A stretch of DNA of 64,000 nucleotides from Ruminococcus bicirculans (ex Wegman et al. 2014) (GTDB lineage: Bacteria; Bacillota; Clostridia; Oscillospirales; Ruminococcaceae): assembly GCF_000723465.1 (NCBI RefSeq), contig NZ_HF545616.1:1798001-1862000 (forward strand), written 5' to 3'. The translations under genes were made by a program, and so were the position numbers. Shown piece by piece: positions 1 to 64,000 of the stretch. The notes beneath the pieces were generated by a model that saw only the letters and a list, made by a program, of their open reading frames with translations, made no database searches and was not told where the DNA came from. Position 1 is the first letter of the stretch. Each line of letters starts with the position of its first letter.

Positions 1-2
1 GC

Positions 3-419
3 GTTTTACTTCTCATACTGAAAAAGACTAGAACAACAGGCATCGTGTGTTCATGCTCCCTTGCGGTGACTTTTCTTATAAACAACATCATTCTCAAAAA
101 CATTATTGCCAGAACAAGACCTTACGAGGTGGTCGAGGGGCTCAACAGGATAATAGGGGCACAATCGGACTTCTCCTTTCCCTCGGGACATTCGGGAGCT
201 TCCTTTGCAGTGGCGGTGGTAATGTTCATGGAGATGCCGAAAAAATATGGCGTGCCTGCACTTATAGTGGCAACACTCATTGCGTTCTCACGGCTGTATG
301 TTGGTGTACACTATCCATTCGACGTTATCGCAGGCGTTCTAACGGGAACGATATATGCTGTTATCACAGTGGCAATATACAGAAAATTCTTCAAGGACAA
401 GAAACATTCTGAAAAATAA
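3..419 (+). CDS. PAP2-family membrane phosphatase, 5' end outside window
   Basis: The frame is open from the left edge to the stop, so the N-terminus lies outside the window; 138 codons remain. It carries the three-part PAP2 acid phosphatase signature in order: K-x6-RP (KNIIARTRP), PSGH (FPSGHS) and SR-x5-H-x3-D (SRLYVGVHYPFD), with hydrophobic segments between and after. Members are integral membrane enzymes that remove phosphate from lipid phosphates such as undecaprenyl pyrophosphate or phosphatidylglycerol phosphate; the substrate cannot be told here. An in-frame GTG at 45 is internal to the conserved fold and is not taken as the start. A terminator follows directly. Confidence 0.9.
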   Translation, partial: VLLLILKKTRTTGIVCSCSLAVTFLINNIILKNIIARTRPYEVVEGLNRIIGAQSDFSFPSGHSGASFAVAVVMFMEMPKKYGVPALIVATLIAFSRLYVGVHYPFDVIAGVLTGTIYAVITVAIYRKFFKDKKHSEK

Positions 420-430
420 AAGACATTTGA

Positions 431-457
431 CGGGCGGTTTTTGACCGCTCGTTTTTT
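431..457 (+). terminator. Rho-independent terminator after PAP2 gene
   Basis: The hairpin GGGCGGT / ACCGCTC with a four-base loop is followed by GTTTTTTG. It ends the PAP2 transcript. Confidence 0.8.
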
Positions 458-538
458 GTTGCTTTATCATCAAATTCTATTGAAAATCAAGTGGAAATAT
501 GCTATCATAGAGATAATAAATATGAAGGAGAAAATCTT

Positions 539-1339
539 ATGAAAAAGGTGCTTAAGACTATTCTTATGGGTGCTGTGGCTTTCAGCCTTGCTATGGGCGT
601 AGGCTGCGGTGCTGAAAATGACAGTTCGGAGAAAGAAAGCTCATCAAAAGCTGAGGACAGCAGTTCACAGAATAAGCGCAGACAGCTTCGTGACAAGTCT
701 GACTACGGAAAAGTGATAGCCCTCACTTTTGATGACGGCCCTAACACTGACACAACTCCCCTTGTTCTTGACAAGCTTGAAGAACACGGCATTGTGGCTT
801 CGTTTTTCGTTATCGGAAACAACATCACAGACGAGAGTGCAGAGGTCATGAAGCGTGCTTACAACATGGGCTGTGACATTGAAAACCACTCTCAGAGCCA
901 CCCTGACATGACAAAAATGACCGCAGAGGAAATAAAGGCGGAGATAGACTTTACCTCTGACAAGGTGGAAGAGGCTGTTGGCGAACGTCCACAGTTTTTC
1001 CGTCCGCCATATATTGCGGTGAACCAGACAATGTTTGACGTTATAGATATGCCGTTTATATGCGGATACGGCGCAGAGGACTATAACAATGCCATAGGCG
1101 TTGAGGAGCGTGTTGAAAAGGTGCTTGCACAGGCCAGGGACGGTGGCATTATCCTGCTTCACGATATGAACGGAAACGTTCAGACAGTTGAAGCCCTTGA
1201 CAAGATAATCCCTGCCCTCAAAGAACAGGGCTACGAGTTCGTTACCATAACAGAGCTTTTCCACGCAAAGGGAGTTGCCATTGACCCTGACTCCGAGATA
1301 ATCTACAGCTACGCTGAGCAGACTGAAATGTACGGCTAA
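539..1339 (+). CDS. Polysaccharide deacetylase (CE4/NodB) lipoprotein
   Basis: A 266-residue exported lipoprotein. The start at 539 is chosen because AAGGAG lies eight bases upstream and the product then begins with a lipoprotein signal (MKKVLKTILMG, lipobox GVGC). After a Ser/Glu-rich linker the NodB domain shows motif 1 TFDDGP, motif 2 HSQSH (metal-binding histidines), motif 3 FRPPY and the late ILLHD motif. This family removes N-acetyl groups from peptidoglycan or other polysaccharides at the outer face of the membrane. It appears to be a single-gene unit between two terminators. The exact substrate is not predictable. Confidence 0.92.
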   Translation: MKKVLKTILMGAVAFSLAMGVGCGAENDSSEKESSSKAEDSSSQNKRRQLRDKSDYGKVIALTFDDGPNTDTTPLVLDKLEEHGIVASFFVIGNNITDESAEVMKRAYNMGCDIENHSQSHPDMTKMTAEEIKAEIDFTSDKVEEAVGERPQFFRPPYIAVNQTMFDVIDMPFICGYGAEDYNNAIGVEERVEKVLAQARDGGIILLHDMNGNVQTVEALDKIIPALKEQGYEFVTITELFHAKGVAIDPDSEIIYSYAEQTEMYG

Positions 1340-1353
1340 AAATGACAAACAAA

Positions 1354-1393
1354 ACCGCCTGAGAGAAATAGCTTCTCAGGCGGTGATTTTTTT
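1354..1393 (+). terminator. Terminator after deacetylase
   Basis: An 11-bp perfect stem (ACCGCCTGAGA / TCTCAGGCGGT) is followed by GATTTTTTT. It lies between two convergent genes and has a short A run on its left side, so it may serve both. Confidence 0.85.
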
Positions 1394-1394
1394 A

Positions 1395-2525
1395 TCAAGT
1401 AAATCGTGCCCCAGGCTGATCCTCTGGTGGGATAGGCGCTCCGCAATGAGGACATTCTGTACAGGTGTCTACGACATAGGTATAGCCGCAATATTCGCAG
1501 GCTTTTTCCTGAGCTGCGTCAGAACACGGCTTTGCTTTGGCATATTTTCTCGCCTTTGGATTTATACCTATCATAAGGCAGGCGTGCAGACACACAAATG
1601 CCAGAATGGCGATCGAAGTAAATAGTATAGTCCAATTCACTTTACTCTTCATTACGGTAGGCGTCAGGTCGTCAAATGATGTGCTGATAGCCGAGGACAC
1701 TGTATAGCGTGTTCTCGCCGTGAGATTATTCTGCAGCTCGTCATTGAAGCTGTTCGTTACAGATTTTGTCAGAACATCATCTGTATCATTGCCCTGCATA
1801 CCCTCCCAATACCAATCCTCAAAGCCGTCAGAGGAAGAATAGCCGTCAGGGGTAGAGTAAACTATGAGCCAATGGCTCTCGTCCGCAAAGTGGTTCACAT
1901 ACAGATCATAGGCATAATTTTCAAGATCTGAATAATTTCCCTGCCAATCGGAATTTTCCACTGTTATGACCGCAGGTGAGATACCGGTGCGGTTATAAAA
2001 TGCCACCAGCCAATGCTCCTCGTCGTCAAATTCCGTCACATACATATCATAGGCAAAGTCCTCTAGCTTTGAATAGCTTCCCTGCCAATCCTCGTTGTTC
2101 ACTGTCATTACCTCAACAGGTATACCCGTTTCGTCATAGAAATCATCTATTGCGCTTTGCACCATATCGGCATCGTCAATTACCCCTGCACAGTCCACTA
2201 TCTCACAGCTATAAGAAGGACTTGTATCCATTTTTTGTGGCTTATCATAGCACATGGCAAGAAGCATGATACCAAAGAGCAGGCTGACAGCACTGCCAAG
2301 TATACTGAAAAACTTACCTGAAGCGGTCCCCTTGCGAATATCATAGTCAGCATAGACATAGACAGGACGATAGTTCTCATAGTATACGTATCTTCTTGCC
2401 CCAGGAAAGCTTGTGTGCTTTATGTGTTTAGCACTCGACCCTCCCGAGCTTGATGAAGAGCTGGAAAAGCCTGAGCCACTGTGTGACCCTCCGCTGTGAG
2501 AGCCTCCCCCTGATGAATGTGGCAT
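1395..2525 (-). CDS. TPM-like membrane protein with duplicated segment and C-terminal zinc ribbon
   Basis: A 376-residue protein of unknown role. Residues 1-35 are almost only Gly, Ser and His. A membrane segment spans about 72-92, followed by a TPM-like (Repair_PSII family) outer region, a second membrane segment near 320-340 and a cysteine cluster (CEYC ... CTECPHC) that looks like a zinc ribbon. The TPM-like region holds two copies of one unit: residues 139-178 (EVMTVNNEDWQGSY start) and 187-224 (AVITVENSDWQGNY start), 47 residues apart and ending in EEHWL/ESHWL. The order (outer domain, then cytoplasmic zinc ribbon) suggests a membrane-tethered protein. It stands alone between a terminator and the TraB-like gene. 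TPM assignment is by fold-like pattern only. Confidence 0.65.
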   Translation of the reverse strand: MPHSSGGGSHSGGSHSGSGFSSSSSSSGGSSAKHIKHTSFPGARRYVYYENYRPVYVYADYDIRKGTASGKFFSILGSAVSLLFGIMLLAMCYDKPQKMDTSPSYSCEIVDCAGVIDDADMVQSAIDDFYDETGIPVEVMTVNNEDWQGSYSKLEDFAYDMYVTEFDDEEHWLVAFYNRTGISPAVITVENSDWQGNYSDLENYAYDLYVNHFADESHWLIVYSTPDGYSSSDGFEDWYWEGMQGNDTDDVLTKSVTNSFNDELQNNLTARTRYTVSSAISTSFDDLTPTVMKSKVNWTILFTSIAILAFVCLHACLMIGINPKARKYAKAKPCSDAAQEKACEYCGYTYVVDTCTECPHCGAPIPPEDQPGARFT

Positions 2526-2566
2526 TTATTTTTTACCCCTTTCCCCTATACAAATCTATAGATCCA

Positions 2567-3670
2567 TCAATACTGCACACGCTCGGCTGTGTAGCCGTCT
2601 TTTTCAAGCAGGTCGATTATTCCTCCCTCGCCTGCATAGTGTGCCGCACCAACAACATAGAACACGTTCTTGCCCTGAGACATAAGATCCTCGGCAGCTT
2701 TTGCCATGTTCTTGTTTCTGTCATAGAGCATTTGGTTATTATAATCCTCGGCGATCTTTTTGTCCTCCTCGGTATAGCCTGCAAGCTCCTCCTCGTTATC
2801 TTCCTCAAGGAAGGTTTCGATATCCCCCGACTTCCATGCGGTATAGAGGTCTTCAAGAGCCTGCTTTTGGCTCTCCTTAGTTTCCCCTTCGTAGCTTCTG
2901 AACATAAGGTCATAGATATCGTCAGAGAAGTTTATGAGCAGATTCATCTGGAAATCCACCGACTCAACTTCATATATCTCCTTACCGTCTGCATGGGCGG
3001 TGGTAAGAAGGTAGTTGTCAAGACCCTTTTCCGAGTCAAAGCCGGAATCCTGAATAAGCAGGGTATCAAGAGTGCTTGAAACAGCCCATGGTCTGTAGAC
3101 CTCCAGGGCGGAAATATCCATGCCCCAATAGCCGAGATATGTTTGCAGTGCTGAATATGCTTCCTCGGAAATATGCTGGCTGAGCTTTGTGTTATCATTA
3201 TAAAGCATTTGCTTCATAAGATTTTTCATATACTCGCCGTCCTCGCTTGTGGAGGTTATATCGCACTCCACTGCAAGTATATCAGCTTTGTTGTACGCAT
3301 TTGTTACTGCCTCAGGGAGCGGATAGCACTCGTCTTTCAGTGCATGGAAAGAGCCGAGCATTACCATTGTGTTGCCCTCAGGTGAAGTCACTTTCCACAT
3401 GGCAGGTGTGATGCCGTTCGTCTTTGTATCGTCCGTTACCGCTGATGAACTGTCTGAAACACTGCTGTCAGGTGCAGAAGTGGCAGAAGCTGTACTGCTC
3501 GCCTCCCCTGTGGTGGTTGTATCAGCCGTTGTGTCGGCTGTTGTAGTTGCGGCTGCCTTTGAGCTGCTGTCGGTCTGTGAGCTGTCAGACACCGCTCCGC
3601 ATGAGCAGAGAAGTGCGGCGCACATTGCAGCGACTGTAAAAAGGCTCAATGTTCTATGTATCTTTTTCAT
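2567..3670 (-). CDS. TraB/GumN-family lipoprotein
   Basis: A 367-residue exported lipoprotein. The start at 3670 gives a signal peptide with lipobox LCSC (Cys24) and an AGGAG site upstream; a longer frame without these features is ignored. Residues 25-80 are a Ser/Thr-rich linker. The rest matches the TraB/PrgY/GumN family: a GSFH motif near the start of the domain, ILAVECD, and GAAHYAG near the C-terminus. Family members are proposed metalloproteases or pheromone-shutdown proteins (TraB, PrgY), but no reaction is firmly known. It is preceded on the same strand by the mutS-like operon, separated by about 85 bases. Confidence 0.85.
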   Translation of the reverse strand: MKKIHRTLSLFTVAAMCAALLCSCGAVSDSSQTDSSSKAAATTTADTTADTTTTGEASSTASATSAPDSSVSDSSSAVTDDTKTNGITPAMWKVTSPEGNTMVMLGSFHALKDECYPLPEAVTNAYNKADILAVECDITSTSEDGEYMKNLMKQMLYNDNTKLSQHISEEAYSALQTYLGYWGMDISALEVYRPWAVSSTLDTLLIQDSGFDSEKGLDNYLLTTAHADGKEIYEVESVDFQMNLLINFSDDIYDLMFRSYEGETKESQKQALEDLYTAWKSGDIETFLEEDNEEELAGYTEEDKKIAEDYNNQMLYDRNKNMAKAAEDLMSQGKNVFYVVGAAHYAGEGGIIDLLEKDGYTAERVQY

Positions 3671-3756
3671 GGTTTTATCTCCTGTCTTCATAGTTGTATG
3701 TTTCAGTATATCACACATCAAAGAAATTTTCAAGTATGGTTACAATTTTGTAATAG

Positions 3757-5466
3757 TCAGGCTTTATTCTCTCTTATACGCTTTTCTATCGTTTCCATAT
3801 CTATGCCGTATTGTTTAAGGATAGTCTGAGCGAAGCTGTTGTCACGGGGCATTCCACGGACTATCTTATACTTTCGCTCTCCTGTTTCATCATCTGCGTC
3901 GGCGACAATGCTTGCAAGCTTTGTTCTGAGTGTGCTGTCTTTATTAAGCTCCACGGTCTTGTATGCGATATCCACAAGATGTGTTGCAAAAACTCCTCTT
4001 ACGCCCATTTTGCAGAATATCCTCAAAAGCTCGCAGGCGACCTCAACGCACTCCCTGGGGGTCGTGCTTTGGATAGACTCGTTCATAAGAAGCAGGCTGT
4101 TTGCTGTGATAGTGTCGCTTATTTCACGGAACTCTTTTATCTCCGTGGTGAAACGGCTTGTGTCGATACCTGTTTTTTCCTCTTGCGGGAACTGAGTGTA
4201 GATATAGTCCACAAGGGAAATCTCACAGTATGAAGCAGGCACATAAAGCCCTGTCTGTGCCATTATCTGACACAGACCGACCGCACGGAGAAATGTGGTC
4301 TTTCCGCCATTGTTTGCGCCCGTAAGCACATAAAAGCCCTCGCTGTCGCCTCCCATGGTGATATCGTTTGTGACAACGGATTTTTTCTCCTTGTGGTCAA
4401 GATTATATATTCTGGCTTCACGGAAATAAACAGGGTCAAAGATATCCTTTATGACGGCTTTTCTCTCACCTGCAGGAAGAATTTTCGGACGGCACATTTT
4501 AAGCCCCTGATCTTCGCAGGCTTCTATCACAGCCACTGCGCCCATGTAGTATTCAAGCTGATAGTCTATATAGCGCATATCGGCAATGCCTGCTTTCTGA
4601 TACTCAGCAAGCACCTTGTCTATCATTTTCACAAAAGTATCAGTAAGATCGCTAAGCTCGTCAAAAAGGGTCTTATCCACAGTGTTGATAAGCTTATCGT
4701 CAGACACCTCGCTGTCATTATACTTTTTTCTGAGATTTTTCACAACAGTCTTATCGTTGAACTTTGCCCCATGGTAAAGTATCCTGTCAACAAGGGACGG
4801 TTTTATATCGTAACGCTCTTTTGAAAGCTCTATAATGCCTGCTGAAACAGGAACTAGCCTTTCATCGAGGTTTATTGCCACTGTAACGCTTCGTATGCGG
4901 TCATAGAGTGCCTTTTTAAGCTTCTCTATCTCACCCTTCAGGGATATATAATGCTTGTCGCCGTAATGCTCCTCAAAGAACGCAAAAAGCTTTTTTACGC
5001 CCTCTGAGCGTATCTTATCTTCCATTTTTCCATAAAAATCGTGCATTATCTCCATGCACTGTATGTAAGCGTCAAAACCGCTTATGGCGTCATCAAGCTG
5101 TGAAAAGCTGTCGGGAGTAGTAAGATTATAGATGTTCTTTCTGTCATTTTCCACCATGACGTTTATCACCTTGCGTATGGTGGCAGACAATGACGGAAGC
5201 CTTATGAAATCATCAAGGATATCAAGGCGGTAGTTTATTACCTCCTCATCGTCGCAAACCTCACAAAAAAGCCTCATTACACGATACTGGTAATGGGGCG
5301 TGATAAAATCAGCCACCTTTTCAAGCTCCAGATTGTCAACAAAGGCTCTGGGGAGCTTTTCAAGAGCGGCAGCTCTTTTTTTCATTGCGTTGTGCTTTTC
5401 CACAGAGGGATAAAGCAGGTCAGCCACAGGGGCTTTCATATCAAATTCGTCAAGTTTTGAAGCCAT
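3757..5466 (-). CDS. MutS-family ATPase (domain V only type)
   Basis: A 569-residue protein with a C-terminal MutS ATPase domain: Walker A GANNGGKT near residue 380, a Walker-B-like LLLMNES, and the FATH motif. The N-terminal MutS mismatch-recognition domain is absent, so it is not canonical MutS; it resembles the stand-alone MutS-like ATPases common in Clostridia, whose role is unknown. The start at 5466 is preferred over one nine codons upstream because GAGGA lies seven bases before it. It is the last gene of an operon murT-gatD-unknown-mutS-like, ten bases after the preceding stop. Confidence 0.8.
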   Translation of the reverse strand: MASKLDEFDMKAPVADLLYPSVEKHNAMKKRAAALEKLPRAFVDNLELEKVADFITPHYQYRVMRLFCEVCDDEEVINYRLDILDDFIRLPSLSATIRKVINVMVENDRKNIYNLTTPDSFSQLDDAISGFDAYIQCMEIMHDFYGKMEDKIRSEGVKKLFAFFEEHYGDKHYISLKGEIEKLKKALYDRIRSVTVAINLDERLVPVSAGIIELSKERYDIKPSLVDRILYHGAKFNDKTVVKNLRKKYNDSEVSDDKLINTVDKTLFDELSDLTDTFVKMIDKVLAEYQKAGIADMRYIDYQLEYYMGAVAVIEACEDQGLKMCRPKILPAGERKAVIKDIFDPVYFREARIYNLDHKEKKSVVTNDITMGGDSEGFYVLTGANNGGKTTFLRAVGLCQIMAQTGLYVPASYCEISLVDYIYTQFPQEEKTGIDTSRFTTEIKEFREISDTITANSLLLMNESIQSTTPRECVEVACELLRIFCKMGVRGVFATHLVDIAYKTVELNKDSTLRTKLASIVADADDETGERKYKIVRGMPRDNSFAQTILKQYGIDMETIEKRIRENKA

Positions 5467-5476
5467 TTTCGTTTCC

Positions 5477-5851
5477 TCACTGGTCTTTGGCAAGGGCTTT
5501 CAGGTCTATTATTATACCCACCTTTGCAAGAGCCTTTGACATAAGCTCTGCACTTAGGGGATAAATATCAGTTTTTCCACACTCGTGGTCATACTCGTAT
5601 CTGAAAAACTGCACATAGTTCTCCTGATGATCCTCAGACGTATAAACTTTTCCCATGATATATTTATTTTTTATGGCATAATAGTTCACAGGCTTGAGCC
5701 TGAGAATAGCTTTCGGGTCGGCAGACATTTCCGAAGCGAGGGTATCAAAGCCCTCGTCAACGTAGTTTATTTTTCTGCACTTCATATCCTTTATTTTCTT
5801 TTTCAGAGGCGGCTCGCTCTGAGTCTGCTTCTTTTTGAACAGTGAAAACAT
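5477..5851 (-). CDS. Unknown 124-residue protein in murT-gatD operon
   Basis: A small soluble protein with a basic N-terminus (MFSLFKKKQ) and no membrane segment or recognisable motif. It starts three bases before the gatD stop-adjacent boundary and ends ten bases before the mutS-like start, so it is co-transcribed with peptidoglycan amidation genes. I do not recognise a family. The mixed charged and aromatic composition fits a folded cytoplasmic protein. Confidence 0.7.
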   Translation of the reverse strand: MFSLFKKKQTQSEPPLKKKIKDMKCRKINYVDEGFDTLASEMSADPKAILRLKPVNYYAIKNKYIMGKVYTSEDHQENYVQFFRYEYDHECGKTDIYPLSAELMSKALAKVGIIIDLKALAKDQ

Positions 5852-5853
5852 TT

Positions 5854-6594
5854 TTACACACCAAGCCTCTCAAAAAGCTGTTTGCGGCAATCCTCTTCAA
5901 GCTTATCGTTTATAGGTGCAGGGATATACTTTTCGCCAAGCTTGCGGCTCATGCAGTATGAAATAACATAGTCGCTGACCTTTGGATTTTTTGACAGGAG
6001 CGGACCATGGAGATAGGTTGCGATAACGCTTTTTTCCATATAGCCCTCGGTACTGCTTTCAAACTCGTTGCCGTTGCCTGAGAGGACTTTTCCGAAGGGC
6101 GACTTGACGTTGGTGGTCTGTCCGCCATGGTTTTCAAAGCCTATGACCTTATACTTCTCGCCGTCAAGCTGAGCCTCGATGACGATATTACCGATACATC
6201 TGCATCTTTTATCGGTAGACGCCACAGTATAGTAATCGAAAAGCCCCAATCCCGGCACTTTCTCGCCGTTTGAGTCCTTATAATACTGACCCATGAGCTG
6301 ATAGCCGCCGCATATCATCAGAAAAAATGTTCCTGCCTTATAAGCTTCCATGATACTGTCCTTACAGGAAACAAGGTCATCTGCAAGTATCTGCTGTTCA
6401 AAGTCAGCACCGCCGCCAAGGTAGATGATATCATACTGGGTGAAATCAGTTTCCTTGTCACCAATAAGATGCTTTGAAACTTCCAGCTCTATGCCACGCA
6501 TTTTACAGCGGTAAGAAAGCACTTCAACGTTGCCGCTGTCGCCATAGAGGTCAAGCATATTTGGATACATATGAAGAATTTTCAGCTTTTCCAT
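5854..6594 (-). CDS. gatD: Lipid II isoglutaminyl synthase, glutamine amidotransferase subunit GatD
   Basis: A 246-residue class I glutamine amidotransferase of the CobB/CobQ type. The nucleophile is Cys95 in MICGGYQLMG, preceded by the YLGGGADFEQQ oxyanion-side segment, and the catalytic His is probably in HGPLLSKNP. GatD frees ammonia from glutamine for MurT, which amidates the alpha-carboxyl of D-Glu in lipid II. The start codon lies two bases after the murT stop, so both are translated together, as in other Gram-positives. Loss of amidation affects cross-linking and is essential in several species. Confidence 0.92.
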   Translation of the reverse strand: MEKLKILHMYPNMLDLYGDSGNVEVLSYRCKMRGIELEVSKHLIGDKETDFTQYDIIYLGGGADFEQQILADDLVSCKDSIMEAYKAGTFFLMICGGYQLMGQYYKDSNGEKVPGLGLFDYYTVASTDKRCRCIGNIVIEAQLDGEKYKVIGFENHGGQTTNVKSPFGKVLSGNGNEFESSTEGYMEKSVIATYLHGPLLSKNPKVSDYVISYCMSRKLGEKYIPAPINDKLEEDCRKQLFERLGV

Positions 6595-6595
6595 T

Positions 6596-7945
6596 TTACT
6601 TTTCCTCCCCGTTTTCTTTCAGGCTCTTATATCTTTTTATTGCGGCTCTTGTCGGCTGAATAGCAGTATAATTGGCTATGGCGAACTTATCCCCCTTTGT
6701 GGAGAAGAGTGACGCTGTTGCTTCGTCAAGGTCAGGATAAACGAATATCTTGTCAGGGTCATAGCCTGAGCATTTTATTCTTATGGCGATATCATATGCT
6801 CTCGTACCAGAAGTCACAACTCTGTCAACATTATTGAACACAGAGAAGTTTATATCCCATATCCAGGAAACGTCATGGCCGTCTGCAAGGTTATCGTTAA
6901 GGACAAAAAGCAGTTCCTTTGAGCCTGCCTGCTCGTTCATCACACGCAGGGTCATATTTGCGCCAACAGGGTTTTTGGCAAGGTTCACAAGCAGGCTTGA
7001 GCCGTCAACCTCAAAGCGTTCAAGTCTGCCGTTATTGACCTCGAAATGCTCGAAAGTGTCATGCAATATAGCCTTATCAAAATTATAGAGCTTTGCGGCG
7101 GTATAGACAGCCGCCATGTTATACATATAATAGATACTGTTATGAGCGGTCTTATATGTTTCCCCGTCTGCTTCAAAGGACGGAACAGTCAGGTCAACGT
7201 TCTTTATCTCCACCTCAGGCTCGATATTGCCGAAACCGCATTTCGGACAATGGAACTTGCCGATATGTGAATACTGATAATAGTCATAGACAAGCTCAGT
7301 ATCGCAGAAAGGACAGAACTTGCCCTCGCCCACCTCATAAGGCTTATCCGTTGCGCCCTGATATCTGTCAACGCTGAAATAGTGGATATTTTTATTATTG
7401 GGGTTAGCAAGTCCAAGTCTTGCCACGTTTGGGTCATCGGCATTGAGGACAACGTTGCCCTCAAATGTTTCAAGGAACTTTTTCACCTTGAGAATGAGTG
7501 TTTCCACCTCGCCGTTTCTGTCAAGCTGGTCACGGAAGAAATTCAGCAGAACAAGGGTCTGCAAATTGAGCTTTGAATAGACCACAGGAACGTGTGACTC
7601 GTCAGTTTCAAGCACGAGATAATCGGCATGGACTCTTCCCCTCATATCGCAGTGATTGAGCAGGAGGGAGCATATTCCCGTATCAAGATTGTTACCCTCC
7701 GGGTTTGTTATTATCTTCTTTCCACCGCTTGCAAAAATATGGCTGAGATAGTTTGTAACAGAGGTCTTGCCGTTGGTGCCTGTGACGGCGACGATAGGGC
7801 AATCCACCTTGAAAGCCTTAAGGCAGTCTTTATTTATAGTCCACAGCACAAGCCCAGGAAAGTTGCCTGCGTCCCTGCCAAGCAGGTGCAGAGTTTTTAC
7901 CATAAGCTTGCCGAAAATAATGGTGAAAGCGTTTTTTAAACTCAT
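6596..7945 (-). CDS. murT: Lipid II isoglutaminyl synthase, Mur-ligase subunit MurT
   Basis: A 449-residue Mur-ligase-like protein. The P-loop VTGTNGKTS is at residues 54-62, and a four-cysteine ribbon (CPFC ... CPKC, about residues 205-230) is inserted in the central domain, as in Staphylococcus MurT. The C-terminal part matches the DUF1727 domain. MurT activates the D-Glu carboxyl of lipid II with ATP and receives ammonia from GatD. It is the first gene of a four-gene minus-strand operon. Confidence 0.93.
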   Translation of the reverse strand: MSLKNAFTIIFGKLMVKTLHLLGRDAGNFPGLVLWTINKDCLKAFKVDCPIVAVTGTNGKTSVTNYLSHIFASGGKKIITNPEGNNLDTGICSLLLNHCDMRGRVHADYLVLETDESHVPVVYSKLNLQTLVLLNFFRDQLDRNGEVETLILKVKKFLETFEGNVVLNADDPNVARLGLANPNNKNIHYFSVDRYQGATDKPYEVGEGKFCPFCDTELVYDYYQYSHIGKFHCPKCGFGNIEPEVEIKNVDLTVPSFEADGETYKTAHNSIYYMYNMAAVYTAAKLYNFDKAILHDTFEHFEVNNGRLERFEVDGSSLLVNLAKNPVGANMTLRVMNEQAGSKELLFVLNDNLADGHDVSWIWDINFSVFNNVDRVVTSGTRAYDIAIRIKCSGYDPDKIFVYPDLDEATASLFSTKGDKFAIANYTAIQPTRAAIKRYKSLKENGEEK

Positions 7946-8032
7946 TTATGTATCTCCTATTAAAATAAAGTCGTATAAAATAATAATAGACCATAACGCC
8001 CATAATGTCAAGCATTTTAGACCTTTGCAAAC

Positions 8033-8076
8033 AAAAAAACACCGCACAAAGACGATAGGCGCCCCTTGTGCGGTGT
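8033..8076 (-). terminator. Terminator of amino acid ABC operon
   Basis: An 11-bp perfect stem (ACACCGCACAA / TTGTGCGGTGT) is followed on the minus strand by a run of seven T. It closes the operon that starts near 10,400. Confidence 0.9.
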
Positions 8077-8082
8077 TGGCTT

Positions 8083-8808
8083 CTATATAATTTTTGAGAG
8101 AAAATCTTTCAAGCGCTGATTTTCAGGGTGTGCAAAGAACTCTGACGGCTTGTTCTGCTCGAGTATTTTTCCGTCTGCCATAAACAGAACTCTTGAAGCA
8201 ACTTCCCTTGCAAAACCCATTTCGTGGGTAACGACAACCATTGTCATGCCGTCGTTTGCAAGCTGTTTCATAAGCTCCAGCACCTCGCCCACCATTTCAG
8301 GGTCAAGTGCAGAAGTAGGCTCGTCAAAGAGCATTACCTCAGGATTCATCGCCAGTGAACGTGCGATGGCTATTCTCTGCTTCTGACCGCCTGAGAGCCT
8401 TGAAGGATACTCGTCAGCCTTATCAGGCAGACCAACTCTTTCCAAAAGCTCCTCCGCCTTTTTGTCGGCTTCATCGGCTGTCATAAGTCCAAGCTTCACA
8501 GGGGCAAGAGTGATATTCTTTTTTATTGTAAGATGTGGGAAGAGGTTGAAATGCTGAAAAACCATGCCCATTCTCTGTCTGAGCTTGTTCATTTCATGCT
8601 CGTTCGCCTGAGTGATGTTCTCGCCCTCAAAGAATATATCACCTGAGGTCGGCTTTTCCATAAGGTTAAGACAGCGGAGAAAGGTGGATTTTCCTGAGCC
8701 TGACGGACCAACGATAACGACCTTTTCGCCCTTGTCGATAGTTTCGTTTATATCTTTCAGCACTTCGACCTCGCCGAAAGACTTGCTGAGATGTTTAACG
8801 TCTATCAC
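8083..8808 (-). CDS. Polar amino acid ABC transporter, ATP-binding protein
   Basis: A 241-residue ABC ATPase of the GlnQ/HisP type: Walker [10 protein letters not shown], signature LSGGQKQR, Walker B VMLFDEP and switch VTHE. A GTG start at 8808 is chosen because AAAGGAGG lies ten bases upstream and the product then begins [12 protein letters not shown] like its relatives; an in-frame ATG 21 bases further up has no site. Its start overlaps the permease end by 14 bases. It powers uptake of a polar amino acid with the permease and binding protein upstream. Confidence 0.93.
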
Positions 8809-9487
8809 TTTGCGACAGCCTCCTTTCAAGCTTTCCTACCAGATGAGTAAGCACAACTACCATTATAAGGTAAATAAGTGCAACTGTTATAAGCGGCATG
8901 AATGCCGAGAACGTCTGAGAACGGATTATATCTCCGCCCTTTGTAAGGTCCTGAATTGCGATATATCCTGCAACAGAGGTTTCTTTAAGCAAAACTATGC
9001 ACTCGTTTGCAAGGGCAGGCAGGACTGTTTTGAAAGCCTGCGGAAGAACTATTGATATCATTGTCTGACGATAGCTAAGGCCAAGGCTTCTTCCTGCTTC
9101 AAACTGACCGTTATCAACTGACATGATACCTGAACGGACTATCTCAGCCACATATGCGCCTGAGTTCACGCCGAATGCAAGCACAGCCACAAGAGTCTTG
9201 TCTATGTTCACACTTCCGAAAATAACAAAATATGTTATAAGGAGCTGAACTACCATAGGAGTTCCTCTTATCACTGTAAGATACACTCTGCAAAGGGCGT
9301 TGAGTATCTTCATTTTGCCTGTCTTATCATGAGTAGAGCGGACTATAGCCACAAGAAATCCCAACACAAAGCCAAGTATGACCGCAAAGAAGGTTATGAT
9401 AAGTGTTGTTTTAAGACCATTGGTAAGATAATGCCAACGGCTCTCGTCCAAAAAATTTTGCTGGAAATCGTCGATCAATTTGTTCAA
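8795..9487 (-). CDS. Polar amino acid ABC transporter, permease
   Basis: A 230-residue membrane protein of the HisM/GlnP family with about five membrane segments. The EAA loop lies around [20 protein letters not shown]. The N-terminal segment ([17 protein letters not shown]) is typical. It forms a homodimeric pore for the ATPase encoded next and receives substrate from the lipoprotein encoded upstream. There is one permease only. Confidence 0.92.
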
Positions 9488-9555
9488 TTCAGCACTTCCT
9501 GTTCTTTATCAAAATAATTTCGGCTGCCGCTCTACGACAGCCGAAGTGTGAAAAA

Positions 9556-10335
9556 TTATTTCTTTCTTACGATTATTACCTGACTTGATGATGTGTAAGT
9601 GTCAGAGAAAAGAACGTTTTTCTCTCTGTCAGGTGTAACTGTCATACCTGCAACGCCAACGTCTGCCTTGCCTGACTGAACGGCTGAGATGATAGAATCA
9701 AATGCCATATCGTCTATCTTAAGCTCATAACCAAGCTTGTCGCAAACTGCCTGCATCATATCAGCGTCGATACCAACGACCTTATCATTCTCCTTGCTCT
9801 CGTATGGAGGGAACTCAGCGTTTGTTGCCATTACAAGTGTACCCTTATCTCTGCTAACATTATCAGGGGACTTGTATGGGTTCTTGCCAGCGTTCTCGCC
9901 AACGTAGTTTGCCTTGATAGCGTCAAGTGTTCCGTCAGCCTTAAGCTCCTTGAGCGCACCGTTGACAGCTGTCTGAAGCTCAGTGTTGTCAAGCTTCATA
10001 GCGATAGCGTATTCTTCCTCAGCAAAAGGCTCGTCAAGTATTTCAAGATCGTCATTCTTCTCAACGAATACCTTAGCAGGCTCAGCGTCGATTATAACAG
10101 CGTCTATCTTGCCCTGCTTCAGAGCCTGAACAGCATCAGCGCCCTTGTTGTATTTTTCTACCTTAGCGTCCTTAACGTCCTCGGCATAGATGTCGCCTGT
10201 TGTTCCAAGCTGAACACCGATAGTCTTGCCCTCCAGATCGTCAACGCTGTGAACTGTATTAGCAGGCACTCCGCAGCCTGCAAGCATTGTAACGCTCATT
10301 GCCACTGCAATAAGTCCTGCTGCAAATTTCTTCAT
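9556..10335 (-). CDS. Amino acid ABC binding lipoprotein with circularly permuted lobes
   Basis: A 259-residue lipoprotein (signal MKKFAAGLIAV, lipobox LAGC). Its sequence is that of a family 3 solute-binding protein, but in swapped order. Residues 29-146 (SVDDLEGKTIGVQLGTTGD ... ANYVG) match what is normally the second half, and residues 164-258 (GTLVMATNAEFPPYES ... GMTVTPDREKN ... FSDTYTSSSQVII) match what is normally the first half. The ligand-contact motifs FPPYE and TPDR are intact. The start at 10335 is picked for the signal peptide. It is the first gene of the ABC operon and is most likely functional as a two-lobed binder. The specificity is not readable. Confidence 0.88.
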   Translation of the reverse strand: MKKFAAGLIAVAMSVTMLAGCGVPANTVHSVDDLEGKTIGVQLGTTGDIYAEDVKDAKVEKYNKGADAVQALKQGKIDAVIIDAEPAKVFVEKNDDLEILDEPFAEEEYAIAMKLDNTELQTAVNGALKELKADGTLDAIKANYVGENAGKNPYKSPDNVSRDKGTLVMATNAEFPPYESKENDKVVGIDADMMQAVCDKLGYELKIDDMAFDSIISAVQSGKADVGVAGMTVTPDREKNVLFSDTYTSSSQVIIVRKK

Positions 10336-10406
10336 AACATACATTCCTTTCAAAAATTGATAGCGACAGTCCTCCAATACCGACTGTGCATAAACCTATA
10401 CCATAT

Positions 10407-10435
10407 ATTATAACTGAACACACGGCTTTTTGCAA
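10407..10435 (-). promoter_or_regulatory. Sigma-A-type promoter of amino acid ABC operon
   Basis: On the minus strand TTGCAA and TATAAT are separated by 17 bases, about 70 bases upstream of the binding-protein start. Confidence 0.6.
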
Positions 10436-10501
10436 TAGCTTTTATCAGTGATTTGATATATAAATTATGAATTTTTTGTTTTGCCAAACCATTTTAGTAA
10501 A

Positions 10502-10532
10502 CAAAAAAAGGTATCCACCCAACGGGGACACC
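10502..10532 (-). terminator. Terminator of cyclophilin gene
   Basis: An 8-bp stem (AGGTGTCC / GGATACCT, one G-T pair) is followed by seven T on the minus strand. Confidence 0.8.
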
Positions 10533-10549
10533 TCTTTGTGAAAATCAGC

Positions 10550-11185
10550 TTAGAAATTCATTGTGAACTGAACTCTGTGGTTGCCGTCTGCGTCATCATC
10601 TATCATTTCAGCCTTTACGATAGTGATAGGCGTAACAGGCTTTGACTGTGCGTTGTCTGAACCTGTTGTTCTCTCAACTTTAAGAAAGTCATCAACAACG
10701 TCCATGCCCTCTGTTACCATGCCGAAAGCCGCATACTGACCGTCAAGGAAGGTATCCTTATCGCTGTAGCAGATAAAGAACTGGCTTGAGGCACTGTCCA
10801 TATCATTGGCTCTTGCCATTGAAACAACGCCTCTTGTATGGCTCAGGCCGTTTTCAACGCCATTTGCTGAGAACTCGCCCTTGATAGTTTCCTTGCTTCC
10901 GCCTGTGCCGTCACCGTTAGGGTCACCGCCCTGTGCCATAAAGCCGTCTACAACTCTATGGAAAGTAAGTCCGTCATAGAACTTTTTCTTTACCAGCTTC
11001 TCGAAGTTCTCGCAGGTGATAGGTGCGTCATTGGCATAAAGCGTGATAACGAACTTCTTGTCAGTGTCAGCCGCAGAGGTCTGTGATGAGCTGTCACCCT
11101 TATCTCCGCAGGCTGTAAGAACTGCGCAGGCAAGCACGCCTGCTGTGCAAAGAGCCAATGCTCTGAATAGCTTTTTAAGTTTCAT
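10550..11185 (-). CDS. Cyclophilin-type peptidyl-prolyl isomerase lipoprotein
   Basis: A 211-residue lipoprotein (signal MKLKKLFRALAL, lipobox LTAC). The cyclophilin domain covers about residues 45-205 with catalytic-loop FHRVVDGFMAQGGDP (Arg of FHR), QFFICYSD and the YAAFGMV segment. It speeds cis-trans proline isomerisation, here on the outer face of the membrane, probably helping secreted proteins fold. The start at 11185 is supported by AAAGGA upstream and by the signal peptide. Monocistronic, with its own terminator. Confidence 0.93.
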   Translation of the reverse strand: MKLKKLFRALALCTAGVLACAVLTACGDKGDSSSQTSAADTDKKFVITLYANDAPITCENFEKLVKKKFYDGLTFHRVVDGFMAQGGDPNGDGTGGSKETIKGEFSANGVENGLSHTRGVVSMARANDMDSASSQFFICYSDKDTFLDGQYAAFGMVTEGMDVVDDFLKVERTTGSDNAQSKPVTPITIVKAEMIDDDADGNHRVQFTMNF

Positions 11186-11329
11186 TTTTATCGTCCTTTC
11201 GATCATTATTAATGGCACTTCTGCCTTTTCACTAGCCTATTATAGCACCTCACTGCAAAAAAATCAACATCAGACCATGTTTTTCACATAATTTTCATCA
11301 TACGAAGCCTAAAGTTGGCTTATTTAATA

Positions 11330-11358
11330 TTGATTTTTGACTCTTAATGGAGTATAAT
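11330..11358 (+). promoter_or_regulatory. Sigma-A-type promoter of yfhO-like gene
   Basis: TTGATT and TATAAT are separated by 17 bases, about 58 bases upstream of the start codon. Confidence 0.55.
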
Positions 11359-11416
11359 TATAATGTTTTTTAAAGAAAAATATAAAAACTATGTTATGTA
11401 TGGAGGACTGAACAAA

Positions 11417-14092
11417 ATGGATAAGTTGAAAAAAGCTCTGCCTTTTATCATCCCGCCTCTGGCTGTATTGCTCATAATGGGATTTGCTTTTTATCGGCAT
11501 GGGCTTTACCCTTTCGGTGACGGCACTGTATCATGGTGCGATATGTCACAGCAGGTGATACCTCTGCTCACCGACTTCAAGGATATTTTCACAGGCAAGG
11601 ACGGAATGTTCCTTAACTTCCACAACGCAGGAGGAATGGACCTGTGGGGCGTTTTCTTCTTCTTTATCGCAAGCCCCTACACCTTGCTTGTGCTTTTTGT
11701 TGACAAGGCTGACATCATCTACCTTGTGAACATTCTCACAGTGCTTAAAATGATGACGGCGGCTGTCACGGCGCAGATATATTTCCGCTCCTGTCAGAAA
11801 AAGCTCGACCCTTATATCAGTGCTGTACTCAGCGTCATATACGCATTCTGCGGCTATGGAATGTTATATTATCAGAACAACATATGGCTCGACATGATGT
11901 ATCTTTTCCCTCTCCTTATGGTGGCATTCAGGGAGCTTTTCGAGAAAAAGCGCATTATCCCGTACACTGTCATGCTCACACTTATGATGATAGTGAACTA
12001 CTACATCAGCTACATGATAGTTGTTTTCATAATGATTTTCATGGCGCTTTGCTGCTGGCGTTACCGCAAGGAGGAAAAATACAAGGACGTTCCATGCAGA
12101 TTTGTTATAGGCTCGCTCCTTGGTGCATTGCTTTCAGCGGTGGTATGGATGCCATGCTTCCTGCAGTTTTTGTCAAGCGGACGTTCTAAATCAGTTATCC
12201 AGCAGATCGAAACCGCCTCATTCATCACAAACTACAACACCACATTCTGCCTGCTGTTGTCAACGGCTTCGGTGATAGTGATAGTTGCAGTGTTTCTTCT
12301 TGACGGCAAAAAGAGAAGCAAGCGTTTGAACACCGACCTTATAATGCTCTTTTTGATGCTCGTACCTATTTTAATAGAGCCTGCGAACCTTATGTGGCAC
12401 ACGGGAAGCTATATGTCGTTCCCATGCAGATACGCTTTCATTACCATATTCTTTGCACTTATCTGCGCAGGATATTTTCTGTCATCGGAAAACGCAGTGG
12501 CAAAAGGAAAGAAAAACTGCGACCACTTTGTTATTTTCCTGATACTTGCGGCACTTATCTACGGCTTTTACAACTTCTCTGAGGGCTTTGTTGAGAACAA
12601 CCGCGACGGAATGTCAAAATATACTAAAAGCCTTTGGCAGGACAGCACCGCCTTTGAGCTTTGCCTTGAATTTTTCATTGTGGCGGCGGCTTTCTATACT
12701 GTTATCGTTCTGCTGCACAAAAAGGGCTGGATATCAAAGAAGATATTTGCTGTCTTCCTCGCAATGTTTGTTGCGGCTGAGTCATACGCAAACGTGAACA
12801 TTTATATGGTATCCCCAAGCATGAACAATACTCTCCGTGCGGCTAATCATCAGAAGATAATGGATCTTTCAGACAGGCTTCACGAAACAGAGGGCTTTTA
12901 CAGAGTAAAGACCGCAAGCAAGCTTTTCGAGGTCAATTTGGTCGGCTCAATGGGCTACAATTCCCTGAGCCACTATACCTCCCTCACAAGCCGTGATTAT
13001 ATGTACATGATGAAGCAGCTTGGTTACTCCTCTTACTGGATGGAGGTAGGCTCATATGGCGGAACGGAGCTTACTGACGCTTTGCTGTCAGTAAAATATC
13101 TTATTGAAAAAAGTACAGGCTCGGCTGACGCTGTATATTCAAACGACACCTACGAGATAGTGCCGACAGAATACTATCTCCCCCTTGGCATTGTGACCGA
13201 CGCTGACCTGAGCGGCAGTGAGGAGCTTTCCACAGGCACAAGAAGCAACGTTCAGAAGAAGCTTTTTGAACAGCTTTTCGGTGGCAACGGTAACGAGCTT
13301 ATCACAGACTACGAATACACCACGATCTATGGTGTGCAGGACGACAGTAACTTTAAACCGAACTACACCCTCACTACTACTAGCGATGTAGCCTACATGG
13401 ACTACAGCATAGATGTGACAGACAAGCAGACACTTTATTTTGACTGCTTCGACAAGCTTTCAAACAGCCTCAGCGAGGATATAAACGGAAGCTTCATGGT
13501 AACAGTGAACGGTCAGGTAAAGCAGATGGATTATCCGTCACAATCGAGCAACGGGCTTTTGAAGCTTGGGGAATTTGAAAATGAACACGTCAACGTGCGT
13601 GTGACCTTGAAGAAAGACATCACAAGCTGCCGTTCCTATGGCGTTTTCGGGCTTCACCACAATGTTCTTGAAAAGGCACTTGAGCAAGCACAGACCGCCG
13701 GTCTTACAGACAGTGACGGCAAGCTTTCAGGAAGCGTGAACGCAAAGGCAGGACAGAAATGTGTGCTTCAGATACCATATCAGGAGGGTCTGAAAATAAA
13801 GGTCAACGGCAAGGCTGTTTCATATGACAAGGTTTTCGGTGACCTTGTAAGCTTTGACTTGCAGGAGGGCGAGAACACAATAACTGTAACAAGCGTGCCA
13901 AAGGGCTTTTATGCAGGTCTTGCACTGACTATCGCAGGCATTGCGCTGACAGCAGGATATTTCTTCATAAGAAAGAAACTGAAATTCGGAGAAACTATGG
14001 AAGCCGCTGCACTTGTGGCTGTTATCGGTGCGGGAGCTATAGTGATCATAGTGGTTTATGTTGCACCTTGCATACTGAATATTTATAGCTGA
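11417..14092 (+). CDS. YfhO-family multi-pass membrane protein
   Basis: An 891-residue protein. About twelve hydrophobic segments fill residues 1-480, followed by a large outer domain (about 480-840) and a last membrane segment with a short tail near 850-885. The beginning (LPFIIPPLAVLLIMGFAF, then YPFGDGTVSWCDMSQQ) is typical of YfhO proteins, which are GT-C-like membrane proteins implicated in glycosylating lipoteichoic acid or related glycolipids in Bacillus and Listeria. The start at 11417 has GGAGG ten bases upstream. It is transcribed alone. The donor and acceptor are unknown here. Confidence 0.85.
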   Translation: MDKLKKALPFIIPPLAVLLIMGFAFYRHGLYPFGDGTVSWCDMSQQVIPLLTDFKDIFTGKDGMFLNFHNAGGMDLWGVFFFFIASPYTLLVLFVDKADIIYLVNILTVLKMMTAAVTAQIYFRSCQKKLDPYISAVLSVIYAFCGYGMLYYQNNIWLDMMYLFPLLMVAFRELFEKKRIIPYTVMLTLMMIVNYYISYMIVVFIMIFMALCCWRYRKEEKYKDVPCRFVIGSLLGALLSAVVWMPCFLQFLSSGRSKSVIQQIETASFITNYNTTFCLLLSTASVIVIVAVFLLDGKKRSKRLNTDLIMLFLMLVPILIEPANLMWHTGSYMSFPCRYAFITIFFALICAGYFLSSENAVAKGKKNCDHFVIFLILAALIYGFYNFSEGFVENNRDGMSKYTKSLWQDSTAFELCLEFFIVAAAFYTVIVLLHKKGWISKKIFAVFLAMFVAAESYANVNIYMVSPSMNNTLRAANHQKIMDLSDRLHETEGFYRVKTASKLFEVNLVGSMGYNSLSHYTSLTSRDYMYMMKQLGYSSYWMEVGSYGGTELTDALLSVKYLIEKSTGSADAVYSNDTYEIVPTEYYLPLGIVTDADLSGSEELSTGTRSNVQKKLFEQLFGGNGNELITDYEYTTIYGVQDDSNFKPNYTLTTTSDVAYMDYSIDVTDKQTLYFDCFDKLSNSLSEDINGSFMVTVNGQVKQMDYPSQSSNGLLKLGEFENEHVNVRVTLKKDITSCRSYGVFGLHHNVLEKALEQAQTAGLTDSDGKLSGSVNAKAGQKCVLQIPYQEGLKIKVNGKAVSYDKVFGDLVSFDLQEGENTITVTSVPKGFYAGLALTIAGIALTAGYFFIRKKLKFGETMEAAALVAVIGAGAIVIIVVYVAPCILNIYS

Positions 14093-14119
14093 TAATAAAA
14101 TAGGACAGAACAATAATTC

Positions 14120-14165
14120 GGGACGTCGCATTTCTGTGAAACAGAAATTGAGCCGTTCCCCTACA
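14120..14165 (+). repeat. 46-bp palindromic repeat, copy 1
   Basis: One of four 46-bp copies in the window (others at 23746, 42209 and 43073, same orientation). It begins GGGACGTC and ends TCCCCTACA, with a central perfect stem ATTTCTG / CAGAAAT. It lies just after a gene, between stop codon and terminator. Confidence 0.85.
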
Positions 14166-14170
14166 TAACA

Positions 14171-14205
14171 AAACTGCGGATAGCATTTTGCCGTCCGCAG
14201 TTTTT
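14171..14205. terminator. Bidirectional terminator between yfhO-like and mannanase genes
   Basis: The stem AAACTGCGGA / TCCGCAGTTT with T run to the right and A run to the left serves two convergent genes. Confidence 0.85.
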
Positions 14206-14218
14206 ATTTTATCCGAAT

Positions 14219-15871
14219 TTACTTATGCTCCTCCAGATACTTTTCAGTATCCATTGGATAGCATTTCAGGTTTGGAAGCTCGTCAAGGGTGAGAACTCTT
14301 TCGCTGTTGTAGATCTTGTTCCACTCGTCAAATGTGGTGTACTGATCTGAAAGCTGTTTATCCTTGATACAGAACTCGCCGTTCCATGTACTGAACCACG
14401 CCCAGCGTGTGCCGTCGTTGAATGCTCCGTCAGGGTCGAACATCGAGCCGTTCTCTGTCATTGCGATTATCTTTTTTGTGGATGTGCTTGACTTCACAAG
14501 GTCATAATACCACTTCTGTGAAGAGCTGTCCTGCTCTGCAGGATAACAGTCATAGCCCATGATGTCAACATACTCATCACCCGGATACCAGTCAGGATTC
14601 TGTGCGTTCCATACCCAGATGAGGTTGTTAAGACCATACTCGTTTGTGAACTTGTCATACATGAGCTGCCAAAGCTGAATATATGCGTCCTTTCCTGCTG
14701 AACCCCACCAGAACCATGCGTTGCCAGGATACTTAGGGTCGCCTGCCGCCTCGTGGAGAGGTCGCCAAAGTATAGGCACGTTTGCGTCTGCAAGCTCTTT
14801 AAGTACCCCTGCCATATGGTCAAGGTCTGCTATGATAGAATCGTAGCCCTCTTTGTCCTCACCGCTGAGAGCCTTTGCAAGGTCGAAGTCTGTGTATTCA
14901 GAATAGAAGCCCTGCCACCATGCTCCGCCGTTCTTTTCCAGGTTTTTATCAGGGGCATACCAATGCCAGCAAAGTGAAACTATACCATTTTCGTTGTTGT
15001 ACCAGTCCATAGCCTGCAATGGCACCATATCTCCGCCGCCTGCGCCATGTGAAAGTGCGCTGTTTGAAAGGTTTGAAACGTCAAGACCAAGTATAGCAGG
15101 CGTCTTGCCTGTATGCTTCTTTATCTCCTTGAACTCACGGCAGTCCTTGCCCTCGTTATCTCCTGAAAACTGACCTGAGATAGTATACTTGCCATAAACG
15201 TCCGTAAGGAAGTTATAAAGTCTTTTTGCCTCGTCAGAAGCGTTAGGATTTGAAAGCTGATTTGATACCTCATACTGTGAAAGGTCGATAGCAGGAGCCG
15301 GGGTTATCTTTATCTTGTCAATATAGATATGACCGTTGTCGCCCTTTATGCCTACCTTATGAGTACCTTCGTCGATAAGCACATTTTCAGCCATAGTGTC
15401 GCCAAACTCTGTTGTGGTTGATGTGAAGTTTGTGAGCGCAGCACCATCAACAGTGATAAGATTTGACTGACCCTCGCCGTCTGCCGCCATTGTGAGAGTA
15501 ATATTATAGCTTCCCTTTGCAGGAAAATCTATCTCGAACTCCACCATATCTCCCGATGAGCCTATGGAAACGAAGCCATCGCCAGAAAACTTACCAAGAA
15601 AATTCTTATCAAGCACTGCCGCACCTCCCGAAAGAGTTCCTTTTTCCGCCTCGGATTCGTAGCTGAAATCCTCAGGAACGTCATACTCTGTCGTTACGTC
15701 TGAAAGGTCGATGTTGCCCATATCTTCAACGACAGGAGCTGTTGTAGTGGTAGTTTCGCCTGCTGACGAGCTGCCTGAGCTGCTGTTTCCTGTGCTGCTG
15801 CAGCCTGCTGCCGCACAAGCGATAAGCACTGCCATAACGGCAGCAACTGTTCTTTTCATTATTTCACGCAT
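14219..15871 (-). CDS. GH26 beta-mannanase lipoprotein with N-terminal carbohydrate-binding module
   Basis: A 551-residue lipoprotein. The start at 15871 (MREIMKRTVAA) has AAGGAG six bases upstream; the lipobox is AAGC. After a Ser/Thr-rich linker, residues about 75-190 look like a beta-sandwich binding module of the CBM35/CBM6 kind. The GH26 domain spans about 200-545, with the acid/base Glu near 374 (WRPLHEAAGDP) and the nucleophile Glu near 473 (MTENGS), plus WYNNENGIVSLCWHW. It should cleave beta-mannan at the cell surface. A LacI/cre-like palindrome lies about 160 bases upstream, suggesting control by sugar supply. No transporter adjoins it. Confidence 0.9.
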   Translation of the reverse strand: MREIMKRTVAAVMAVLIACAAAGCSSTGNSSSGSSSAGETTTTTAPVVEDMGNIDLSDVTTEYDVPEDFSYESEAEKGTLSGGAAVLDKNFLGKFSGDGFVSIGSSGDMVEFEIDFPAKGSYNITLTMAADGEGQSNLITVDGAALTNFTSTTTEFGDTMAENVLIDEGTHKVGIKGDNGHIYIDKIKITPAPAIDLSQYEVSNQLSNPNASDEAKRLYNFLTDVYGKYTISGQFSGDNEGKDCREFKEIKKHTGKTPAILGLDVSNLSNSALSHGAGGGDMVPLQAMDWYNNENGIVSLCWHWYAPDKNLEKNGGAWWQGFYSEYTDFDLAKALSGEDKEGYDSIIADLDHMAGVLKELADANVPILWRPLHEAAGDPKYPGNAWFWWGSAGKDAYIQLWQLMYDKFTNEYGLNNLIWVWNAQNPDWYPGDEYVDIMGYDCYPAEQDSSSQKWYYDLVKSSTSTKKIIAMTENGSMFDPDGAFNDGTRWAWFSTWNGEFCIKDKQLSDQYTTFDEWNKIYNSERVLTLDELPNLKCYPMDTEKYLEEHK

Positions 15872-16030
15872 AATGTTCTCCTTATCATTACTAATTAAAA
15901 TATTCAAATTTTTATAAAGCCAAGCTTTGCGAGGCTCTCGCCTTTAGGCTTTATATTCCATACTTTTAAATATATCATATAAAAAATCATTGTCAATAGC
16001 CATTTTTAATGTTTAACATCGTGTTCAAAA

Positions 16031-16045
16031 TTGATAACGTTTACT
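16031..16045. promoter_or_regulatory. LacI/cre-like operator upstream of mannanase gene
   Basis: TTGATAACGTTTACT is centred on an AACGTT core and is close to the catabolite-responsive element / LacI-family operator pattern. It lies about 160 bases upstream of the GH26 start. Confidence 0.45.
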
Positions 16046-16057
16046 TTTATTTGAACT

Positions 16058-16094
16058 AAAAAAATATGAACCCACACGGCATTAGGTTCATATT
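16058..16094 (-). terminator. Terminator of glycosyltransferase gene
   Basis: A 10-bp perfect stem (AATATGAACC / GGTTCATATT) is followed by TTTTTTTA on the minus strand. Confidence 0.85.
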
Positions 16095-16111
16095 TTCATA
16101 TATAAAAAATA

Positions 16112-16957
16112 TTATTTTCTGAGAAACGTTCTGTATACCCAACGGGTGAATTTTCTGGGAAATATAAACAAGCCAAGCTGCAGAGCGCATGGCATGAAAA
16201 AGTCACGGAAGCCCGTATACCCTGAACGGTGTATTATCCACCTCACACGAATGAAAGCCTTTGTATGTTCCCAGCTTTTGCGTGTATCCACAGTATTTTC
16301 ATCTATGCGGTAGCGCACAAGCACCTCGGGTATGTTCTGTCCCTTTGCACCATGCTGTAACATTCGTGCGATAAACTCATAGTCCTCGCACATTTTAAGG
16401 TCACTGTAACCGCCTATCTTTTCCGCAAAGGACTTGCGAAAAGCCACAGACTGCCTGTTGAAAGGGTTGCGTCGTTTGGAATATGAAGCGATATCCTTAT
16501 GCATGACAGGCACTTTTTTCACCGAAACTACCTCGTCAGTGTCAGTGTCGAACTCCTCCACATATGTGCCGATGATATCAAGCTTAGGCTTCACCGCAAA
16601 AAGGGTCATCTGCTTCAAGCAGCGGTTAGGGAGAGATATATCGTCGCTGTCCATTTTCACGATATAATCGCATTTACACGCCTTTATGCCCTCGTTGTAA
16701 GCCTTTCCAACGCCCACATTCTCGTCTATCTGAACGATATGGAAAATATGCTTGAACTCGTCCTGAAAAGACTTCACGATGATATTAAGCTCGCAGGTGA
16801 GCTTGCCGTCGCACACAAGCACGAAGTCAGAGGGAGGATATGACTGCATGAGCATAGACTCAAGACTCTCGTTAAGGTTCTCAGGAAGCTCACGGTCATA
16901 CACCGACATAAGCACACTGTATTCAGGCAGCGTATATTTTCCAACACGATACGTCAT
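16112..16957 (-). CDS. Family 2 glycosyltransferase
   Basis: A 281-residue GT-A fold enzyme. It opens with YSVLMSVYDRE, followed by VCDGKLT, the metal-binding DSDD (KMDSDDISLPNR) and the acceptor-side CEDYEFIARM. The C-terminus (about 240-281) is basic and aromatic without a clear membrane span. It probably adds a sugar to a cell-surface glycan; the sugar cannot be named. The start at 16957 has GGGAGGG six bases upstream. It is a single gene. Confidence 0.88.
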   Translation of the reverse strand: MTYRVGKYTLPEYSVLMSVYDRELPENLNESLESMLMQSYPPSDFVLVCDGKLTCELNIIVKSFQDEFKHIFHIVQIDENVGVGKAYNEGIKACKCDYIVKMDSDDISLPNRCLKQMTLFAVKPKLDIIGTYVEEFDTDTDEVVSVKKVPVMHKDIASYSKRRNPFNRQSVAFRKSFAEKIGGYSDLKMCEDYEFIARMLQHGAKGQNIPEVLVRYRIDENTVDTRKSWEHTKAFIRVRWIIHRSGYTGFRDFFMPCALQLGLFIFPRKFTRWVYRTFLRK

Positions 16958-17063
16958 AAAATCCCTCCCCTGCATTATTATCAACTCAATTATACTATAA
17001 CAGCTCCAAAAAGTCAACTACGACCAACAAAGTATACTATATTATATAGTACAGACCAATACA

Positions 17064-17094
17064 CAAAAAAGACCGCCCCATTCGGAACGGTCTT
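17064..17094 (-). terminator. Terminator of rpsT
   Basis: The stem AAGACCG / CGGTCTT is followed by TTTTTT on the minus strand. Confidence 0.85.
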
Positions 17095-17112
17095 GTAAGC
17101 TACTTTGAAAAA

Positions 17113-17364
17113 TTAGCCAAGCTTCTTAGCAAGCTGTGATACCTTTCTTGCAGCAGCATTCTTATGCATAATGCCCTTTGTGCAAGCCATATCTACCTTC
17201 TTGATAGCAGCTCTTACTACTTCTTCCTTGTTTTCTGCATTCTCAGCTACAGCAGCGTCAGCCTTCTTGAGTGCAGTTTTAAGATCAGACTTTACAGCCT
17301 TGTTTCTCATTGTCTTAGTGTTGATAACCTTGACTCTCTTCTTAGCGGATTTAATGTTTGGCAT
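17113..17364 (-). CDS. rpsT: 30S ribosomal protein S20
   Basis: An 83-residue basic protein beginning MPNIKSAKKRVKV, the hallmark of S20, with a helix-rich Lys/Ala pattern to the end. The start at 17364 has GGGAGGTG upstream; the longer frame has no family support. S20 binds 16S rRNA during 30S assembly. It is divergent from gpr, an arrangement common in spore-forming Firmicutes. Confidence 0.97.
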   Translation of the reverse strand: MPNIKSAKKRVKVINTKTMRNKAVKSDLKTALKKADAAVAENAENKEEVVRAAIKKVDMACTKGIMHKNAAARKVSQLAKKLG

Positions 17365-17585
17365 ACCGACACCTCCCTCATTCTGTATAAATTTGCACTT
17401 ATTTGCACAAGCTATCCGCAGACTGAGAGGAAATGCGGAAAGCCCTTTAAACAAGCCTTGTAAAATATTTTACCACATTTCAAAAGAAATTGCAAGGGGG
17501 TTTACTGAAAAAAATATAGAAATTTTGCGGTCTAAATTGTAGGAACACACAAAAACTTACACGATATCACAGAAAGGTGAATAAA

Positions 17586-18455
17586 ATGAGCATTAGAACG
17601 GATATGGCGGCTGAGAGCTTTTCTCAGGCAGGCGGTGCGGAAAAGCTTCAGGGAGTGAAAGTCAAAAACAAGGTTATTGAAAACGCTAGGCTTAAGGTAA
17701 CGGACATCACCATAGAAACACAGGAAGCCGCCGAAAAGCTTGGCAGACCTGTCGGCAGATACATCACCCTTACTGCCACAGATTCAACATTCGATATGTA
17801 CAGCGACAGTTTTCGTGAGCGTGCAGAAGTCATAGCAAAAGCCATAAGGGAGCTTTGCGGTGGATGTGAACGTTTTTTGGCAGTAGGGCTTGGGAACTAT
17901 GCCCTGACTTCCGACGCTGTTGGCCCTCTTACCGCTGAAAAGATCTTCGCTACCCGTCACATAAAAAGCCTTGCAAAAGAGCTTGATACTGACGATCTGG
18001 GCGAGGTCACAGTGATACAGACAGGAGTGCTTGGAAACACGGGAATAGAATCCTCAGAGCAGGTAAAAGCTATCGCAGAGCGTGTAAGACCGCAGGCTGT
18101 CATTGCCGTTGACGCACTGGCTTGCAGCGAACTTTCAAATCTTGGCAGGACAATACAGCTTTGCAACACCGGCATTTCTCCGGGAAGCGGAGTCGAAAAC
18201 GCGCGAAAAGAGCTTTCGCTTTCGACCCTCGGGGTAAAGTGCATTGCCATAGGCGTGCCAACGGTCATAGACCTTTGCACTGCCGCACAGCACATTTTCG
18301 GTCAGACCGCACCTGAAAGCTCCGAAAACATCATGGTCGCTCCGAAAACTGCTGACAAACTTTCGGAAAACTGCGCAAAGCTCATTGCAATGGGCATAAA
18401 CCGTGCCGTTCACCCTGCCCTGTCGCAAGAGGACATCCAAACTCTCACCTGCTGA
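17586..18455 (+). CDS. gpr: Germination protease GPR
   Basis: A 289-residue protein starting MSIRTDMAAE, with AAAGGTG just upstream of the ATG (an in-frame GTG nine bases earlier is less likely). Core blocks are VGLGNYALTSDAVGPLT, QTGVLGNTGIESSEQ, AVDALACSELSNLGRTIQ and GISPGSGVENARKELS, all conserved in GPR. The enzyme is made as a zymogen in the forespore and degrades small acid-soluble proteins at germination. Its presence shows the organism encodes sporulation functions. Confidence 0.96.
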   Translation: MSIRTDMAAESFSQAGGAEKLQGVKVKNKVIENARLKVTDITIETQEAAEKLGRPVGRYITLTATDSTFDMYSDSFRERAEVIAKAIRELCGGCERFLAVGLGNYALTSDAVGPLTAEKIFATRHIKSLAKELDTDDLGEVTVIQTGVLGNTGIESSEQVKAIAERVRPQAVIAVDALACSELSNLGRTIQLCNTGISPGSGVENARKELSLSTLGVKCIAIGVPTVIDLCTAAQHIFGQTAPESSENIMVAPKTADKLSENCAKLIAMGINRAVHPALSQEDIQTLTC

Positions 18456-18535
18456 CAAAAGACAGGTGATACAGTAATGTAAAACCTGTATACAACAATT
18501 GTAAACTTTTTATTAATATGTATGAGTGAAATTGC

Positions 18536-18547
18536 GAAAACGTTTTC
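18536..18547. promoter_or_regulatory. LacI/cre-like palindrome upstream of sugar-binding protein
   Basis: GAAAACGTTTTC is a perfect 12-bp palindrome in the 321-base gap between gpr and the solute-binding gene. It fits LacI-family operators. It lies about 83 bases upstream of the predicted -35 box. Confidence 0.5.
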
Positions 18548-18629
18548 TGAAAACGAATACTCACACAAATTCAACACACCTTTGTCATAATCAACAAAAA
18601 CGCTTGAGCTTTATATTGCAAAATGCTGA

Positions 18630-18658
18630 TTGACTAAATTTAAACTTTTTGTTATCAT
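18630..18658 (+). promoter_or_regulatory. Sigma-A-type promoter of sugar-binding lipoprotein
   Basis: TTGACT and TATCAT are separated by 17 bases. The leader to the start codon would be about 110 bases. No other gene is seen in the 18456-18776 gap. Confidence 0.5.
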
Positions 18659-18776
18659 TAGTAAGGACGAAAAATAAGCGTTATGGCAAGCGTTGTCGGG
18701 TAACAATGCTTGTCGATCGTAACAGATGAACGTTTTGGGTAAGGAACATTCGTCTATTATCAAGGAGGTTACTATA

Positions 18777-20192
18777 ATGAAAATGGCAAAGAGAATTTTC
18801 GCTGCTGCTTGTGCGCTTTCACTGGCTTGCAGCATGGCTGCTTGCGGCAGCTCATCAAGTGACAGCTCATCTTCCAAGAAGGAAGCTAAGGCTATGACAG
18901 ATGATCAGAAGGAGCAGGTAAATGCACTTCAGGATAAGCTCCCTGACATCGAGCTTTCAAACAAGACTATCAAGTGGATGGCTCACTATGACATCAACCC
19001 TAGTGATGGTAAGTCAGAATCGCCTGCTATCTCACTTTTCCAGACTAAGTACGGTGGAAAGATCGAGTACGTTCAGACAACTTGGGATAACAGATATACT
19101 GATCTTGCTAAGGCAGTTATGGCTAACGACTCACCTGACTTCTTCCCTGTTGACGACATGGACGCATTCCCTAAGGGTGCTATCAAGGCCATGTTCGAGC
19201 CTATCGACGATGTAGTTGATTTCAGCTCAGACATCTGGTCATCATCACAGACACTTAACGATTCATTCGTATTCAACGGCAAGCACTATGTAGCTGCTAT
19301 CGACGTAAGACCACAGTATGTTTGTACATACAACACAAAGACAATATCAGACTTTGGCTATGACGATCCTGCTGAGCTTTACGCTAATGACGAGTGGACA
19401 TGGAGCAAGTTCACAGAGATGTGCCTTGACTTTGCAGACTCTGAAGCTGACAGATATGCTCTTGATGGTTACTGGTACGGCAAGGCTCTTAACGATACTT
19501 GCGGTTATCCACTTATCGGTCTTGAGGACGGCAAGCTTGTAAACAACATGGGCAAGGCTGAAGTTGGTACAGTTCAGGATCTTATGTACAACCTTGAGAA
19601 GAACAACGTTGTATTCGACAGATCAAGCAACAACTGGAAGACAAGAGGTGACGGAGCTAACGGTGAAGGTCTTGGTTCACAGCTCACACTGTTCATTCCT
19701 ATCGGCACATGGGCTCTCGAGGATACTCCTGAAAAGACTAAGACATTCGGAAGCGTCAAGGACGGCGAGGTTATGTTCGTTCCAATGCCAAGAATGGACG
19801 ATTCTGACAAGTACTATGTATCTACAGGCGTAAACGGCTATCTCCTCTGCAAGAACGCTCCAAACCCAGACGGCTTCAATGCGTTCGTAAACTGCTGCAA
19901 GGTTGCAAACTCTGAGGTACAGAACATCACAGAAGAACAGCTCAAGAACGACTACGGCTGGACAGACGATATGATCGAGATGCGTAAGACAATTTACGAT
20001 CTGGCTAGACAGAATCCTGTATTTGACTTCCAGGACGGCGTATCTGCTGAGCTTTCAACACTTATGCAGACAGTAAACCAGGCTACAATGGTAACAGGCG
20101 GCGGAGCTACCACATGGACAGAGTGCGTTGCTGAGAACCAGAAGGCTGTTGATTACATCATCAAGGAAGCAAACGCTAACGTTGCTGAATAA
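18777..20192 (+). CDS. Family 1 extracellular solute-binding lipoprotein (sugar ABC type)
   Basis: A 471-residue lipoprotein (signal MKMAKRIFAAACALSLAC, lipobox MAAC) with a Ser/Lys linker and a large binding domain of the sugar/oligosaccharide type (KTIKWMAHYDINP at the start, DFFPVDDMDAFP, GWTDDMIEMRK near the end). AAGGAGG lies nine bases before the start. Codon choice is strongly biased (AAG, GCT, AAC, GTT prevail), unlike its neighbours, which suggests high expression. No permease or ATPase gene adjoins, so it must work with a transporter encoded elsewhere. The ligand is unknown; the shared operator type with the mannanase hints at manno-oligosaccharides. Confidence 0.85.
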   Translation: MKMAKRIFAAACALSLACSMAACGSSSSDSSSSKKEAKAMTDDQKEQVNALQDKLPDIELSNKTIKWMAHYDINPSDGKSESPAISLFQTKYGGKIEYVQTTWDNRYTDLAKAVMANDSPDFFPVDDMDAFPKGAIKAMFEPIDDVVDFSSDIWSSSQTLNDSFVFNGKHYVAAIDVRPQYVCTYNTKTISDFGYDDPAELYANDEWTWSKFTEMCLDFADSEADRYALDGYWYGKALNDTCGYPLIGLEDGKLVNNMGKAEVGTVQDLMYNLEKNNVVFDRSSNNWKTRGDGANGEGLGSQLTLFIPIGTWALEDTPEKTKTFGSVKDGEVMFVPMPRMDDSDKYYVSTGVNGYLLCKNAPNPDGFNAFVNCCKVANSEVQNITEEQLKNDYGWTDDMIEMRKTIYDLARQNPVFDFQDGVSAELSTLMQTVNQATMVTGGGATTWTECVAENQKAVDYIIKEANANVAE

Positions 20193-20204
20193 TTCAGTAT
20201 TTTC

Positions 20205-20235
20205 AAGCGGGACGTTCATTCGTCCCGCTTTTTTA
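20205..20235 (+). terminator. Terminator of solute-binding gene
   Basis: A 10-bp perfect stem (AAGCGGGACG / CGTCCCGCTT) is followed by TTTTTA. Confidence 0.9.
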
Positions 20236-20406
20236 TTGCCTTTGTATTTGTCACGAATTTGTTAAATATATTTGTACGCAAAATGCACAATATAAAATAC
20301 ATAAATTTGTGCAAGAATTTTACGGATTTTTATGTACAAATCACAAAAAATATGCTATAATAAATACACGTTAAAAAGAATATATCAAAGAAGGGAGATA
20401 TGTTTT

Positions 20407-21036
20407 ATGAGATCGATTATTACTATCAGCCGTGAATTTGGCAGCGGAGGACGTGAAATAGGCAAGAAGCTTGCTGATGATCTGGGCATACCTTTCTATG
20501 ATAAAGAGCTTTTGGAAATGGCTTCAAAAGAGAGCGGTATATGTCAGGAGCTTTTTGTTAAGAATGATGAGTCCTATACCAACAGCTTTCTTTTCTCACT
20601 GGTCATGGGTAATTACCCTGTAAGTGCAGACGGCAGGATCAATCCTGATATGCCGCTGAATCACAAGATATTCTTGGCTCAGTTTGAAACTATCAAGAAC
20701 ATTGCAAAGAAGGGTCCTTGTGTTATTGTAGGACGTTGTGCTGACTATGTTCTGAAAAATGAGCCTAATATTATCGACTTCTTCATTTCCGGCAACACTG
20801 CCGAAAAGAAAAAGCGTATCCTTGAGAGATACGATATTGAAAAAAACAAAGCTGAGGACTTTATCCGCAAGACTGATAAGCGGAGAGCTTCATACTATAA
20901 TTATTACACCGACATGAAATGGGGCGAAGCAAAGAACTATGACCTTTGTATCAACTCGTCCAAAACAGGCGTTGACGGTGCTATCAAGCTTATGAAGGCT
21001 TATATCGAAATAAAAGAAGCCAACGCTGATAAATAG
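20407..21036 (+). CDS. Cytidylate-kinase-like family protein, first copy
   Basis: A 209-residue P-loop protein of the cytidylate kinase-like family (Cytidylate_kin2): ITISREFGSGGREIGKKLA at the N-terminus, IPFYDKELL, VIVGRCADYVL in the middle and the lid-like KTDKRRASYYNYYTDMKWG. True substrates of this family are not established. The start at 20407 has GGGAGAT upstream. A second copy follows 215 bases downstream, behind its own promoter. Confidence 0.88.
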   Translation: MRSIITISREFGSGGREIGKKLADDLGIPFYDKELLEMASKESGICQELFVKNDESYTNSFLFSLVMGNYPVSADGRINPDMPLNHKIFLAQFETIKNIAKKGPCVIVGRCADYVLKNEPNIIDFFISGNTAEKKKRILERYDIEKNKAEDFIRKTDKRRASYYNYYTDMKWGEAKNYDLCINSSKTGVDGAIKLMKAYIEIKEANADK

Positions 21037-21077
21037 GAATTTTTCGTTTTAATTCATTTTACTTTCCTTACTACGAA

Positions 21078-21106
21078 AGAGGGCTGACCATAGGGTCGGT
21101 CCTTTT
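21078..21106 (+). terminator. Terminator between the two kinase-like genes
   Basis: The stem GGGCTGACC / GGTCGGTCC (with G-T pairs) is followed by TTTTCC. Confidence 0.6.
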
Positions 21107-21162
21107 CCGTTTTATGAGAAGTTTTATTACTCTAGCTTAAACAAAGTGTAACCAATATGTTA

Positions 21163-21191
21163 TTGACAATAACAAGCAAATATATTATACT
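21163..21191 (+). promoter_or_regulatory. Sigma-A-type promoter of second kinase-like gene
   Basis: A consensus TTGACA is followed after 17 bases by TATACT, about 60 bases before the start codon. Confidence 0.75.
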
Positions 21192-21251
21192 GTATAAAAG
21201 GGCAGAAGTCCGTTAAAAAAATAAAAAATACTGCAAAAGGAGAAACAGAAA

Positions 21252-21854
21252 ATGGCTGAAATAAAAGTTATCACTATCGGCAGACATTATTGCGCAGGCG
21301 GTTCGACTATCGGTAAGCTTGTGGCTGAAAAGCTTGGTATCCCATGCTATGACAGAGAGATAATCGACATGGCGGCACAAAAAAGCGGCATTGCAATGAG
21401 CGAAATACAAAAATACGAGGAAGCCGCTCTGAGCATTCTCAAAACACCTATAAATCTGTTTTCAAAGGAGAAAGAGTATCCTATAACAGAGAAGATATTC
21501 GCCGCTGAAACAGAGGTAATAATGGAGCTTGTTTCAAAGGGAAACTGCGTTATCGTGGGCAGATGTGCAGATTTTATACTGAAAAACAAAGTCAAGACGC
21601 TGAATGTCTTCATTAATGCAAGCTTTGAGAAGCGTCAGGAGTGCGCAATTGAGAAGCACAACATCTCCGAGGACGAGGTAGAAGCAAGGCTCAAAAAGTA
21701 TGACAAAAAACGTGCCGACTATTACAACTCCAACACCAACAAAAAGTGGGGAGATATTTCAAGCTATGATATGTGCCTTGACAGCGGCAGGCTTGGCTAC
21801 GAAATGTGCGCCGAGATAATTGCTGACACTGTGAAGCTTTCAAGGGAGAAATAG
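21252..21854 (+). CDS. Cytidylate-kinase-like family protein, second copy
   Basis: A 200-residue paralogue of the preceding kinase-like protein: ITIGRHYCAGGSTIGKLVA, IPCYDREIIDMAA, VIVGRCADFIL and KKRADYYNSNTNKKWGD align block by block. The P-loop differs (CAGGSTIGK versus GSGGREIGK). AAAAGGAG lies upstream of the ATG. The two copies have diverged in the region between P-loop and VGRCAD, so they may act on different substrates. It is followed closely by ybaK. Confidence 0.87.
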   Translation: MAEIKVITIGRHYCAGGSTIGKLVAEKLGIPCYDREIIDMAAQKSGIAMSEIQKYEEAALSILKTPINLFSKEKEYPITEKIFAAETEVIMELVSKGNCVIVGRCADFILKNKVKTLNVFINASFEKRQECAIEKHNISEDEVEARLKKYDKKRADYYNSNTNKKWGDISSYDMCLDSGRLGYEMCAEIIADTVKLSREK

Positions 21855-21883
21855 GGGCAATATTTTATTGGGAGCGATAAAAA

Positions 21884-22372
21884 ATGTCAAAGGATAAGGA
21901 AGTCAAGACTAACGCCATGCGTATTCTTGACAGAAATAAGGTAAAATACAAGGTCAACACATACGAGTGCGACGAGTTTATCGACGGCATACACATTGCA
22001 GATATGCTCGGTCAGCCATATGAAAGCTCGTTCAAGACACTTGTGACAGTGGGTAAAAGCGGAAATTACTATGTTTTCGCTATCCCTATCGCAGAGGAGC
22101 TTGACATGAAAAAGGCGGCAAAGTCTGTGGGCGAAAAGTCGGTGGAGATGCTCCATGTGAAGGATATAAACTCTGTTACGGGCTACATTCGTGGTGGCTG
22201 TACACCCCTTGGCATGAAAAAACAGTACATGACTGTAGTTGACAGCTCTGCAGAGCAGTTTGAGGAGATAATCATAAGCGGCGGACGTATCGGGTCGCAG
22301 ATAATGCTTTCTCCGAAAGACCTTATCAAGGTCACAAGGGGTAAATTCGAGAGCATAACAATGAGTGAATAA
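21884..22372 (+). CDS. ybaK: Cys-tRNA(Pro)/Cys-tRNA(Cys) deacylase YbaK
   Basis: A 162-residue YbaK/EbsC protein. Diagnostic segments are SSFKTLVTVGKSGNYYVFAIP, KKAAKSVGEKSVEML and GYIRGGCTPLGMKKQ. It hydrolyses Cys mischarged onto tRNA(Pro) in trans to prolyl-tRNA synthetase. It starts 29 bases after the kinase-like gene, so the two are probably co-transcribed, and a strong terminator follows. Confidence 0.93.
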   Translation: MSKDKEVKTNAMRILDRNKVKYKVNTYECDEFIDGIHIADMLGQPYESSFKTLVTVGKSGNYYVFAIPIAEELDMKKAAKSVGEKSVEMLHVKDINSVTGYIRGGCTPLGMKKQYMTVVDSSAEQFEEIIISGGRIGSQIMLSPKDLIKVTRGKFESITMSE

Positions 22373-22373
22373 A

Positions 22374-22404
22374 CAAAAAAAGAGAGCCGCTTGGCTCTCT
22401 TTTA
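22374..22404. terminator. Bidirectional terminator between ybaK and ClC genes
   Basis: An 8-bp stem AGAGAGCC / GGCTCTCT with a GCTT loop has A7 before and T4 after it, and lies between convergent genes. Confidence 0.85.
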
Positions 22405-23676
22405 TTTTGCATTTATGTTGATATATTCGGGCTTTGTCTTTGAGTACATTATTTTCTGGCTGGAATAAAGTCCGTAATAGCCCGAAAGCATATAGCTTAC
22501 TCCGCAGGCAACCGCAAAAAGCACAAGCCCACTTCCGCCGAAAAGCTCATAGCTGAGAAGTATGGAAGCCACAGGGCAGTTCACAACGCCACAGAAAAGT
22601 GCCACAAGACCTATAGCCGCACCGAATGATGGGTCAAGCCCCAAAAAGCCTGCGGCTGTACAGCCGAAAGTTGCTCCGATAAAGAAGGTCGGGACTATCT
22701 CACCGCCCTTGAAGCCTGTATTTATAGTTATGGCGGTGAAAAGCATTTTCAGGGCAAAGGCTTCTGGGTGCGCCTTGCCTTTCTCTAAAGCCGCAACGAT
22801 AACGTCTACGCCTGCTCCGTTGTAATCCCTTGTACCTACAAGCAAAGTCAATGCAATGATCACAACGCCACCTACACCTATCCTGAGATAGGTGTTAGGC
22901 AGATACATCTGAAATCTTGAATGTGAAAACTCCATTACCATGCAAAGGAGTATGGATATCACCGCACAAAGAGCCGCAAGCGCCGCTATCTGGGTCACAG
23001 ACACAAGGGAAAGCCTTGGTATGCCTGTTATGTTGAACTTTGTTGGCGCAAGCCCTGCCAACAGCGATATTTTATATGCGATAAGAGAGGAAGCTATGCA
23101 AGGCACAAGACCCACATAGTATATAACGCCCACGCTTATTACTTCCATAGCAAAAAAAGTCGCAGTCAAAGGCGTGCCGAAAAGTGCGGCAAACACTGCA
23201 CTCATTCCGCACATTATCACAAGGCTGGAATCTTTTTCGTCAAGCTTTAAAAGCTCGCCTGCCTTTGCGCCAATGCTTCCGCCAAGCTGCAAAGCCGCAC
23301 CCTCACGTCCTGCCGAACCGCCCGTAAGGTGGGTGAGTACGGTGCCTAGAAAGATGAGAGGCGCCATAAGCAGCGGCACTTTGATGTTTCCACGAACAGA
23401 ACTGATGATAAGATTTGTACCGGTCTCCTCGTTCACCTTGCAGACACGATAGCTGAAAATGATAAACAGACCTGCCAACGGCATGAGATACAATGTCCAG
23501 CTATGACACTCACGGAAGCCTGTGGCAAAGTTTACCGCCATATGGAACAGCGAGCCGACTATTCCCCCTATTACACCCACTGCGCAGGCGATAAAGACCC
23601 ACTTTGCAAAGGCTATGGAGAATTTTTTCACCGTCCGCATTTTGCTTTTTATAAACTCACTGCTTATTTTTCTCAC
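22402..23676 (-). CDS. ClC-family anion channel or antiporter
   Basis: A 424-residue membrane protein with about eleven hydrophobic segments. The glutamate-gate motif reads AGREGAALQLG and the late motif is KGGEIVPTFFIGA; the first selectivity motif GSGIP of classic chloride antiporters is not seen (IGGIVGSLFH stands at that place). This may point to a different anion such as fluoride, but no fluoride riboswitch is visible upstream. The start is uncertain: a GTG at 23676 lies very close to its AAGGGG, and an ATG 12 codons in has no clear site. It has no C-terminal CBS domains. Confidence 0.83.
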   Translation of the reverse strand: MRKISSEFIKSKMRTVKKFSIAFAKWVFIACAVGVIGGIVGSLFHMAVNFATGFRECHSWTLYLMPLAGLFIIFSYRVCKVNEETGTNLIISSVRGNIKVPLLMAPLIFLGTVLTHLTGGSAGREGAALQLGGSIGAKAGELLKLDEKDSSLVIMCGMSAVFAALFGTPLTATFFAMEVISVGVIYYVGLVPCIASSLIAYKISLLAGLAPTKFNITGIPRLSLVSVTQIAALAALCAVISILLCMVMEFSHSRFQMYLPNTYLRIGVGGVVIIALTLLVGTRDYNGAGVDVIVAALEKGKAHPEAFALKMLFTAITINTGFKGGEIVPTFFIGATFGCTAAGFLGLDPSFGAAIGLVALFCGVVNCPVASILLSYELFGGSGLVLFAVACGVSYMLSGYYGLYSSQKIMYSKTKPEYININAK

Positions 23677-23687
23677 CCCTTTTTACA

Positions 23688-23716
23688 GAAAAACAACGGG
23701 CGACATATGCCGCCCG
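23688..23716 (-). terminator. Terminator of ilvA-ridA operon
   Basis: The hairpin CGGGCG / CGCCCG is followed on the minus strand by GTTGTTTTT. Confidence 0.65.
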
Positions 23717-23745
23717 AAATACTTGAAATACAGCCCCACAATAAT

Positions 23746-23791
23746 GGGACGTCGCATTTCTGTGAAACAGAAATTCAGCCGTTCCACTACA
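23746..23791 (+). repeat. 46-bp palindromic repeat, copy 2
   Basis: Differs from copy 1 at two positions only. It lies 15 bases downstream of the ridA stop, inside the ilvA-ridA transcript. Confidence 0.85.
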
Positions 23792-23806
23792 AGATAATAT
23801 GCTAAA

Positions 23807-24181
23807 TTATACCTCAGCGATTACCTCTACCTCAACGAGAACGTCCTTTGGAAGCTCTTTTGCGGCAACGCATGAACGTGCAGGCTTTGATGTAAAATAC
23901 TCGCCGTAAACTCCGTTAAATGCACCGAAATCTGACATATTCTTAAGGAAGCATACTGTCTTTACAGCCTTGCCGATAGATGTTCCTGCGGCTTCAAGAA
24001 CGTTTGTGAGGTTCTTGCAAACCTGATGTGTCTGCTCCTCGATAGTTGTTGCCTCAACGTTGCCTGTTGCAGGATTGATTGCTATCTGACCTGATGTGAA
24101 AACAAGGTTTCCTACCTTCATTGCCTGTGAATATGGACCGATCGCGTCCGGTGCGTTCTTTGTGTAAACAACTTCTGCCAT
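23807..24181 (-). CDS. ridA: RidA-family enamine/imine deaminase
   Basis: A 124-residue YjgF/YER057c/UK114 protein with IGPYSQAMKVGNLVFTSGQI, the conserved Arg in KPARSCVAAKELP and VEVEVIAEV at the end. RidA hydrolyses reactive enamine/imine intermediates, notably the product released by threonine dehydratase, to 2-ketobutyrate. It lies directly downstream of ilvA (23-base gap), so enzyme and detoxifier are made together from the T-box-controlled transcript. Confidence 0.95.
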   Translation of the reverse strand: MAEVVYTKNAPDAIGPYSQAMKVGNLVFTSGQIAINPATGNVEATTIEEQTHQVCKNLTNVLEAAGTSIGKAVKTVCFLKNMSDFGAFNGVYGEYFTSKPARSCVAAKELPKDVLVEVEVIAEV

Positions 24182-24204
24182 TTTTATCTACTCCTGTCTT
24201 AAAA

Positions 24205-25407
24205 TTACTTATTGACTATCTTAAAGCCTGCGGCTGTAAGAGCCTGTCTTATCTCTCTGATATGATCAAAGTTTCTTGTTTCAAGAACAAGTCTGAGCAG
24301 GCAGTCTGTGATATCGCTGTCCTCGCTTGCTCTCTCGTGGTGAACAGAAACAACGTTTCCGCCAAGCTTTGAAATTATCTCTGAAACATCTCTAAGCTGA
24401 CCAGGTCTGTCCTCAAGCTGGATAGTAAGAGTATCAGATCTGCCAGACTTGAGCAGACCTCTCTTGATAACTCTTGAAAGGATAGTTACGTCTATATTTC
24501 CGCCTGAAACAAGACATACAACCTTTTTGCCCTTGATGTCAGGTATCTTATTAAACATTACTGCGGCAACAGGTGTTGCGCCTGCGCCCTCTGAAACGAG
24601 CTTTTGCTTCTCGATAAGGTGGAGGATAGCTGATGATATCTCGTCGTCTGAAACTGTAACAACGCCGTCAACATACTTACTGCAATACTCAAAGGTATGC
24701 TCGCCAGGCTCTTTTACCTTGATTCCGTCTGCGATAGTGTGAACGCTTTCAAGGCACTCTATCTTGCCGTCTTTAAGTGAATTTACCATTGAAGGTGCGC
24801 CTTCAGCCTGAACGCCGTATACTCTAACGCTTGGCTTGAGCTGTTTTACAGTGAATGCAACACCTGAGATAAGTCCGCCGCCGCCAACAGGAACAACGAT
24901 AACGTCTGCGTCAGCCACCTGACTTAGTATCTCCAGACCGATAGTTCCCTGACCTGCGATAACATTTTCGTCATCGAACGGGTGAATAAATGTATAGCCG
25001 TTAGCGTCACGAAGCTCGATAGCCTTTGCATAAGCGTCATCATAAACGCCAGGCACAAGACATACCTCAGCGCCATAGCCCTTGGTTGCCTCTACCTTTG
25101 AGATAGGTGCGCCGTCAGGAAGACAGATGATAGACTTTATACCGTTCTTTGTTGCGGCGAGAGCAACGCCCTGTGCGTGGTTTCCTGCTGAGCAGGCGAT
25201 AACACCGTGTGACTTTTCCTCGTCTGAAAGCTGTGATATCTTATAATAAGCTCCTCTTACCTTGAAAGAACCTGTTACCTGAAGATTTTCTGTTTTCAGA
25301 TAAACGTCACAATCAGGGTTTACCTTTGGCGCATGGATACACGCTGTTGGTCTGATGACCTCTTTAAGCACGTTTGAAGCGTCAAAAACCTTATCCAATG
25401 TAAGCAT
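24205..25407 (-). CDS. ilvA: Threonine ammonia-lyase with ACT domain
   Basis: A 400-residue fold-type II PLP enzyme: PLP lysine in GSFKVRGAYYK, SAGNHAQGVA, phosphate loop VPVGGGGLISG, and a C-terminal ACT domain from about residue 325 (LTIQLEDRPGQLRDVSEII). It deaminates threonine to 2-ketobutyrate, the first step of isoleucine synthesis. The start at 25407 has AGAGGT upstream; the in-frame TTG three codons earlier is less likely. The T-box leader upstream supports a biosynthetic role rather than a catabolic one. Confidence 0.94.
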   Translation of the reverse strand: MLTLDKVFDASNVLKEVIRPTACIHAPKVNPDCDVYLKTENLQVTGSFKVRGAYYKISQLSDEEKSHGVIACSAGNHAQGVALAATKNGIKSIICLPDGAPISKVEATKGYGAEVCLVPGVYDDAYAKAIELRDANGYTFIHPFDDENVIAGQGTIGLEILSQVADADVIVVPVGGGGLISGVAFTVKQLKPSVRVYGVQAEGAPSMVNSLKDGKIECLESVHTIADGIKVKEPGEHTFEYCSKYVDGVVTVSDDEISSAILHLIEKQKLVSEGAGATPVAAVMFNKIPDIKGKKVVCLVSGGNIDVTILSRVIKRGLLKSGRSDTLTIQLEDRPGQLRDVSEIISKLGGNVVSVHHERASEDSDITDCLLRLVLETRNFDHIREIRQALTAAGFKIVNK

Positions 25408-25437
25408 AAAAAACAACCTCTTTTTTCTATGTAATAA

Positions 25438-25690
25438 AAAAAAGCCCTCGCCTGACTAGAGGCGAAGACATAATATCTCCGTGTTACCACTCTGATTGCA
25501 GACCATAAGCCTGCCACTCATATCTCTTTCTAACGGTGAGAAACCGTATCCGCTTAACACATCTGCTTAGGCGGATCAGCTCAGAGATGATCCTGACGGC
25601 GTTATCCCTGCGGACTTTCACCAAACGTCCGCTCTCTGCGAAGTATTCGCACCGTCACCTTTCTCGTCACAGCCTTTACGATATTCAATA
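25438..25690 (-). promoter_or_regulatory. T-box leader of ilvA-ridA operon
   Basis: On the minus strand, the Stem I signatures GAGAGCGGAC and GGTGAAAGTCCGC are followed by AGGATCATCTCTGAGC, where ATC (Ile) fits the specifier position. Then comes the T-box AGAGTGGTAACACGGAG (complement of 25477-25493) and a terminator CGCCT-ctagt-AGGCG with a long T run at 25438-25466. Uncharged tRNA would pair with the T-box and stop terminator formation. The Ile specifier matches the role of ilvA; it is read by position, not proven. Confidence 0.88.
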
Positions 25691-25763
25691 CAATCATTAT
25701 ATCACCATAAATATGAATTGTCAACAGCAATAAAATGAATTTTTCTCTAAGACATTATACAAA

Positions 25764-25797
25764 AAATAAAAACCCGCACGAGCGTGCAGGTTTTTAT
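25764..25797. terminator. Bidirectional terminator
   Basis: The stem AAACCCGCACG / TGCAGGTTT region has A runs on the left and TTTTT on the right. It probably ends the small minus-strand genes at 25940-26499. The bases from 25800 to 25939 show nothing I can name. Confidence 0.75.
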
Positions 25798-25939
25798 TCA
25801 TTAAGGAAGTATAGAAAAAATATATGAAGAAAACAATCATGAAGTCTTTTTAACTGTCGGTCTTTCCTTTCCGACTGTAATAATATTACCACTGCAATGT
25901 GATAGAATTATGTGCAAAGAGAGTGCATTTGCAAAAATA

Positions 25940-26245
25940 TCACCTTTTGTTTGCGTAATGCACAACGATATGACGAAGCTTCCCTGTGGTCATATCCCTG
26001 CCCTTTATATCCGCTCCGTTGTGGCTCATAAGCTCAGCGCAGACTATGCCGTCGGTACTGCACCTGAAAACCTCGTGTCCGTCACACACCACCACAAGCT
26101 TTTCACTATCAACAGATATTCCGCCTGTTCTTCCGATAACATTTTCCTCTGCGCCCTCACGCTCCACCACATAGGAAACTCGTTTCCCATGATAGCGTTC
26201 AAGCTCTTTCAAGGGCGTACCTTTATTTTTTCTGAAAAGTCCCAT
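25940..26245 (-). CDS. Unknown 101-residue protein
   Basis: A small soluble protein beginning MGLFRKNKGTPL, with a run of beta-like segments (KRVSYVVEREG, EKLVVVCDGHEVF). The start at 26245 has CAGGAG six bases upstream. Not recognised. It overlaps or abuts the preceding small gene (stop at 26260), so the two are one unit. Confidence 0.7.
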   Translation of the reverse strand: MGLFRKNKGTPLKELERYHGKRVSYVVEREGAEENVIGRTGGISVDSEKLVVVCDGHEVFRCSTDGIVCAELMSHNGADIKGRDMTTGKLRHIVVHYANKR

Positions 26246-26259
26246 TTTACGCTCCTGTA

Positions 26260-26499
26260 TCAATTATCTGCTATATTATTATCATTTCCTGCACAAAGCT
26301 GCCTTGCGGAGACGATAACGTCAAGCGACTCGCCCACCGACTGCAAAAAGGCTGACAGCAACCCAAGCTGGTCAACGCTCAAACCCTCGCCAAGATAATT
26401 TGCAAATGCCGCAGCCATTATATTAAGCTGCTGACCGCAGCACGATCCCCGGTTTTCCACTGATACCGCCCTTTCCTGCTCACAACGTTTCTCTGTCAT
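26260..26499 (-). CDS. Unknown 79-residue protein
   Basis: A small protein with a cysteine pair (GSCCGQQ) and a helical middle (LNIMAAAFANYLGEG ... LLSAFLQSVGESLDVI). No family recognised. It is the first gene of a two-gene minus-strand unit, divergent from the DUF421 gene 70 bases away. Confidence 0.6.
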   Translation of the reverse strand: MTEKRCEQERAVSVENRGSCCGQQLNIMAAAFANYLGEGLSVDQLGLLSAFLQSVGESLDVIVSARQLCAGNDNNIADN

Positions 26500-26572
26500 A
26501 ATATGCGTCAGAAGAATAATACGTTCGCATATGCAGATAATAAGGGCATATTCTGAAAGGGGTCAAACACCT

Positions 26573-27283
26573 ATGAACATCACTCACACCATACTTGCCA
26601 CAGTCGGCTCTATAATCGTTATGTTTGCCATATCAAAGCTTCTTGGCAACAAGCAGATATCACAGCTCACGCTTTTTGACTACATCAACGGCATCACCAT
26701 AGGCTCTATCGCCTCTGAAATGGCTGTTTCGCAGGAAATGGACGAGCTTATAGTGCCTGTTATCGCAATGGTGCTTTACGGACTGACAGGCTTTCTGTTG
26801 TCGGTGCTTACGATGAAGTCTATCCACTGCCGACATTTTCTTTCGGGCAAACCTATCCTGCTTATTGAAAAAGGCAAAATATATCCCGAAAACCTTAAGA
26901 CCGCCAAGCTTGATGTGAACGATCTGCTTTCAAGGGCAAGAACGTCAGGCTATTTCGACATCTCGAAGATATACTACGCTATTCTGGAAACCAACGGCAC
27001 TATCTCTTTCATGGAACGTGCCGCAGAAGCACCTCTCACTCCAAAAGACTTAGGATATGAGAAGCAGGACGAAAAGCTTTGCACCGACCTTATCCTTGAC
27101 GGCGTTATTATGGAGGACAACCTGAAATACGCAGGCAAGGAGATAAAATGGCTCACCAACGAAATAAAAAAGCAAGGCTGTTCATCACCTGACAAGGTCT
27201 TTCTCTGCATAGTTGACGGAAACGACAGGGTGACAGTGTTCCCGAAAACTCAGGAGAGCAACAAGAAGATCTACTTCGACTGA
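26573..27283 (+). CDS. DUF421 (YetF-like) membrane protein
   Basis: A 236-residue protein with about three N-terminal membrane segments and a cytoplasmic part carrying the family core: LLGNKQISQLTLFDYINGITIGS, CRHFLSGKPILLIEKGK and DLLSRARTSGYFDISKIYYAILETNG. YetF-like proteins are membrane proteins found in spore formers, with no settled function. The start at 26573 follows AAAGGGG. Its 3' end overlaps the convergent maf gene by 13 bases. Confidence 0.9.
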   Translation: MNITHTILATVGSIIVMFAISKLLGNKQISQLTLFDYINGITIGSIASEMAVSQEMDELIVPVIAMVLYGLTGFLLSVLTMKSIHCRHFLSGKPILLIEKGKIYPENLKTAKLDVNDLLSRARTSGYFDISKIYYAILETNGTISFMERAAEAPLTPKDLGYEKQDEKLCTDLILDGVIMEDNLKYAGKEIKWLTNEIKKQGCSSPDKVFLCIVDGNDRVTVFPKTQESNKKIYFD

Positions 27284-27876
27284 ACCTTCTTCAAAAACTC
27301 GTGCAGCTCCTCTGCAAGCCTGCTCACAGGCAGACCAACAACGTTATAAAAGTCCCCGTCTATCTTTTCCACAAGAAGTGCTCCAAGCCCTTGTATGCCG
27401 TAAGCCCCCGCCTTATCCATAGGCTCGCCGCTTTTCACATAGGCTTTTATCTCCTCGTCGGAAAGCTCTCTGAAAGTCACTGCGGTATCAACGGAAAAGC
27501 TACTGTAACGACAGCCTCTGCCAAGGGTAACGCCTGTTACAACATGATGAGTCTTGCCTGACAGCATTTTTAACATTCTTATGGCATCAGCTTCGTCCAC
27601 AGGCTTACCGAGAACTTCCCCATCGCATATTACAACAGTGTCACAGCCGATAACAACGCTCAGGTCATAGACCGAAGCGATACATCTGCATTTTATCCCT
27701 GAAAGATACTCAGGGGCAAGCTCTGGTGTAACGTCCTCTGGTATTTTTTCGTCACAATCTGAGGGGATAACCCTGAAATTCTCACACATCAATGACAGCA
27801 GTTCTTTTCTTCTTGGCGACGCTGAAGCAAGTATAACATCATAATCCATAAGCTCGCTTGAAATATTCACTGACAT
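27271..27876 (-). CDS. maf: Maf-like nucleoside triphosphate pyrophosphatase
   Basis: A 201-residue Maf/HAM1-fold protein: ILASASPRRKELL, CDTVVICDGEVLGKP, and DKAGAYGIQGLGALLVEKIDGDFYNVVGLP are the diagnostic blocks (shown in part). Maf enzymes hydrolyse non-canonical or excess NTPs such as dTTP/UTP and are linked to arrest of division in Bacillus. AAAGGA precedes the ATG. Confidence 0.93.
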   Translation of the reverse strand: MSVNISSELMDYDVILASASPRRKELLSLMCENFRVIPSDCDEKIPEDVTPELAPEYLSGIKCRCIASVYDLSVVIGCDTVVICDGEVLGKPVDEADAIRMLKMLSGKTHHVVTGVTLGRGCRYSSFSVDTAVTFRELSDEEIKAYVKSGEPMDKAGAYGIQGLGALLVEKIDGDFYNVVGLPVSRLAEELHEFLKKVQSK

Positions 27877-27910
27877 AAAGATCTTCCTTTACTTCTTTTA
27901 CTTCTTACTC

Positions 27911-27953
27911 AAAAAGGCAACGCACTTATTATCCTGCGCTGCCTTAGTTTTTT
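27911..27953. terminator. Terminator of spoIID / zinc-ribbon unit
   Basis: The stem AAGGCAaCGCA / TGCGcTGCCTT has T runs on both sides, so it can act in either direction; on the minus strand it lies right after the zinc-ribbon gene. Confidence 0.75.
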
Positions 27954-27955
27954 TA

Positions 27956-28651
27956 TTACAACTTCATTCCGCACTCTGAGCAGAACTTAACGCCTGCCGG
28001 CTCTTTGTGGCCGCACTGAGAGCAGAATACAAAACTGCTGTTTGCAGGCTCTTGCACCGGAGCTTCTGCTATCACCGGAGCAGGCTGTGGCATTGGTGCA
28101 GGCTGAGGTGCTGTTTCAGGCTGTGGGATAGGTGCAGCAGTCTGTGCCACAGCAGGCTCAGGGATAGGAGCGGCTGTCTGAACATTCTGCTGAGCAGGAT
28201 TGCCATAAACAGGATTAGCCTGTGGCTGATTATAAGCAGGTGAAACAGGGTGATTATGATAGCCCTGACTGTTTTGTATAACAGGCTGTGCGCCCATTGG
28301 AACTGCACCGCCCTGAGCAGGCTGCTGATAAACAGGCTGAGCCATTTCAGGCTGTTTTGTTCCGCAGTTAGGGCAGAACGCCATATTCACTGGTATCTCG
28401 TGACCACAGCCGGAACAAAGTTTCATTCCTCTGATAGTAAGAAGCTGTTCATTAAGATTTTTCAGTTCTTCAAGAGTTGCGTCTATCTGAGCAATAAGGT
28501 TTTTCACCTCCGGCTCTTCTATCTTGTCAGCCATTCTGAGCTTGACATATCTGCCTATCTCGGTATACTTATCGTTTATAAAGGCAAGCTTTGCGTCTAT
28601 CTGTGCCTTTACTGCATTTTCAGGTGTATTCTTAGGTGAAAAAAATCCCAT
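27956..28651 (-). CDS. Double zinc-ribbon protein with Pro/Gln/Ala linker
   Basis: A 231-residue protein. Residues 1-75 are a charged, helical region; a first ribbon (CSGCG ... CPNCG) follows near 80-97, then about 100 residues of Pro, Gln and Ala, and a second ribbon (CSQCG ... CSECG) at the C-terminus. Such double zinc-ribbon proteins are widespread in Firmicutes and probably mediate protein contacts. It starts 18 bases after spoIID and is likely co-transcribed. Confidence 0.85.
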   Translation of the reverse strand: MGFFSPKNTPENAVKAQIDAKLAFINDKYTEIGRYVKLRMADKIEEPEVKNLIAQIDATLEELKNLNEQLLTIRGMKLCSGCGHEIPVNMAFCPNCGTKQPEMAQPVYQQPAQGGAVPMGAQPVIQNSQGYHNHPVSPAYNQPQANPVYGNPAQQNVQTAAPIPEPAVAQTAAPIPQPETAPQPAPMPQPAPVIAEAPVQEPANSSFVFCSQCGHKEPAGVKFCSECGMKL

Positions 28652-28669
28652 TTTTATTCTCCCTTTCGG

Positions 28670-30103
28670 TTATAATATTTCTTCTGTATTTTGCTCTATG
28701 GTGATATTATCCTCAGGCTGAACGTCAAACGAAGTTGTTGTAGTATCAGGTGCTTCTATAGCAGGAGCGGTGGTAACAGTGCCGTTCTCGGTCGGCTGAG
28801 TCTGTGCAGGCTCACTGTCCTCTTTGCTGTCGCCTGAAGCGTTTCCGCCCTCGTCAACTATCTCTGAATCCTTTATCTCCTTATCTATCTCGTCCTGCGA
28901 CATCTGACCTCTCTTTACAGCTTTGTCATTTACAGCCGACAGACCAAGATAGCAATTCACATAATAGTGAGTAAGTATCTGATCGTATGTATAGCCAGCC
29001 TCGGCATAATAGCAAGCGCCCCACTGCGACATTCCAACGCCGTGACCCCAGCCATAGGACTTGAAAGTGAACACACCGTCCTTATAGCTTATCTCCATGG
29101 CGTTCGATTTCACATCAAAGAGGTTGCAGAGCATGATACCTGTTATCCTGGCTTCACTGCCATCATAGGTACAGCTCGTATGACCGTCGATAGTCACTCC
29201 GCTTATATACTTTCCGCTGAAAGCAGAGTCTATTTTAAACCAGTTCTTCACGTCGTCGGAAAGCTTTATATCAGTTTGGCTCTCGATACGCTCCTTGACC
29301 TCGTCTTTTGTATATGTAGCTTCAATGCCCCAGTTAGGATCTTTATTGTCAAACTCGCTCTTTACACGCTTGAGATACGGGTAAGAAACGCCCCATATAT
29401 CCTCACTGGTGGTAGAATAACCTGCTGTTGAAGCAGAATAAACTGCATTTATGATATTGCCGTTATACATAACGGTCTGACCCTCAACGGCATTTACACA
29501 TCTTTCTATCTTTGAAGAATATCCGCTTTTAAGCCCCACCGTAGGTATAGCACCGATAGAATCGTTAAATCTGACCCATGTATAAGCCGCCACGGCCTGC
29601 GCCTTTATGGCTTCCTCGCCCCACTCACCGCCTATCTCGCTGTTGACTATCTGACAGAGCAGTTCATGACCATTAAGAGTGACGATATTTCCTGAGATTA
29701 TATCGTTGACAGTATAATACTCATCAGCGACGCTTCTTGTATCTGTAAAGTTAGCAGGGTCGTTCTTTATATCGTAATACTCGCCCTTATCCTCAGGCAT
29801 TTCCACAGTAAACTCACTGGCTGAAGCCTTTTTCTTTGTGGTCTTTGCCTGCTTTTTCTGCTGAACATAAGACATATCATACTTATCCACAGAGGACTTT
29901 TTGAACTTCACAAAGTCATAGACCTCAGTAGCGGCAGTGGTCTTAACGCTTTGAGCTTCAACGTTTTTGACCTGCACCGCAGGGGCTTTTTCTGCGCCCA
30001 CGCTTTTATTATCCAGCAGCAGCTCACCGCATATACCAACGGCAGTTATGCTCATTACTGCTGCGCAGACATTTGCACATATCTTTTTTGTCATCAAATT
30101 CAT
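28670..30103 (-). CDS. spoIID: SpoIID/LytB-type sporulation protein
   Basis: A 477-residue protein with an N-terminal signal anchor (about residues 5-30). The SpoIID domain (about 140-390) carries the catalytic-Glu region VNSEIGGEWGEEAIKAQAVA and YGWGHGVGMSQWGACYYAE. The C-terminal 90 residues are low-complexity acidic and Thr-rich, which is longer than Bacillus SpoIID. SpoIID is a lytic transglycosylase needed for engulfment. The start at 30103 has AAGGA about ten bases upstream. SpoIIP and SpoIIM are not nearby. Confidence 0.88.
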   Translation of the reverse strand: MNLMTKKICANVCAAVMSITAVGICGELLLDNKSVGAEKAPAVQVKNVEAQSVKTTAATEVYDFVKFKKSSVDKYDMSYVQQKKQAKTTKKKASASEFTVEMPEDKGEYYDIKNDPANFTDTRSVADEYYTVNDIISGNIVTLNGHELLCQIVNSEIGGEWGEEAIKAQAVAAYTWVRFNDSIGAIPTVGLKSGYSSKIERCVNAVEGQTVMYNGNIINAVYSASTAGYSTTSEDIWGVSYPYLKRVKSEFDNKDPNWGIEATYTKDEVKERIESQTDIKLSDDVKNWFKIDSAFSGKYISGVTIDGHTSCTYDGSEARITGIMLCNLFDVKSNAMEISYKDGVFTFKSYGWGHGVGMSQWGACYYAEAGYTYDQILTHYYVNCYLGLSAVNDKAVKRGQMSQDEIDKEIKDSEIVDEGGNASGDSKEDSEPAQTQPTENGTVTTAPAIEAPDTTTTSFDVQPEDNITIEQNTEEIL

Positions 30104-30205
30104 CGTCAAGACACTGTCCTTACCTTCAAGCGGTCACACCGCAAAACATTCCCAATGGCAGCAAAATACTCACTGCATACCTAAATAATAGTTTATCAAA
30201 TACTG

Positions 30206-30245
30206 AAAAAAAGTCAAGACAAAGCTAAGTTTCGTCCTGACTTTT
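30206..30245 (-). terminator. Terminator of SleB-type hydrolase gene
   Basis: The stem AAGTCAGGACGAAA / TTTGTCTTGACTT is followed by TTTTTT on the minus strand. Confidence 0.8.
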
Positions 30246-30304
30246 CAGCATAATATACAATTTTACATCTACAATATCGGCACTTTAGCCAAAAACTTCA
30301 AATA

Positions 30305-31405
30305 TTACTTGAAGTATCTCTGACCATCAAGCTCCATGCAGAATGTGAGTGATTCAAACCAAGACGCTGTGCTTCCACCGCAATACTGTGGAGCGTAGTA
30401 ATAAACTGCACCGTTTGAATTATCCTCGCCGTTCAGCGCTCTCTTTGCACAATCAATAGTGTTCTGAGTTGGCTTGTTTCTGCCGCTGTAATAGCCGTTT
30501 ATTGCAGTGAACTGATTTGGCGCTGTAAGAACGTCGCTTATAGAGCTTCCAAATCTACCTGTTTTCACTCTGTTGATAATAACATTTGCAACAGCGATCT
30601 TGCTCTGCTCTGAACAGTTTCCTACCTCGCCCTGAAGAACGTAGCAAAGCATATCAAATTCTTCATCTGTATAGCTTATAACAGAACTGTTCGAGTTTGC
30701 TGTTGTTGCTTTCTTTGTTTCTGTCTTTTTTGTTTCAGACTTTGTTGTCTTAGCCTTTGTTGTCGTAGTCTTTTTTGTTTCAGACTTCTTAGCTGCTGTT
30801 GTAGTTTCGGACTTCGCAGCGGAAGTTGTTGTTACCTCTGCCTTTTTAAGATAGTCCTTCATTACATATCCGCTGTAGTCGCCGTATGTAACCTTATACC
30901 AACCGTCGCTTGTTTCAGCCGTAACGATAACTTCCTCGTCTGCTGCAACGATAGCTTCTATCTCTGAGTTCTTGTCAGCCTTTTCTCTGACGTTCACGAT
31001 CTCAGTTGCGACCATTGTTACGTTATTGACCTTTGTTTCTTTTGCTGCATTTTTAGTAGTTTCTGTCTTTTTTGTTGTAGTGGCTTTGGCGGAAGTTGTT
31101 GTCTCGGACTCTGCCTGTGCCATTTTATACTCGCTGATACCCGCTTTTCTCCATGTAACGGTGTTCATTGAAGTATAGGTCTCATCTCTCTCAGTTTCTG
31201 CTTCTGTCACAGAAGTGGTCTTAGTGTTGGTTATTGCAGCTTTTGTGTCCTTCTGAGCCTCGTTGTTGCCGCTTGTAAGTGCAAAGATACTTACTGTACC
31301 TATCATCAGCACTGCCAGCGCACCGCTGCCCAGCATTGTTCCTACTTTCCTGACCGACGGCTTAGCTGTTCGCTTTATGCTGTCTTCAGTTTTTTTCTGC
31401 TTCAT
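30305..31405 (-). CDS. SleB-type cell wall hydrolase with SH3 domain
   Basis: A 366-residue exported protein: a basic start, a membrane/signal segment near residues 25-45, a Thr-rich stretch, a bacterial SH3 domain near 135-190 (IVNVREKADKNSEIEAIV ... GYVMKDYLKK), a Lys/Thr repeat linker (KSETKKTTTTKAKTTKSE type), and a C-terminal Hydrolase_2 (SleB) domain from about 245. The likely catalytic Glu is in LQGEVGN. SleB enzymes are lytic transglycosylases acting on spore cortex or cell wall. The start is either ATG 31405 or GTG 31414. YpeB, the usual SleB partner, is encoded 7 kb away. Confidence 0.87.
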   Translation of the reverse strand: MKQKKTEDSIKRTAKPSVRKVGTMLGSGALAVLMIGTVSIFALTSGNNEAQKDTKAAITNTKTTSVTEAETERDETYTSMNTVTWRKAGISEYKMAQAESETTTSAKATTTKKTETTKNAAKETKVNNVTMVATEIVNVREKADKNSEIEAIVAADEEVIVTAETSDGWYKVTYGDYSGYVMKDYLKKAEVTTTSAAKSETTTAAKKSETKKTTTTKAKTTKSETKKTETKKATTANSNSSVISYTDEEFDMLCYVLQGEVGNCSEQSKIAVANVIINRVKTGRFGSSISDVLTAPNQFTAINGYYSGRNKPTQNTIDCAKRALNGEDNSNGAVYYYAPQYCGGSTASWFESLTFCMELDGQRYFK

Positions 31406-31514
31406 TTTAATCACATTACCCTTTCCGACCGTCTGCACGCAAACCGTCTTCACTGCCGTCCGTGAGCTTGACGTCAGCTAAAATTTATTTTACACCGATT
31501 TGGTGTAATAAACA

Positions 31515-32585
31515 TCAATAATCCCAGCCGAAATACTTCTTATTGTTTCCGTATACGTTTCTCCAGCATTTAGGAAAATAAATATCCTTATTTGCCTTGT
31601 CCTTATAGGAATCTATTATAAGATCCAGGTTATCGTCAGCCGTCATTTTCTTTGCCACGATTACCCACCTGAGATTTGAAGTTTCGTTTGTACAAGTTGA
31701 GAGCGATATATACTTATCGTCTGCTGTACACTCGATATCGTTTGAATACCACGAACGCTTTCTCACTTCTGAGATCCAATCGTCAAACTTATAGTCAGCG
31801 TCGTCAAAATATCTGGTAGTCCAGTATTTGAAGAGCTTTCCGTCGTCCTGATTTTCAAGTATTCCCGTCACGAACGCACCCACGATAACATACTTACAGT
31901 TGCTGTCATAGATAGTATTGAACTCGATAACAGGATATTTCTTAAGAAAATCCACTCCCTTTTTATACTCAGTAAGGTGAGTAAAAGAAGTTCCCACATA
32001 TCTCATGTTATGACCATATATCGTGATATTGTCAGACTGCCCGTCCTTATTTATGGTAGACCAAGCGTCTGCATAAATGCTTCCCGATTCGTAATACTGC
32101 TTGTCAATATTCTTGTAAAGATAATATTCATTATCCTTGCCTTTGAGAACTGGGAAGTTTATATATTCATCACCTGCGGAATTTTTAAAGCCTGGTATCT
32201 TTATCCAGCCTACGACGTCCTTGTTCCTTTTCAGAAGCTTCTTAGCCCAACCCTGAACTTCTCTGTCCTTTGTTGAAGCCTCAGGGTCAGAAACGTCAAT
32301 ATCGTCTGAGCCGTTATTCTTGCTCAGGTCAACGTCATCGCTAAAGTCAGGCTCGTAATTTACGATCTCCTGCATATAGTTCTGATCCTGCTCGTCGGCT
32401 TTCAGAAAATCAGAAAGCTCATTAAGAGAAACACAGAAAAGCACGATAGAGAACATGAACACTATCTTTCTGAACACTTCTCCTGCTCCGTCGCCCTTCC
32501 ACGGGATAAAATATCTTACTACTCTTACAAAAAAGTTTGTATCGTCCTTTTCGGACAGATTCATTGTTTCATTAGCCATTGACAT
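31515..32585 (-). CDS. Class B sortase
   Basis: A 356-residue membrane-anchored transpeptidase with one N-terminal membrane segment (about 43-62). The catalytic triad is visible: His in TIYGHNMR, Cys in LSTCTNE, Arg in NLRWVIVAK. Class B sortases fix specific surface proteins to the wall. GGAGG lies 11 bases before the ATG. It starts six bases after the pncC stop, so both share a transcript. No substrate gene with an NPQTN-like signal adjoins; the CnaB surface protein at 53882 carries a PNTG-type signal, which is more typical of other sortase classes. Confidence 0.92.
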   Translation of the reverse strand: MSMANETMNLSEKDDTNFFVRVVRYFIPWKGDGAGEVFRKIVFMFSIVLFCVSLNELSDFLKADEQDQNYMQEIVNYEPDFSDDVDLSKNNGSDDIDVSDPEASTKDREVQGWAKKLLKRNKDVVGWIKIPGFKNSAGDEYINFPVLKGKDNEYYLYKNIDKQYYESGSIYADAWSTINKDGQSDNITIYGHNMRYVGTSFTHLTEYKKGVDFLKKYPVIEFNTIYDSNCKYVIVGAFVTGILENQDDGKLFKYWTTRYFDDADYKFDDWISEVRKRSWYSNDIECTADDKYISLSTCTNETSNLRWVIVAKKMTADDNLDLIIDSYKDKANKDIYFPKCWRNVYGNNKKYFGWDY

Positions 32586-32590
32586 TTATT

Positions 32591-33130
32591 TCAAGCCTCC
32601 GCCTTTTGTTCATACAGCTCAAGCACCATTCTCAGTGCTGTTTCTGTTGTAAGCATACGGATCTTTCTTCTGTCCAAATTCTCATATTCTTTATAAAGCT
32701 CAAGCCGTCTGACTATTTCTTTCTGACGACTTCTCACTGAAACATATACAGTTCCCACAGGCTTTTCCTGAGAACCGCCGCTTGGCCCTGCTATACCAGT
32801 AACAGCCACTGCACAATCTGCACCGAAAAGCTTCAGCGCACCCTTGCTCATCTCACTGGCTGTCTGCTCAGAATAAACAGTATACTGCTCCAGCGTTTCC
32901 TTTTTCACGTTCAGAAGCTTCATCTTTATTTCCTCCGTATAGGTGCAAGCACCGCCGAGGAACATTTCCGACGCTCCCGAAACGGAAGTGATCGTCTGGC
33001 TTATCATTCCGCCTGTACAGCTTTCCGCAGTACACAGCTTCCGACCGCTCTTTATCATATATTTTACTACACTTTTTGTAACTATGTCAATACTATCTGT
33101 AACCACTTTGTCACCTTCAGCAAATTTCAT
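32591..33130 (-). CDS. pncC: CinA C-terminal family nicotinamide-nucleotide amidase
   Basis: A 179-residue stand-alone CinA C-terminal domain: CTAESCTGGMISQTITSVSG, GGACTYTEEIKMKLL and VAVTGIAGPSGGSQEKPVGT. The Ser of ESCTGG is the proposed nucleophile. PncC converts nicotinamide mononucleotide to nicotinic acid mononucleotide. GGGG lies 11 bases before the ATG at 33130; an in-frame GTG four codons upstream is too close to it. Confidence 0.92.
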   Translation of the reverse strand: MKFAEGDKVVTDSIDIVTKSVVKYMIKSGRKLCTAESCTGGMISQTITSVSGASEMFLGGACTYTEEIKMKLLNVKKETLEQYTVYSEQTASEMSKGALKLFGADCAVAVTGIAGPSGGSQEKPVGTVYVSVRSRQKEIVRRLELYKEYENLDRRKIRMLTTETALRMVLELYEQKAEA

Positions 33131-33320
33131 AGTAATAATCACCCCTTTTAGTTATATATTGCACATAAAAAATCGGCTCTTTTTGTCCATTTTGTTAATT
33201 CGACGTTTTTCAAAAACCAATGTTAATAGCAAATTCTGCAAGCAGATGTTACACTTTTGTTACCAAATTACTGATTTTTCATTATTAACAAGCCCGTTCA
33301 ACACCCTTTTGAACGCAAAG

Positions 33321-33346
33321 AAAAGCCCTGAAAATTCGGGGCTTTT
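33321..33346. terminator. Terminator downstream of thiI
   Basis: AAAAGCCC / GGGGCTTTT forms a hairpin that works in both directions. The rest of the 33143-33482 gap shows no gene; it is AT-rich and should hold the pncC-srtB promoter. Confidence 0.7.
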
Positions 33347-33482
33347 CGGCATTTTTCACCATGGAAAGGCACAATATTCGGGTACAAAAAAGCGTACAAT
33401 TAAGCTACAAGCTGTTACAGTTTTAACCCGTTTGTAACCTTTTCACAGACACCATGCAACGGGTGTACGCCATGAAAATACG

Positions 33483-34658
33483 CTATGCGTTTCTGATAAG
33501 ATAAGGCTTTGTTCCCTCGATAGCTTTCTGGATATAAGGCTCCCAATCGAAAGCGTTCTGAGCGGCTTCAACGTCTGCAAGATTTGGTCTTGTCTTAGGG
33601 TGCTTTGGCGTGAAAACTGTACAGCAATCCTCATAAGGGAGGATAGAGGTATCAAAAGTATCTATCTTTCTTGCTATCTCCACTATCTCAGATTTGTCCA
33701 TACCAACGCATGGTCTGAATACAGGCATACGGCAAGCGGCGTCTGTGCAGACCATTGCATACATAGTCTGGCTCGCTACCTGACCAAGGCTCTCTCCTGT
33801 GACAAGGGCTTGGATATCCTCTTTCTCGCATATTCTCTGTGCTATCTCCATCATAAGTCTTCTCATCAGGATAGTGAAAAGCTCCTCAGGGCAGTTATCT
33901 CTCAGAAGCTCCTGGATCTCCGTGAAAGGCACGCAGAAGAAGTTGATATCACCACAGTAAGCAGTGATTATCTTGGCAAGCTTTTCAACTTTCATCTTCG
34001 CTCTGTCTGAAGTATACGGTGGAGCTTCAAAGTGGATAGCGGATATTATCGCACCACGCTTTGCCATCATATAGCCTGCAACAGGCGAATCTATACCGCC
34101 TGAGAGAAGAAGCATTGCCTTTCCGCTTGAGCCTACAGGTATTCCGCCAGCGCCCTCGATAGAGCCTGCGTGAACATAAGCGTTGGTTTCTCTTATCTCC
34201 ACTGTTACTACAACGTCAGGATCGTGAACGTCAACTTTAAGGTGTGGGAATCTTTCAAGTATCTTTCCGCCCATTTCTATACATATCTCAGGGGACTTGA
34301 ATGGGAACTTCTTATCTGAACGCTTTGCGTCGACCTTAAAAGTTCTCGCAGTTTCCATTTCGTCCTCGATATAGTCAAGTGACTTTGTGAGTATCTCGTC
34401 CATATCCTTTTCCAAAACGCAGCAGCGACAGAGCTTAACGATACCGAAAATTTTCGACAGCTTTTCCACTGCCATGTCAACATCGCTGTCATCATTGAGC
34501 GGCTCAACATACAAAGTAGATTGTGCTTTTGATACGCTGAACTGTCCGCAGCTTTTAAGTCTTCTTTTTACGCTCTTTGTCATCATGCTCTCGAAGCTTG
34601 ATTTGTTAAGACCTTTCAGAGCTATCTCACCATATTTGCAGAGAATGATTTCTTTCAT
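33483..34658 (-). CDS. thiI: tRNA 4-thiouridine synthetase ThiI
   Basis: A 391-residue enzyme beginning MKEIILCKYGEIALKGLN. It holds the ferredoxin-like and THUMP regions (about 1-165) and the PP-loop ATP pyrophosphatase LLLSGGIDSPVAGYMMAKRG near residue 180. The C-terminal rhodanese domain of E. coli ThiI is missing, as in Bacillus, where a cysteine desulfurase feeds it directly. AAAGGA precedes the ATG. The cysteine desulfurase gene lies just upstream on the same strand. Confidence 0.95.
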   Translation of the reverse strand: MKEIILCKYGEIALKGLNKSSFESMMTKSVKRRLKSCGQFSVSKAQSTLYVEPLNDDSDVDMAVEKLSKIFGIVKLCRCCVLEKDMDEILTKSLDYIEDEMETARTFKVDAKRSDKKFPFKSPEICIEMGGKILERFPHLKVDVHDPDVVVTVEIRETNAYVHAGSIEGAGGIPVGSSGKAMLLLSGGIDSPVAGYMMAKRGAIISAIHFEAPPYTSDRAKMKVEKLAKIITAYCGDINFFCVPFTEIQELLRDNCPEELFTILMRRLMMEIAQRICEKEDIQALVTGESLGQVASQTMYAMVCTDAACRMPVFRPCVGMDKSEIVEIARKIDTFDTSILPYEDCCTVFTPKHPKTRPNLADVEAAQNAFDWEPYIQKAIEGTKPYLIRNA

Positions 34659-34775
34659 AAATTTTATCCTTTCTTTACGAAAACTGCACAAAAAAGTCCT
34701 CGTCAAAAACCTGTCAAAAGCGACCTTTTTCGCCGTTCCCCTTTATAAATAGTACAAAACATTTGTTTGCGTGTT

Positions 34776-35906
34776 TTACCTTACCTTGCACAGGTCATTC
34801 TGCGCAGACTTTATGCCCTCCATAAGAGCGTCGATATCAGCCTTTGTGGTGTCGATGCTACAGCTTATCCTGATAGTGGAGTCAAGGCTCTGCTCGGGAT
34901 ATCTGAACTCTTTTAGCACAGAGCTTTTCTTGCCCTTTGAGCAGGCTGAGCCGCTTGAAACATATATCTCACGCTTTTCAAGATAGTGGAGAAGCACTTC
35001 GGACTTTAACCCATTGACGGCAATGCTTGTGACATAAGGCGAGCCGCCTTTTCGTGAATTTACGAAAACATCGCCGTTTTCGTTACACTTTTCTATGAGA
35101 TAGGCTTGGATATCAGCCGCCTTTTCAAAGTTCGCAGAAACATTCGGCGCAAGCTTTTTCACCGCCGCACCGAAACCGCATATGAGCGGCACTGACTCAG
35201 TACCCGAACGAAAACCTTTTTCCTGTCCTCCCCCAAGCATAAAAGGCGGTATATGAATGCCCTTTTTCACATACAGCGCACCGATACCCTTTGGAGCATA
35301 TATTTTATGACCGCTGAGAGATATCATATCGGCATTCAGCTTTTTGGCTTTCACAGGAATTTTCATAAATCCCTGAACGCAGTCGCAGTGAGTAATCACC
35401 TGGGGATACTTTTTCTTTATCATAGAAAAAGCTTTTTCCACAGGAAGTATGTAGCCGTTTTCGTTGTTCACAAGCATACAGCTAACAAGGAAAGTGTCCT
35501 CGTTCACAGCGGCAAAGATGTCACGAGCGTTTATCTCGCCGTTCTCGTCAGGGGATATCCTTATGACCTCACAGCCCATATCTTCAAGCTCCTGGGCAGG
35601 ATTTTTCACAGCAGGGTGTTCAACAGAGGATATGACAACGCGCTTTTTACGTTTTCCGTGAGCCTTGTAAGCCCCGAAAATAGCGGTATTGTTGCTTTCA
35701 GTAGCACCCGAAGTGAAATAGACCTCATCAGGGGTAACACCGAGAGCGTCGGCAATGATCTCACGAGCGTCAGAAACAAGAAGCTCAGCGTCAAGACCTG
35801 CTCTGTGCAGAGAAGAGGGGTTTCCGAAGACCTCCAAGCCTTTCATTACAGCCGCTTTAGCTTCATCACAAGGTTTTGTGGTGGCGGCATTATCAAGATA
35901 TATCAA
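34776..35906 (-). CDS. Cysteine desulfurase (NifS/IscS family)
   Basis: A 376-residue PLP enzyme with MIYLDNAATTKP at the start, the PLP lysine in SLSGHKIYAPKGIGALY and the persulfide Cys in YVSSGSACSKGKKSS. The short active-site loop fits the group II/NifZ type. It lies 117 bases upstream of thiI, matching the nifZ-thiI pair of Bacillus, so it most likely supplies sulfur for tRNA 4-thiouridine. Confidence 0.94.
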   Translation of the reverse strand: MIYLDNAATTKPCDEAKAAVMKGLEVFGNPSSLHRAGLDAELLVSDAREIIADALGVTPDEVYFTSGATESNNTAIFGAYKAHGKRKKRVVISSVEHPAVKNPAQELEDMGCEVIRISPDENGEINARDIFAAVNEDTFLVSCMLVNNENGYILPVEKAFSMIKKKYPQVITHCDCVQGFMKIPVKAKKLNADMISLSGHKIYAPKGIGALYVKKGIHIPPFMLGGGQEKGFRSGTESVPLICGFGAAVKKLAPNVSANFEKAADIQAYLIEKCNENGDVFVNSRKGGSPYVTSIAVNGLKSEVLLHYLEKREIYVSSGSACSKGKKSSVLKEFRYPEQSLDSTIRISCSIDTTKADIDALMEGIKSAQNDLCKVR

Positions 35907-36121
35907 TTATCACAAGTCCTTTCATGTTTTATCGCAATTATTTTTATTATAACATATAATTGTGAATAATGCAAACAAATCGGGAAAGTGAGGAATGAGG
36001 AGTGTGTAGTGCTACAATAGATATTGGACAAAATTAAGAAAAAAGAAAAGAGAGATAGGCAAAAATCTGATAAAATAAAGTTACCACACCAAATTCAAAT
36101 CAGAAAGGAAGCCTATCTCTC

Positions 36122-37054
36122 ATGAATAGTATAACACAAGATATGAAGTTTCGTCAATCCTTAATGAATTACGCAAAGAAATATGGAGTGAGCCGAGCAA
36201 GCAGAAAATACAATAAATCACGTTCATATATATATTTCTGGCTGAAACGCTGGGACGGAAGTGTGGAGTCCCTTGCAGTTAAATCACGCCGACCGCATCA
36301 TCATCCCAACGAGCATACCAAGGAAGAAATAGATCTTATCAAAAGGTATCACAAACGAAACCCAACGCTTGAGCTTCCCGAACTATGGCATCGTCTCAGA
36401 AAACAAGGGTATACACGCTGTCTTGAAAGTCTTTACAGGGTTATGAAAAAACTAGGAATGCTTCCGAAAAAGCCGAAGAAAGCGACGTATAAACCAAAGC
36501 CATACGAGCAGATGACATACCCCGGAGAGCGTATTCAGGTGGACGTAAAGGTAGTTCCGAGAAAGTGTATAGCTGACCCAGAGATGAAGCTGTACCAATA
36601 CACGGCGATCGATGAGTATACCAGGATAAGATTTTTATACGGATATGAGGAGCAAAGCACCTATTCTTCAGCAGACTTTGTAAAAAGGCTGGTGAAATGG
36701 TACAAACGCAGAGGAATAACGGTGAAATGTATTCAGACCGACAATGGATTTGAATTTACTAACCGCTTTTCGCCAAGCAAAAGAGACAAGAAAACGCTGT
36801 TTGAGAATACGCTCTCACAACTTGGCATTGAACACAAACTCATTCGTCCATATACGCCCAGGCACAATGGCAAAGTAGAGCGCAGTCACCGAGAAGATCA
36901 CAACAAATTCTATTCGTGCCATAGGTTTTATTCCTGCGACGACTTAAACGTGCAGCTAGCTGCACGTTTAAGTCGAACAAACAACCGTCCTATGCGTCCC
37001 CTCAAATGGTTTTCGCCTATCGAATTTCTTAATAATAGTGTCCAATATGATTGA
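36122..37054 (+). CDS. IS481-family-like DDE transposase
   Basis: A 310-residue transposase. An N-terminal helix-turn-helix (KKYGVSRASRKYNKSRSYIYFW) is followed by a second helical region and an rve integrase core. The catalytic acids are Asp in IQVDVKVV, Asp in IQTDNGFEF and Glu in HNGKVERSHREDH, in the DDE(35) arrangement. The C-terminus ends in NNRPMRPLKWFSPIEFL, typical of the family. GAAAGGAAG lies upstream. The frame is intact, so the element may be active. A 36-bp perfect palindrome is embedded in its 3' part. Confidence 0.93.
   Translation: MNSITQDMKFRQSLMNYAKKYGVSRASRKYNKSRSYIYFWLKRWDGSVESLAVKSRRPHHHPNEHTKEEIDLIKRYHKRNPTLELPELWHRLRKQGYTRCLESLYRVMKKLGMLPKKPKKATYKPKPYEQMTYPGERIQVDVKVVPRKCIADPEMKLYQYTAIDEYTRIRFLYGYEEQSTYSSADFVKRLVKWYKRRGITVKCIQTDNGFEFTNRFSPSKRDKKTLFENTLSQLGIEHKLIRPYTPRHNGKVERSHREDHNKFYSCHRFYSCDDLNVQLAARLSRTNNRPMRPLKWFSPIEFLNNSVQYD
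36940..36975. repeat. 36-bp perfect palindrome inside transposase gene
   Basis: Both arms are 18 bases, meeting at CT/AG with no loop; the left arm starts CGACTTAAACGTG. It encodes DLNVQLAARLSR without changing the expected length of this protein region. Confidence 0.9.
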
Positions 37055-37068
37055 CAAACCTACATTTA

Positions 37069-37115
37069 GTGAGGGATGAGGTTGAATGAGGAGTGAGGAG
37101 TGAGGAATGAAGGTA
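37069..37115 (+). repeat. GAGGAGTGAGGAATG-type short repeats flanking the IS
   Basis: Units such as GTGAGGGATGAGG, AATGAGGAGTG and AGGAGTGAGGAATGA follow the right IS end. A matching stretch (GTGAGGAATGAGGAGTG) precedes the left end at 35988-36004. Confidence 0.7.
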
Positions 37116-37184
37116 TCGCCTGCGGCGATGTATTTTTACATAGCACAATGCGGCACGGCATTTTCAGCCGCACCGCACAGAACA

Positions 37185-37796
37185 CTATTTATCACAGTTA
37201 CAATTACTTCCCCATGAAGCCATTGAAAGCCTGATATAATATCCCTGCGCTTCTCCGCAAACAGGACACCTCTCAGGGGCTTGTGTGCCCTCCACGATAT
37301 AACCGCAGTTCAAGCATACCCACGTTTCAGACTGGGAGGAAGAGAACAGCTTTCCCTCTTTCATAAGCTTGCCAAATGCCGCAAAACGCTTGCCGTGAAC
37401 ATTCTCTATCTTGGCGATATTCGTAAAGTCCTGCGCTATCTTTCCATAGCCCTCCTGCCTTGCGACCTCAGCAAACGCAGGGTAAACATCATCTGATTCC
37501 TGACGCTCGTTGTGGTCTGCCATACCAAGCAAGGTACACATATCCTCCGAAATATCCACAGGATAACCTCCGTCAACAAACACGCTCTCCCCTGACAGCT
37601 CTTTGAGATGCTCATAGAATATCTTTGCGTGAACTTTCTCCTGATCGGCTGTGAACTTGAACAGATCGGCAAGCACATAAAGCTTCTGCTGTCTTGCTTT
37701 TTCCTCCGCCATTGTGTAGCGGTTTCTTGCCTGACTTTCCCCTGCAAAGGCTCTCATAAGGTTATCCTTTGTCTTTGAATTTCTGAAATCTGACAT
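37185..37796 (-). CDS. Rubrerythrin
   Basis: A 203-residue protein with an N-terminal four-helix ferritin-like domain (EKVHAKIFYEH and NIAKIENVHGKRF hold the diiron ligands) and a C-terminal rubredoxin-like iron site (CLNCG ... CPVCG). It reduces hydrogen peroxide in anaerobes. It starts 18 bases after the ypeB stop, so the two genes may share a transcript. Confidence 0.95.
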   Translation of the reverse strand: MSDFRNSKTKDNLMRAFAGESQARNRYTMAEEKARQQKLYVLADLFKFTADQEKVHAKIFYEHLKELSGESVFVDGGYPVDISEDMCTLLGMADHNERQESDDVYPAFAEVARQEGYGKIAQDFTNIAKIENVHGKRFAAFGKLMKEGKLFSSSQSETWVCLNCGYIVEGTQAPERCPVCGEAQGYYIRLSMASWGSNCNCDK

Positions 37797-37813
37797 TTTT
37801 TTATCCTCCTACT

Positions 37814-39145
37814 TTATACAGTCAGTGTTCCTGACTTGCTTTCCACAAGAATGAGTATCTGCTCTTCCTCCGCAGTTTGTGCATTTATATATACAAGCAC
37901 GTTCCTGCCGTTTTCCGCCCTGCACCTGAACTCATAACACAGTTTCTCCTCCAAACCGTCGGTAGGGATAAGTGCAAGCCTGCCGGATATTATTTCAAGG
38001 CGTGGGGACACGCTCTCTTTCGCTCGGCTTTGGGATATGTCCGCTTCGGGGATATCTCTGTCATAGTGGTTCACCAAAAAGCCCTTTGCGTCAAAGCCTA
38101 ATATCTCACCGTCGTCCATTGCTACTGATACCTTTATAAGGTCGGTGTAACAGCACACGTCAAGGTCGTTGTAGGCGAAATTCACTGTGAGAACGTTGTC
38201 GATATTCTCATAGTAGGTGGTTTTCATGGACAGTATGCCGAGGTCATCGAGAAAATCCTCTGCTGCCTTTACTCCCTGCTCGTTTGTAAGCACTGTGCTT
38301 TCGCTGATACGGCTTTTGAGGAAATATGAGATATATCCGCCCTGCTTCGTCACCTCGCAAGCCACCGTCTTATCCTCGTTTGAAAATCTCCAGCATGGCA
38401 TTTTGCCCTCTACCTCTGAGATATCTGTGAACACTGTGGAGTTCATGTTAAGCCCCAGAGAACAGCGTTCAAGGGCTTTGGTCTGTGAAACGTTCTCTGC
38501 CTCAGCTGTCATGCGTGGGGTACGCTCCAGGATATTGTCTGAGAATGGGCCGTCATAAATAAGGCTTGGATAGCTTTCAAAGCTTCCCTCAAAGTCTGAG
38601 AAGCCCTCTGTCACTGTGGGCGGGTCGCTCTGCTGTGAGCCTGTTTGGGTGAGGGCTATCTCACCGCTGTTCACTGAGCTTTCAAGCTCCCACATATCCT
38701 CGGAAAGTTCTTTGGAAAAGTCATAGAGCGAGGATATGTTCTCATATTCCTCGTCTGTTATCTCCTCGCCGTTCATAAGCCTCTCGCTCACTGCCATGGA
38801 GTAGTTTCCTACCTGTGAGAGAAATTTGTAGGTGTTTTCAAGCTGCAGCTCTTCTATGGGAAGCTGTGACAGAGCCGCCTTTGCCGAGGACGCTTCTCTG
38901 TAAAGCTTCACCGCAAGTGACTGGTGCATTTTCCCTGAGCCTGCATAAAGCTCCTTTTCAAGAGTGTCGCTAACGTTCTCTACTGCGTCGCAAAGGTCGC
39001 CCATGGCTCTTGAATAGTTGTAGTTCACACTACGCAACGCCCTTTTTTCACTGCTCATAAGTTGTATATTTCTCACCGCAAGCACACCCACGACAGCCAC
39101 TGTGAAAGACACTATCCTAACTGCGTTTCGCTTTGATATATCCAT
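37814..39145 (-). CDS. ypeB: Germination protein YpeB
   Basis: A 443-residue membrane-anchored protein: an N-terminal signal anchor (about residues 8-25), a helical region to about 175, the YpeB hallmark SYPSLIYDGPFSDN, and C-terminal PepSY-like repeats. YpeB stabilises and localises SleB in the spore inner membrane. AAAGGAG lies upstream of the ATG. A SleB-type hydrolase is encoded at 30305-31405 but not next to it, unlike the Bacillus sleB-ypeB operon. Confidence 0.9.
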   Translation of the reverse strand: MDISKRNAVRIVSFTVAVVGVLAVRNIQLMSSEKRALRSVNYNYSRAMGDLCDAVENVSDTLEKELYAGSGKMHQSLAVKLYREASSAKAALSQLPIEELQLENTYKFLSQVGNYSMAVSERLMNGEEITDEEYENISSLYDFSKELSEDMWELESSVNSGEIALTQTGSQQSDPPTVTEGFSDFEGSFESYPSLIYDGPFSDNILERTPRMTAEAENVSQTKALERCSLGLNMNSTVFTDISEVEGKMPCWRFSNEDKTVACEVTKQGGYISYFLKSRISESTVLTNEQGVKAAEDFLDDLGILSMKTTYYENIDNVLTVNFAYNDLDVCCYTDLIKVSVAMDDGEILGFDAKGFLVNHYDRDIPEADISQSRAKESVSPRLEIISGRLALIPTDGLEEKLCYEFRCRAENGRNVLVYINAQTAEEEQILILVESKSGTLTV

Positions 39146-39241
39146 TTTTTATGCTCTCCTTTTCTTTTTTCTCCATTATTATGCCAGCTAAAATGCTGAT
39201 TATTCTCATTAACTGTGCCTTGCAGTGCCATTTCAGGCATA

Positions 39242-39283
39242 TCATGATACACAAAATTTCTTTCCTAATCTTGTGTATCATGA
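39242..39283. repeat. 13-bp inverted repeat between ypeB and GH25 genes
   Basis: TCATGATACACAA and its exact complement are separated by 16 bases. It lies about 97 bases upstream of the ypeB start on one side and 97 bases before the GH25 promoter on the other. It could be an operator or an RNA hairpin. Confidence 0.7.
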
Positions 39284-39379
39284 ACATCTTTGCTTACTTA
39301 TTATTACATAAATCTCAAAATAAGTGCAATGATTTAACTTTAAAATTACTGAATTGTATTTATTTGTATAAACGCAAAT

Positions 39380-39408
39380 TTGACAATGCGCTGAAAAAGG
39401 GCTATAAT
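39380..39408 (+). promoter_or_regulatory. Consensus sigma-A promoter of GH25 gene
   Basis: TTGACA and TATAAT are both perfect and separated by 17 bases, about 75 bases before the start codon. Confidence 0.85.
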
Positions 39409-39484
39409 AAAGGGTGTGTAAAAATTATCGTGTAAAATGGCAGAAAAAATGTTAACTCTGCCTACGTTTCTACGGGAGGAAATT

Positions 39485-42025
39485 ATGAAATTTATTCCAA
39501 AGCTGACTGGCGTGGTTTTGTCAGCGGCAATAATGGCTCAGTCTGTTCCATTCGTGTATGCGGCAGAGGAAAGCATTGCGTCAAGTGAGCTTTCAAATGA
39601 TATCCAGGTATCAAAGCCTGAATATGCTACAGGCAATATGGAGGCTGATAGTCTTTTAGAGCCTGTCACTGAGGACGACCCTGAGTATCATAAATATCTT
39701 GAAAACAACGATCCATACGGCATTATGACAATGTCTGCTCTGTGGGGGGCTGACAGTCTTACTCATCAAAACAGATTCAGCGGTGTTTCAAAGGTCTATG
39801 GCATTGACGTTTCCTATTATCAGGGCAACATAGATTGGAAAAAGGTCAAAAACAGCGGTGTGGAATTTGTTATCATAAGAGTAGGCTACCGTGGCTATGG
39901 CAGTGCAGGAACGCTTGTGGAAGACCCTAAGTTCAAGACCTATCTTGACGGGGCTACCAAGGCAGGGCTTAAAGTTGGCGTATACTTCTATACGCAGGCG
40001 ATAACCACAGCCGAGGCTAAGGCAGAGGCTAAGTTCGTTCTTGACAGGATAAAGGGATATTCTCTGCAAATGCCTGTTTATTACGATATCGAGTCTGTTG
40101 ACTATGACACTGGCAGACTTGACAGCGCAGGGCTTTCCAAGGCTCAAAAGACCGCTCTTTGCACAGCTTTTTGCGACACTATCATAAAATCGGGCTACAG
40201 CGCAGGTGTTTATGCAAACTACACATGGCTAAACTACTACATTGACGGAGCAGGGCTTGGCAGGAAATATCCTATATGGCTGGCTCACTACACAAGCAAC
40301 ACCAATTATGACCAACGCATGGATATGTGGCAATATTCAGGAAGCGGTACTGTTTCAGGCATTTCAGCCTACACTGACGTAAACGTATGGTATTCGGGCA
40401 AGCTTCCACTTTATGTGTCCGACCTTATCTCAGTGACAAACACCTCCACCTCCAACACATTTGCCTGGAACGGCGCTCCTGACGCAACAGGATATGAGGT
40501 ATATCAGGGAACAAGCCCCAGCGACCCTAACAAGAAAAAAATAGGGGATACAAAGAATACATATTTTACAAACTCCAACAAGTCCACAGGTACTATGTAC
40601 AAATACATGGTGAGAGCCTACAGTGACGCTTCTGGCAAGCGTGTTTACGGGGATTACTCCGAGGTATTCACCACCTGCACTCTTCCTGCGAACATCTCAA
40701 AAATATCCGCTTCTGCAAGGGGAACTTCTGTCACAATTAGCTGGGGCAAAGTTTCAAAGGCGACCGACTACATCGTGGAGCATAATGTGAACGGTGCATG
40801 GAAGCAGGTCGGCACAACTTCAAGCCTTTCATACAAGGTGAATGGTATCACACAGAACGGTGTTAATAAGTTCAGGGTAAAAGCAAGAAGAAATTACAGT
40901 GGCGTATACTACAATGGTGGCTACACATATGTAAACGCTGAGGTCACTGACATACCAAGTGCAGTAACAGGCGTAAGAAGCACTTCAAACACTTCTACAT
41001 CAAACACCATAACATGGAACGCTTCCAAAAAAGCAGAAGGCTATGAGATCTATCAGTGGATAGGTACTAACGACAGCTACAAGCTCATAGGCACGACCAC
41101 GTCCACAAAGTTCACAAACTCAAAGAAAAGCTCAGGCACGATGTACAGATACAAGGTAAGGGCATTCAACACTGTTGACGGACAGCGTATCGAGGGTGCA
41201 TATTCCTCTGAGCTTACCACCTGCACTCTTCCTGCAAACGTATCATTCTCCCTTTGCTCCACTGACGTTGATTCCATAACACTCAACTGGAACAAGGTAT
41301 CAAAGGCTACAGGCTATCAGGTAGAGATGTACACAAACGGAACATGGAAAACTCTCTCCACCATTTCGGGAACGAGCTACACTGCAAGCGATCTTTCACA
41401 GAAAACAGCTTATCGTTTCAGAGTGAGAGCCATAAGAAATTATAACTACATAAACTACTACGGTGACTACACTGAAAAGGACATCACCATTCGTCCTGCA
41501 AACACACCAAAGGGGCTTTCCTCATCAGTGAACACATCAAGTTCTAACACTATCACATGGGAAAGCGTGAATGGAGTATCTGGCTACAGCGTTTATCAGT
41601 GGGTAGGAACGTCAGACAGCTACAAAAAGCTCGGCGACACTGCTTATCCATACTACACAAACTCAGGCAAGTCATCAGGCACTATGTACACATACAGAGT
41701 AAAGGCATATTATGTAAGCGACAATGTTATGCAATACAGCAAGCCTGCACAGGTGGTCACCTGCACACTTCCTGCAAACGTCACTGTCACAACAGCAAAG
41801 CGTTCGGGAAGCAATATCTCACTTGCATGGAACAAGGTATCAAAAGCCACAGGATATGAGATATATGTTAAGTCAGGAAGCAGTTGGAAGAAGCTCACCA
41901 CAACATCAGGCAAAAGCTACACTGCAAAAAATCTGTCAGGCACTAAAACATTCAGAATAAGGGCATACAGAAAATACAATGGTGTGAACTATTATGGTGC
42001 TTATACTGAAAAGACTGTAAAATAA
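39485..42025 (+). CDS. Secreted GH25 muramidase with six FN3-like domains
   Basis: An 846-residue secreted protein. A signal peptide (about 1-28) is followed by a short acidic region and a GH25 domain (about 105-300): GIDVSYYQGNIDWKKVK and the catalytic pair region PVYYDIES. From about 315 to the end there are six FN3-like domains in alternating types: those with SNTxxWN...GYxVYQ and those with LPANx...WxKVSKATxY. GH25 enzymes cut the MurNAc-GlcNAc bond of peptidoglycan. GGGAGG precedes the ATG at 39485. It is monocistronic. Confidence 0.92.
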   Translation: MKFIPKLTGVVLSAAIMAQSVPFVYAAEESIASSELSNDIQVSKPEYATGNMEADSLLEPVTEDDPEYHKYLENNDPYGIMTMSALWGADSLTHQNRFSGVSKVYGIDVSYYQGNIDWKKVKNSGVEFVIIRVGYRGYGSAGTLVEDPKFKTYLDGATKAGLKVGVYFYTQAITTAEAKAEAKFVLDRIKGYSLQMPVYYDIESVDYDTGRLDSAGLSKAQKTALCTAFCDTIIKSGYSAGVYANYTWLNYYIDGAGLGRKYPIWLAHYTSNTNYDQRMDMWQYSGSGTVSGISAYTDVNVWYSGKLPLYVSDLISVTNTSTSNTFAWNGAPDATGYEVYQGTSPSDPNKKKIGDTKNTYFTNSNKSTGTMYKYMVRAYSDASGKRVYGDYSEVFTTCTLPANISKISASARGTSVTISWGKVSKATDYIVEHNVNGAWKQVGTTSSLSYKVNGITQNGVNKFRVKARRNYSGVYYNGGYTYVNAEVTDIPSAVTGVRSTSNTSTSNTITWNASKKAEGYEIYQWIGTNDSYKLIGTTTSTKFTNSKKSSGTMYRYKVRAFNTVDGQRIEGAYSSELTTCTLPANVSFSLCSTDVDSITLNWNKVSKATGYQVEMYTNGTWKTLSTISGTSYTASDLSQKTAYRFRVRAIRNYNYINYYGDYTEKDITIRPANTPKGLSSSVNTSSSNTITWESVNGVSGYSVYQWVGTSDSYKKLGDTAYPYYTNSGKSSGTMYTYRVKAYYVSDNVMQYSKPAQVVTCTLPANVTVTTAKRSGSNISLAWNKVSKATGYEIYVKSGSSWKKLTTTSGKSYTAKNLSGTKTFRIRAYRKYNGVNYYGAYTEKTVK

Positions 42026-42030
42026 AACAA

Positions 42031-42066
42031 AGGCTATGTGTGAAAAAAAACACATAGCCTTTTGTT
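42031..42066 (+). terminator. Terminator of GH25 gene
   Basis: An 11-bp stem AGGCTATGTGT / ACACATAGCCT is followed by TTTTGTT. Confidence 0.9.
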
Positions 42067-42086
42067 ATTTATGGATATAATGCAAC

Positions 42087-42254
42087 TGTAGGGGCTGGCG
42101 CCCTCGACAACCCGTCCCCTCTACGTTTCGTCTGCAATCTCATTTGTATTATCCGCACAATGTTGCTCTACACAAATTCTGGATAATCCAAACCATATCA
42201 CCCCGAGTGGGACGTCGTATTTCTGCAAAGCAGAAATTGCGCCGCTCCCCTACA
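42087..42254 (+). repeat. MITE-like repeat containing 46-bp palindrome copy 3
   Basis: A 168-bp segment that starts TGTAGGGG and ends CCCCTACA. Its right 46 bases (42209-42254) are copy 3 of the palindromic family. It fills most of the gap between GH25 and HD genes. No coding capacity. Confidence 0.7.
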
Positions 42255-42270
42255 TAGTTTGTGCGTTAAA

Positions 42271-42927
42271 TTATAGCACCTTGCTTCCGTTTGCTGTAAG
42301 CTTGAACTTTGCTCCCAGAACACCTGCCGCACCTCTGCACATGAGCATACGCTGTAAGAAAATATCAAAATAGTCATACATGGTGCAGATACTTTCGTCT
42401 ATCTGCAAATTAAGGGATATGACCTTTTTATCAGCATTTATCTTTAGGCTCGCTTCTGTTACCGCATAGTTCACCCTGTCATGGATATCAAAAGAGGACT
42501 TATCCTTATTTGACACACGATTTCGTCGCACGTCCGTTTTATCACCTATTATCACTGCGGCTGACACTGGGTCTGTTGCGCCCCCTGTTGATTCGTCATG
42601 GCTTCCAATGCAGGAAACTATCGTCACCCTATCTTCCAATGGCATATCAGTGTCTTTGAGAATATCGTTTGCAAGTATTGCACCATACTCTGCATGGTGT
42701 GTACGATTGACAGCGTTGCCGATATCGTGCATATACCCTGCTATCTTTGCAAGCTCTATGGTATGCTCATCATAGCCGAACTCTTTAAGTATTGCGGCGG
42801 CTCTGTCTGCCACAAGAGTGGTATGCACCTCTGAATGGTCTGTAAAACCCAGAGATGTAAGATTTATCCCTGCCCTTTTTATAAATGCTTTTATTTCCTT
42901 GTTTTTTCTTATCTCTTTGTATGTCAT
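42271..42927 (-). CDS. HD-domain phosphohydrolase
   Basis: A 218-residue protein with the metal-binding HD pattern: SEVHTTLVADRAA, AGYMHDIGNAVNRTHHAEYGA and CIGSHDE. HD proteins hydrolyse phosphate esters, often of nucleotides; the substrate is unknown. The C-terminal part ends in KFKLTANGSKVL. MITE-like repeats lie on both sides of the gene. Confidence 0.85.
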   Translation of the reverse strand: MTYKEIRKNKEIKAFIKRAGINLTSLGFTDHSEVHTTLVADRAAAILKEFGYDEHTIELAKIAGYMHDIGNAVNRTHHAEYGAILANDILKDTDMPLEDRVTIVSCIGSHDESTGGATDPVSAAVIIGDKTDVRRNRVSNKDKSSFDIHDRVNYAVTEASLKINADKKVISLNLQIDESICTMYDYFDIFLQRMLMCRGAAGVLGAKFKLTANGSKVL

Positions 42928-42993
42928 TGATTTCTCCTGTTGGTTTATGATTATATTTATCTACGCAAGGCTTTTTACGTCCACATAATGTAT

Positions 42994-43118
42994 TGTAGGG
43001 GCGAACAGTGTTCGCCCGCATTTGCTCGCCTGCATGAATTTGCGATTATACAAACCATGTCGCTCTCCGAACGGGACGTCATATTTCTGCAAAGCAGAAA
43101 TTGCGCCGCTCCCCTACA
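42994..43118 (+). repeat. MITE-like repeat containing 46-bp palindrome copy 4
   Basis: A 125-bp segment from TGTAGGGG to CCCCTACA, with an inner hairpin GGGCGAACAGTGTTCGCCC at the left and copy 4 of the palindromic family at 43073-43118. The remainder of the 42928-43272 gap shows no gene. Confidence 0.7.
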
Positions 43119-43272
43119 GTCACTCGCCGTGACGGGCATTTTACGCCATACATTGCAGCATGAGATACACTTGCACCGCTCTTTAAAATGTGTAATTATA
43201 ACCTGCAATTATCATATCACTAATCAAGCCCATATACAATACATTCTGCATTTATTTTACAATATTTTGACA

Positions 43273-44226
43273 CTATACAGGCACAAAATAGCCGTCGATA
43301 TGCTCTTTGTCAAGCCCCTCGCCAATGACGATAAACACCGCCTGACCTCGCTCTATAGGCTTAACGGTGATGTTCTTGTGGGTGGCATTAAGCTCAAGCC
43401 ACTTGCCCTCAGCGTTTTGCATAAAGCCTTTTACACGGAATATCCTTCCGCACTTGCTGTCGCTCATAAGCCTGCTCACAGCATCTTCCATAGCATTGTC
43501 AGGAAGCTTCATATTCATAAAATACAAAGAGGTATAAGCTTTATCTTGGTCGAACCACAGCTTTTCGTGGGAATCCGGCTCATAGCCACTGTTGGCTATC
43601 CTTTCCATATCCTCATCTGTAAGCTCCGACCAGTCTTTCATTATTATCTCAGGCTTAGTCATTCTGTGGCAATGGAACTTTTTCTGCACGGCTTCAAGGT
43701 GTTTTAGAGTATCCTCAAGCTCCTGCTTTGTGGCTTCCTGACATCTGCTCATGAGAACTATGCCTGCTTCCGAAAGCTGAGAAGCAAGAAGATAATCAGA
43801 AGCTTCCGACAAGTTGGTATCAAGGCAGGCGTCTGCAATAGTTATAACGCTTCCTATCTCATACCAATTATCAAGAGGTTCTTCTCTGAGCACGTCAAAG
43901 AACTCGTCAGCTTCATAAATGCCTGACGGCTCCACAATAACCCTGTCAAGACCACGCATACCCATAGCAATAAGCTTAGTCTTAAAACGCCGTCTGTGGC
44001 AATCCTTATCAGCCGCCGAGACCATTTCAAGGTCGCAATTCTCGTCCAAAAGCTCCTGCAAAAGAAGCATATCCACATTCACTGCACCGAAATCATTCTC
44101 CAACACGCCAATTTTACAGCCCTTATCCAAAAGATAACGGGCATATTTTTTTATAAAAGTGGTCTTCCCTGCTCCGAGAAACCCCGTCACAAGGTCTACC
44201 TTGGTTTTCTTTTTCTCTGTGTTCAT
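43273..44226 (-). CDS. CobW/G3E-family GTPase
   Basis: A 317-residue P-loop GTPase: Walker A TGFLGAGKTTF near residue 15, LENDFGAVNVD, and IVEPSGIYEADEF. A C-terminal CobW_C-like region is present (about 215-317). Members insert metals (Zn, Co, Ni) into client proteins. The usual CxCC metal motif near GAxxR is not seen; SAADKDCHRR stands there. It is a single gene next to the truncated tRNA. Confidence 0.87.
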   Translation of the reverse strand: MNTEKKKTKVDLVTGFLGAGKTTFIKKYARYLLDKGCKIGVLENDFGAVNVDMLLLQELLDENCDLEMVSAADKDCHRRRFKTKLIAMGMRGLDRVIVEPSGIYEADEFFDVLREEPLDNWYEIGSVITIADACLDTNLSEASDYLLASQLSEAGIVLMSRCQEATKQELEDTLKHLEAVQKKFHCHRMTKPEIIMKDWSELTDEDMERIANSGYEPDSHEKLWFDQDKAYTSLYFMNMKLPDNAMEDAVSRLMSDSKCGRIFRVKGFMQNAEGKWLELNATHKNITVKPIERGQAVFIVIGEGLDKEHIDGYFVPV

Positions 44227-44373
44227 AGTTAATGCCTCCTAATGGTCATATTATACCATATCGGCAAGGCTTTTGCAATGAGAGAAATAAAAAAACACGC
44301 CTTACACTAAGTAAAACGTGTTTTGCACGGGGACTCCCCCTACATTGTAAAGTTGACAACAAAGCTTGGCAAC

Positions 44374-44406
44374 AAAAAACGCACCCTGCAAACTCGCAAA
44401 GTGCGT
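44374..44406 (-). terminator. Terminator of the former tRNA-Arg gene
   Basis: ACGCAC / GTGCGT followed by TTTTTTG on the minus strand lies eight bases beyond the tRNA 3' end. Confidence 0.7.
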
Positions 44407-44414
44407 AAATACGC

Positions 44415-44475
44415 TGGTGCGCCAGAAGGGACTCGAACCCCCGACCTACTGGTTCGTAGCCAGTCACTCTATCCA
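44415..44475 (-). pseudogene. 3' fragment of tRNA-Arg(ACG), element attachment site
   Basis: On the minus strand the sequence GGATAGAGTGACTGGC, loop CTACGAA (anticodon ACG), CCAGT, variable loop, T arm GGGGGTTCGAGTCCC and acceptor strand CTGGCGCA with encoded CCA is intact. The first 15 or so bases of the tRNA (acceptor 5' strand and left D arm) are missing and replaced by AT-rich sequence. This is the leftover 3' piece made when an element integrates into a tRNA gene; the intact copy should lie at the far end, outside the window. Confidence 0.85.
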
Positions 44476-44509
44476 AAAATAAAACCACAAATTTTCTTTC
44501 AGTCAAATA

Positions 44510-44574
44510 AAATATCATGAAAATTGCTGCTAAGACTTTGGCAGCTTTTTTGATGATATTTACACATATCATCA
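44510..44574. repeat. Overlapping inverted repeats at the element's left end
   Basis: AAATATCAT (44510) pairs with ATGATATTT (44553), and TGATGATAT (44551) pairs with ATATCATCA (44566). A GCTGC/GCAGC hairpin with TTTTTT lies inside (44525-44551). Possible recombination-protein binding sites or a terminator cluster. Confidence 0.55.
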
Positions 44575-44598
44575 AGCATAGACAGGGTAGCTCCCTGA

Positions 44599-44630
44599 GC
44601 GGCAGGACGTTCTCCCCTGCCGCTTTTTCT
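44599..44630 (+). terminator. Hairpin terminator upstream of parA
   Basis: An 8-bp stem GCGGCAGG / CCTGCCGC is followed by TTTTTCT, 46 bases before parA. It could stop transcription entering from the chromosome or act as an attenuator. Confidence 0.7.
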
Positions 44631-44675
44631 GTGCTTAATACGGAGAACTTTAACATTTTAGAAAGGGTGTTTTTA

Positions 44676-45491
44676 ATGGAGAACACAAAAACAAAGATCG
44701 TATCCGTGGCAAATCAGAAAGGCGGAGTTGCCAAAACAACATCGGCATTCAATATTGCCGCTATTCTTGCACAGCGAGAGAAAAGAGTCCTTATGATAGA
44801 CCTTGACCCTCAGAGCAGTTTGTCGGTATCGTGCATGAAGTACGAATATGACCCTGACGATATCACTATCACTGAGCTTATGTCATCTATCATCAATAAG
44901 AAAACCATTGATTTCAAGACGGCTGTTCATCACAACGAGCCGAACAATATTGACTATATCCCTGCGACTATAACACTTTCAGGAATTGAAGTTGACCTGT
45001 GCAGAACACGCTGTTGCGAAATGGTGCTGAAACGTGTCCTTAGTAATTACATCGGCTGCTATGACTACATCATCATAGACTGTCCTCCGTCACTGAGCAA
45101 CTTGCTCTACAATGCTCTTTCCGCTGCAGATATGGTCTTGATACCTGTGCTTGCTCAAGAAATGGCATTGAGCGGAATCCCACTTCTTCTTGACAGCATT
45201 GACGATATCCATGAGTACGCTAACCCTGACCTTGAAATACTCGGAGTATTCGCAACATGGGCAGAGAAAAACAACACAATGTCAGCTGAAGTAATTGAGT
45301 CAATAAAAGCCGCATTCAATGATAAATACCTTGGCAGCATAAGCAAGTCAAAAGCAGCTCAGGACAGCAGCCGTGAGGGCATCGCCCTTTGCAACTATAA
45401 AATCAGCAGCACAAATAAATACAAGAATATGCTCGCAGACGAGTATCGTGTAATAGCTGACAAAATAGAGTGTGTCACGGTGACACACTAA
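44676..45491 (+). CDS. parA: ParA-family partition ATPase
   Basis: A 271-residue ATPase with the deviant Walker A KGGVAKTT at residues 14-21, IDLDPQSSLS (Walker A') and IIIDCPPSLSNL (Walker B). It should drive segregation of the excised element with ParB. The start at 44676 has AAAGGGTG upstream; a longer frame has no support. A parS-like palindrome forms its last codons (VTVTH then stop). Confidence 0.94.
   Translation: MENTKTKIVSVANQKGGVAKTTSAFNIAAILAQREKRVLMIDLDPQSSLSVSCMKYEYDPDDITITELMSSIINKKTIDFKTAVHHNEPNNIDYIPATITLSGIEVDLCRTRCCEMVLKRVLSNYIGCYDYIIIDCPPSLSNLLYNALSAADMVLIPVLAQEMALSGIPLLLDSIDDIHEYANPDLEILGVFATWAEKNNTMSAEVIESIKAAFNDKYLGSISKSKAAQDSSREGIALCNYKISSTNKYKNMLADEYRVIADKIECVTVTH
45469..45489. 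promoter_or_regulatory. parS-like palindrome, site 1
   Basis: AGTGTGTCAC-G-GTGACACACT has 10-bp perfect arms, at the parA stop codon and just before the parB ribosome site. Confidence 0.7.
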
Positions 45492-45503
45492 GGAGGTTTC
45501 AAT

Positions 45504-46430
45504 ATGATAGATATAAAACGCTCCGCAAATCGTCCAAGAGCTAACTTCTCAAATAACTTTGAGGAGCTTCTCATGGATAAGCAAAAGGTGGTTTCACTGC
45601 CTATGTCAAAAATTGAGCCTTTCAGCTTTAATGGTGATCCACAGCCATTTGCAATAGATGAAAATGAGATATCTGCACTTGCCGACTCTATTTCAAAGTG
45701 TGGACTTATCACACCGATAATAGTTCGCAGCATTAGCAGCAACAGCTATCAGATACTCAGCGGTCATAAAAGATACGCTGCTTGCAAAAAGCTTATGCAC
45801 CTTGACATTGACGCCGTTGTTATCGAAGTCACTGATGATAACGTGGCTTTCGATATAGTCTGCCAGGCAAACATTCAACGAAAAGAGCCACGTCCAAGCG
45901 AGCTTTCAAAAATGTTCAATACATACTTAAGTCTGAGAAAGAACGTTTCAGCAGACCTGACAGTAAATGAGATAAGCAATATGTTTGGTATATCCAGAAA
46001 AACCATTTACCGCTATGCAAATATCTCAAATCTTGATAATGGGTTAGCAGAGCTTATAGACAGCAAATCTATTCAGATAAGATTCATTGAGCCGCTTGCA
46101 AAGCTCAGTCCTGAGCAGCAGAAAGCCATAGCAGACTATTACAATTATGACGAACGGCTCAGTTCAAAAGAGCTGACATTGGTCATAGAGCAAATGACAA
46201 ACAGTGGAAGCAGTGATATCTATGATATCATGAAAGCTATAAGAAATCTGTCTGAAAAGAAAAAAGAGCCATACAAGAACAGCTTATACAATGAGATGTA
46301 TATCAAAAAGCCGTTATGTATGCAGAACATGACCGAAAGTGAGCTTGACAAGATAATGTATGAGCTGCTTGATAAATATCTTGAAAATAATTTCAAGAGT
46401 ACAAAAAAAGTTACCACAAACGAAAAATAA
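45504..46430 (+). CDS. parB: ParB-family partition protein
   Basis: A 308-residue protein with a ParB/Srx nuclease-like domain (about 35-125): SKIEPFSFNGDP, ILSGHKRYAACKKL and QANIQRKEPRPSE. A helix-turn-helix follows (LTVNEISNMFGISRKTIYRYA). The C-terminus is charged. It should bind the palindromes flanking it and load onto ParA. AAGGAGG lies eight bases before the ATG, 12 bases after parA. Confidence 0.92.
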   Translation: MIDIKRSANRPRANFSNNFEELLMDKQKVVSLPMSKIEPFSFNGDPQPFAIDENEISALADSISKCGLITPIIVRSISSNSYQILSGHKRYAACKKLMHLDIDAVVIEVTDDNVAFDIVCQANIQRKEPRPSELSKMFNTYLSLRKNVSADLTVNEISNMFGISRKTIYRYANISNLDNGLAELIDSKSIQIRFIEPLAKLSPEQQKAIADYYNYDERLSSKELTLVIEQMTNSGSSDIYDIMKAIRNLSEKKKEPYKNSLYNEMYIKKPLCMQNMTESELDKIMYELLDKYLENNFKSTKKVTTNEK

Positions 46431-46462
46431 TATGATATAATCATAGCACAGGAGGAAAAAGA

Positions 46463-46696
46463 ATGAACATGACGTTCAAAATAGATATAGATCGTAAAAA
46501 AATAGAGGCGATACGCTGCTATCTCCCAGACGGCAATGTTGAGCAACTTCTGCACGAGGAGATAACAAAGGCGGCTAACTCTGCAGTTGACAAGCTTTAC
46601 AACAGGAATGTTCCTAAGAAAGTGCAGGAGTTTCTCAGAAAGACTTCGGAGCAGAAGGCTGTCAGAAAAAAGAAAGAAGATATGCCAGATGAATAA
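46463..46696 (+). CDS. Small DUF6103-like element protein
   Basis: A 77-residue protein, likely a short beta strand plus helices (MTFKIDIDRKKIEAIRCYL ... VDKLYNRNVPKKVQEFL). The pattern resembles DUF6103 proteins found next to parAB or relaxase genes on Clostridial elements; function unknown. AGGAGG lies seven bases upstream. Overlaps the next gene by eight bases. Confidence 0.7.
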   Translation: MNMTFKIDIDRKKIEAIRCYLPDGNVEQLLHEEITKAANSAVDKLYNRNVPKKVQEFLRKTSEQKAVRKKKEDMPDE

Positions 46697-47027
46697 CGGA
46701 GTTTTGAAAACCTACGATAGCAAAAACCAGACGGCACTCTATAAGGCTAAAGACAACCGGCTATACGAGATCATATCTATCGATACCGACTGTGCTGTAA
46801 TGGCTGCGGCATTTGATGATACATTTGCAGTCGCTGCAAAGCCGTTTCTCGATGAGATCAACAATGTGATCGATTTTTCAAGCATTGAATATTTCCCTCA
46901 CAGAATTCAAGCAGAGAGCTACAGCAAAATACTTCATCAGTGCTATGCCGAACCGAATGCACAAAAACAACAGCGTGTCACGGTGACACACTCAGATAAC
47001 ATCACCCAAAAACATAAAAGTTTGTAA
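46689..47027 (+). CDS. Unknown 112-residue element protein
   Basis: Starts MNNGVLKTYDSKNQ inside the 3' end of the preceding gene, so translation is coupled. No known motif; beta-rich first half (YEIISIDTDCAVMAAAF). Its 3' end contains a parS-like palindrome that encodes VTVTH, as at the parA end. Confidence 0.65.
   Translation: MNNGVLKTYDSKNQTALYKAKDNRLYEIISIDTDCAVMAAAFDDTFAVAAKPFLDEINNVIDFSSIEYFPHRIQAESYSKILHQCYAEPNAQKQQRVTVTHSDNITQKHKSL
46975..46989. promoter_or_regulatory. parS-like palindrome, site 2
   Basis: GTGTCAC-G-GTGACAC, 7-bp arms, within the preceding gene's 3' end. Confidence 0.65.
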
Positions 47028-47046
47028 TTGAAAAAGGAGGACCATT

Positions 47047-47481
47047 ATGAACGAAAACAGGAATTTTAACGAAGATTTTGAAATCGAGCAGGCAGGACCA
47101 GAAGATGTTGGCTGCGATCTTTTTGAGTATGAGCTTACTCCAGAGGGTACATACGTCCCGAAGATAGCATACACAAGTGACCCCGAAGAAGAAAAGCTTC
47201 TCAAAAAGCCTATCCGCAGATGGGGACGTGCATGGATGAAATGGATGGAAGCAGAATACCCAGCAGACGTTGACATTCTCGTGTGCGAATGCCGTTGGCA
47301 GATCATTCCGAGAGAAATAGATATCGAAGCTGAGGAGAGGTTTAACGAGCTTGACGAGATCTACAGAAAAGATCACCCACGTCCTACAGAGTTCAATGCT
47401 ATACGCAAGTGGGAAAAGGAAAGGCTCATGACGCTCGAACATCAGGTAATGGAGGAGATCGTTTATAAGCGCAGAGAATGA
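47047..47481 (+). CDS. TnpV-family protein
   Basis: A 144-residue protein matching the TnpV pattern: a Tyr/Glu-rich start with YELTPEGTYVP, then KKPIRRWGRAWMKWMEAEYP and a charged helical C-terminus. TnpV proteins are common on Firmicute transposons and conjugative elements; their role is not known. AAGGAGG precedes the ATG. It lies between parS-like sites 2 and 3. Confidence 0.75.
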   Translation: MNENRNFNEDFEIEQAGPEDVGCDLFEYELTPEGTYVPKIAYTSDPEEEKLLKKPIRRWGRAWMKWMEAEYPADVDILVCECRWQIIPREIDIEAEERFNELDEIYRKDHPRPTEFNAIRKWEKERLMTLEHQVMEEIVYKRRE

Positions 47482-47494
47482 AAAATTTCTCCAG

Positions 47495-47511
47495 TGTGTC
47501 ACCGTGACACA
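47495..47511. promoter_or_regulatory. parS-like palindrome, site 3
   Basis: TGTGTCAC-C-GTGACACA, 8-bp arms with the central base inverted relative to sites 1 and 2. It is upstream of the next promoter. Confidence 0.7.
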
Positions 47512-47539
47512 AAAATATATAAAAAAGATATACACTTTA

Positions 47540-47568
47540 TTGACATTGGCTCAAAAATCTGATAAAAT
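47540..47568 (+). promoter_or_regulatory. Sigma-A promoter, near-leaderless
   Basis: TTGACA and TAAAAT are 17 bases apart; only 15 bases separate the -10 box and the start codon. Confidence 0.75.
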
Positions 47569-47583
47569 AAAGGTGAAAAGAGA

Positions 47584-48429
47584 ATGATAATAACTGATGA
47601 AAAGCTAAAAGGGTCCATTGAGGATAAAATGGCTATCGCTGACAGCTTTAACCTTATGGACGATGACTTCTTTGCCGTGGTAATGCGTGACAAAGCTGCG
47701 TGTTCATATACACTGAGCAGACTGCTTGACAAAAAGCTCAATGTCATTAAAGTTGATACGCAATATGCCATAAGAAATTACAACGGACATTCGGTAGTGC
47801 TTGACGCACTTGCCGAGGACGAGGAGCATAAGCTATATAACATAGAAGTTCAGGTCAAAAACAAAGATTATCACCCCAAAAGGGTAAGATACTATCAGGC
47901 AAGTCTTGATACTCTGTTTCTTGAGAAAAATCAGAATTACAAAGAGCTGCCTGAGTTGTACCTGATATTTATTTCGGCTACTGACTGGCTGAAAGGCGGC
48001 AAGTGTAAATACACGGTTCGCCGCATGGTCGATGAAACACATCAGGAAATTGACAACGGCGTACACGAATATTACTTTAATGCAGCAGTTGATGACGGCA
48101 GCTCTCTTGCCAAGCTGCTGCAATATCTAAAGAACAGCAGTGCTGACAACAGCTCGTTCGGAGAGCTGTCAAAGGCAGTATACAACCACAAAAGAACAAC
48201 GAAAGGAGCGGATAGTATGTGTGAGGCTGTTGAAAACTATGGATATAGGAAAGAGGCTGAGGGCAGAGTTGAAGGCAGAGCCTACGAAATAATCGCTCTT
48301 ATGTTGGAAACTGGAGCAGACGATGAAGCGATAATTGCAAGGTTGATGTCACGGCTTGAGATTTCCAAAGAAAGAGCTATAGAATACTATAACGCTTACA
48401 AGAAGCAAGAGGGTAAAGCTGAAAAGTAA
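47584..48429 (+). CDS. PD-(D/E)XK nuclease family (Rpn-like) protein
   Basis: A 281-residue protein of the Rpn/PD-(D/E)XK transposase family: SYTLSRLLDKK, VVLDALAED (Asp), YNIEVQVKN (the E-x-Q core), VRYYQASLD and LIFISATDW. The C-terminal third (GRVEGRAYEIIALMLETG ...) is the helical tail common in this family. Such proteins are nucleases linked to recombination and mobile DNA. It has its own promoter with a very short leader and ends before a terminator. Confidence 0.88.
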   Translation: MIITDEKLKGSIEDKMAIADSFNLMDDDFFAVVMRDKAACSYTLSRLLDKKLNVIKVDTQYAIRNYNGHSVVLDALAEDEEHKLYNIEVQVKNKDYHPKRVRYYQASLDTLFLEKNQNYKELPELYLIFISATDWLKGGKCKYTVRRMVDETHQEIDNGVHEYYFNAAVDDGSSLAKLLQYLKNSSADNSSFGELSKAVYNHKRTTKGADSMCEAVENYGYRKEAEGRVEGRAYEIIALMLETGADDEAIIARLMSRLEISKERAIEYYNAYKKQEGKAEK

Positions 48430-48466
48430 TTTTGTCCGTGGACAAAGCAGAACAGAATATGATTAT

Positions 48467-48497
48467 AAGGACACTTGAATTTCAGGTGTCCTTTTTT
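48467..48497 (+). terminator. Repeated terminator, copy A
   Basis: AAGGACACTTGAA-TTTCAGGTGTCC followed by TTTTTT. A 39-base segment from here (to 48505) recurs identically at 48878. Confidence 0.9.
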
Positions 48498-48498
48498 G

Positions 48499-48527
48499 TT
48501 GACAAATGTCACTTTAAATGATAAAAT
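48499..48527 (+). promoter_or_regulatory. Sigma-A promoter, near-leaderless
   Basis: TTGACA-17-TAAAAT directly abuts the terminator T run; 13 bases lie between the -10 box and the start codon. Confidence 0.75.
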
Positions 48528-48540
48528 GGGAGAATGAGGA

Positions 48541-48855
48541 ATGATTTGGTATACTATATTTATAATCATATTTCTGTTTGGAATATTGTACATTTCAAAT
48601 AACAAGAAGAACAGCAGCGAATTAGTAACATCTATTATTGATAAGTTTTGCTTACTAGCATTATATGTTATATCAACAAAACTTACTAAGCGGCTTATTC
48701 CCCAACTGACGGTTACCTTATTAATGGATATATATATTGTTCTGAGGGAAAAATACTGCAGTCCTTTATCTAAGACACAGAAAATAATTTTATTGAGTAT
48801 AACCAATTTTCTTTTAATTTTTCTATGTTGGAAGTGGATTTATGAACTTACTTAA
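48541..48855 (+). CDS. Small two-span membrane protein
   Basis: A 104-residue protein with a hydrophobic segment at residues 2-18, a middle hydrophobic stretch and a C-terminal span (about 80-98). No family recognised. It is the sole gene between two copies of the same terminator and has its own promoter, so it is an independent unit. AT-richer than neighbours. Confidence 0.6.
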   Translation: MIWYTIFIIIFLFGILYISNNKKNSSELVTSIIDKFCLLALYVISTKLTKRLIPQLTVTLLMDIYIVLREKYCSPLSKTQKIILLSITNFLLIFLCWKWIYELT

Positions 48856-48877
48856 AACTACATTCGAATACAAACGT

Positions 48878-48908
48878 AAGGACACTTGAATTTCAGGTGT
48901 CCTTTTTT
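48878..48908 (+). terminator. Repeated terminator, copy B
   Basis: Identical to copy A over 31 bases and on through TTGACAA. Confidence 0.9.
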
Positions 48909-48909
48909 G

Positions 48910-48938
48910 TTGACAAGATAAAGCGAAAATGATAGAAT
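48910..48938 (+). promoter_or_regulatory. Sigma-A promoter, near-leaderless
   Basis: TTGACA-17-TAGAAT; 14 bases separate it from the TTG start at 48953. Confidence 0.75.
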
Positions 48939-48952
48939 AAAGGTGAACAACA

Positions 48953-49357
48953 TTGGATCTTTACACAGAACTCTTACACGAATGCAACGCTTGCATATGT
49001 TCAGGTATTCTGTCTGAACAAAAAAAGTTTTGTCGAAGACTCATGATCGTTGATATGCAATGTCTTACCAAGTCACAGTACGAATATCTTCTCATGAAAG
49101 TTGAAAATTGTATATCCGATTACTATAATAATTTATCAAATGCAAATTTTTATTCGGCACTTAACAATAACGAACGCATTGATAGAACGGTGATAGATCG
49201 TACAATGTTGTATCTCAAAAATATAAACAATGACAGAAATAAGGGTATGCTGCTCAAAGCTATGCTCAAAACTCTCAATCATAATAAAACAAAATTTGAT
49301 ACGATTGAGTATAACAGGCTGCTTGCAGAAATAATTACTTCTGCATTTAGAATATAG
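48953..49357 (+). CDS. Unknown 134-residue helical protein
   Basis: Starts with TTG, chosen because AAAGGTG lies seven bases upstream and the frame reads MDLYTELLHECNACICSG. Strongly helical, with cysteines near the N-terminus and no DNA-binding motif I recognise. It is followed eight bases later by the GNAT-like gene, so the two form a bicistronic unit closed by a repeated terminator. Confidence 0.65.
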   Translation: MDLYTELLHECNACICSGILSEQKKFCRRLMIVDMQCLTKSQYEYLLMKVENCISDYYNNLSNANFYSALNNNERIDRTVIDRTMLYLKNINNDRNKGMLLKAMLKTLNHNKTKFDTIEYNRLLAEIITSAFRI

Positions 49358-49365
49358 GTGTACAC

Positions 49366-49896
49366 ATGATCATAAAGAATTATAAAATCATACCAAATTT
49401 TGAATACAACTCTCTTGTTAAAAGCAGAGAGCAGCTTGCAAAGCTACAACATACCATGTCAAAACTATCAGACAGAGCAGATTTCCTCAATACAATAATG
49501 GATCATATAGGTGATCATCAAGAAACACTACTTGACATGTACGATGTTAATGGCTCACTATTTGGACTATTTGTATCACCTATATTAAATCGCAATAGAC
49601 CAATATATGTTACAACACGATGTGCAGCTTATTGCAATCCAATATCTATGTCATCAAGTGATATTGTGGATGATGTAATGGAAATTGTTTCTGTTGATAC
49701 AAAAGAACTGCACAGAGAAGGTCATGGCAGCAGAAATATTCAAGCAATGATAGCCATTGCAAGATTAATGAAGTTAAAAAAAATATGGGGGAGTATCTGG
49801 GTAGATACACCGATCGGTTTTGATAATCTTTGCTGTTTTTATCAAAAAAACGGGTTTGAAATAAAAGGCAAAAGATTTTACATGAATTTAGAGTAA
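49366..49896 (+). CDS. GNAT-like acetyltransferase
   Basis: A 176-residue protein whose C-terminal half has GNAT features: HREGHGSRNIQAMIAIA (acetyl-CoA loop region), KKIWGSIWVD and FYQKNGFEIKG. The N-terminal 60 residues are helical and unlike common GNATs. Substrate unknown. Pairing with a small upstream gene on a mobile element recalls GNAT toxin-antitoxin modules, but the partner has no ribbon-helix-helix pattern. Confidence 0.7.
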   Translation: MIIKNYKIIPNFEYNSLVKSREQLAKLQHTMSKLSDRADFLNTIMDHIGDHQETLLDMYDVNGSLFGLFVSPILNRNRPIYVTTRCAAYCNPISMSSSDIVDDVMEIVSVDTKELHREGHGSRNIQAMIAIARLMKLKKIWGSIWVDTPIGFDNLCCFYQKNGFEIKGKRFYMNLE

Positions 49897-49909
49897 TAAA
49901 CACAAACAT

Positions 49910-49942
49910 AAGGACACTTGAAGTTTCAGGTGTCCTTTTTTT
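49910..49942 (+). terminator. Repeated terminator, copy C
   Basis: AAGGACACTTGAAGTTTCAGGTGTCC plus T7, one base longer in the loop than copies A and B. Confidence 0.9.
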
Positions 49943-49963
49943 ACAAAAAGGAGTGATTGGACA

Positions 49964-50086
49964 ATGGAAAAAATATTTTATGGTTCACTGGGAATAGCTC
50001 TTTGTATAACAGGAATTTGGACTATTATAAGCGCATTTATTCCTGATAAATTCAGAATTTTCAAGAAAGGCAGGAAAGAAAAATGA
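49964..50086 (+). CDS. 40-residue single-span membrane peptide
   Basis: MEKIFYGSLGIALCITGI begins a 40-residue product with one membrane segment (about 5-25) and a basic tail ending KKGRKEK. AAGGAG lies 13 bases upstream of the ATG. Its stop overlaps the next start (ATGA), which shows translational coupling. Function unknown. Confidence 0.6.
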   Translation: MEKIFYGSLGIALCITGIWTIISAFIPDKFRIFKKGRKEK

Positions 50087-50484
50087 TTTTTTATGATGAC
50101 GAACACGAGGAAATGTTCAATAAGCTGTGTGGCAAAATGCCCTATTTAGACGGCTATCACTTGTCACTTGCTTATCTCCTCACGATGGACGCTGTTTTGC
50201 GTTATCATATTGGCGCACTGTATGACGTTAAAAAAGACGTGATTATTTTCGAGGGCTTGAGCAAGCCGTTTCAGACGCATACGAGCTTGAAAACAACACG
50301 CCTTGCATTTAATCTTTGGAACGGCACGGTTTATGACTCAGATCCACCTGAAACTTATATCGACAAAAATGGAGAGAAAGAATATGTACCAAGCAAATAC
50401 TATGCGCCCGACAGAATTTTCCACTGCACGTATACGCCATACTATATGGAAGCGCTCAAGATGAGGTTCGAGATTTTTATGTAA
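50083..50484 (+). CDS. DUF6075-like protein
   Basis: A 133-residue protein resembling DUF6075: EHEEMFNKLC, YHLSLAYLLTMDAVLRYHI, QTHTSLKTTRLAFNLWNG and YAPDRIF. This family is a regular cargo of Firmicute conjugative elements; function unknown. It overlaps the preceding small peptide gene by four bases. Confidence 0.8.
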   Translation: MIFYDDEHEEMFNKLCGKMPYLDGYHLSLAYLLTMDAVLRYHIGALYDVKKDVIIFEGLSKPFQTHTSLKTTRLAFNLWNGTVYDSDPPETYIDKNGEKEYVPSKYYAPDRIFHCTYTPYYMEALKMRFEIFM

Positions 50485-50506
50485 GTAATGAAATGAAGGT
50501 AATGAT

Positions 50507-51427
50507 ATGAAAGCTAAAAATTATTGTCCCGAATATGAAAAATACAAAACCATACGTCAGTGGGCGCTCTTAGGACAGCTACCGAAAAAGGACGCTAAAG
50601 GCGTTGAGCTTTGGGCAAATAGGAATTGTCAAGCTTCATATGTGTACTACAGCCCTGACGAGGTAGTGCCTGCAACAGAAAAAGAGTTGCAGGATTTTTT
50701 TCAGCCTGAGAGGGACAGAAAAAATAAGCTGGCAAGACTTAACCGCAAGTGGCGTAAAGAAGCCGAGGAAAAGAAACGCCAAGAGGAGCAGAAAAAGATT
50801 TTTGACGAAGCAGTTGAAGCTGCCTTATTACCTTATAGAAAGTTGATATGGAGATTAACCGAGAAAACAAAAGAGCTTTATCCGAAAAAAGGGTATCCAC
50901 AGGCAATTGTTATAGACACCGAAACCACAGGACTTGACCCTTTTCATGATGAGCTATTGCAGGTGTCTATCATTGACGAGGAAGGAAACGTTCTTTTTGA
51001 CAGCTACTTCAAGCCGATCAGGCACAAAGAATGGTCAAAAGCAGAAAGTGTTAATCATATCTCGCCAAAAATGGTAGCTGACGCACCATATATAAACGAG
51101 AAAGCCGCTGAACTATATGCGATATTATCGCAGGCACATTGGATAATCGGCTATAACGTTGATTTTGATTTGAATTTTCTTGTGGGAAGCGATATCATAA
51201 CAGATGAGGAGTGCAACGCCTTTCGTACTGAAGATGTGATGATACAATTTGCTGAAATTTACGGTGAATACAGTGTGTATCATGAGGATTATAAATGGCA
51301 GAAACTCACAACAGCAGCGGCGTACTATGATTATGAGTGGAACGTGAAAGGAATTGAAGCACATAATAGCCTTGCGGATTGTTTTGCAACATTGTTTGTT
51401 TATCATAAAATACTCAGTGGAGAATAG
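50507..51427 (+). CDS. DEDDh 3'-5' exonuclease (DnaQ-like)
   Basis: A 306-residue protein. The N-terminal 110 residues are charged and helical; the exonuclease domain (about 140-305) has ExoI VIDTETTGL, ExoII IGYNVDFDLNFL and ExoIII HNSLADCFAT, giving all DEDDh acids. It probably degrades single-stranded DNA or RNA from the 3' end. It is the last gene before the TIR unit and may be co-transcribed with the DUF6075-like gene. Confidence 0.9.
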   Translation: MKAKNYCPEYEKYKTIRQWALLGQLPKKDAKGVELWANRNCQASYVYYSPDEVVPATEKELQDFFQPERDRKNKLARLNRKWRKEAEEKKRQEEQKKIFDEAVEAALLPYRKLIWRLTEKTKELYPKKGYPQAIVIDTETTGLDPFHDELLQVSIIDEEGNVLFDSYFKPIRHKEWSKAESVNHISPKMVADAPYINEKAAELYAILSQAHWIIGYNVDFDLNFLVGSDIITDEECNAFRTEDVMIQFAEIYGEYSVYHEDYKWQKLTTAAAYYDYEWNVKGIEAHNSLADCFATLFVYHKILSGE

Positions 51428-51434
51428 CAGATAA

Positions 51435-51463
51435 TTGACACATGATGAATAATATGGTAGAAT
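51435..51463 (+). promoter_or_regulatory. Sigma-A promoter of TIR gene, near-leaderless
   Basis: TTGACA-17-TAGAAT, 12 bases before the ATG. Confidence 0.75.
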
Positions 51464-51475
51464 GGAGTGTGTACG

Positions 51476-52483
51476 ATGTTACTCAATACATCTCAGTTAA
51501 AAGAGCTGTATAACAGATATGACAAGAAAAATAGTTCACTCATATCGATACCATTCTCAGCAATATCTGATGAGCCGTTAAAATTTTATAAATGGTATGC
51601 AGCTCTATTTCAAATCGAACTAAACGTCAAAGCGTTTGCTGACGTTGACAGCAAACAGATCATAATATATAAAGGAACGAAAATGAAATACTATGCTACC
51701 ATTTTAATACCCTACGAAAATCGAGAAGCCTACATTGACGCAGTGAATGAAATAAACCAAATCGTATCTTCCAATGGCTGTATCATTTTATTTGTATGTA
51801 ATATTCCATATAACCTTGTTTCTTATCTTTCAATTGAAGCGAAACAAAATGAGGGACAGCTTATTGAAAACATTATCAAGAAATATGATTTGAGAAAAGA
51901 GTCATCGTTGGGGATTCACGAACTGTTCATGGAATTTTGCAACAGAAAATTCAATATGGCGACTATACCACCTAGTTTCAGCAAAGCAGATATAACGCAA
52001 ATGTTCAATGGCGCTTATTTCTTCTGTTCAAAATCAGATCTCACCAAGAAGGGATACAACTTTAATACTCATATTAGGAGGAAAAAAGTATTTATATCAT
52101 ACTGCCACGCTAACAAGGAATTGGTCTATGAAATAACAGAAGCCCTTGAATACAGCGGCATTGATCTTTGGATAGACAAAAAAGACATAAGCGTAGGTTC
52201 TCACCTGCTGGAATCAATCCTTGCAGGTATAGAAGAAAGTGATTTTGCCATTCTCTTTCTTAGTCATGCGACACTGTCATCAAATTACGGACAGTTGGAA
52301 CTTAAAACAATAATGTCAGCGCTAACAAACAAGAAAAAAGGCTGGTACATAGTTAAAATAGACGATGTAGATGTAAATAACATCATGCCGTCATTAGGCG
52401 ATTATAAATACTATGACCTAAGCAATGGAAATAAAACAGAGCTCATCAAGGATATCATCAATGCGATAAACGCTCAAAATTAA
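51476..52483 (+). CDS. TIR-domain protein with novel N-terminal domain
   Basis: A 335-residue protein. The C-terminal TIR domain (about 200-335) opens KKVFISYCHANKELV, then WIDKKDISVGSHLLESI and ILFLSHATLSSNYGQLELK, with a Glu (QLE) at the place of the NADase catalytic residue. The N-terminal 195 residues match no domain I know and may sense a signal. Bacterial TIR proteins often act in phage defence by consuming NAD or making signalling molecules. It has its own promoter on a mobile element, next to an exonuclease gene and a candidate type I toxin. The ATG at 51476 is preferred (GGAG eight bases before) over a GTG nine bases earlier. Confidence 0.88.
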   Translation: MLLNTSQLKELYNRYDKKNSSLISIPFSAISDEPLKFYKWYAALFQIELNVKAFADVDSKQIIIYKGTKMKYYATILIPYENREAYIDAVNEINQIVSSNGCIILFVCNIPYNLVSYLSIEAKQNEGQLIENIIKKYDLRKESSLGIHELFMEFCNRKFNMATIPPSFSKADITQMFNGAYFFCSKSDLTKKGYNFNTHIRRKKVFISYCHANKELVYEITEALEYSGIDLWIDKKDISVGSHLLESILAGIEESDFAILFLSHATLSSNYGQLELKTIMSALTNKKKGWYIVKIDDVDVNNIMPSLGDYKYYDLSNGNKTELIKDIINAINAQN

Positions 52484-52493
52484 ACAGCAATAT

Positions 52494-52522
52494 TTGACAT
52501 CACAAATCAATTGTGATATAAT
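52494..52522 (+). promoter_or_regulatory. Consensus promoter of toxin-like peptide mRNA
   Basis: Perfect TTGACA and TATAAT, 17 bases apart; start of transcription expected near 52530, giving a leader of about 100 bases. Confidence 0.85.
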
Positions 52523-52632
52523 CTAGTTTGGAAAAGGTAAACTTAAACGGTAGGCGGTTGCCCTCTGATCGTTAAAGTCCTGAGTATCTCGGCGAAAGCT
52601 AAGAGAAATCGACAGCGAGAGGAGGTGATAGA

Positions 52633-52710
52633 ATGGACTTAGCTTTCTTTGTCTTGACTATCGTGCTGATTGTCGCTCTCAACGAGCTGATAAAAAGCAT
52701 AAAAAAATAA
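52633..52710 (+). CDS. 25-residue hydrophobic peptide, candidate type I toxin
   Basis: MDLAFFVLTIVLIVALNELI begins a 25-residue peptide with one membrane span and a Lys-rich tail (KSIKK), like Fst/TxpA/holin-like type I toxins. AGGAGGTGATAGA precedes the ATG. The leader holds CCCTCT, complementary to the AGAGG of the ribosome site, so translation may be held back by folding. A convergent promoter downstream would make an antisense RNA over the 3' end. Confidence 0.65.
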   Translation: MDLAFFVLTIVLIVALNELIKSIKK

Positions 52711-52743
52711 CCGCCCCTCTGCAAAAGTAGCGGTTATTTTTTA
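52702..52743. terminator. Bidirectional terminator shared by sense and antisense RNA
   Basis: AATAACCGC / GCGGTTATT with A7 to the left and T6 to the right. Confidence 0.85.
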
Positions 52744-52790
52744 ATAACAATTACATATGAGGTCAACCGTCTATGCGGTTTACCTTTTCT
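52705..52790 (-). ncRNA. Predicted antisense RNA (type I antitoxin candidate)
   Basis: Expected to start near 52790 from the minus-strand promoter and end at the shared terminator. Its 5' end (GAAAAGGTAAACCGC ... CGGTTGACC) resembles the 5' end of the sense mRNA. No experiment supports it. Confidence 0.5.
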
Positions 52791-52797
52791 ATATATA

Positions 52798-52826
52798 AGT
52801 ATACATCACTTTAAGATATATGTCAA
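52798..52826 (-). promoter_or_regulatory. Consensus minus-strand promoter
   Basis: TTGACA and TATACT, 17 bases apart, pointing towards the toxin-like gene from its 3' side. Confidence 0.75.
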
Positions 52827-52849
52827 GTCTAAAAAAGGAGGAAAACCAT

Positions 52850-53749
52850 ATGAAGAACACGATAAAAGCCATAGCCGCCTTGATAATCAGTGCGACAATG
52901 ATAAGCATAACCGCCTGTGGCAACACAGACAACACATCATCAGCCCCTCCAAAGGCAACCACAACGGCTTCAAGCACAGAAGCTTCGGCAACTACCACAA
53001 CGGAAGCCACACTGACCTCTCAGAGTGAGGAAACAACTTCCCTTTCGGCTACCACAACATCATCAACAACGTCCGCAAGCACAAGCAGTGGTAAATCTTC
53101 AACCACTACCAAGGGCGGTTCAACCACAAAATCGAACAGCCCAGCTAGTAATGGCGGCACAGTGAATAATAATCAGAGCTACAGCCACAGCACCGCAAAC
53201 AACGGCTCAGGCAACAATAGCTACAGCAATGACAATAACAATAACAACAGCTATCAGCCACAGCAGACGGAACGTCAGACAGAAAGACAGACTGAGCGTC
53301 AGACAACGACTAAAAGGCAGACCACAACAACGGCAAAGAAAACGAAGCCAAAGCCGACTACAACTACAACGGCTAAACCAAAGTTTAAGCTTACTCAGAA
53401 TGATATAGACAGGCTGAAGAGAGAATTGCAGGCATATAGTAATGACATTGCACGTCCTCGATTTCAGAATAATTATTCCGAATTTGGCTATTCTTCTGTA
53501 GATGAATTACTTGCTGATGTTGGTTGGATGAACCTTGATAATTCTTCTTGGGGTACGCCTGATACTGTTTCACCTGATACTTATTCCTCATATGATGAAC
53601 TTTACCGCAAGGTCAAAGGTCACGTTGATGATTTATACACTGTAATACCGAAAGACGCACAGATAGTTATATATACTGAATGGCACGGTGACGGTTCGGC
53701 AATCAATTCAGACGGCAAGCCAGCGTGGGAGATATACCTCATATACTAA
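52850..53749 (+). CDS. Thr-rich lipoprotein of unknown function
   Basis: A 299-residue lipoprotein (signal MKNTIKAIAALIISAT, lipobox ITAC). Residues 25-180 are Ser/Thr/Asn-rich with a triple RQTE repeat and a Lys/Pro/Thr stretch, suiting a wall-spanning stalk. The C-terminal 110 residues (KLTQNDIDRLKRELQAY ... WEIYLIY) form a compact domain I do not recognise. AAGGAGG lies upstream. It precedes the CnaB surface protein; both are probably displayed on the host surface for the element. Confidence 0.75.
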   Translation: MKNTIKAIAALIISATMISITACGNTDNTSSAPPKATTTASSTEASATTTTEATLTSQSEETTSLSATTTSSTTSASTSSGKSSTTTKGGSTTKSNSPASNGGTVNNNQSYSHSTANNGSGNNSYSNDNNNNNSYQPQQTERQTERQTERQTTTKRQTTTTAKKTKPKPTTTTTAKPKFKLTQNDIDRLKRELQAYSNDIARPRFQNNYSEFGYSSVDELLADVGWMNLDNSSWGTPDTVSPDTYSSYDELYRKVKGHVDDLYTVIPKDAQIVIYTEWHGDGSAINSDGKPAWEIYLIY

Positions 53750-53784
53750 TTAAAAAGAAATAATGAAAATTGAATACGAACTTT

Positions 53785-53818
53785 AAAGCAATTCGAGAAT
53801 TTCGAGTTGCTTTTTTTT
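53785..53818 (+). terminator. Terminator of lipoprotein gene
   Basis: AAGCAATTCGAG / TTCGAGTTGCTT-like stem followed by T8. Confidence 0.8.
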
Positions 53819-53881
53819 ATTGCAAAAATTCAAGCCACACGGCTTTTCAGATAGATAAAAAATTCTAGGAGGTAAGGACAA

Positions 53882-56800
53882 ATGAAAAGAAAAACGCTTT
53901 TCAAAAGGCTGAGCAGTGCTGCAATGGCTCTCCTGCTCAGCTTGTCGGCATTAACGCAGGGCATAACAGCTTCAGCGTTTTCAAGCACTAACAAAGCCAC
54001 ACAGGAGTGGCTCAATGAATGGAGCTATGATTTCAGAGGCTCAGGACTTCCAAACGGCTATGACATTGAAACGGGCAAGTCCAATGACACACACTTCACA
54101 GGCTACTGGGCAAGCTCAGTGCCGTATTTCTCAACATCTGACGGCAGCTATGCTTATTGTATCAACTTTGATAAGTTGCACACAAACGGAACAACCTCTA
54201 AACAGCAAACACTAGCTGACTATGTAAAGGGTGCTCACGTTCCTGACAGTATGCAAAGACAGATCAAGGAGTTTTGCATTTACAGCTACAAGGGAAAAAC
54301 TCAGTACGGCTACTCAAAAGATACCGAGATATGTGCCTCAAGCATAATGGCTCAGGCTGTTTCGGCAAGATACTATGACGGCAGTTCAGCAAGCCTTTCA
54401 AGCAACGAAACAAAGCTGCTCAATGCCTACAGCTACAACGGCAGCAATGCAAGTGCTCATCATAAAGACCTTGTTGACTGCTATAAAAAAATGAAAGCTG
54501 AAATGGTTTCGCATTATGATATTCCAAGCGGCACATCTGTAAACAGTAATAGAACACCAACCTACAAAGCAAAATATGATGTCAAGACAGGCAAGTGGAC
54601 AGCCACAGTTAAGCTTGACAGCACACTTTCACAATTCAGCATTTCAAAGCCGAACGCAGTAACTTCTCAGAAGTCAGGCTCACAGATTATCCTTACAGCC
54701 GATAACGAGAAAGACCTGAAAAACATTGTCATAACGATAACAAAGACAAAGGGCAAGTATGTTGACCACATTGACGAGTGTTCACCTCTTATCCTTTCGG
54801 GCGGCTCAGACGTTCAGGAAATGGTGGTTTCTTGCTACGAGGATAAAGACCCAGTAAAGGCTTATCTGAAAATAACAACACCTATAGGATCAGCTCACAT
54901 CAACAAAACATTCACAGATTACTTCGGCAACGCTCAGACAGCCACAGCTGATATGTACAAAGCCGTCAAGTTTCAGCTTGCTTGCAAGGTCGGTGACAGC
55001 TACAAGTTTGTAAAGGCAACTGGAAAGGACGGAAGCTACAGCTTCACTGACCTCGCTTCACAGGCTACAGACCTTACGCCAAACAATAAGGGTGATATTG
55101 ATGTAACAGGTCTGCCAGAGGGCGATTATGAGTGGAGAGAAATATCCACGGCAGACGGATATATGATTTCATCAAAGAAAGCTATCACTGTTACCGCTGA
55201 CAAGACGGCTAAAACGGAGTTCATCAACAAGGCTTCTGCTCCTGACAAGGGCAAGATAACAATTCACAAGCGTGACGCTGAAACAAGAGCTGACCTTGCA
55301 GGCGCAAAGTTTGAAGTGGCAGCAGCCGAGGATATCTACGTTGGCAATGGCTATTGTATCTATCCGAAAGGAACAGTTATCGACACCATAACCACAGGCA
55401 CAGACGGCATAGCTGAAACAACAAAGGCTATCTACAAGGGCTACAGCTACACAGTGACAGAAATCGAAGCACCAAAGGGCTATTCAATTTCTGATGAGCC
55501 AACACAGACTATCAAGCTTGTTGAACAGCAGGTGGAGTTTGTTGTGGATTTTGACAACAAACAAAACACTATTCCTTTTGAGATAACAAAGACTGACATT
55601 TCAACAGGTGAGCTTATCCCTGATTGTACTTTTGAAATTCTTAATGAAAATAAAGAACAGGTCATCACAGGAACTACAGACGAGAACGGCATTGCAAAGT
55701 TTCAGCTTGCTATAGGCAAATATTTCTATCGTGAGATTTCAGCACCTGATATTTACGAGATAGACGATACTCCTTATCCGTTTGAAATAACTGAAAACGA
55801 TGATATCGTCAAGGCTGAAATGACAAACAAGAAGAAAAGTGGCTCTATAAAGGTCACAAAGACAACAACAGGTAATCTCAATATCGAGGGCATTAAGTTC
55901 TTTGCAACAGGAATTTCTGATACAAACAAGGACTTGAAGTTTGAAGCGACAACGAATGAAAATGGCGTAGCAATGTTCGATAAGCTTGTTATCGGCAAGT
56001 ATGTCATCACAGAGGACGGATCAACAGTTCCTGCGGCTTACCTCACTGCTGATGAGCAGGAAGTAACAGTTGAATACAACGAAACAGCAGAGGTTGCGTT
56101 CGAGAATATCGAGAAAACAGGCGAGATAAAGGTCACAAAAACCACTGTTGGCAACATCAATGTCAGCGGTATCACATTCAACCTGAGAGGTACATCAGAC
56201 AGCGGCAGAGATATCGACATTCCTGCGGTAACTGATGAGAACGGCGTTGCGATTTTCAGTGAGATACCAATTGGAACTTATACTATCTATGAAGATGAGA
56301 AAACAGTACCAACTGCATATCTTGTCGCTGACCCACAGAACGTGACAGTAACCTATGCTGAAACAAAAGAAGTTCCTATTGAGAACAAGGAAAAGACAGG
56401 CTCTATCACAGTTCACAAGACAACTGAGGGTCAGAAGAACATCGAGGGAATAAAATTCTATCTCAGAGGTACATCTGATAGCGGCAGAGCTATTGATATC
56501 CCTGCGACAACTGATAAGGACGGCATAGCAAAGTTTGATGGAGTTCCAATCGGAACTTACATGGTTATCGAGGACGAGGAAACAGTACCATACGGCTATC
56601 TCGTAGCTGACGAAAAAGAGGTCAAGGTCGAGTATGCTCAGACTATTGATGAAACTATTCTTAATAACGAGCAGACAGGAACAGTTAAGGTACACAAGAA
56701 AACTGCTGATATGACTAACGTTGAGGGCATCAGATTTATCCTTTCAGGCATTTCCGATACTGGCAGAGAGATACGCATTGAGGCAACCACTGACAAGGAC

Positions 56801-57079
56801 GGACTTGCGAAGTTTGAGGGCGTTCCAGTTGGTACATACACTATCACCGAGGACGGCAGCACAGTTCCATACGGTTATCTTGTGGCTGACTCCAAACAGG
56901 TGACAGTGGCATATGCACAGACTGTTGACACAGATATGGTAAATGAGAAAGCTCCTGATACGCCGAACACAGGCGTAACGGACAATGACTCAGACGGCAG
57001 CAAAGCACTGTGCAGCGTGGCTATCATTCTCGCAGGAGCTGCTATCGTGATGTTCAGCCGAAAGCGAAAAGAAAGATAA
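53882..57079 (+). CDS. CnaB/SpaA-repeat surface protein with sortase signal
   Basis: A 1065-residue surface protein. Signal peptide about 1-32. Residues 35-190 resemble a thioester (TED) domain: AYCINFDKLH and the later ICASSIMAQAV carry the Cys and a possible Gln partner. Several CnaB/SpaA domains follow (about 335-450, 455-560, 562-650), then four 93-residue repeats (652-1023) of one CnaB type (KTGxIxVxKTT ... EDxxTVP). The end is PNTG, a membrane segment and RKRKER, a sortase signal. Such proteins bind covalently to target surfaces and resist proteases through isopeptide bonds. On a mobile element it may help mating contact. AGGAGG precedes the ATG. Confidence 0.9.
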   Translation: MKRKTLFKRLSSAAMALLLSLSALTQGITASAFSSTNKATQEWLNEWSYDFRGSGLPNGYDIETGKSNDTHFTGYWASSVPYFSTSDGSYAYCINFDKLHTNGTTSKQQTLADYVKGAHVPDSMQRQIKEFCIYSYKGKTQYGYSKDTEICASSIMAQAVSARYYDGSSASLSSNETKLLNAYSYNGSNASAHHKDLVDCYKKMKAEMVSHYDIPSGTSVNSNRTPTYKAKYDVKTGKWTATVKLDSTLSQFSISKPNAVTSQKSGSQIILTADNEKDLKNIVITITKTKGKYVDHIDECSPLILSGGSDVQEMVVSCYEDKDPVKAYLKITTPIGSAHINKTFTDYFGNAQTATADMYKAVKFQLACKVGDSYKFVKATGKDGSYSFTDLASQATDLTPNNKGDIDVTGLPEGDYEWREISTADGYMISSKKAITVTADKTAKTEFINKASAPDKGKITIHKRDAETRADLAGAKFEVAAAEDIYVGNGYCIYPKGTVIDTITTGTDGIAETTKAIYKGYSYTVTEIEAPKGYSISDEPTQTIKLVEQQVEFVVDFDNKQNTIPFEITKTDISTGELIPDCTFEILNENKEQVITGTTDENGIAKFQLAIGKYFYREISAPDIYEIDDTPYPFEITENDDIVKAEMTNKKKSGSIKVTKTTTGNLNIEGIKFFATGISDTNKDLKFEATTNENGVAMFDKLVIGKYVITEDGSTVPAAYLTADEQEVTVEYNETAEVAFENIEKTGEIKVTKTTVGNINVSGITFNLRGTSDSGRDIDIPAVTDENGVAIFSEIPIGTYTIYEDEKTVPTAYLVADPQNVTVTYAETKEVPIENKEKTGSITVHKTTEGQKNIEGIKFYLRGTSDSGRAIDIPATTDKDGIAKFDGVPIGTYMVIEDEETVPYGYLVADEKEVKVEYAQTIDETILNNEQTGTVKVHKKTADMTNVEGIRFILSGISDTGREIRIEATTDKDGLAKFEGVPVGTYTITEDGSTVPYGYLVADSKQVTVAYAQTVDTDMVNEKAPDTPNTGVTDNDSDGSKALCSVAIILAGAAIVMFSRKRKER
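55835..56950 (+). repeat. Four tandem 279-bp repeats in CnaB gene
   Basis: Units begin at 55835, 56114, 56393 and 56672, each exactly 93 codons. Protein identity is high in SDSGR, DENGVA/DKDGIA and YLVAD segments. Confidence 0.92.
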
Positions 57080-57135
57080 TTGATGCTGTCTGAAAAAAGA
57101 CAGTAAAAAGGGGATCAATTTATCATACATGAAGA

Positions 57136-57161
57136 AAGCCCCTGCAACTGGGCAGGGGCTT
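57136..57161 (+). promoter_or_regulatory. Strong hairpin directly before a ribosome binding site
   Basis: A 10-bp perfect stem AAGCCCCTGC / GCAGGGGCTT ends at the base before GGGAGG of the next gene. No T run follows, so it is not a plain terminator. Confidence 0.7.
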
Positions 57162-57173
57162 GGGAGGACGGGA

Positions 57174-57527
57174 ATGAATAATGTGAATATCGATTTTAAT
57201 TTCAAGTATCCAGGCAAAAAAGAAAGAGTAATCTATACAGTAACATCTATTTTAAAAGATGAAATTCGATTGTTTGGCAAAAGTATCATTTCAGCTATTC
57301 TAGTATGTGTTTGTTTTGAGAACGGATGGATCTTACCGCAAGAACACTGTGGTAACGATGATTTTATGATAGTTATGTTTTCAATTTTCTACTTTATGCA
57401 GTGTGCTATATTGATAAATATATTCTCGAAAAAATACACATATGAGGGAAACATTATAGCCAAGTTTCATAATGGGGAAATCACTTATAGCGGAAAAACT
57501 AAGATAGGCGGAAATGAAGATGAATAA
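57174..57527 (+). CDS. Small two-span membrane protein, paralogue 1
   Basis: A 117-residue protein: a polar start with FNFKYPGKKERVIYTVTSILKDE, two membrane spans (about 38-56 and 68-88) and a polar tail. Its first half aligns with the next protein (FKIRYPSKKEKIIYAVKSIL). Not recognised. GGGAGG precedes the ATG. It overlaps the next gene by eight bases. Confidence 0.65.
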   Translation: MNNVNIDFNFKYPGKKERVIYTVTSILKDEIRLFGKSIISAILVCVCFENGWILPQEHCGNDDFMIVMFSIFYFMQCAILINIFSKKYTYEGNIIAKFHNGEITYSGKTKIGGNEDE

Positions 57528-57828
57528 CGAAAATGAACTCCATGATGTAACTTTTAAAATCAGGTATCCTAGTAAAAAGGAAAAAATTATATATGCGGTA
57601 AAGTCCATTTTAATAGATGAGTTGACTATTCTTGCTGAAAGTATTGCTATAGCTGCAATACTTTGCTCTTTCTTTTCAAACGAATGGTCTATACCTCAAA
57701 AATACAATGTATTTATAGTACTATTGTACGTTGTATTTTTTGTTTCACAAATATTGATACTTTTAAGGGCTGCATTAACAGGGAGATACACCTTAAAAGA
57801 AATAATCATTCGGAGAGTTGAGAAATGA
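57520..57828 (+). CDS. Small two-span membrane protein, paralogue 2
   Basis: A 102-residue protein with the same layout as its upstream paralogue: FKIRYPSKKEKIIYAVKSIL, a DE pair, then two spans (about 30-50 and 60-80) and a basic tail. Tandem duplication followed by divergence is the simplest reading. The ATG at 57520 has GGCGGA eight bases before it. Stop overlaps the next start. Confidence 0.65.
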   Translation: MNNENELHDVTFKIRYPSKKEKIIYAVKSILIDELTILAESIAIAAILCSFFSNEWSIPQKYNVFIVLLYVVFFVSQILILLRAALTGRYTLKEIIIRRVEK

Positions 57829-58253
57829 GCATATTTAAAAGATTGGAAAATCACTATAAAAGTAAGAGCTACTTGACATATCATGCGGCTAATGAGCATG
57901 AACAGCTGCTGTTATTTTATCCAAATTATAAAAGCACAAAGATATACGTCATACATAAAAGTGATGACTCTAAGTGGTTTGACCTTGGTTGCCTTGAAAG
58001 AGGCGATGATGAAAAGCTCGGTGTTTCATTTTATGACGGCTGCGATAACAATTTTAATAAAATGATAGCGAAAATGAAAGGCGTAGATAAGGCAGCTGAG
58101 GACTATAGGTTTACAATCTTTTATGACCCCGACACGGATACTTATTGGGTAGACAATTCATTAGAGCTGTTTTTTGAAAATCAAGAAGATGTTATCGCCA
58201 GATATTTAAAAGAAAATGGATATCAGTTAATAAGCATGACAGGAGAAAAATAA
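57825..58253 (+). CDS. Unknown 142-residue acidic protein
   Basis: A soluble protein with many aromatic and acidic residues (KIYVIHKSDDSKWFDLGC, FTIFYDPDTDTYWVDNS). Translation is coupled to the preceding gene (ATGA overlap). No family recognised. The composition and setting recall immunity proteins of polymorphic toxin loci, but that is inference only. Confidence 0.65.
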   Translation: MSIFKRLENHYKSKSYLTYHAANEHEQLLLFYPNYKSTKIYVIHKSDDSKWFDLGCLERGDDEKLGVSFYDGCDNNFNKMIAKMKGVDKAAEDYRFTIFYDPDTDTYWVDNSLELFFENQEDVIARYLKENGYQLISMTGEK

Positions 58254-58256
58254 TAC

Positions 58257-58529
58257 ATGGAACTTGGGCAAAAAGGAAAAGGACGAACATTTAAACTGTA
58301 TCATGATGTTCCTGAACGCTACAAAGCCACAGAACACATGAATGAGGAGCTGATAAGAATGATAAAACTAAGAATACAGGGTTTATCTGCAGAAGTTGAA
58401 AAGTTCACAGAACAGCTGAAAAAGGACGGCTATCACTTTTTGATGGAGAGTGATGACTATCCTAACAGAAATTCGGAGTATGTAAGAAGATATGTGGAGG
58501 TAATGCTTGATGAAGATCAGGATCAATAG
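58257..58529 (+). CDS. Unknown 90-residue protein
   Basis: A charged, helical protein (MELGQKGKGRTFKLYHDVP ... YVRRYVEVMLDEDQDQ). Starts four bases after the previous stop. Not recognised. Confidence 0.55.
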   Translation: MELGQKGKGRTFKLYHDVPERYKATEHMNEELIRMIKLRIQGLSAEVEKFTEQLKKDGYHFLMESDDYPNRNSEYVRRYVEVMLDEDQDQ

Positions 58530-58695
58530 GTCTTGCAGAAAACGCCGTCAAGATCGCTACAACGGTATGGGACGCTGCCTTTGTATTGAGCCAAAGCGTT
58601 TATGCAATGAAAGCAAAAAGCTGATAGTTGTTGACCCTATGTCTAATGTCATAGTCGTGACAAAGGAAAAAGATTATGGAGCAAAAAATGAATGA
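58510..58695 (+). CDS. Unknown 61-residue basic protein
   Basis: Starts inside the preceding gene (MKIRINRSCRKRRQDRYNG); GGAGG lies about ten bases upstream. Contains cysteines and a hydrophobic strand (KLIVVDPMSNVIVVT). Overlaps the next gene by 20 bases. Small and unrecognised, so it could be spurious. Confidence 0.45.
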   Translation: MKIRINRSCRKRRQDRYNGMGRCLCIEPKRLCNESKKLIVVDPMSNVIVVTKEKDYGAKNE

Positions 58696-59071
58696 GTATA
58701 GATACTTTATAGCAGACGATAACAAAACAGGAACTCTAATTTTCAGTAATGAAATAAAAGGCGAAGATATGCTGCTTCTTGTAGGATACGTTATCTACTT
58801 TTACAATGCAGCGTCCGTTGATGATATCGTAGACAAGCTTGTAACCATGTATGGCTTTAGTGTCATAAAGGAACATATTACAGCTCTTGACCTCAACACT
58901 AATCCTGATACACCTTATACATACTATGACCTTATCGATGAGGGCGGCTATTGTGAAAGTGATGGATATATGTACACCGATATTAACAGAATAAAAAAAC
59001 TCTTTTCAGGAGAAAAATCCCAGAAGATGTTACGCACTATCGGTCGATTTTCCAAAAGAACATTTTCCTAG
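58676..59071 (+). CDS. Unknown 131-residue protein
   Basis: A soluble protein with strand-like YRYFIADDNKTGTLIFS and a helical middle (DDIVDKLVTMYGF). AAAGGAAA precedes the ATG. Its 3' end overlaps the convergent minus-strand gene by 35 bases. Not recognised. Confidence 0.6.
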   Translation: MEQKMNEYRYFIADDNKTGTLIFSNEIKGEDMLLLVGYVIYFYNAASVDDIVDKLVTMYGFSVIKEHITALDLNTNPDTPYTYYDLIDEGGYCESDGYMYTDINRIKKLFSGEKSQKMLRTIGRFSKRTFS

Positions 59072-59807
59072 AATCTGTTAGTATACAGTTGTAATATATT
59101 TTATCGTCCTGTTTGTTGATTTCCATTTTAACATAGAATGATATTAAACAGTTGAAACAATCATTATCCTTTATATTTATGTGTTCATATACTTTTTCAG
59201 ACAAATATATGGAACAAATCATTGGTAACTGTCTTTGTGTTAGATTGAAAATATACAATTTATGACCATTGCGATGCTTTTTGCAACGGACTCTTACCTT
59301 TCCATAAAAGATTTTTAACTGATCAACATCAGCCTGAGATAATCCATTTGTAATACGTTTTTTAGGAATAGCATACTTAACGGCTGTGCGTTCACTTTGA
59401 TTTTCAGTATTTGTAGAAACTTTAGATATCTTATTCTCTATAACAAAAGGATTCCGTGCAGCTTTCTTCTCTGAAAAACAGGATAATATAACAGCTTTAA
59501 GCCTATTTTGAAGTCTGTCCAGTGATTTTTCGTCATTTTCCAATAGTTCCAACTGATGATTTGTCGCTCTTTTGCATTTAAAAGAACAAGTGTCTGCGTG
59601 ACTTTCTAAATTGCGGGTTGAGAAATAGTTTGATTTCGTTGTACATGAATTATAAGTCAAATGTGGTTTTTCACATTCAGGGCAGAAAAGATTATTCTTG
59701 ATTTCATTATATAGATCTAACGAATTTGTTGCTAACTGAGTTACATCTTCAATAGACAGCATTTTTCTTTGTGATCCATTAATATAGAGTGCTTCTTCAA
59801 AAACCAT
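59037..59807 (-). CDS. Unknown protein with CxxC...CxxxC motif, reverse-oriented in the cluster
   Basis: A 256-residue protein, the only minus-strand gene in the element portion seen. It has CPECEKPHL followed by HADTCSFKC near residues 42-80, which could hold a zinc ion; this Cys/His pattern is reminiscent of CoiA-like zinc regions. The rest is AT-rich, basic and unrecognised. GAGGTGA lies upstream. Its convergent overlap with the neighbour suggests later insertion or antisense control. Confidence 0.6.
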   Translation of the reverse strand: MVFEEALYINGSQRKMLSIEDVTQLATNSLDLYNEIKNNLFCPECEKPHLTYNSCTTKSNYFSTRNLESHADTCSFKCKRATNHQLELLENDEKSLDRLQNRLKAVILSCFSEKKAARNPFVIENKISKVSTNTENQSERTAVKYAIPKKRITNGLSQADVDQLKIFYGKVRVRCKKHRNGHKLYIFNLTQRQLPMICSIYLSEKVYEHINIKDNDCFNCLISFYVKMEINKQDDKIYYNCILTDSRKMFFWKIDR

Positions 59808-59931
59808 ATCTTGTCACCTCAATAATTATTTTAAACTATTTTCACATTAACAGTTTATTAATCACACATATTATAGCACATAATTTGAATTTATACAATA
59901 TAAAGACAAAATATGTGTCTAAAAAGAAAGG

Positions 59932-60672
59932 ATGAGATTCTTGTCAAATCTTAAACAATTAAGGTTTATCATTTCAAGAAATGGTGACACGGCAAAAACT
60001 GTTCTCAAAACTTCATACGATATTGTAAGTTTACCATACTTGCTAACATATGTTATGGGGCAATTCTTTGAGGAATATGCGGACGAAGGCGTTGGTTTTA
60101 GCTCAAGCGAGCTTACTGATATGCTTTTGACTATGTATCCAAACGATTTTGCGGTATCAATGGACAATACGGATCTTGTTATTGATGATTTAGAAACATG
60201 GGAAAGAAATTGCAGTTCATATGATATCATAAGAACAATAGGAATTTTTAAGCCAAAGGAATTAAATCTTTCTGAAAAGCTATTTTGTAAATTAAAGAAA
60301 CACTGTAAACAAAATGGGTTTCTTGCTGTGTACGCCGAAACAAACGAAGAAAGCCTGATTATTTTTTACAGACCCAAAAGTAATCAAAGAGTATTCGGAA
60401 TACGAAGAAACTGTTATTCAAAAAATGGCAATAGTATAGAAATTGGTCTTTTAATAAATGAAAACACATTTTTGTGGTTTAAGACAGCAGCTATCGTTTC
60501 CTATAAAAATAATAATTTAAAATCGATATTCAATGATGTGATACAGGAAATAAATAAAATCACTATTGATGAAAAAGCATTGCCACAAGATAAATTTCGT
60601 AATCCTTATGTGGCGTGCTTGGAGTATCTAAGCAAATATGGGTATTCAATAAAAACTATAGAATGGGAGTAA
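59932..60672 (+). CDS. Unknown 246-residue protein
   Basis: A soluble mixed alpha/beta protein (LKQLRFIISRNGDTAKTVL, SELTDMLLTMYPNDFAVSM, FGIRRNCYSKNGNSIEIGL). No motif recognised. The start is unsure: AAAGG touches the ATG at 59932, while a TTG nine bases later has ideal spacing. It is followed six bases later by a small CnaB-like fragment gene. Confidence 0.6.
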   Translation: MRFLSNLKQLRFIISRNGDTAKTVLKTSYDIVSLPYLLTYVMGQFFEEYADEGVGFSSSELTDMLLTMYPNDFAVSMDNTDLVIDDLETWERNCSSYDIIRTIGIFKPKELNLSEKLFCKLKKHCKQNGFLAVYAETNEESLIIFYRPKSNQRVFGIRRNCYSKNGNSIEIGLLINENTFLWFKTAAIVSYKNNNLKSIFNDVIQEINKITIDEKALPQDKFRNPYVACLEYLSKYGYSIKTIEWE

Positions 60673-60677
60673 AAGCA

Positions 60678-60896
60678 ATGAAAAAACTCAAAAAATATTT
60701 CTTCTCAAAGCTTACAAAACTACATAAAAGGAATAGTGATAGACCACAGATGTATAACTTGAAGGGAATAACTTCTGACGGCAAAGTTGTGGATTTTCCG
60801 TATATTTCTGCTGATAAATGTGGAGTAATCAATATAAAAGGACTTCCTGTTGGAACATATAAGTTCACCGAAGTTATAAATGACACACAGCAATAA
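60678..60896 (+). CDS. 72-residue protein resembling a partial CnaB repeat
   Basis: A basic start (MKKLKKYFFSKLTKLHKRN) is followed by YNLKGITSDGKVVDFPYIS and GVINIKGLPVGTYKFTEV, which match the middle of the CnaB repeats in the surface protein upstream (GTSDSGRxIDIP ... GVPIGTYxxxED). It has no signal peptide or sorting signal. It may be a degraded copy or a small cytoplasmic binding protein. Confidence 0.55.
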   Translation: MKKLKKYFFSKLTKLHKRNSDRPQMYNLKGITSDGKVVDFPYISADKCGVINIKGLPVGTYKFTEVINDTQQ

Positions 60897-60909
60897 TAAT
60901 CGCAAACAC

Positions 60910-60940
60910 GAGCGTGTGAAGAAATTCATACGCTCTTTTT
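60910..60940 (+). terminator. Terminator of small-gene cluster
   Basis: GAGCGTGTG / CATACGCTC stem followed by TTTTTA. Confidence 0.8.
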
Positions 60941-60970
60941 ATATACGAAAGGAGAAACACCAGAAACACC

Positions 60971-61273
60971 ATGAATACTGAAACGCCAAAGAAAACTAAG
61001 TTTGATATCTTGGAAGAAATCATGATAGGATTTCAAGATGATTACGAAACAGACAATGCTCAGACCCATTGGGTGAAAACCTACAAAGGGCGGCGAGAGC
61101 GATTAATTCAGCTGCAAGAGGAAGAATGTGAACTACAAGCGAATGTAATTGATGACGCTCACGATCTAGGATTTGTTGAGGGCGTAAGATATGCGCTCAA
61201 CATCATGGATATGACAGATACAGGCAAGAATAAAGCGCTTTTGGAGCGGCTCTTAAATATTCTTGAAAAATAA
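60971..61273 (+). CDS. Unknown 100-residue element protein
   Basis: A charged helical protein (FDILEEIMIGFQDDYETDN, LQEEECELQANVIDDAHDLGF). AAAGGAG lies 16 bases upstream of the ATG, longer than usual. Positioned just before the large element protein and probably transcribed with it. Not recognised. Confidence 0.6.
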   Translation: MNTETPKKTKFDILEEIMIGFQDDYETDNAQTHWVKTYKGRRERLIQLQEEECELQANVIDDAHDLGFVEGVRYALNIMDMTDTGKNKALLERLLNILEK

Positions 61274-61289
61274 AAGAGGGGAAACTTAA

Positions 61290-64000
61290 ATGGATAAGCA
61301 CGATAAGTATGAAGTTGTAAAGCAAGCATGGTTTGAAATCAATGAGCATCTCAGAAACAATAAGCAGGATTACATTGAGTATCTCAAATTTTCCGCAAAA
61401 ATGTATAAGCAGCCGTATTCAGACGCTGTGTTGGTATTCCAGCAGGATAGGAATGCAACAAAGATCGCTGAGTATAAAAAATGGGGACGTCTAGGGCGAT
61501 ATGTAAGACGTGGCTCTCACGGCGTTGCTGTTTTTGGCAAAAATCACACTTGCAGATATTTATATGACGTCACTCAGACAGGCGGCAAAGAGTTGCCTGA
61601 GATGTGGACACTTACTGACCGCAACACACCTGAGCTGCTCAATACGCTTAATAACCGATACAATATAAGCGCAGGATCGATCAAAGAATGTATCGAAGCA
61701 ATGACAGCAAACAGTCTTAATTCTGCGCCTATAGCTGAGTCAGTACAAAATGCAATATCTCAAATGGGACTTGACACAAAACAGGCTGAGATATACCGCC
61801 ATTCACTGGATTCTGTGGTGCAGTTCGTTGTTTCTCAAAGATGTAATCTTTCAGGTAAAATAGATCTGCACGCCGATGTTGATGTAAGCGCTCTTGACCT
61901 TATCAAAAATGCAAGAGATATGATTCTTTTCAGCAGAGCTGTTCAGCACGCTGCCAAAGACACTCTGTTTGAAATTGAAAAAGAAGTTATCGCCATTGAC
62001 CGCAAAAACGAAGCTCTTGACAATGCCAAAACCGCAAAGCAAGAAAGCACGTCTGATAGGGTTGACGATATACTCCAAGACCTTATAAAGCTTAAGTTTT
62101 CGCAAGAACAGATACTTGCATTAAAACAGGCTGTGGTGGCAGCTGCACAAAATGGTGAACATAACATACGGCATTGGGTAAGCGTCCGATATTCGCCCGA
62201 CGAACTGCGGCATATATCATCTTTATTGTCTGATTATTATGCTCAGAGTGTCGTTGAGCAAACACTCGATCCAAAGGGCATACTCAATGATTACTATACA
62301 TATGTAAATGAGCTCAATGGTCGGCTGAAACTGTCAGATATGTTCTCTAACCATGAATATAGTGATGAACAAAAAGCCATGCTGCAGCAGGGTTTTTCTG
62401 AGGGAATTTCTATTACTGTTCTTAACGAGGTCGATGAACGGCTAACGGTAGACGAGATAAAAACATTCTTTGAGATGTTTCATCAGGCAGTTGACGGACA
62501 GATAGATCCACATGATGTTCAGATATATCTTGATAAGGCTGTAATAGAGCATTCAAAGCAGAACGTTCAAGTGGTTGAAGCTCAGGATAACTCTGTTGAC
62601 ACAAATTCAGTTGGAGTTGCCAAGAGTGAAAAGTCATTTGCTGAACAGGTCGATGATGTACTTGCAGGAAAGGCAAACCGATACAATGACTTGAAAGTAT
62701 GCGATACACCTCAAATACTGCTTGACGTTGGCTGTGAGCAACTTCCAATGTTTTATACGAAACGGCATTTGCATGACGCTCTCAAGCCGAAAGGAAATAC
62801 AGGTGAAAGCATACATTACCACGGATTGAACGCAGAACAAATCAAAAAAATGCCCATGTTACTTGAAAATCCCGTGATTATATATGATTCCCTTTCGAGA
62901 AATGATAGCATAATAATCGTAACATCTGAACTTGACAACGAAAAAATGCCTATCATTGCTGCTATAAAGCCAAATGGCAAAGCTAAATATGATTTAGAAT
63001 TGGTCGAATCCAACTTTGTAATGAGTTTTCATGGCAGAAACAATTTTGAAAATCAAATTAATCGTGCCGTAGAACAAAACAAAGTTCTTTATTACAACAA
63101 AGAAAAAAGCCAAGAACTGTTCAGTGTGCTTGGGCTACAATTGTCCAAGGGCTTAAACATTCTTGACTCTAATATTATTATACACCAAAGTCGCAATATT
63201 GTCAAGGGTACGCAGCAGGAAAATATTGAATACAAGAATAATTCTGTTACTCAACAGGACAAAAAAATAGAACCATCAAGAATTATAGGTTTGGCTGAAA
63301 ACCAGCTACGCCCTGCTGTTCCTAATAGCTCTACAAGCAGTATAACAGACTCCTCTGGAGTTGTCAAGAGTGAAAAAACATTTGCTGAACAGATAAATGA
63401 TGTTTTAAATGGCGTATTCCCAAAATACTCAAATCTAAAGGTTTGTGATACACCACAAATTCTTGTGGATATCGGCTGTGATCGGCTTCCTATGTTGTAT
63501 ACGCAAAGGCATTTAAAAGACGCTCTACATGAAAAATCTCCGAACAATGCACATTGGCACGGCTTAACACTGGAACAGATATGTAATATCCCACATCTTT
63601 TAGAAAGCCCTGCCATAATAATGGACTCACTTTCTCCAAACAAAAGTGCTGATAAAAGTATAGTAATTTGTTTAAATAACGTTGATAATGATAATGCACC
63701 GATAATCGTAAGTGTTAAACCAAATGGGCAAGGCATTTATGAAATGGAAAATGTATCATCAAACTTTATCACAAGTATTTATGGAAAAGAAAATGGGTTT
63801 GCAAACTATGTTGAACGTGCTGCAAAATCAAATAATATTCTGTTTTGGGACAAAGAAAAAAGCCAAGCACTGTTCTCGTGTCAAAGGCTCCAATTGCCTG
63901 AGGCGATAAACAATCTTGACTCTAATATTATTATACACCAAAGTCGCAATATTGTCAAGAGTAAGCAACAAGAAAATAGTGCCGATATAAGTTCAAATGA
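61290..64000 (+). CDS. Very large conjugative-element protein, N-terminal 903 codons (ArdC-like start, two MuF-C-like domains)
   Basis: The frame is open from the ATG at 61290 (GAGGGG upstream) to the window edge. Residues about 30-90 (DAVLVFQQDRNATKIAEYK, WGRLGRYVRRGSHGVAVF) resemble the N-terminal DNA-binding domain of ArdC/LtrC-type proteins. About 100-440 is helical and unassigned. Two domains, near 443-640 and 691-890, look like the MuF C-terminal toxin-fold domain: TPQILLDVG, LPMFYTKRHLHDAL, HYHGLNAEQI, VIIYDSLS and IIAAIKPNG. Proteins of this kind on Firmicute elements are often thousands of residues and include helicase or methylase parts; those would lie outside the window. Confidence 0.75.
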   Translation, partial: MDKHDKYEVVKQAWFEINEHLRNNKQDYIEYLKFSAKMYKQPYSDAVLVFQQDRNATKIAEYKKWGRLGRYVRRGSHGVAVFGKNHTCRYLYDVTQTGGKELPEMWTLTDRNTPELLNTLNNRYNISAGSIKECIEAMTANSLNSAPIAESVQNAISQMGLDTKQAEIYRHSLDSVVQFVVSQRCNLSGKIDLHADVDVSALDLIKNARDMILFSRAVQHAAKDTLFEIEKEVIAIDRKNEALDNAKTAKQESTSDRVDDILQDLIKLKFSQEQILALKQAVVAAAQNGEHNIRHWVSVRYSPDELRHISSLLSDYYAQSVVEQTLDPKGILNDYYTYVNELNGRLKLSDMFSNHEYSDEQKAMLQQGFSEGISITVLNEVDERLTVDEIKTFFEMFHQAVDGQIDPHDVQIYLDKAVIEHSKQNVQVVEAQDNSVDTNSVGVAKSEKSFAEQVDDVLAGKANRYNDLKVCDTPQILLDVGCEQLPMFYTKRHLHDALKPKGNTGESIHYHGLNAEQIKKMPMLLENPVIIYDSLSRNDSIIIVTSELDNEKMPIIAAIKPNGKAKYDLELVESNFVMSFHGRNNFENQINRAVEQNKVLYYNKEKSQELFSVLGLQLSKGLNILDSNIIIHQSRNIVKGTQQENIEYKNNSVTQQDKKIEPSRIIGLAENQLRPAVPNSSTSSITDSSGVVKSEKTFAEQINDVLNGVFPKYSNLKVCDTPQILVDIGCDRLPMLYTQRHLKDALHEKSPNNAHWHGLTLEQICNIPHLLESPAIIMDSLSPNKSADKSIVICLNNVDNDNAPIIVSVKPNGQGIYEMENVSSNFITSIYGKENGFANYVERAAKSNNILFWDKEKSQALFSCQRLQLPEAINNLDSNIIIHQSRNIVKSKQQENSADISSN
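62617..63959 (+). repeat. Two tandem MuF-C-like domain copies; 45-bp identical tail
   Basis: Copy 1 covers about 62617-63206 and copy 2 about 63361-63959. Both begin with a KSEK-S/T-FAEQ segment. A 45-bp piece beginning CTTGACTCTAATATTATTAT is identical at 63162-63206 and 63915-63959, far more alike than the rest. Confidence 0.85.

Follow-up and report, generated by a model that had tools for sequence, protein, structure and literature searches.

A probable amino-acid receptor with a circularly permuted chain in Ruminococcus bicirculans, one of several natural permutations of family 3 in Clostridia

The receptor gene, its operon and its swapped blocks

The window analysed here, a stretch of 64,000 nucleotides from Ruminococcus bicirculans, encodes on its minus strand a solute-binding lipoprotein (P0001), followed 3' by the genes of a single permease and of an ATPase (Table 1). 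The receptor gene has the coordinates that an earlier note on this DNA gave for it, with its ATG at 10335, and it does stand first in an intact ABC operon, as that note had also stated. It is the sole receptor gene of its operon within the window, and the genome carries two canonical family 3 genes at other sites (L001, L002). The 71-base gap between the receptor and permease genes folds at -23.1 kcal/mol (a value computed without a shuffle control), and the predicted stem-loop may set the ratio of receptor to permease. A hairpin 3' of the receptor gene recurs in the genus g188. The ligand is most likely a polar amino acid; it cannot be named, because the receptor falls under the cut-offs of all 14 NCBIfam models listed. 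Rfam gave no match at gathering scores over positions 7900-11400, and thus no riboswitch or T-box clue to the ligand.

Table 1. Features of the locus and sets of related loci that were compared.
Feature	Position or loci	Strand	Basis, nearest models or number
Circularly permuted family 3 solute-binding lipoprotein gene (P0001, 259 aa)	9556..10335	-	ORF, Pfam, PDB matches
Signal peptide and lipobox LAGC, with putative acylated Cys21 (from the LAGC motif)	10273..10335	-	Sequence
Block A (residues 30-91), the opening part of lobe 2, with invariant Asp83	10063..10248	-	
Block B (residues 92-150), lobe 2 exit strand, hinge strand 2 and the helices that usually end lobe 1 at the C-terminus	9886..10062	-	
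Block N (residues 158-258), the half of lobe 1 that is usually N-terminal, with Arg237	9562..9864	-	
Inverted repeat (predicted stem-loop) between receptor and permease genes	9519..9545	-	Fold of the 71-base gap
Single permease gene, PF00528	8795..9487	-	Nearest NCBIfam models GlnP and cystine permease, both under cut-off
ATPase gene, PF00005	8083..8829	-	Nearest NCBIfam model GlnQ, under cut-off
B-N-A proteins read	L137-L140, L142-L159, L161		n=23
Orthologues at the syntenic locus of g188, canonical and B-N-A	L185, L186, L188, L190, L191, L192		

We divided the chain into three blocks: N is lobe 1 up to hinge strand 1; A is lobe 2 as far as its last helix; and B runs from the last strand of lobe 2 through hinge strand 2 to the C-terminal helices of lobe 1. 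Canonical family 3 proteins have the order N-A-B, whereas the window protein has the order A-B-N, its new C-terminus being hinge strand 1, which closes block N. By profile it belongs to family 3: hmmscan matches it to PF00497 (SBP_bac_3) with an E-value of 3.7e-37 and 127.5 bits, against a curated cut-off of 26.4. This match comes in two stretches of reversed order, the best of which aligns residues 167-258 with profile positions 1-92, i.e., the usual N-terminal half, which lies here at the C-terminus. The search of the genome placed profile positions 85-131 upstream of positions 1-95 in one open frame. The PDB alignments are swapped in the same way. With phmmer, residues 31-141 align with positions 113-223 of the Thermotoga arginine-binding protein 6svf_A (i-Evalue 1.2e-21), and residues 162-258 align with positions 7-104 of the same chain (i-Evalue 4.6e-21). 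Among the 60 PDB matches listed, only the tandem 6h30 has its best stretch across both halves of the query.

The alignments lie far above what chance would give, and the swapped order is therefore real. Both lobes are present, with the Arg and the Asp that usually hold the amino acid, and the collinear order lobe 1, lobe 2, lobe 1 is absent; we therefore file the protein, by homology, as a circularly permuted variant and not as a canonical member of the family. It has the full set of homologous blocks, rotated in one chain, when compared with close canonical homologues such as L172 (identities to the window protein of 72% in N, 80% in A and 49% in B) and L174 (74%, 68% and 55%, respectively). 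The earlier note had read the halves as reversed and both lobes as complete, and was right on both counts: the PDB alignments cover both halves and the cleft positions are kept. This matters for annotation, since a collinear profile registers the chain as two wrongly ordered stretches.

The cleft is strongly conserved. Among 54 aligned permuted sequences, Asp83 and Gln42 are present in all, Gly230 in 53, and Arg237 and Phe175 in 52 each, and position 232 is Thr in 36 and Ser in 18. We take these positions to match the ligand residues of GlnBP, including its Arg and Asp. Comparisons with five orthologues point to purifying selection on the window gene, with dN/dS of 0.11 and 0.12 at dS of 1.3 and 1.6, and of 0.03 and 0.07 where dS exceeds 2 (the fifth was not computable); the high dS makes the ratio rough. 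The genetic organisation is also conserved: a permease (downstream or fused) and a downstream ATPase accompany 104 of the 106 A-B-N frames with enough downstream sequence, a count that includes repeats (the 116 A-B-N frames represent 97 distinct cores). L081 and L083 are A-B-N loci without a nearby permease. Of the 38 loci that are at least 7 kb long, 35 have exactly one permease gene, a count that points to a permease homodimer. Among 98 distinct A-B-N cores, 94 are preceded by a lipobox-like motif, and the core is 230-238 aa long in 76 distinct units.

The predicted fold and the place of the lipid anchor

We modelled the mature chain with AlphaFold2, using an alignment (A1) of 54 permuted sequences, and obtained a confident model (pLDDT 93.1, pTM 0.86). 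The structure prediction and superposition that the earlier note had proposed agree with its reading, since the halves fit canonical structures in swapped order. With VIA-align, model residues 4-127 superpose on residues 134-260 of 4ymx_A (Z 13.6, 2.1 Å, 124 residues), residues 3-127 on 123-247 of 6svf (Z 13.2), and residues 142-233 on domain 1 of TmArgBP (6gpc_A 6-98; Z 10.7, 2.4 Å). The longest sequential match among the 50 listed is the two-lobed OpuAC (2b4l; 207 residues, Z 12.2, 4.9 Å), and further sequential matches, of about 155-180 residues, are canonical binding proteins and LysR effector domains. We take these whole-length sequential matches to reflect the pseudo-symmetry of the lobes. 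Foldseek, which is bound to chain order, fits the chain as a whole poorly, with query TM-scores of only 0.33-0.48 among the 50 matches listed. A canonical control model (L092 with L093-L095, four rows) had a pLDDT of 54.9 and a pTM of 0.45 and was left unused.

We deduced the shared cleft and the number of crossovers between the lobes from secondary structure and topology, and from superposing each half separately. In the model, the former hinge strand 1 comes last (mature residues 228-237) and now forms the chain end, and the long strand at residues 85-94 is hinge strand 2. The latter would be the only covalent crossover between the lobes, whereas the canonical fold has two. The linker between blocks B and N (mature residues 123-145), which has no helix or strand in the model, would join the old termini, and the new termini would lie at the hinge. 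By this topology, hinge strand 1 would be a free C-terminal strand and the lipid would tether lobe 2 instead of lobe 1, in line with the displaced anchor that the earlier note had proposed.

We conclude that the product of the window gene is very probably the lipid-anchored receptor of an ABC importer for amino acids, with a circularly permuted chain. The protein would have the usual two-lobed flytrap fold, in which the amino acid would be caught between the lobes and passed to the permease homodimer as in GlnH/GlnPQ. A homodimeric permease would present two like docking faces, and which lobe is tethered may matter little. Together with the pseudo-symmetry of the lobes, such like docking faces may explain why permutations are tolerated and recurrent in the family.

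Permuted orders across Clostridia

The order A-B-N marks a clade, and it is also found fused to the permease and in tandem arrays. In the genus of the window genome, 15 of 29 genomes encode the permuted protein (one copy is cut by a contig end), the nearest homologue being 89% identical (G012, Ruminococcus sp., L035). The search with the two halves, proposed in the earlier note as a way to count homologues with the swapped order, showed 57 of 61 named loci to be permuted, two of them tandem, and L092-L095 to be canonical; this is no frequency, because the query is itself permuted. These loci are mostly titled Ruminococcus, Oscillospiraceae and Lachnospiraceae. Full-length matches of at least 200 bits occur in 65 of 297 genomes of the family (excluding one match cut by a contig end) and in 23 of 391 genomes of the class; tabulated counts were made by hand. 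The search of the phylum (398 genomes, E 1e-38) returned full-length single-unit matches in the window genome and in two others of its class, one of them fused to the permease. It also returned one such match outside the class (G783, 192 bits), read as A-B-N, and a tandem array (G837).

In 15 cases the A-B-N frame runs on into the permease (L068, L076 and L079 among them). L077 encodes three A-B-N units with the permease behind them in one frame, and L021, L022 and L203 do the same with two units. The locus ends within the tandem arrays of L020, L034 and L082. For L020-L022 and L034, in which the block models fail to find some blocks, the units were counted by the two-half search.

The window's order is one of several different natural permutations of family 3 in Clostridia. 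Matches that align from model positions 53-70 to the end have the order B-N-A wherever they were read, with the cut in lobe 2, just ahead of the strand that enters hinge 2. Genomes with this type of match number 34 of 391 in the class search, and four are listed in the family search; reading covered 20 of the former and three of the latter and confirmed B-N-A in 23/23, each time with a lipobox-like motif before block B. A third cut is known from one sequence, L163 (G132:C8:68700-70600), whose chain begins with the first strand of lobe 2 and has the preceding helix at its C-terminus (a shifted A-B-N); on the tree it is nested among B-N-A proteins. L160, which aligns from model position 94 and had been considered as a further permutation, is canonical when read.

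We built a tree of the receptors after rotating their blocks to a common order. The 184 rotated rows (rows with at least 40 gaps already removed) were reduced to 113 at 85% identity and thinned at 78% to 73 for the tree of chain orders, which omits L001, L141, L156, L164, the first unit of each tandem array and all units of L020, L021, L022 and L034. Parsimony on this tree requires at least eight changes of order, four of them for B-N-A, all forced by starred branches. We take the canonical order as ancestral, because both PDB alignments shown are canonical and, of the 60 PDB matches listed, none but the tandem 6h30 spans both query halves with its best stretch. The tests reject a single clade of B-N-A (log-likelihood 136 lower, AU p 6e-5) and also one of all A-B-N (98 lower, AU p 1.5e-4), the latter probably mostly because L163 falls inside B-N-A. 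The clade of the window protein has 35 rows and a support of 84/77 (57 rows at 96 in a larger quick tree). This main clade is compatible with one origin, and neither its union with L126 (p 0.45) nor that with the L127 group (p 0.07) is rejected, so that several origins of the window's cut are not established. Two sister pairs of B-N-A and N-A-B have a support of 100/99; besides the group in g188 (below), a second canonical/B-N-A sister group joins G329 with G428 and relatives.

Canonical and permuted forms meet at one locus in the genus g188, where each of eight genomes has one high-scoring homologue, with the order B-N-A in G378, G519 and G627 and N-A-B in G405, G455, G477, G578 and G610. Six of the eight genes (not those of G578 and G627) lie between the neighbours F5-F6-F7 and the permease-ATPase pair. 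Block by block, the canonical and B-N-A genes are 72-83% identical in DNA. From G405 to G519, the signal peptide aligns with the start (77%), bases 664-813 with the stretch right behind the signal peptide (75%), and bases 122-658 with the remainder of the gene (81%); the same three stretches are 72, 81 and 83% identical in G378. The hairpin 3' of the gene is similar in the two forms, and FTTVE.GKL, formerly the N-terminal linker, lies inside the B-N-A chain. This pattern is the trace that would be expected of tandem duplication and trimming inside one gene. No remnant of a second copy was found beside the B-N-A genes of g188, the matches outside the gene being of 9-19 bases with E of at least 0.16 (plus strand, 400 bases on each side).

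The permuted order probably originated by tandem duplication of the mature domain within one reading frame, followed by the loss of the start of the first copy and the end of the second, with the signal peptide retained. Among the patterns of reading frames examined there is no intermediate with a duplicated block, such as B-N-A-B, so the duplication route is one that we infer, and the case seen in place at the DNA level (g188) concerns B-N-A, whereas the window protein is A-B-N.

Partner genes usually follow the receptor in both forms: of 17 loci compared, 15 have both, G496 (B-N-A) has neither and G435 (B-N-A) has the permease only. In g188, the permease frames have 316-366 aa in five of eight loci (L185, L186, L187, L190, L191) vs 253-269 aa in the rest; judged by frame length alone, the longer ones look as if they carried an N-terminal extension.

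Competing explanations and known permutants

Other readings of the window gene have to be weighed against that of a permuted receptor. An error of assembly or binning could have fused the halves of two adjacent canonical genes, since a single genome could be wrong and two tandem genes that kept their junction and lost their ends would yield A-B-N. The earlier note had named such an error as grounds for abandoning its claim. However, the order is common to independent assemblies, recurring in 14 further genomes of the genus and in the 57 named loci. The signal peptide stands directly before block A, unfused forms usually end 0-4 residues past block N, and the gene appears to be under purifying selection, so that we give an artefact practically no credence. 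The gene could also be the trimmed remnant of a tandem receptor array, one that no longer binds ligand and serves as a structural partner only. The arrays with in-frame permease described above would be a natural source of such a permutant, but the nearly invariant cleft positions of both lobes, the signs of purifying selection and the lack of another receptor gene in the operon within the window make this quite improbable. Finally, the halves might pair between chains, each flytrap being canonical but built from two chains. The new termini and the hinge strands lie together, and TmArgBP, a canonical relative, forms domain-swapped dimers, both of which would favour such an arrangement. The single-chain model is nevertheless confident, with its B-N linker, and the length of the A-B-N core stays within 230-238 aa in 76 distinct units. 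We thus hold a domain-swapped dimer to be highly improbable, and retain the permuted single-chain receptor.

The number of permutations raises a different question, i.e., whether there were a few early ones followed by reversions to the canonical order, or repeated permutation. Tree methods alone cannot separate gains from losses of order. In favour of reversion, the canonical G405 falls inside the B-N-A genomes of g188 on the permease and ATPase tree (63 operons, thinned from 123 in which both partners are present; starred branches) and by the identity of neighbouring genes, a position that reversion by recombination would account for. The receptor tree permits the three B-N-A proteins of g188 as one group (77/77). 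Either a reversion took place in G405, perhaps through recombination, or g188 saw more than one permutation. On the other hand, the solved relatives in the alignments shown are canonical and canonical tips surround the permuted ones, and both the rejection of a single B-N-A clade and the two well-supported sister pairs argue against few permutations with later reversions, which we regard as unlikely. Family 3 receptors of Clostridia are probably a permutation hot spot, with in-operon re-cuts that recurred at a small number of sites, in the hinge and in lobe 2, and gave A-B-N, B-N-A and the shifted A-B-N, with canonical and permuted orthologues at one locus in one genus and, in G405, perhaps a return to the canonical order.

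The window protein shares PF00497, the lobes, the likely ligand-contact positions and the operon partners with the canonical GlnH, HisJ and TmArgBP (SBP type II, cluster F), and differs from them in its order A-B-N, in an anchor predicted on lobe 2 and in termini at the hinge. Natural permutants of other solute-binding proteins are known. The crystal structure of TpMglB-2 (Tp0684, 'Type Ic / Cluster Bc') shows a natural circular permutation of a lipid-anchored binding protein that keeps ligand binding and conformational change and has relatives also in Gram-positive, often gut, bacteria (PMC4990184). TpMglB-2 has a type I sugar-binding fold and adds a fourth lobe crossover, whereas the window protein would lose one; the text consulted on it describes no canonical orthologue at the same locus, unlike what is seen in g188. 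The Pfam matches of the window protein at E 0.001 are SBP_bac_3, Lig_chan-Glu_bd and NMT1, and the type I sugar-binding family of the TpMglB-2 class is not among them. Glycine-betaine- and molybdate-binding proteins and CysB, with type II folds, form a circular-permutation family by structure comparison (PMC2395249). OpuAC, a member of that family, matches our model by fold only, as the window protein has no match to the betaine-binding Pfam family at E 0.001. Those permutants share less than 24% identity and bind different ligands, whereas the permuted and canonical forms described here are close homologues, and orthologues in one genus. We found no report of a natural permutant among family 3 amino-acid receptors in the open-access literature, and this case therefore appears to be new for that family.

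Circular permutation is an engineering tool, but the natural precedents found among binding proteins are highly divergent from canonical relatives, which makes cause and effect inseparable there. The permuted and canonical orthologues described here have similar sequences, and several different cuts are represented among them. The effect of the number of crossovers and of the place of the anchor on opening, affinity and delivery is thus directly testable, and such orthologues are also open to tests of how a protein moves between chain orders. The fusions to the permease offer one further comparison. As in the A-B-N fusions, GlnP-type proteins such as GlnPQ of L. lactis have a receptor domain or tandem domains ahead of the permease (6h30; PMC8025302); in the 15 A-B-N fusions, because their receptor domain is permuted, the permease is reached from the hinge strand instead of the C-terminal helix.
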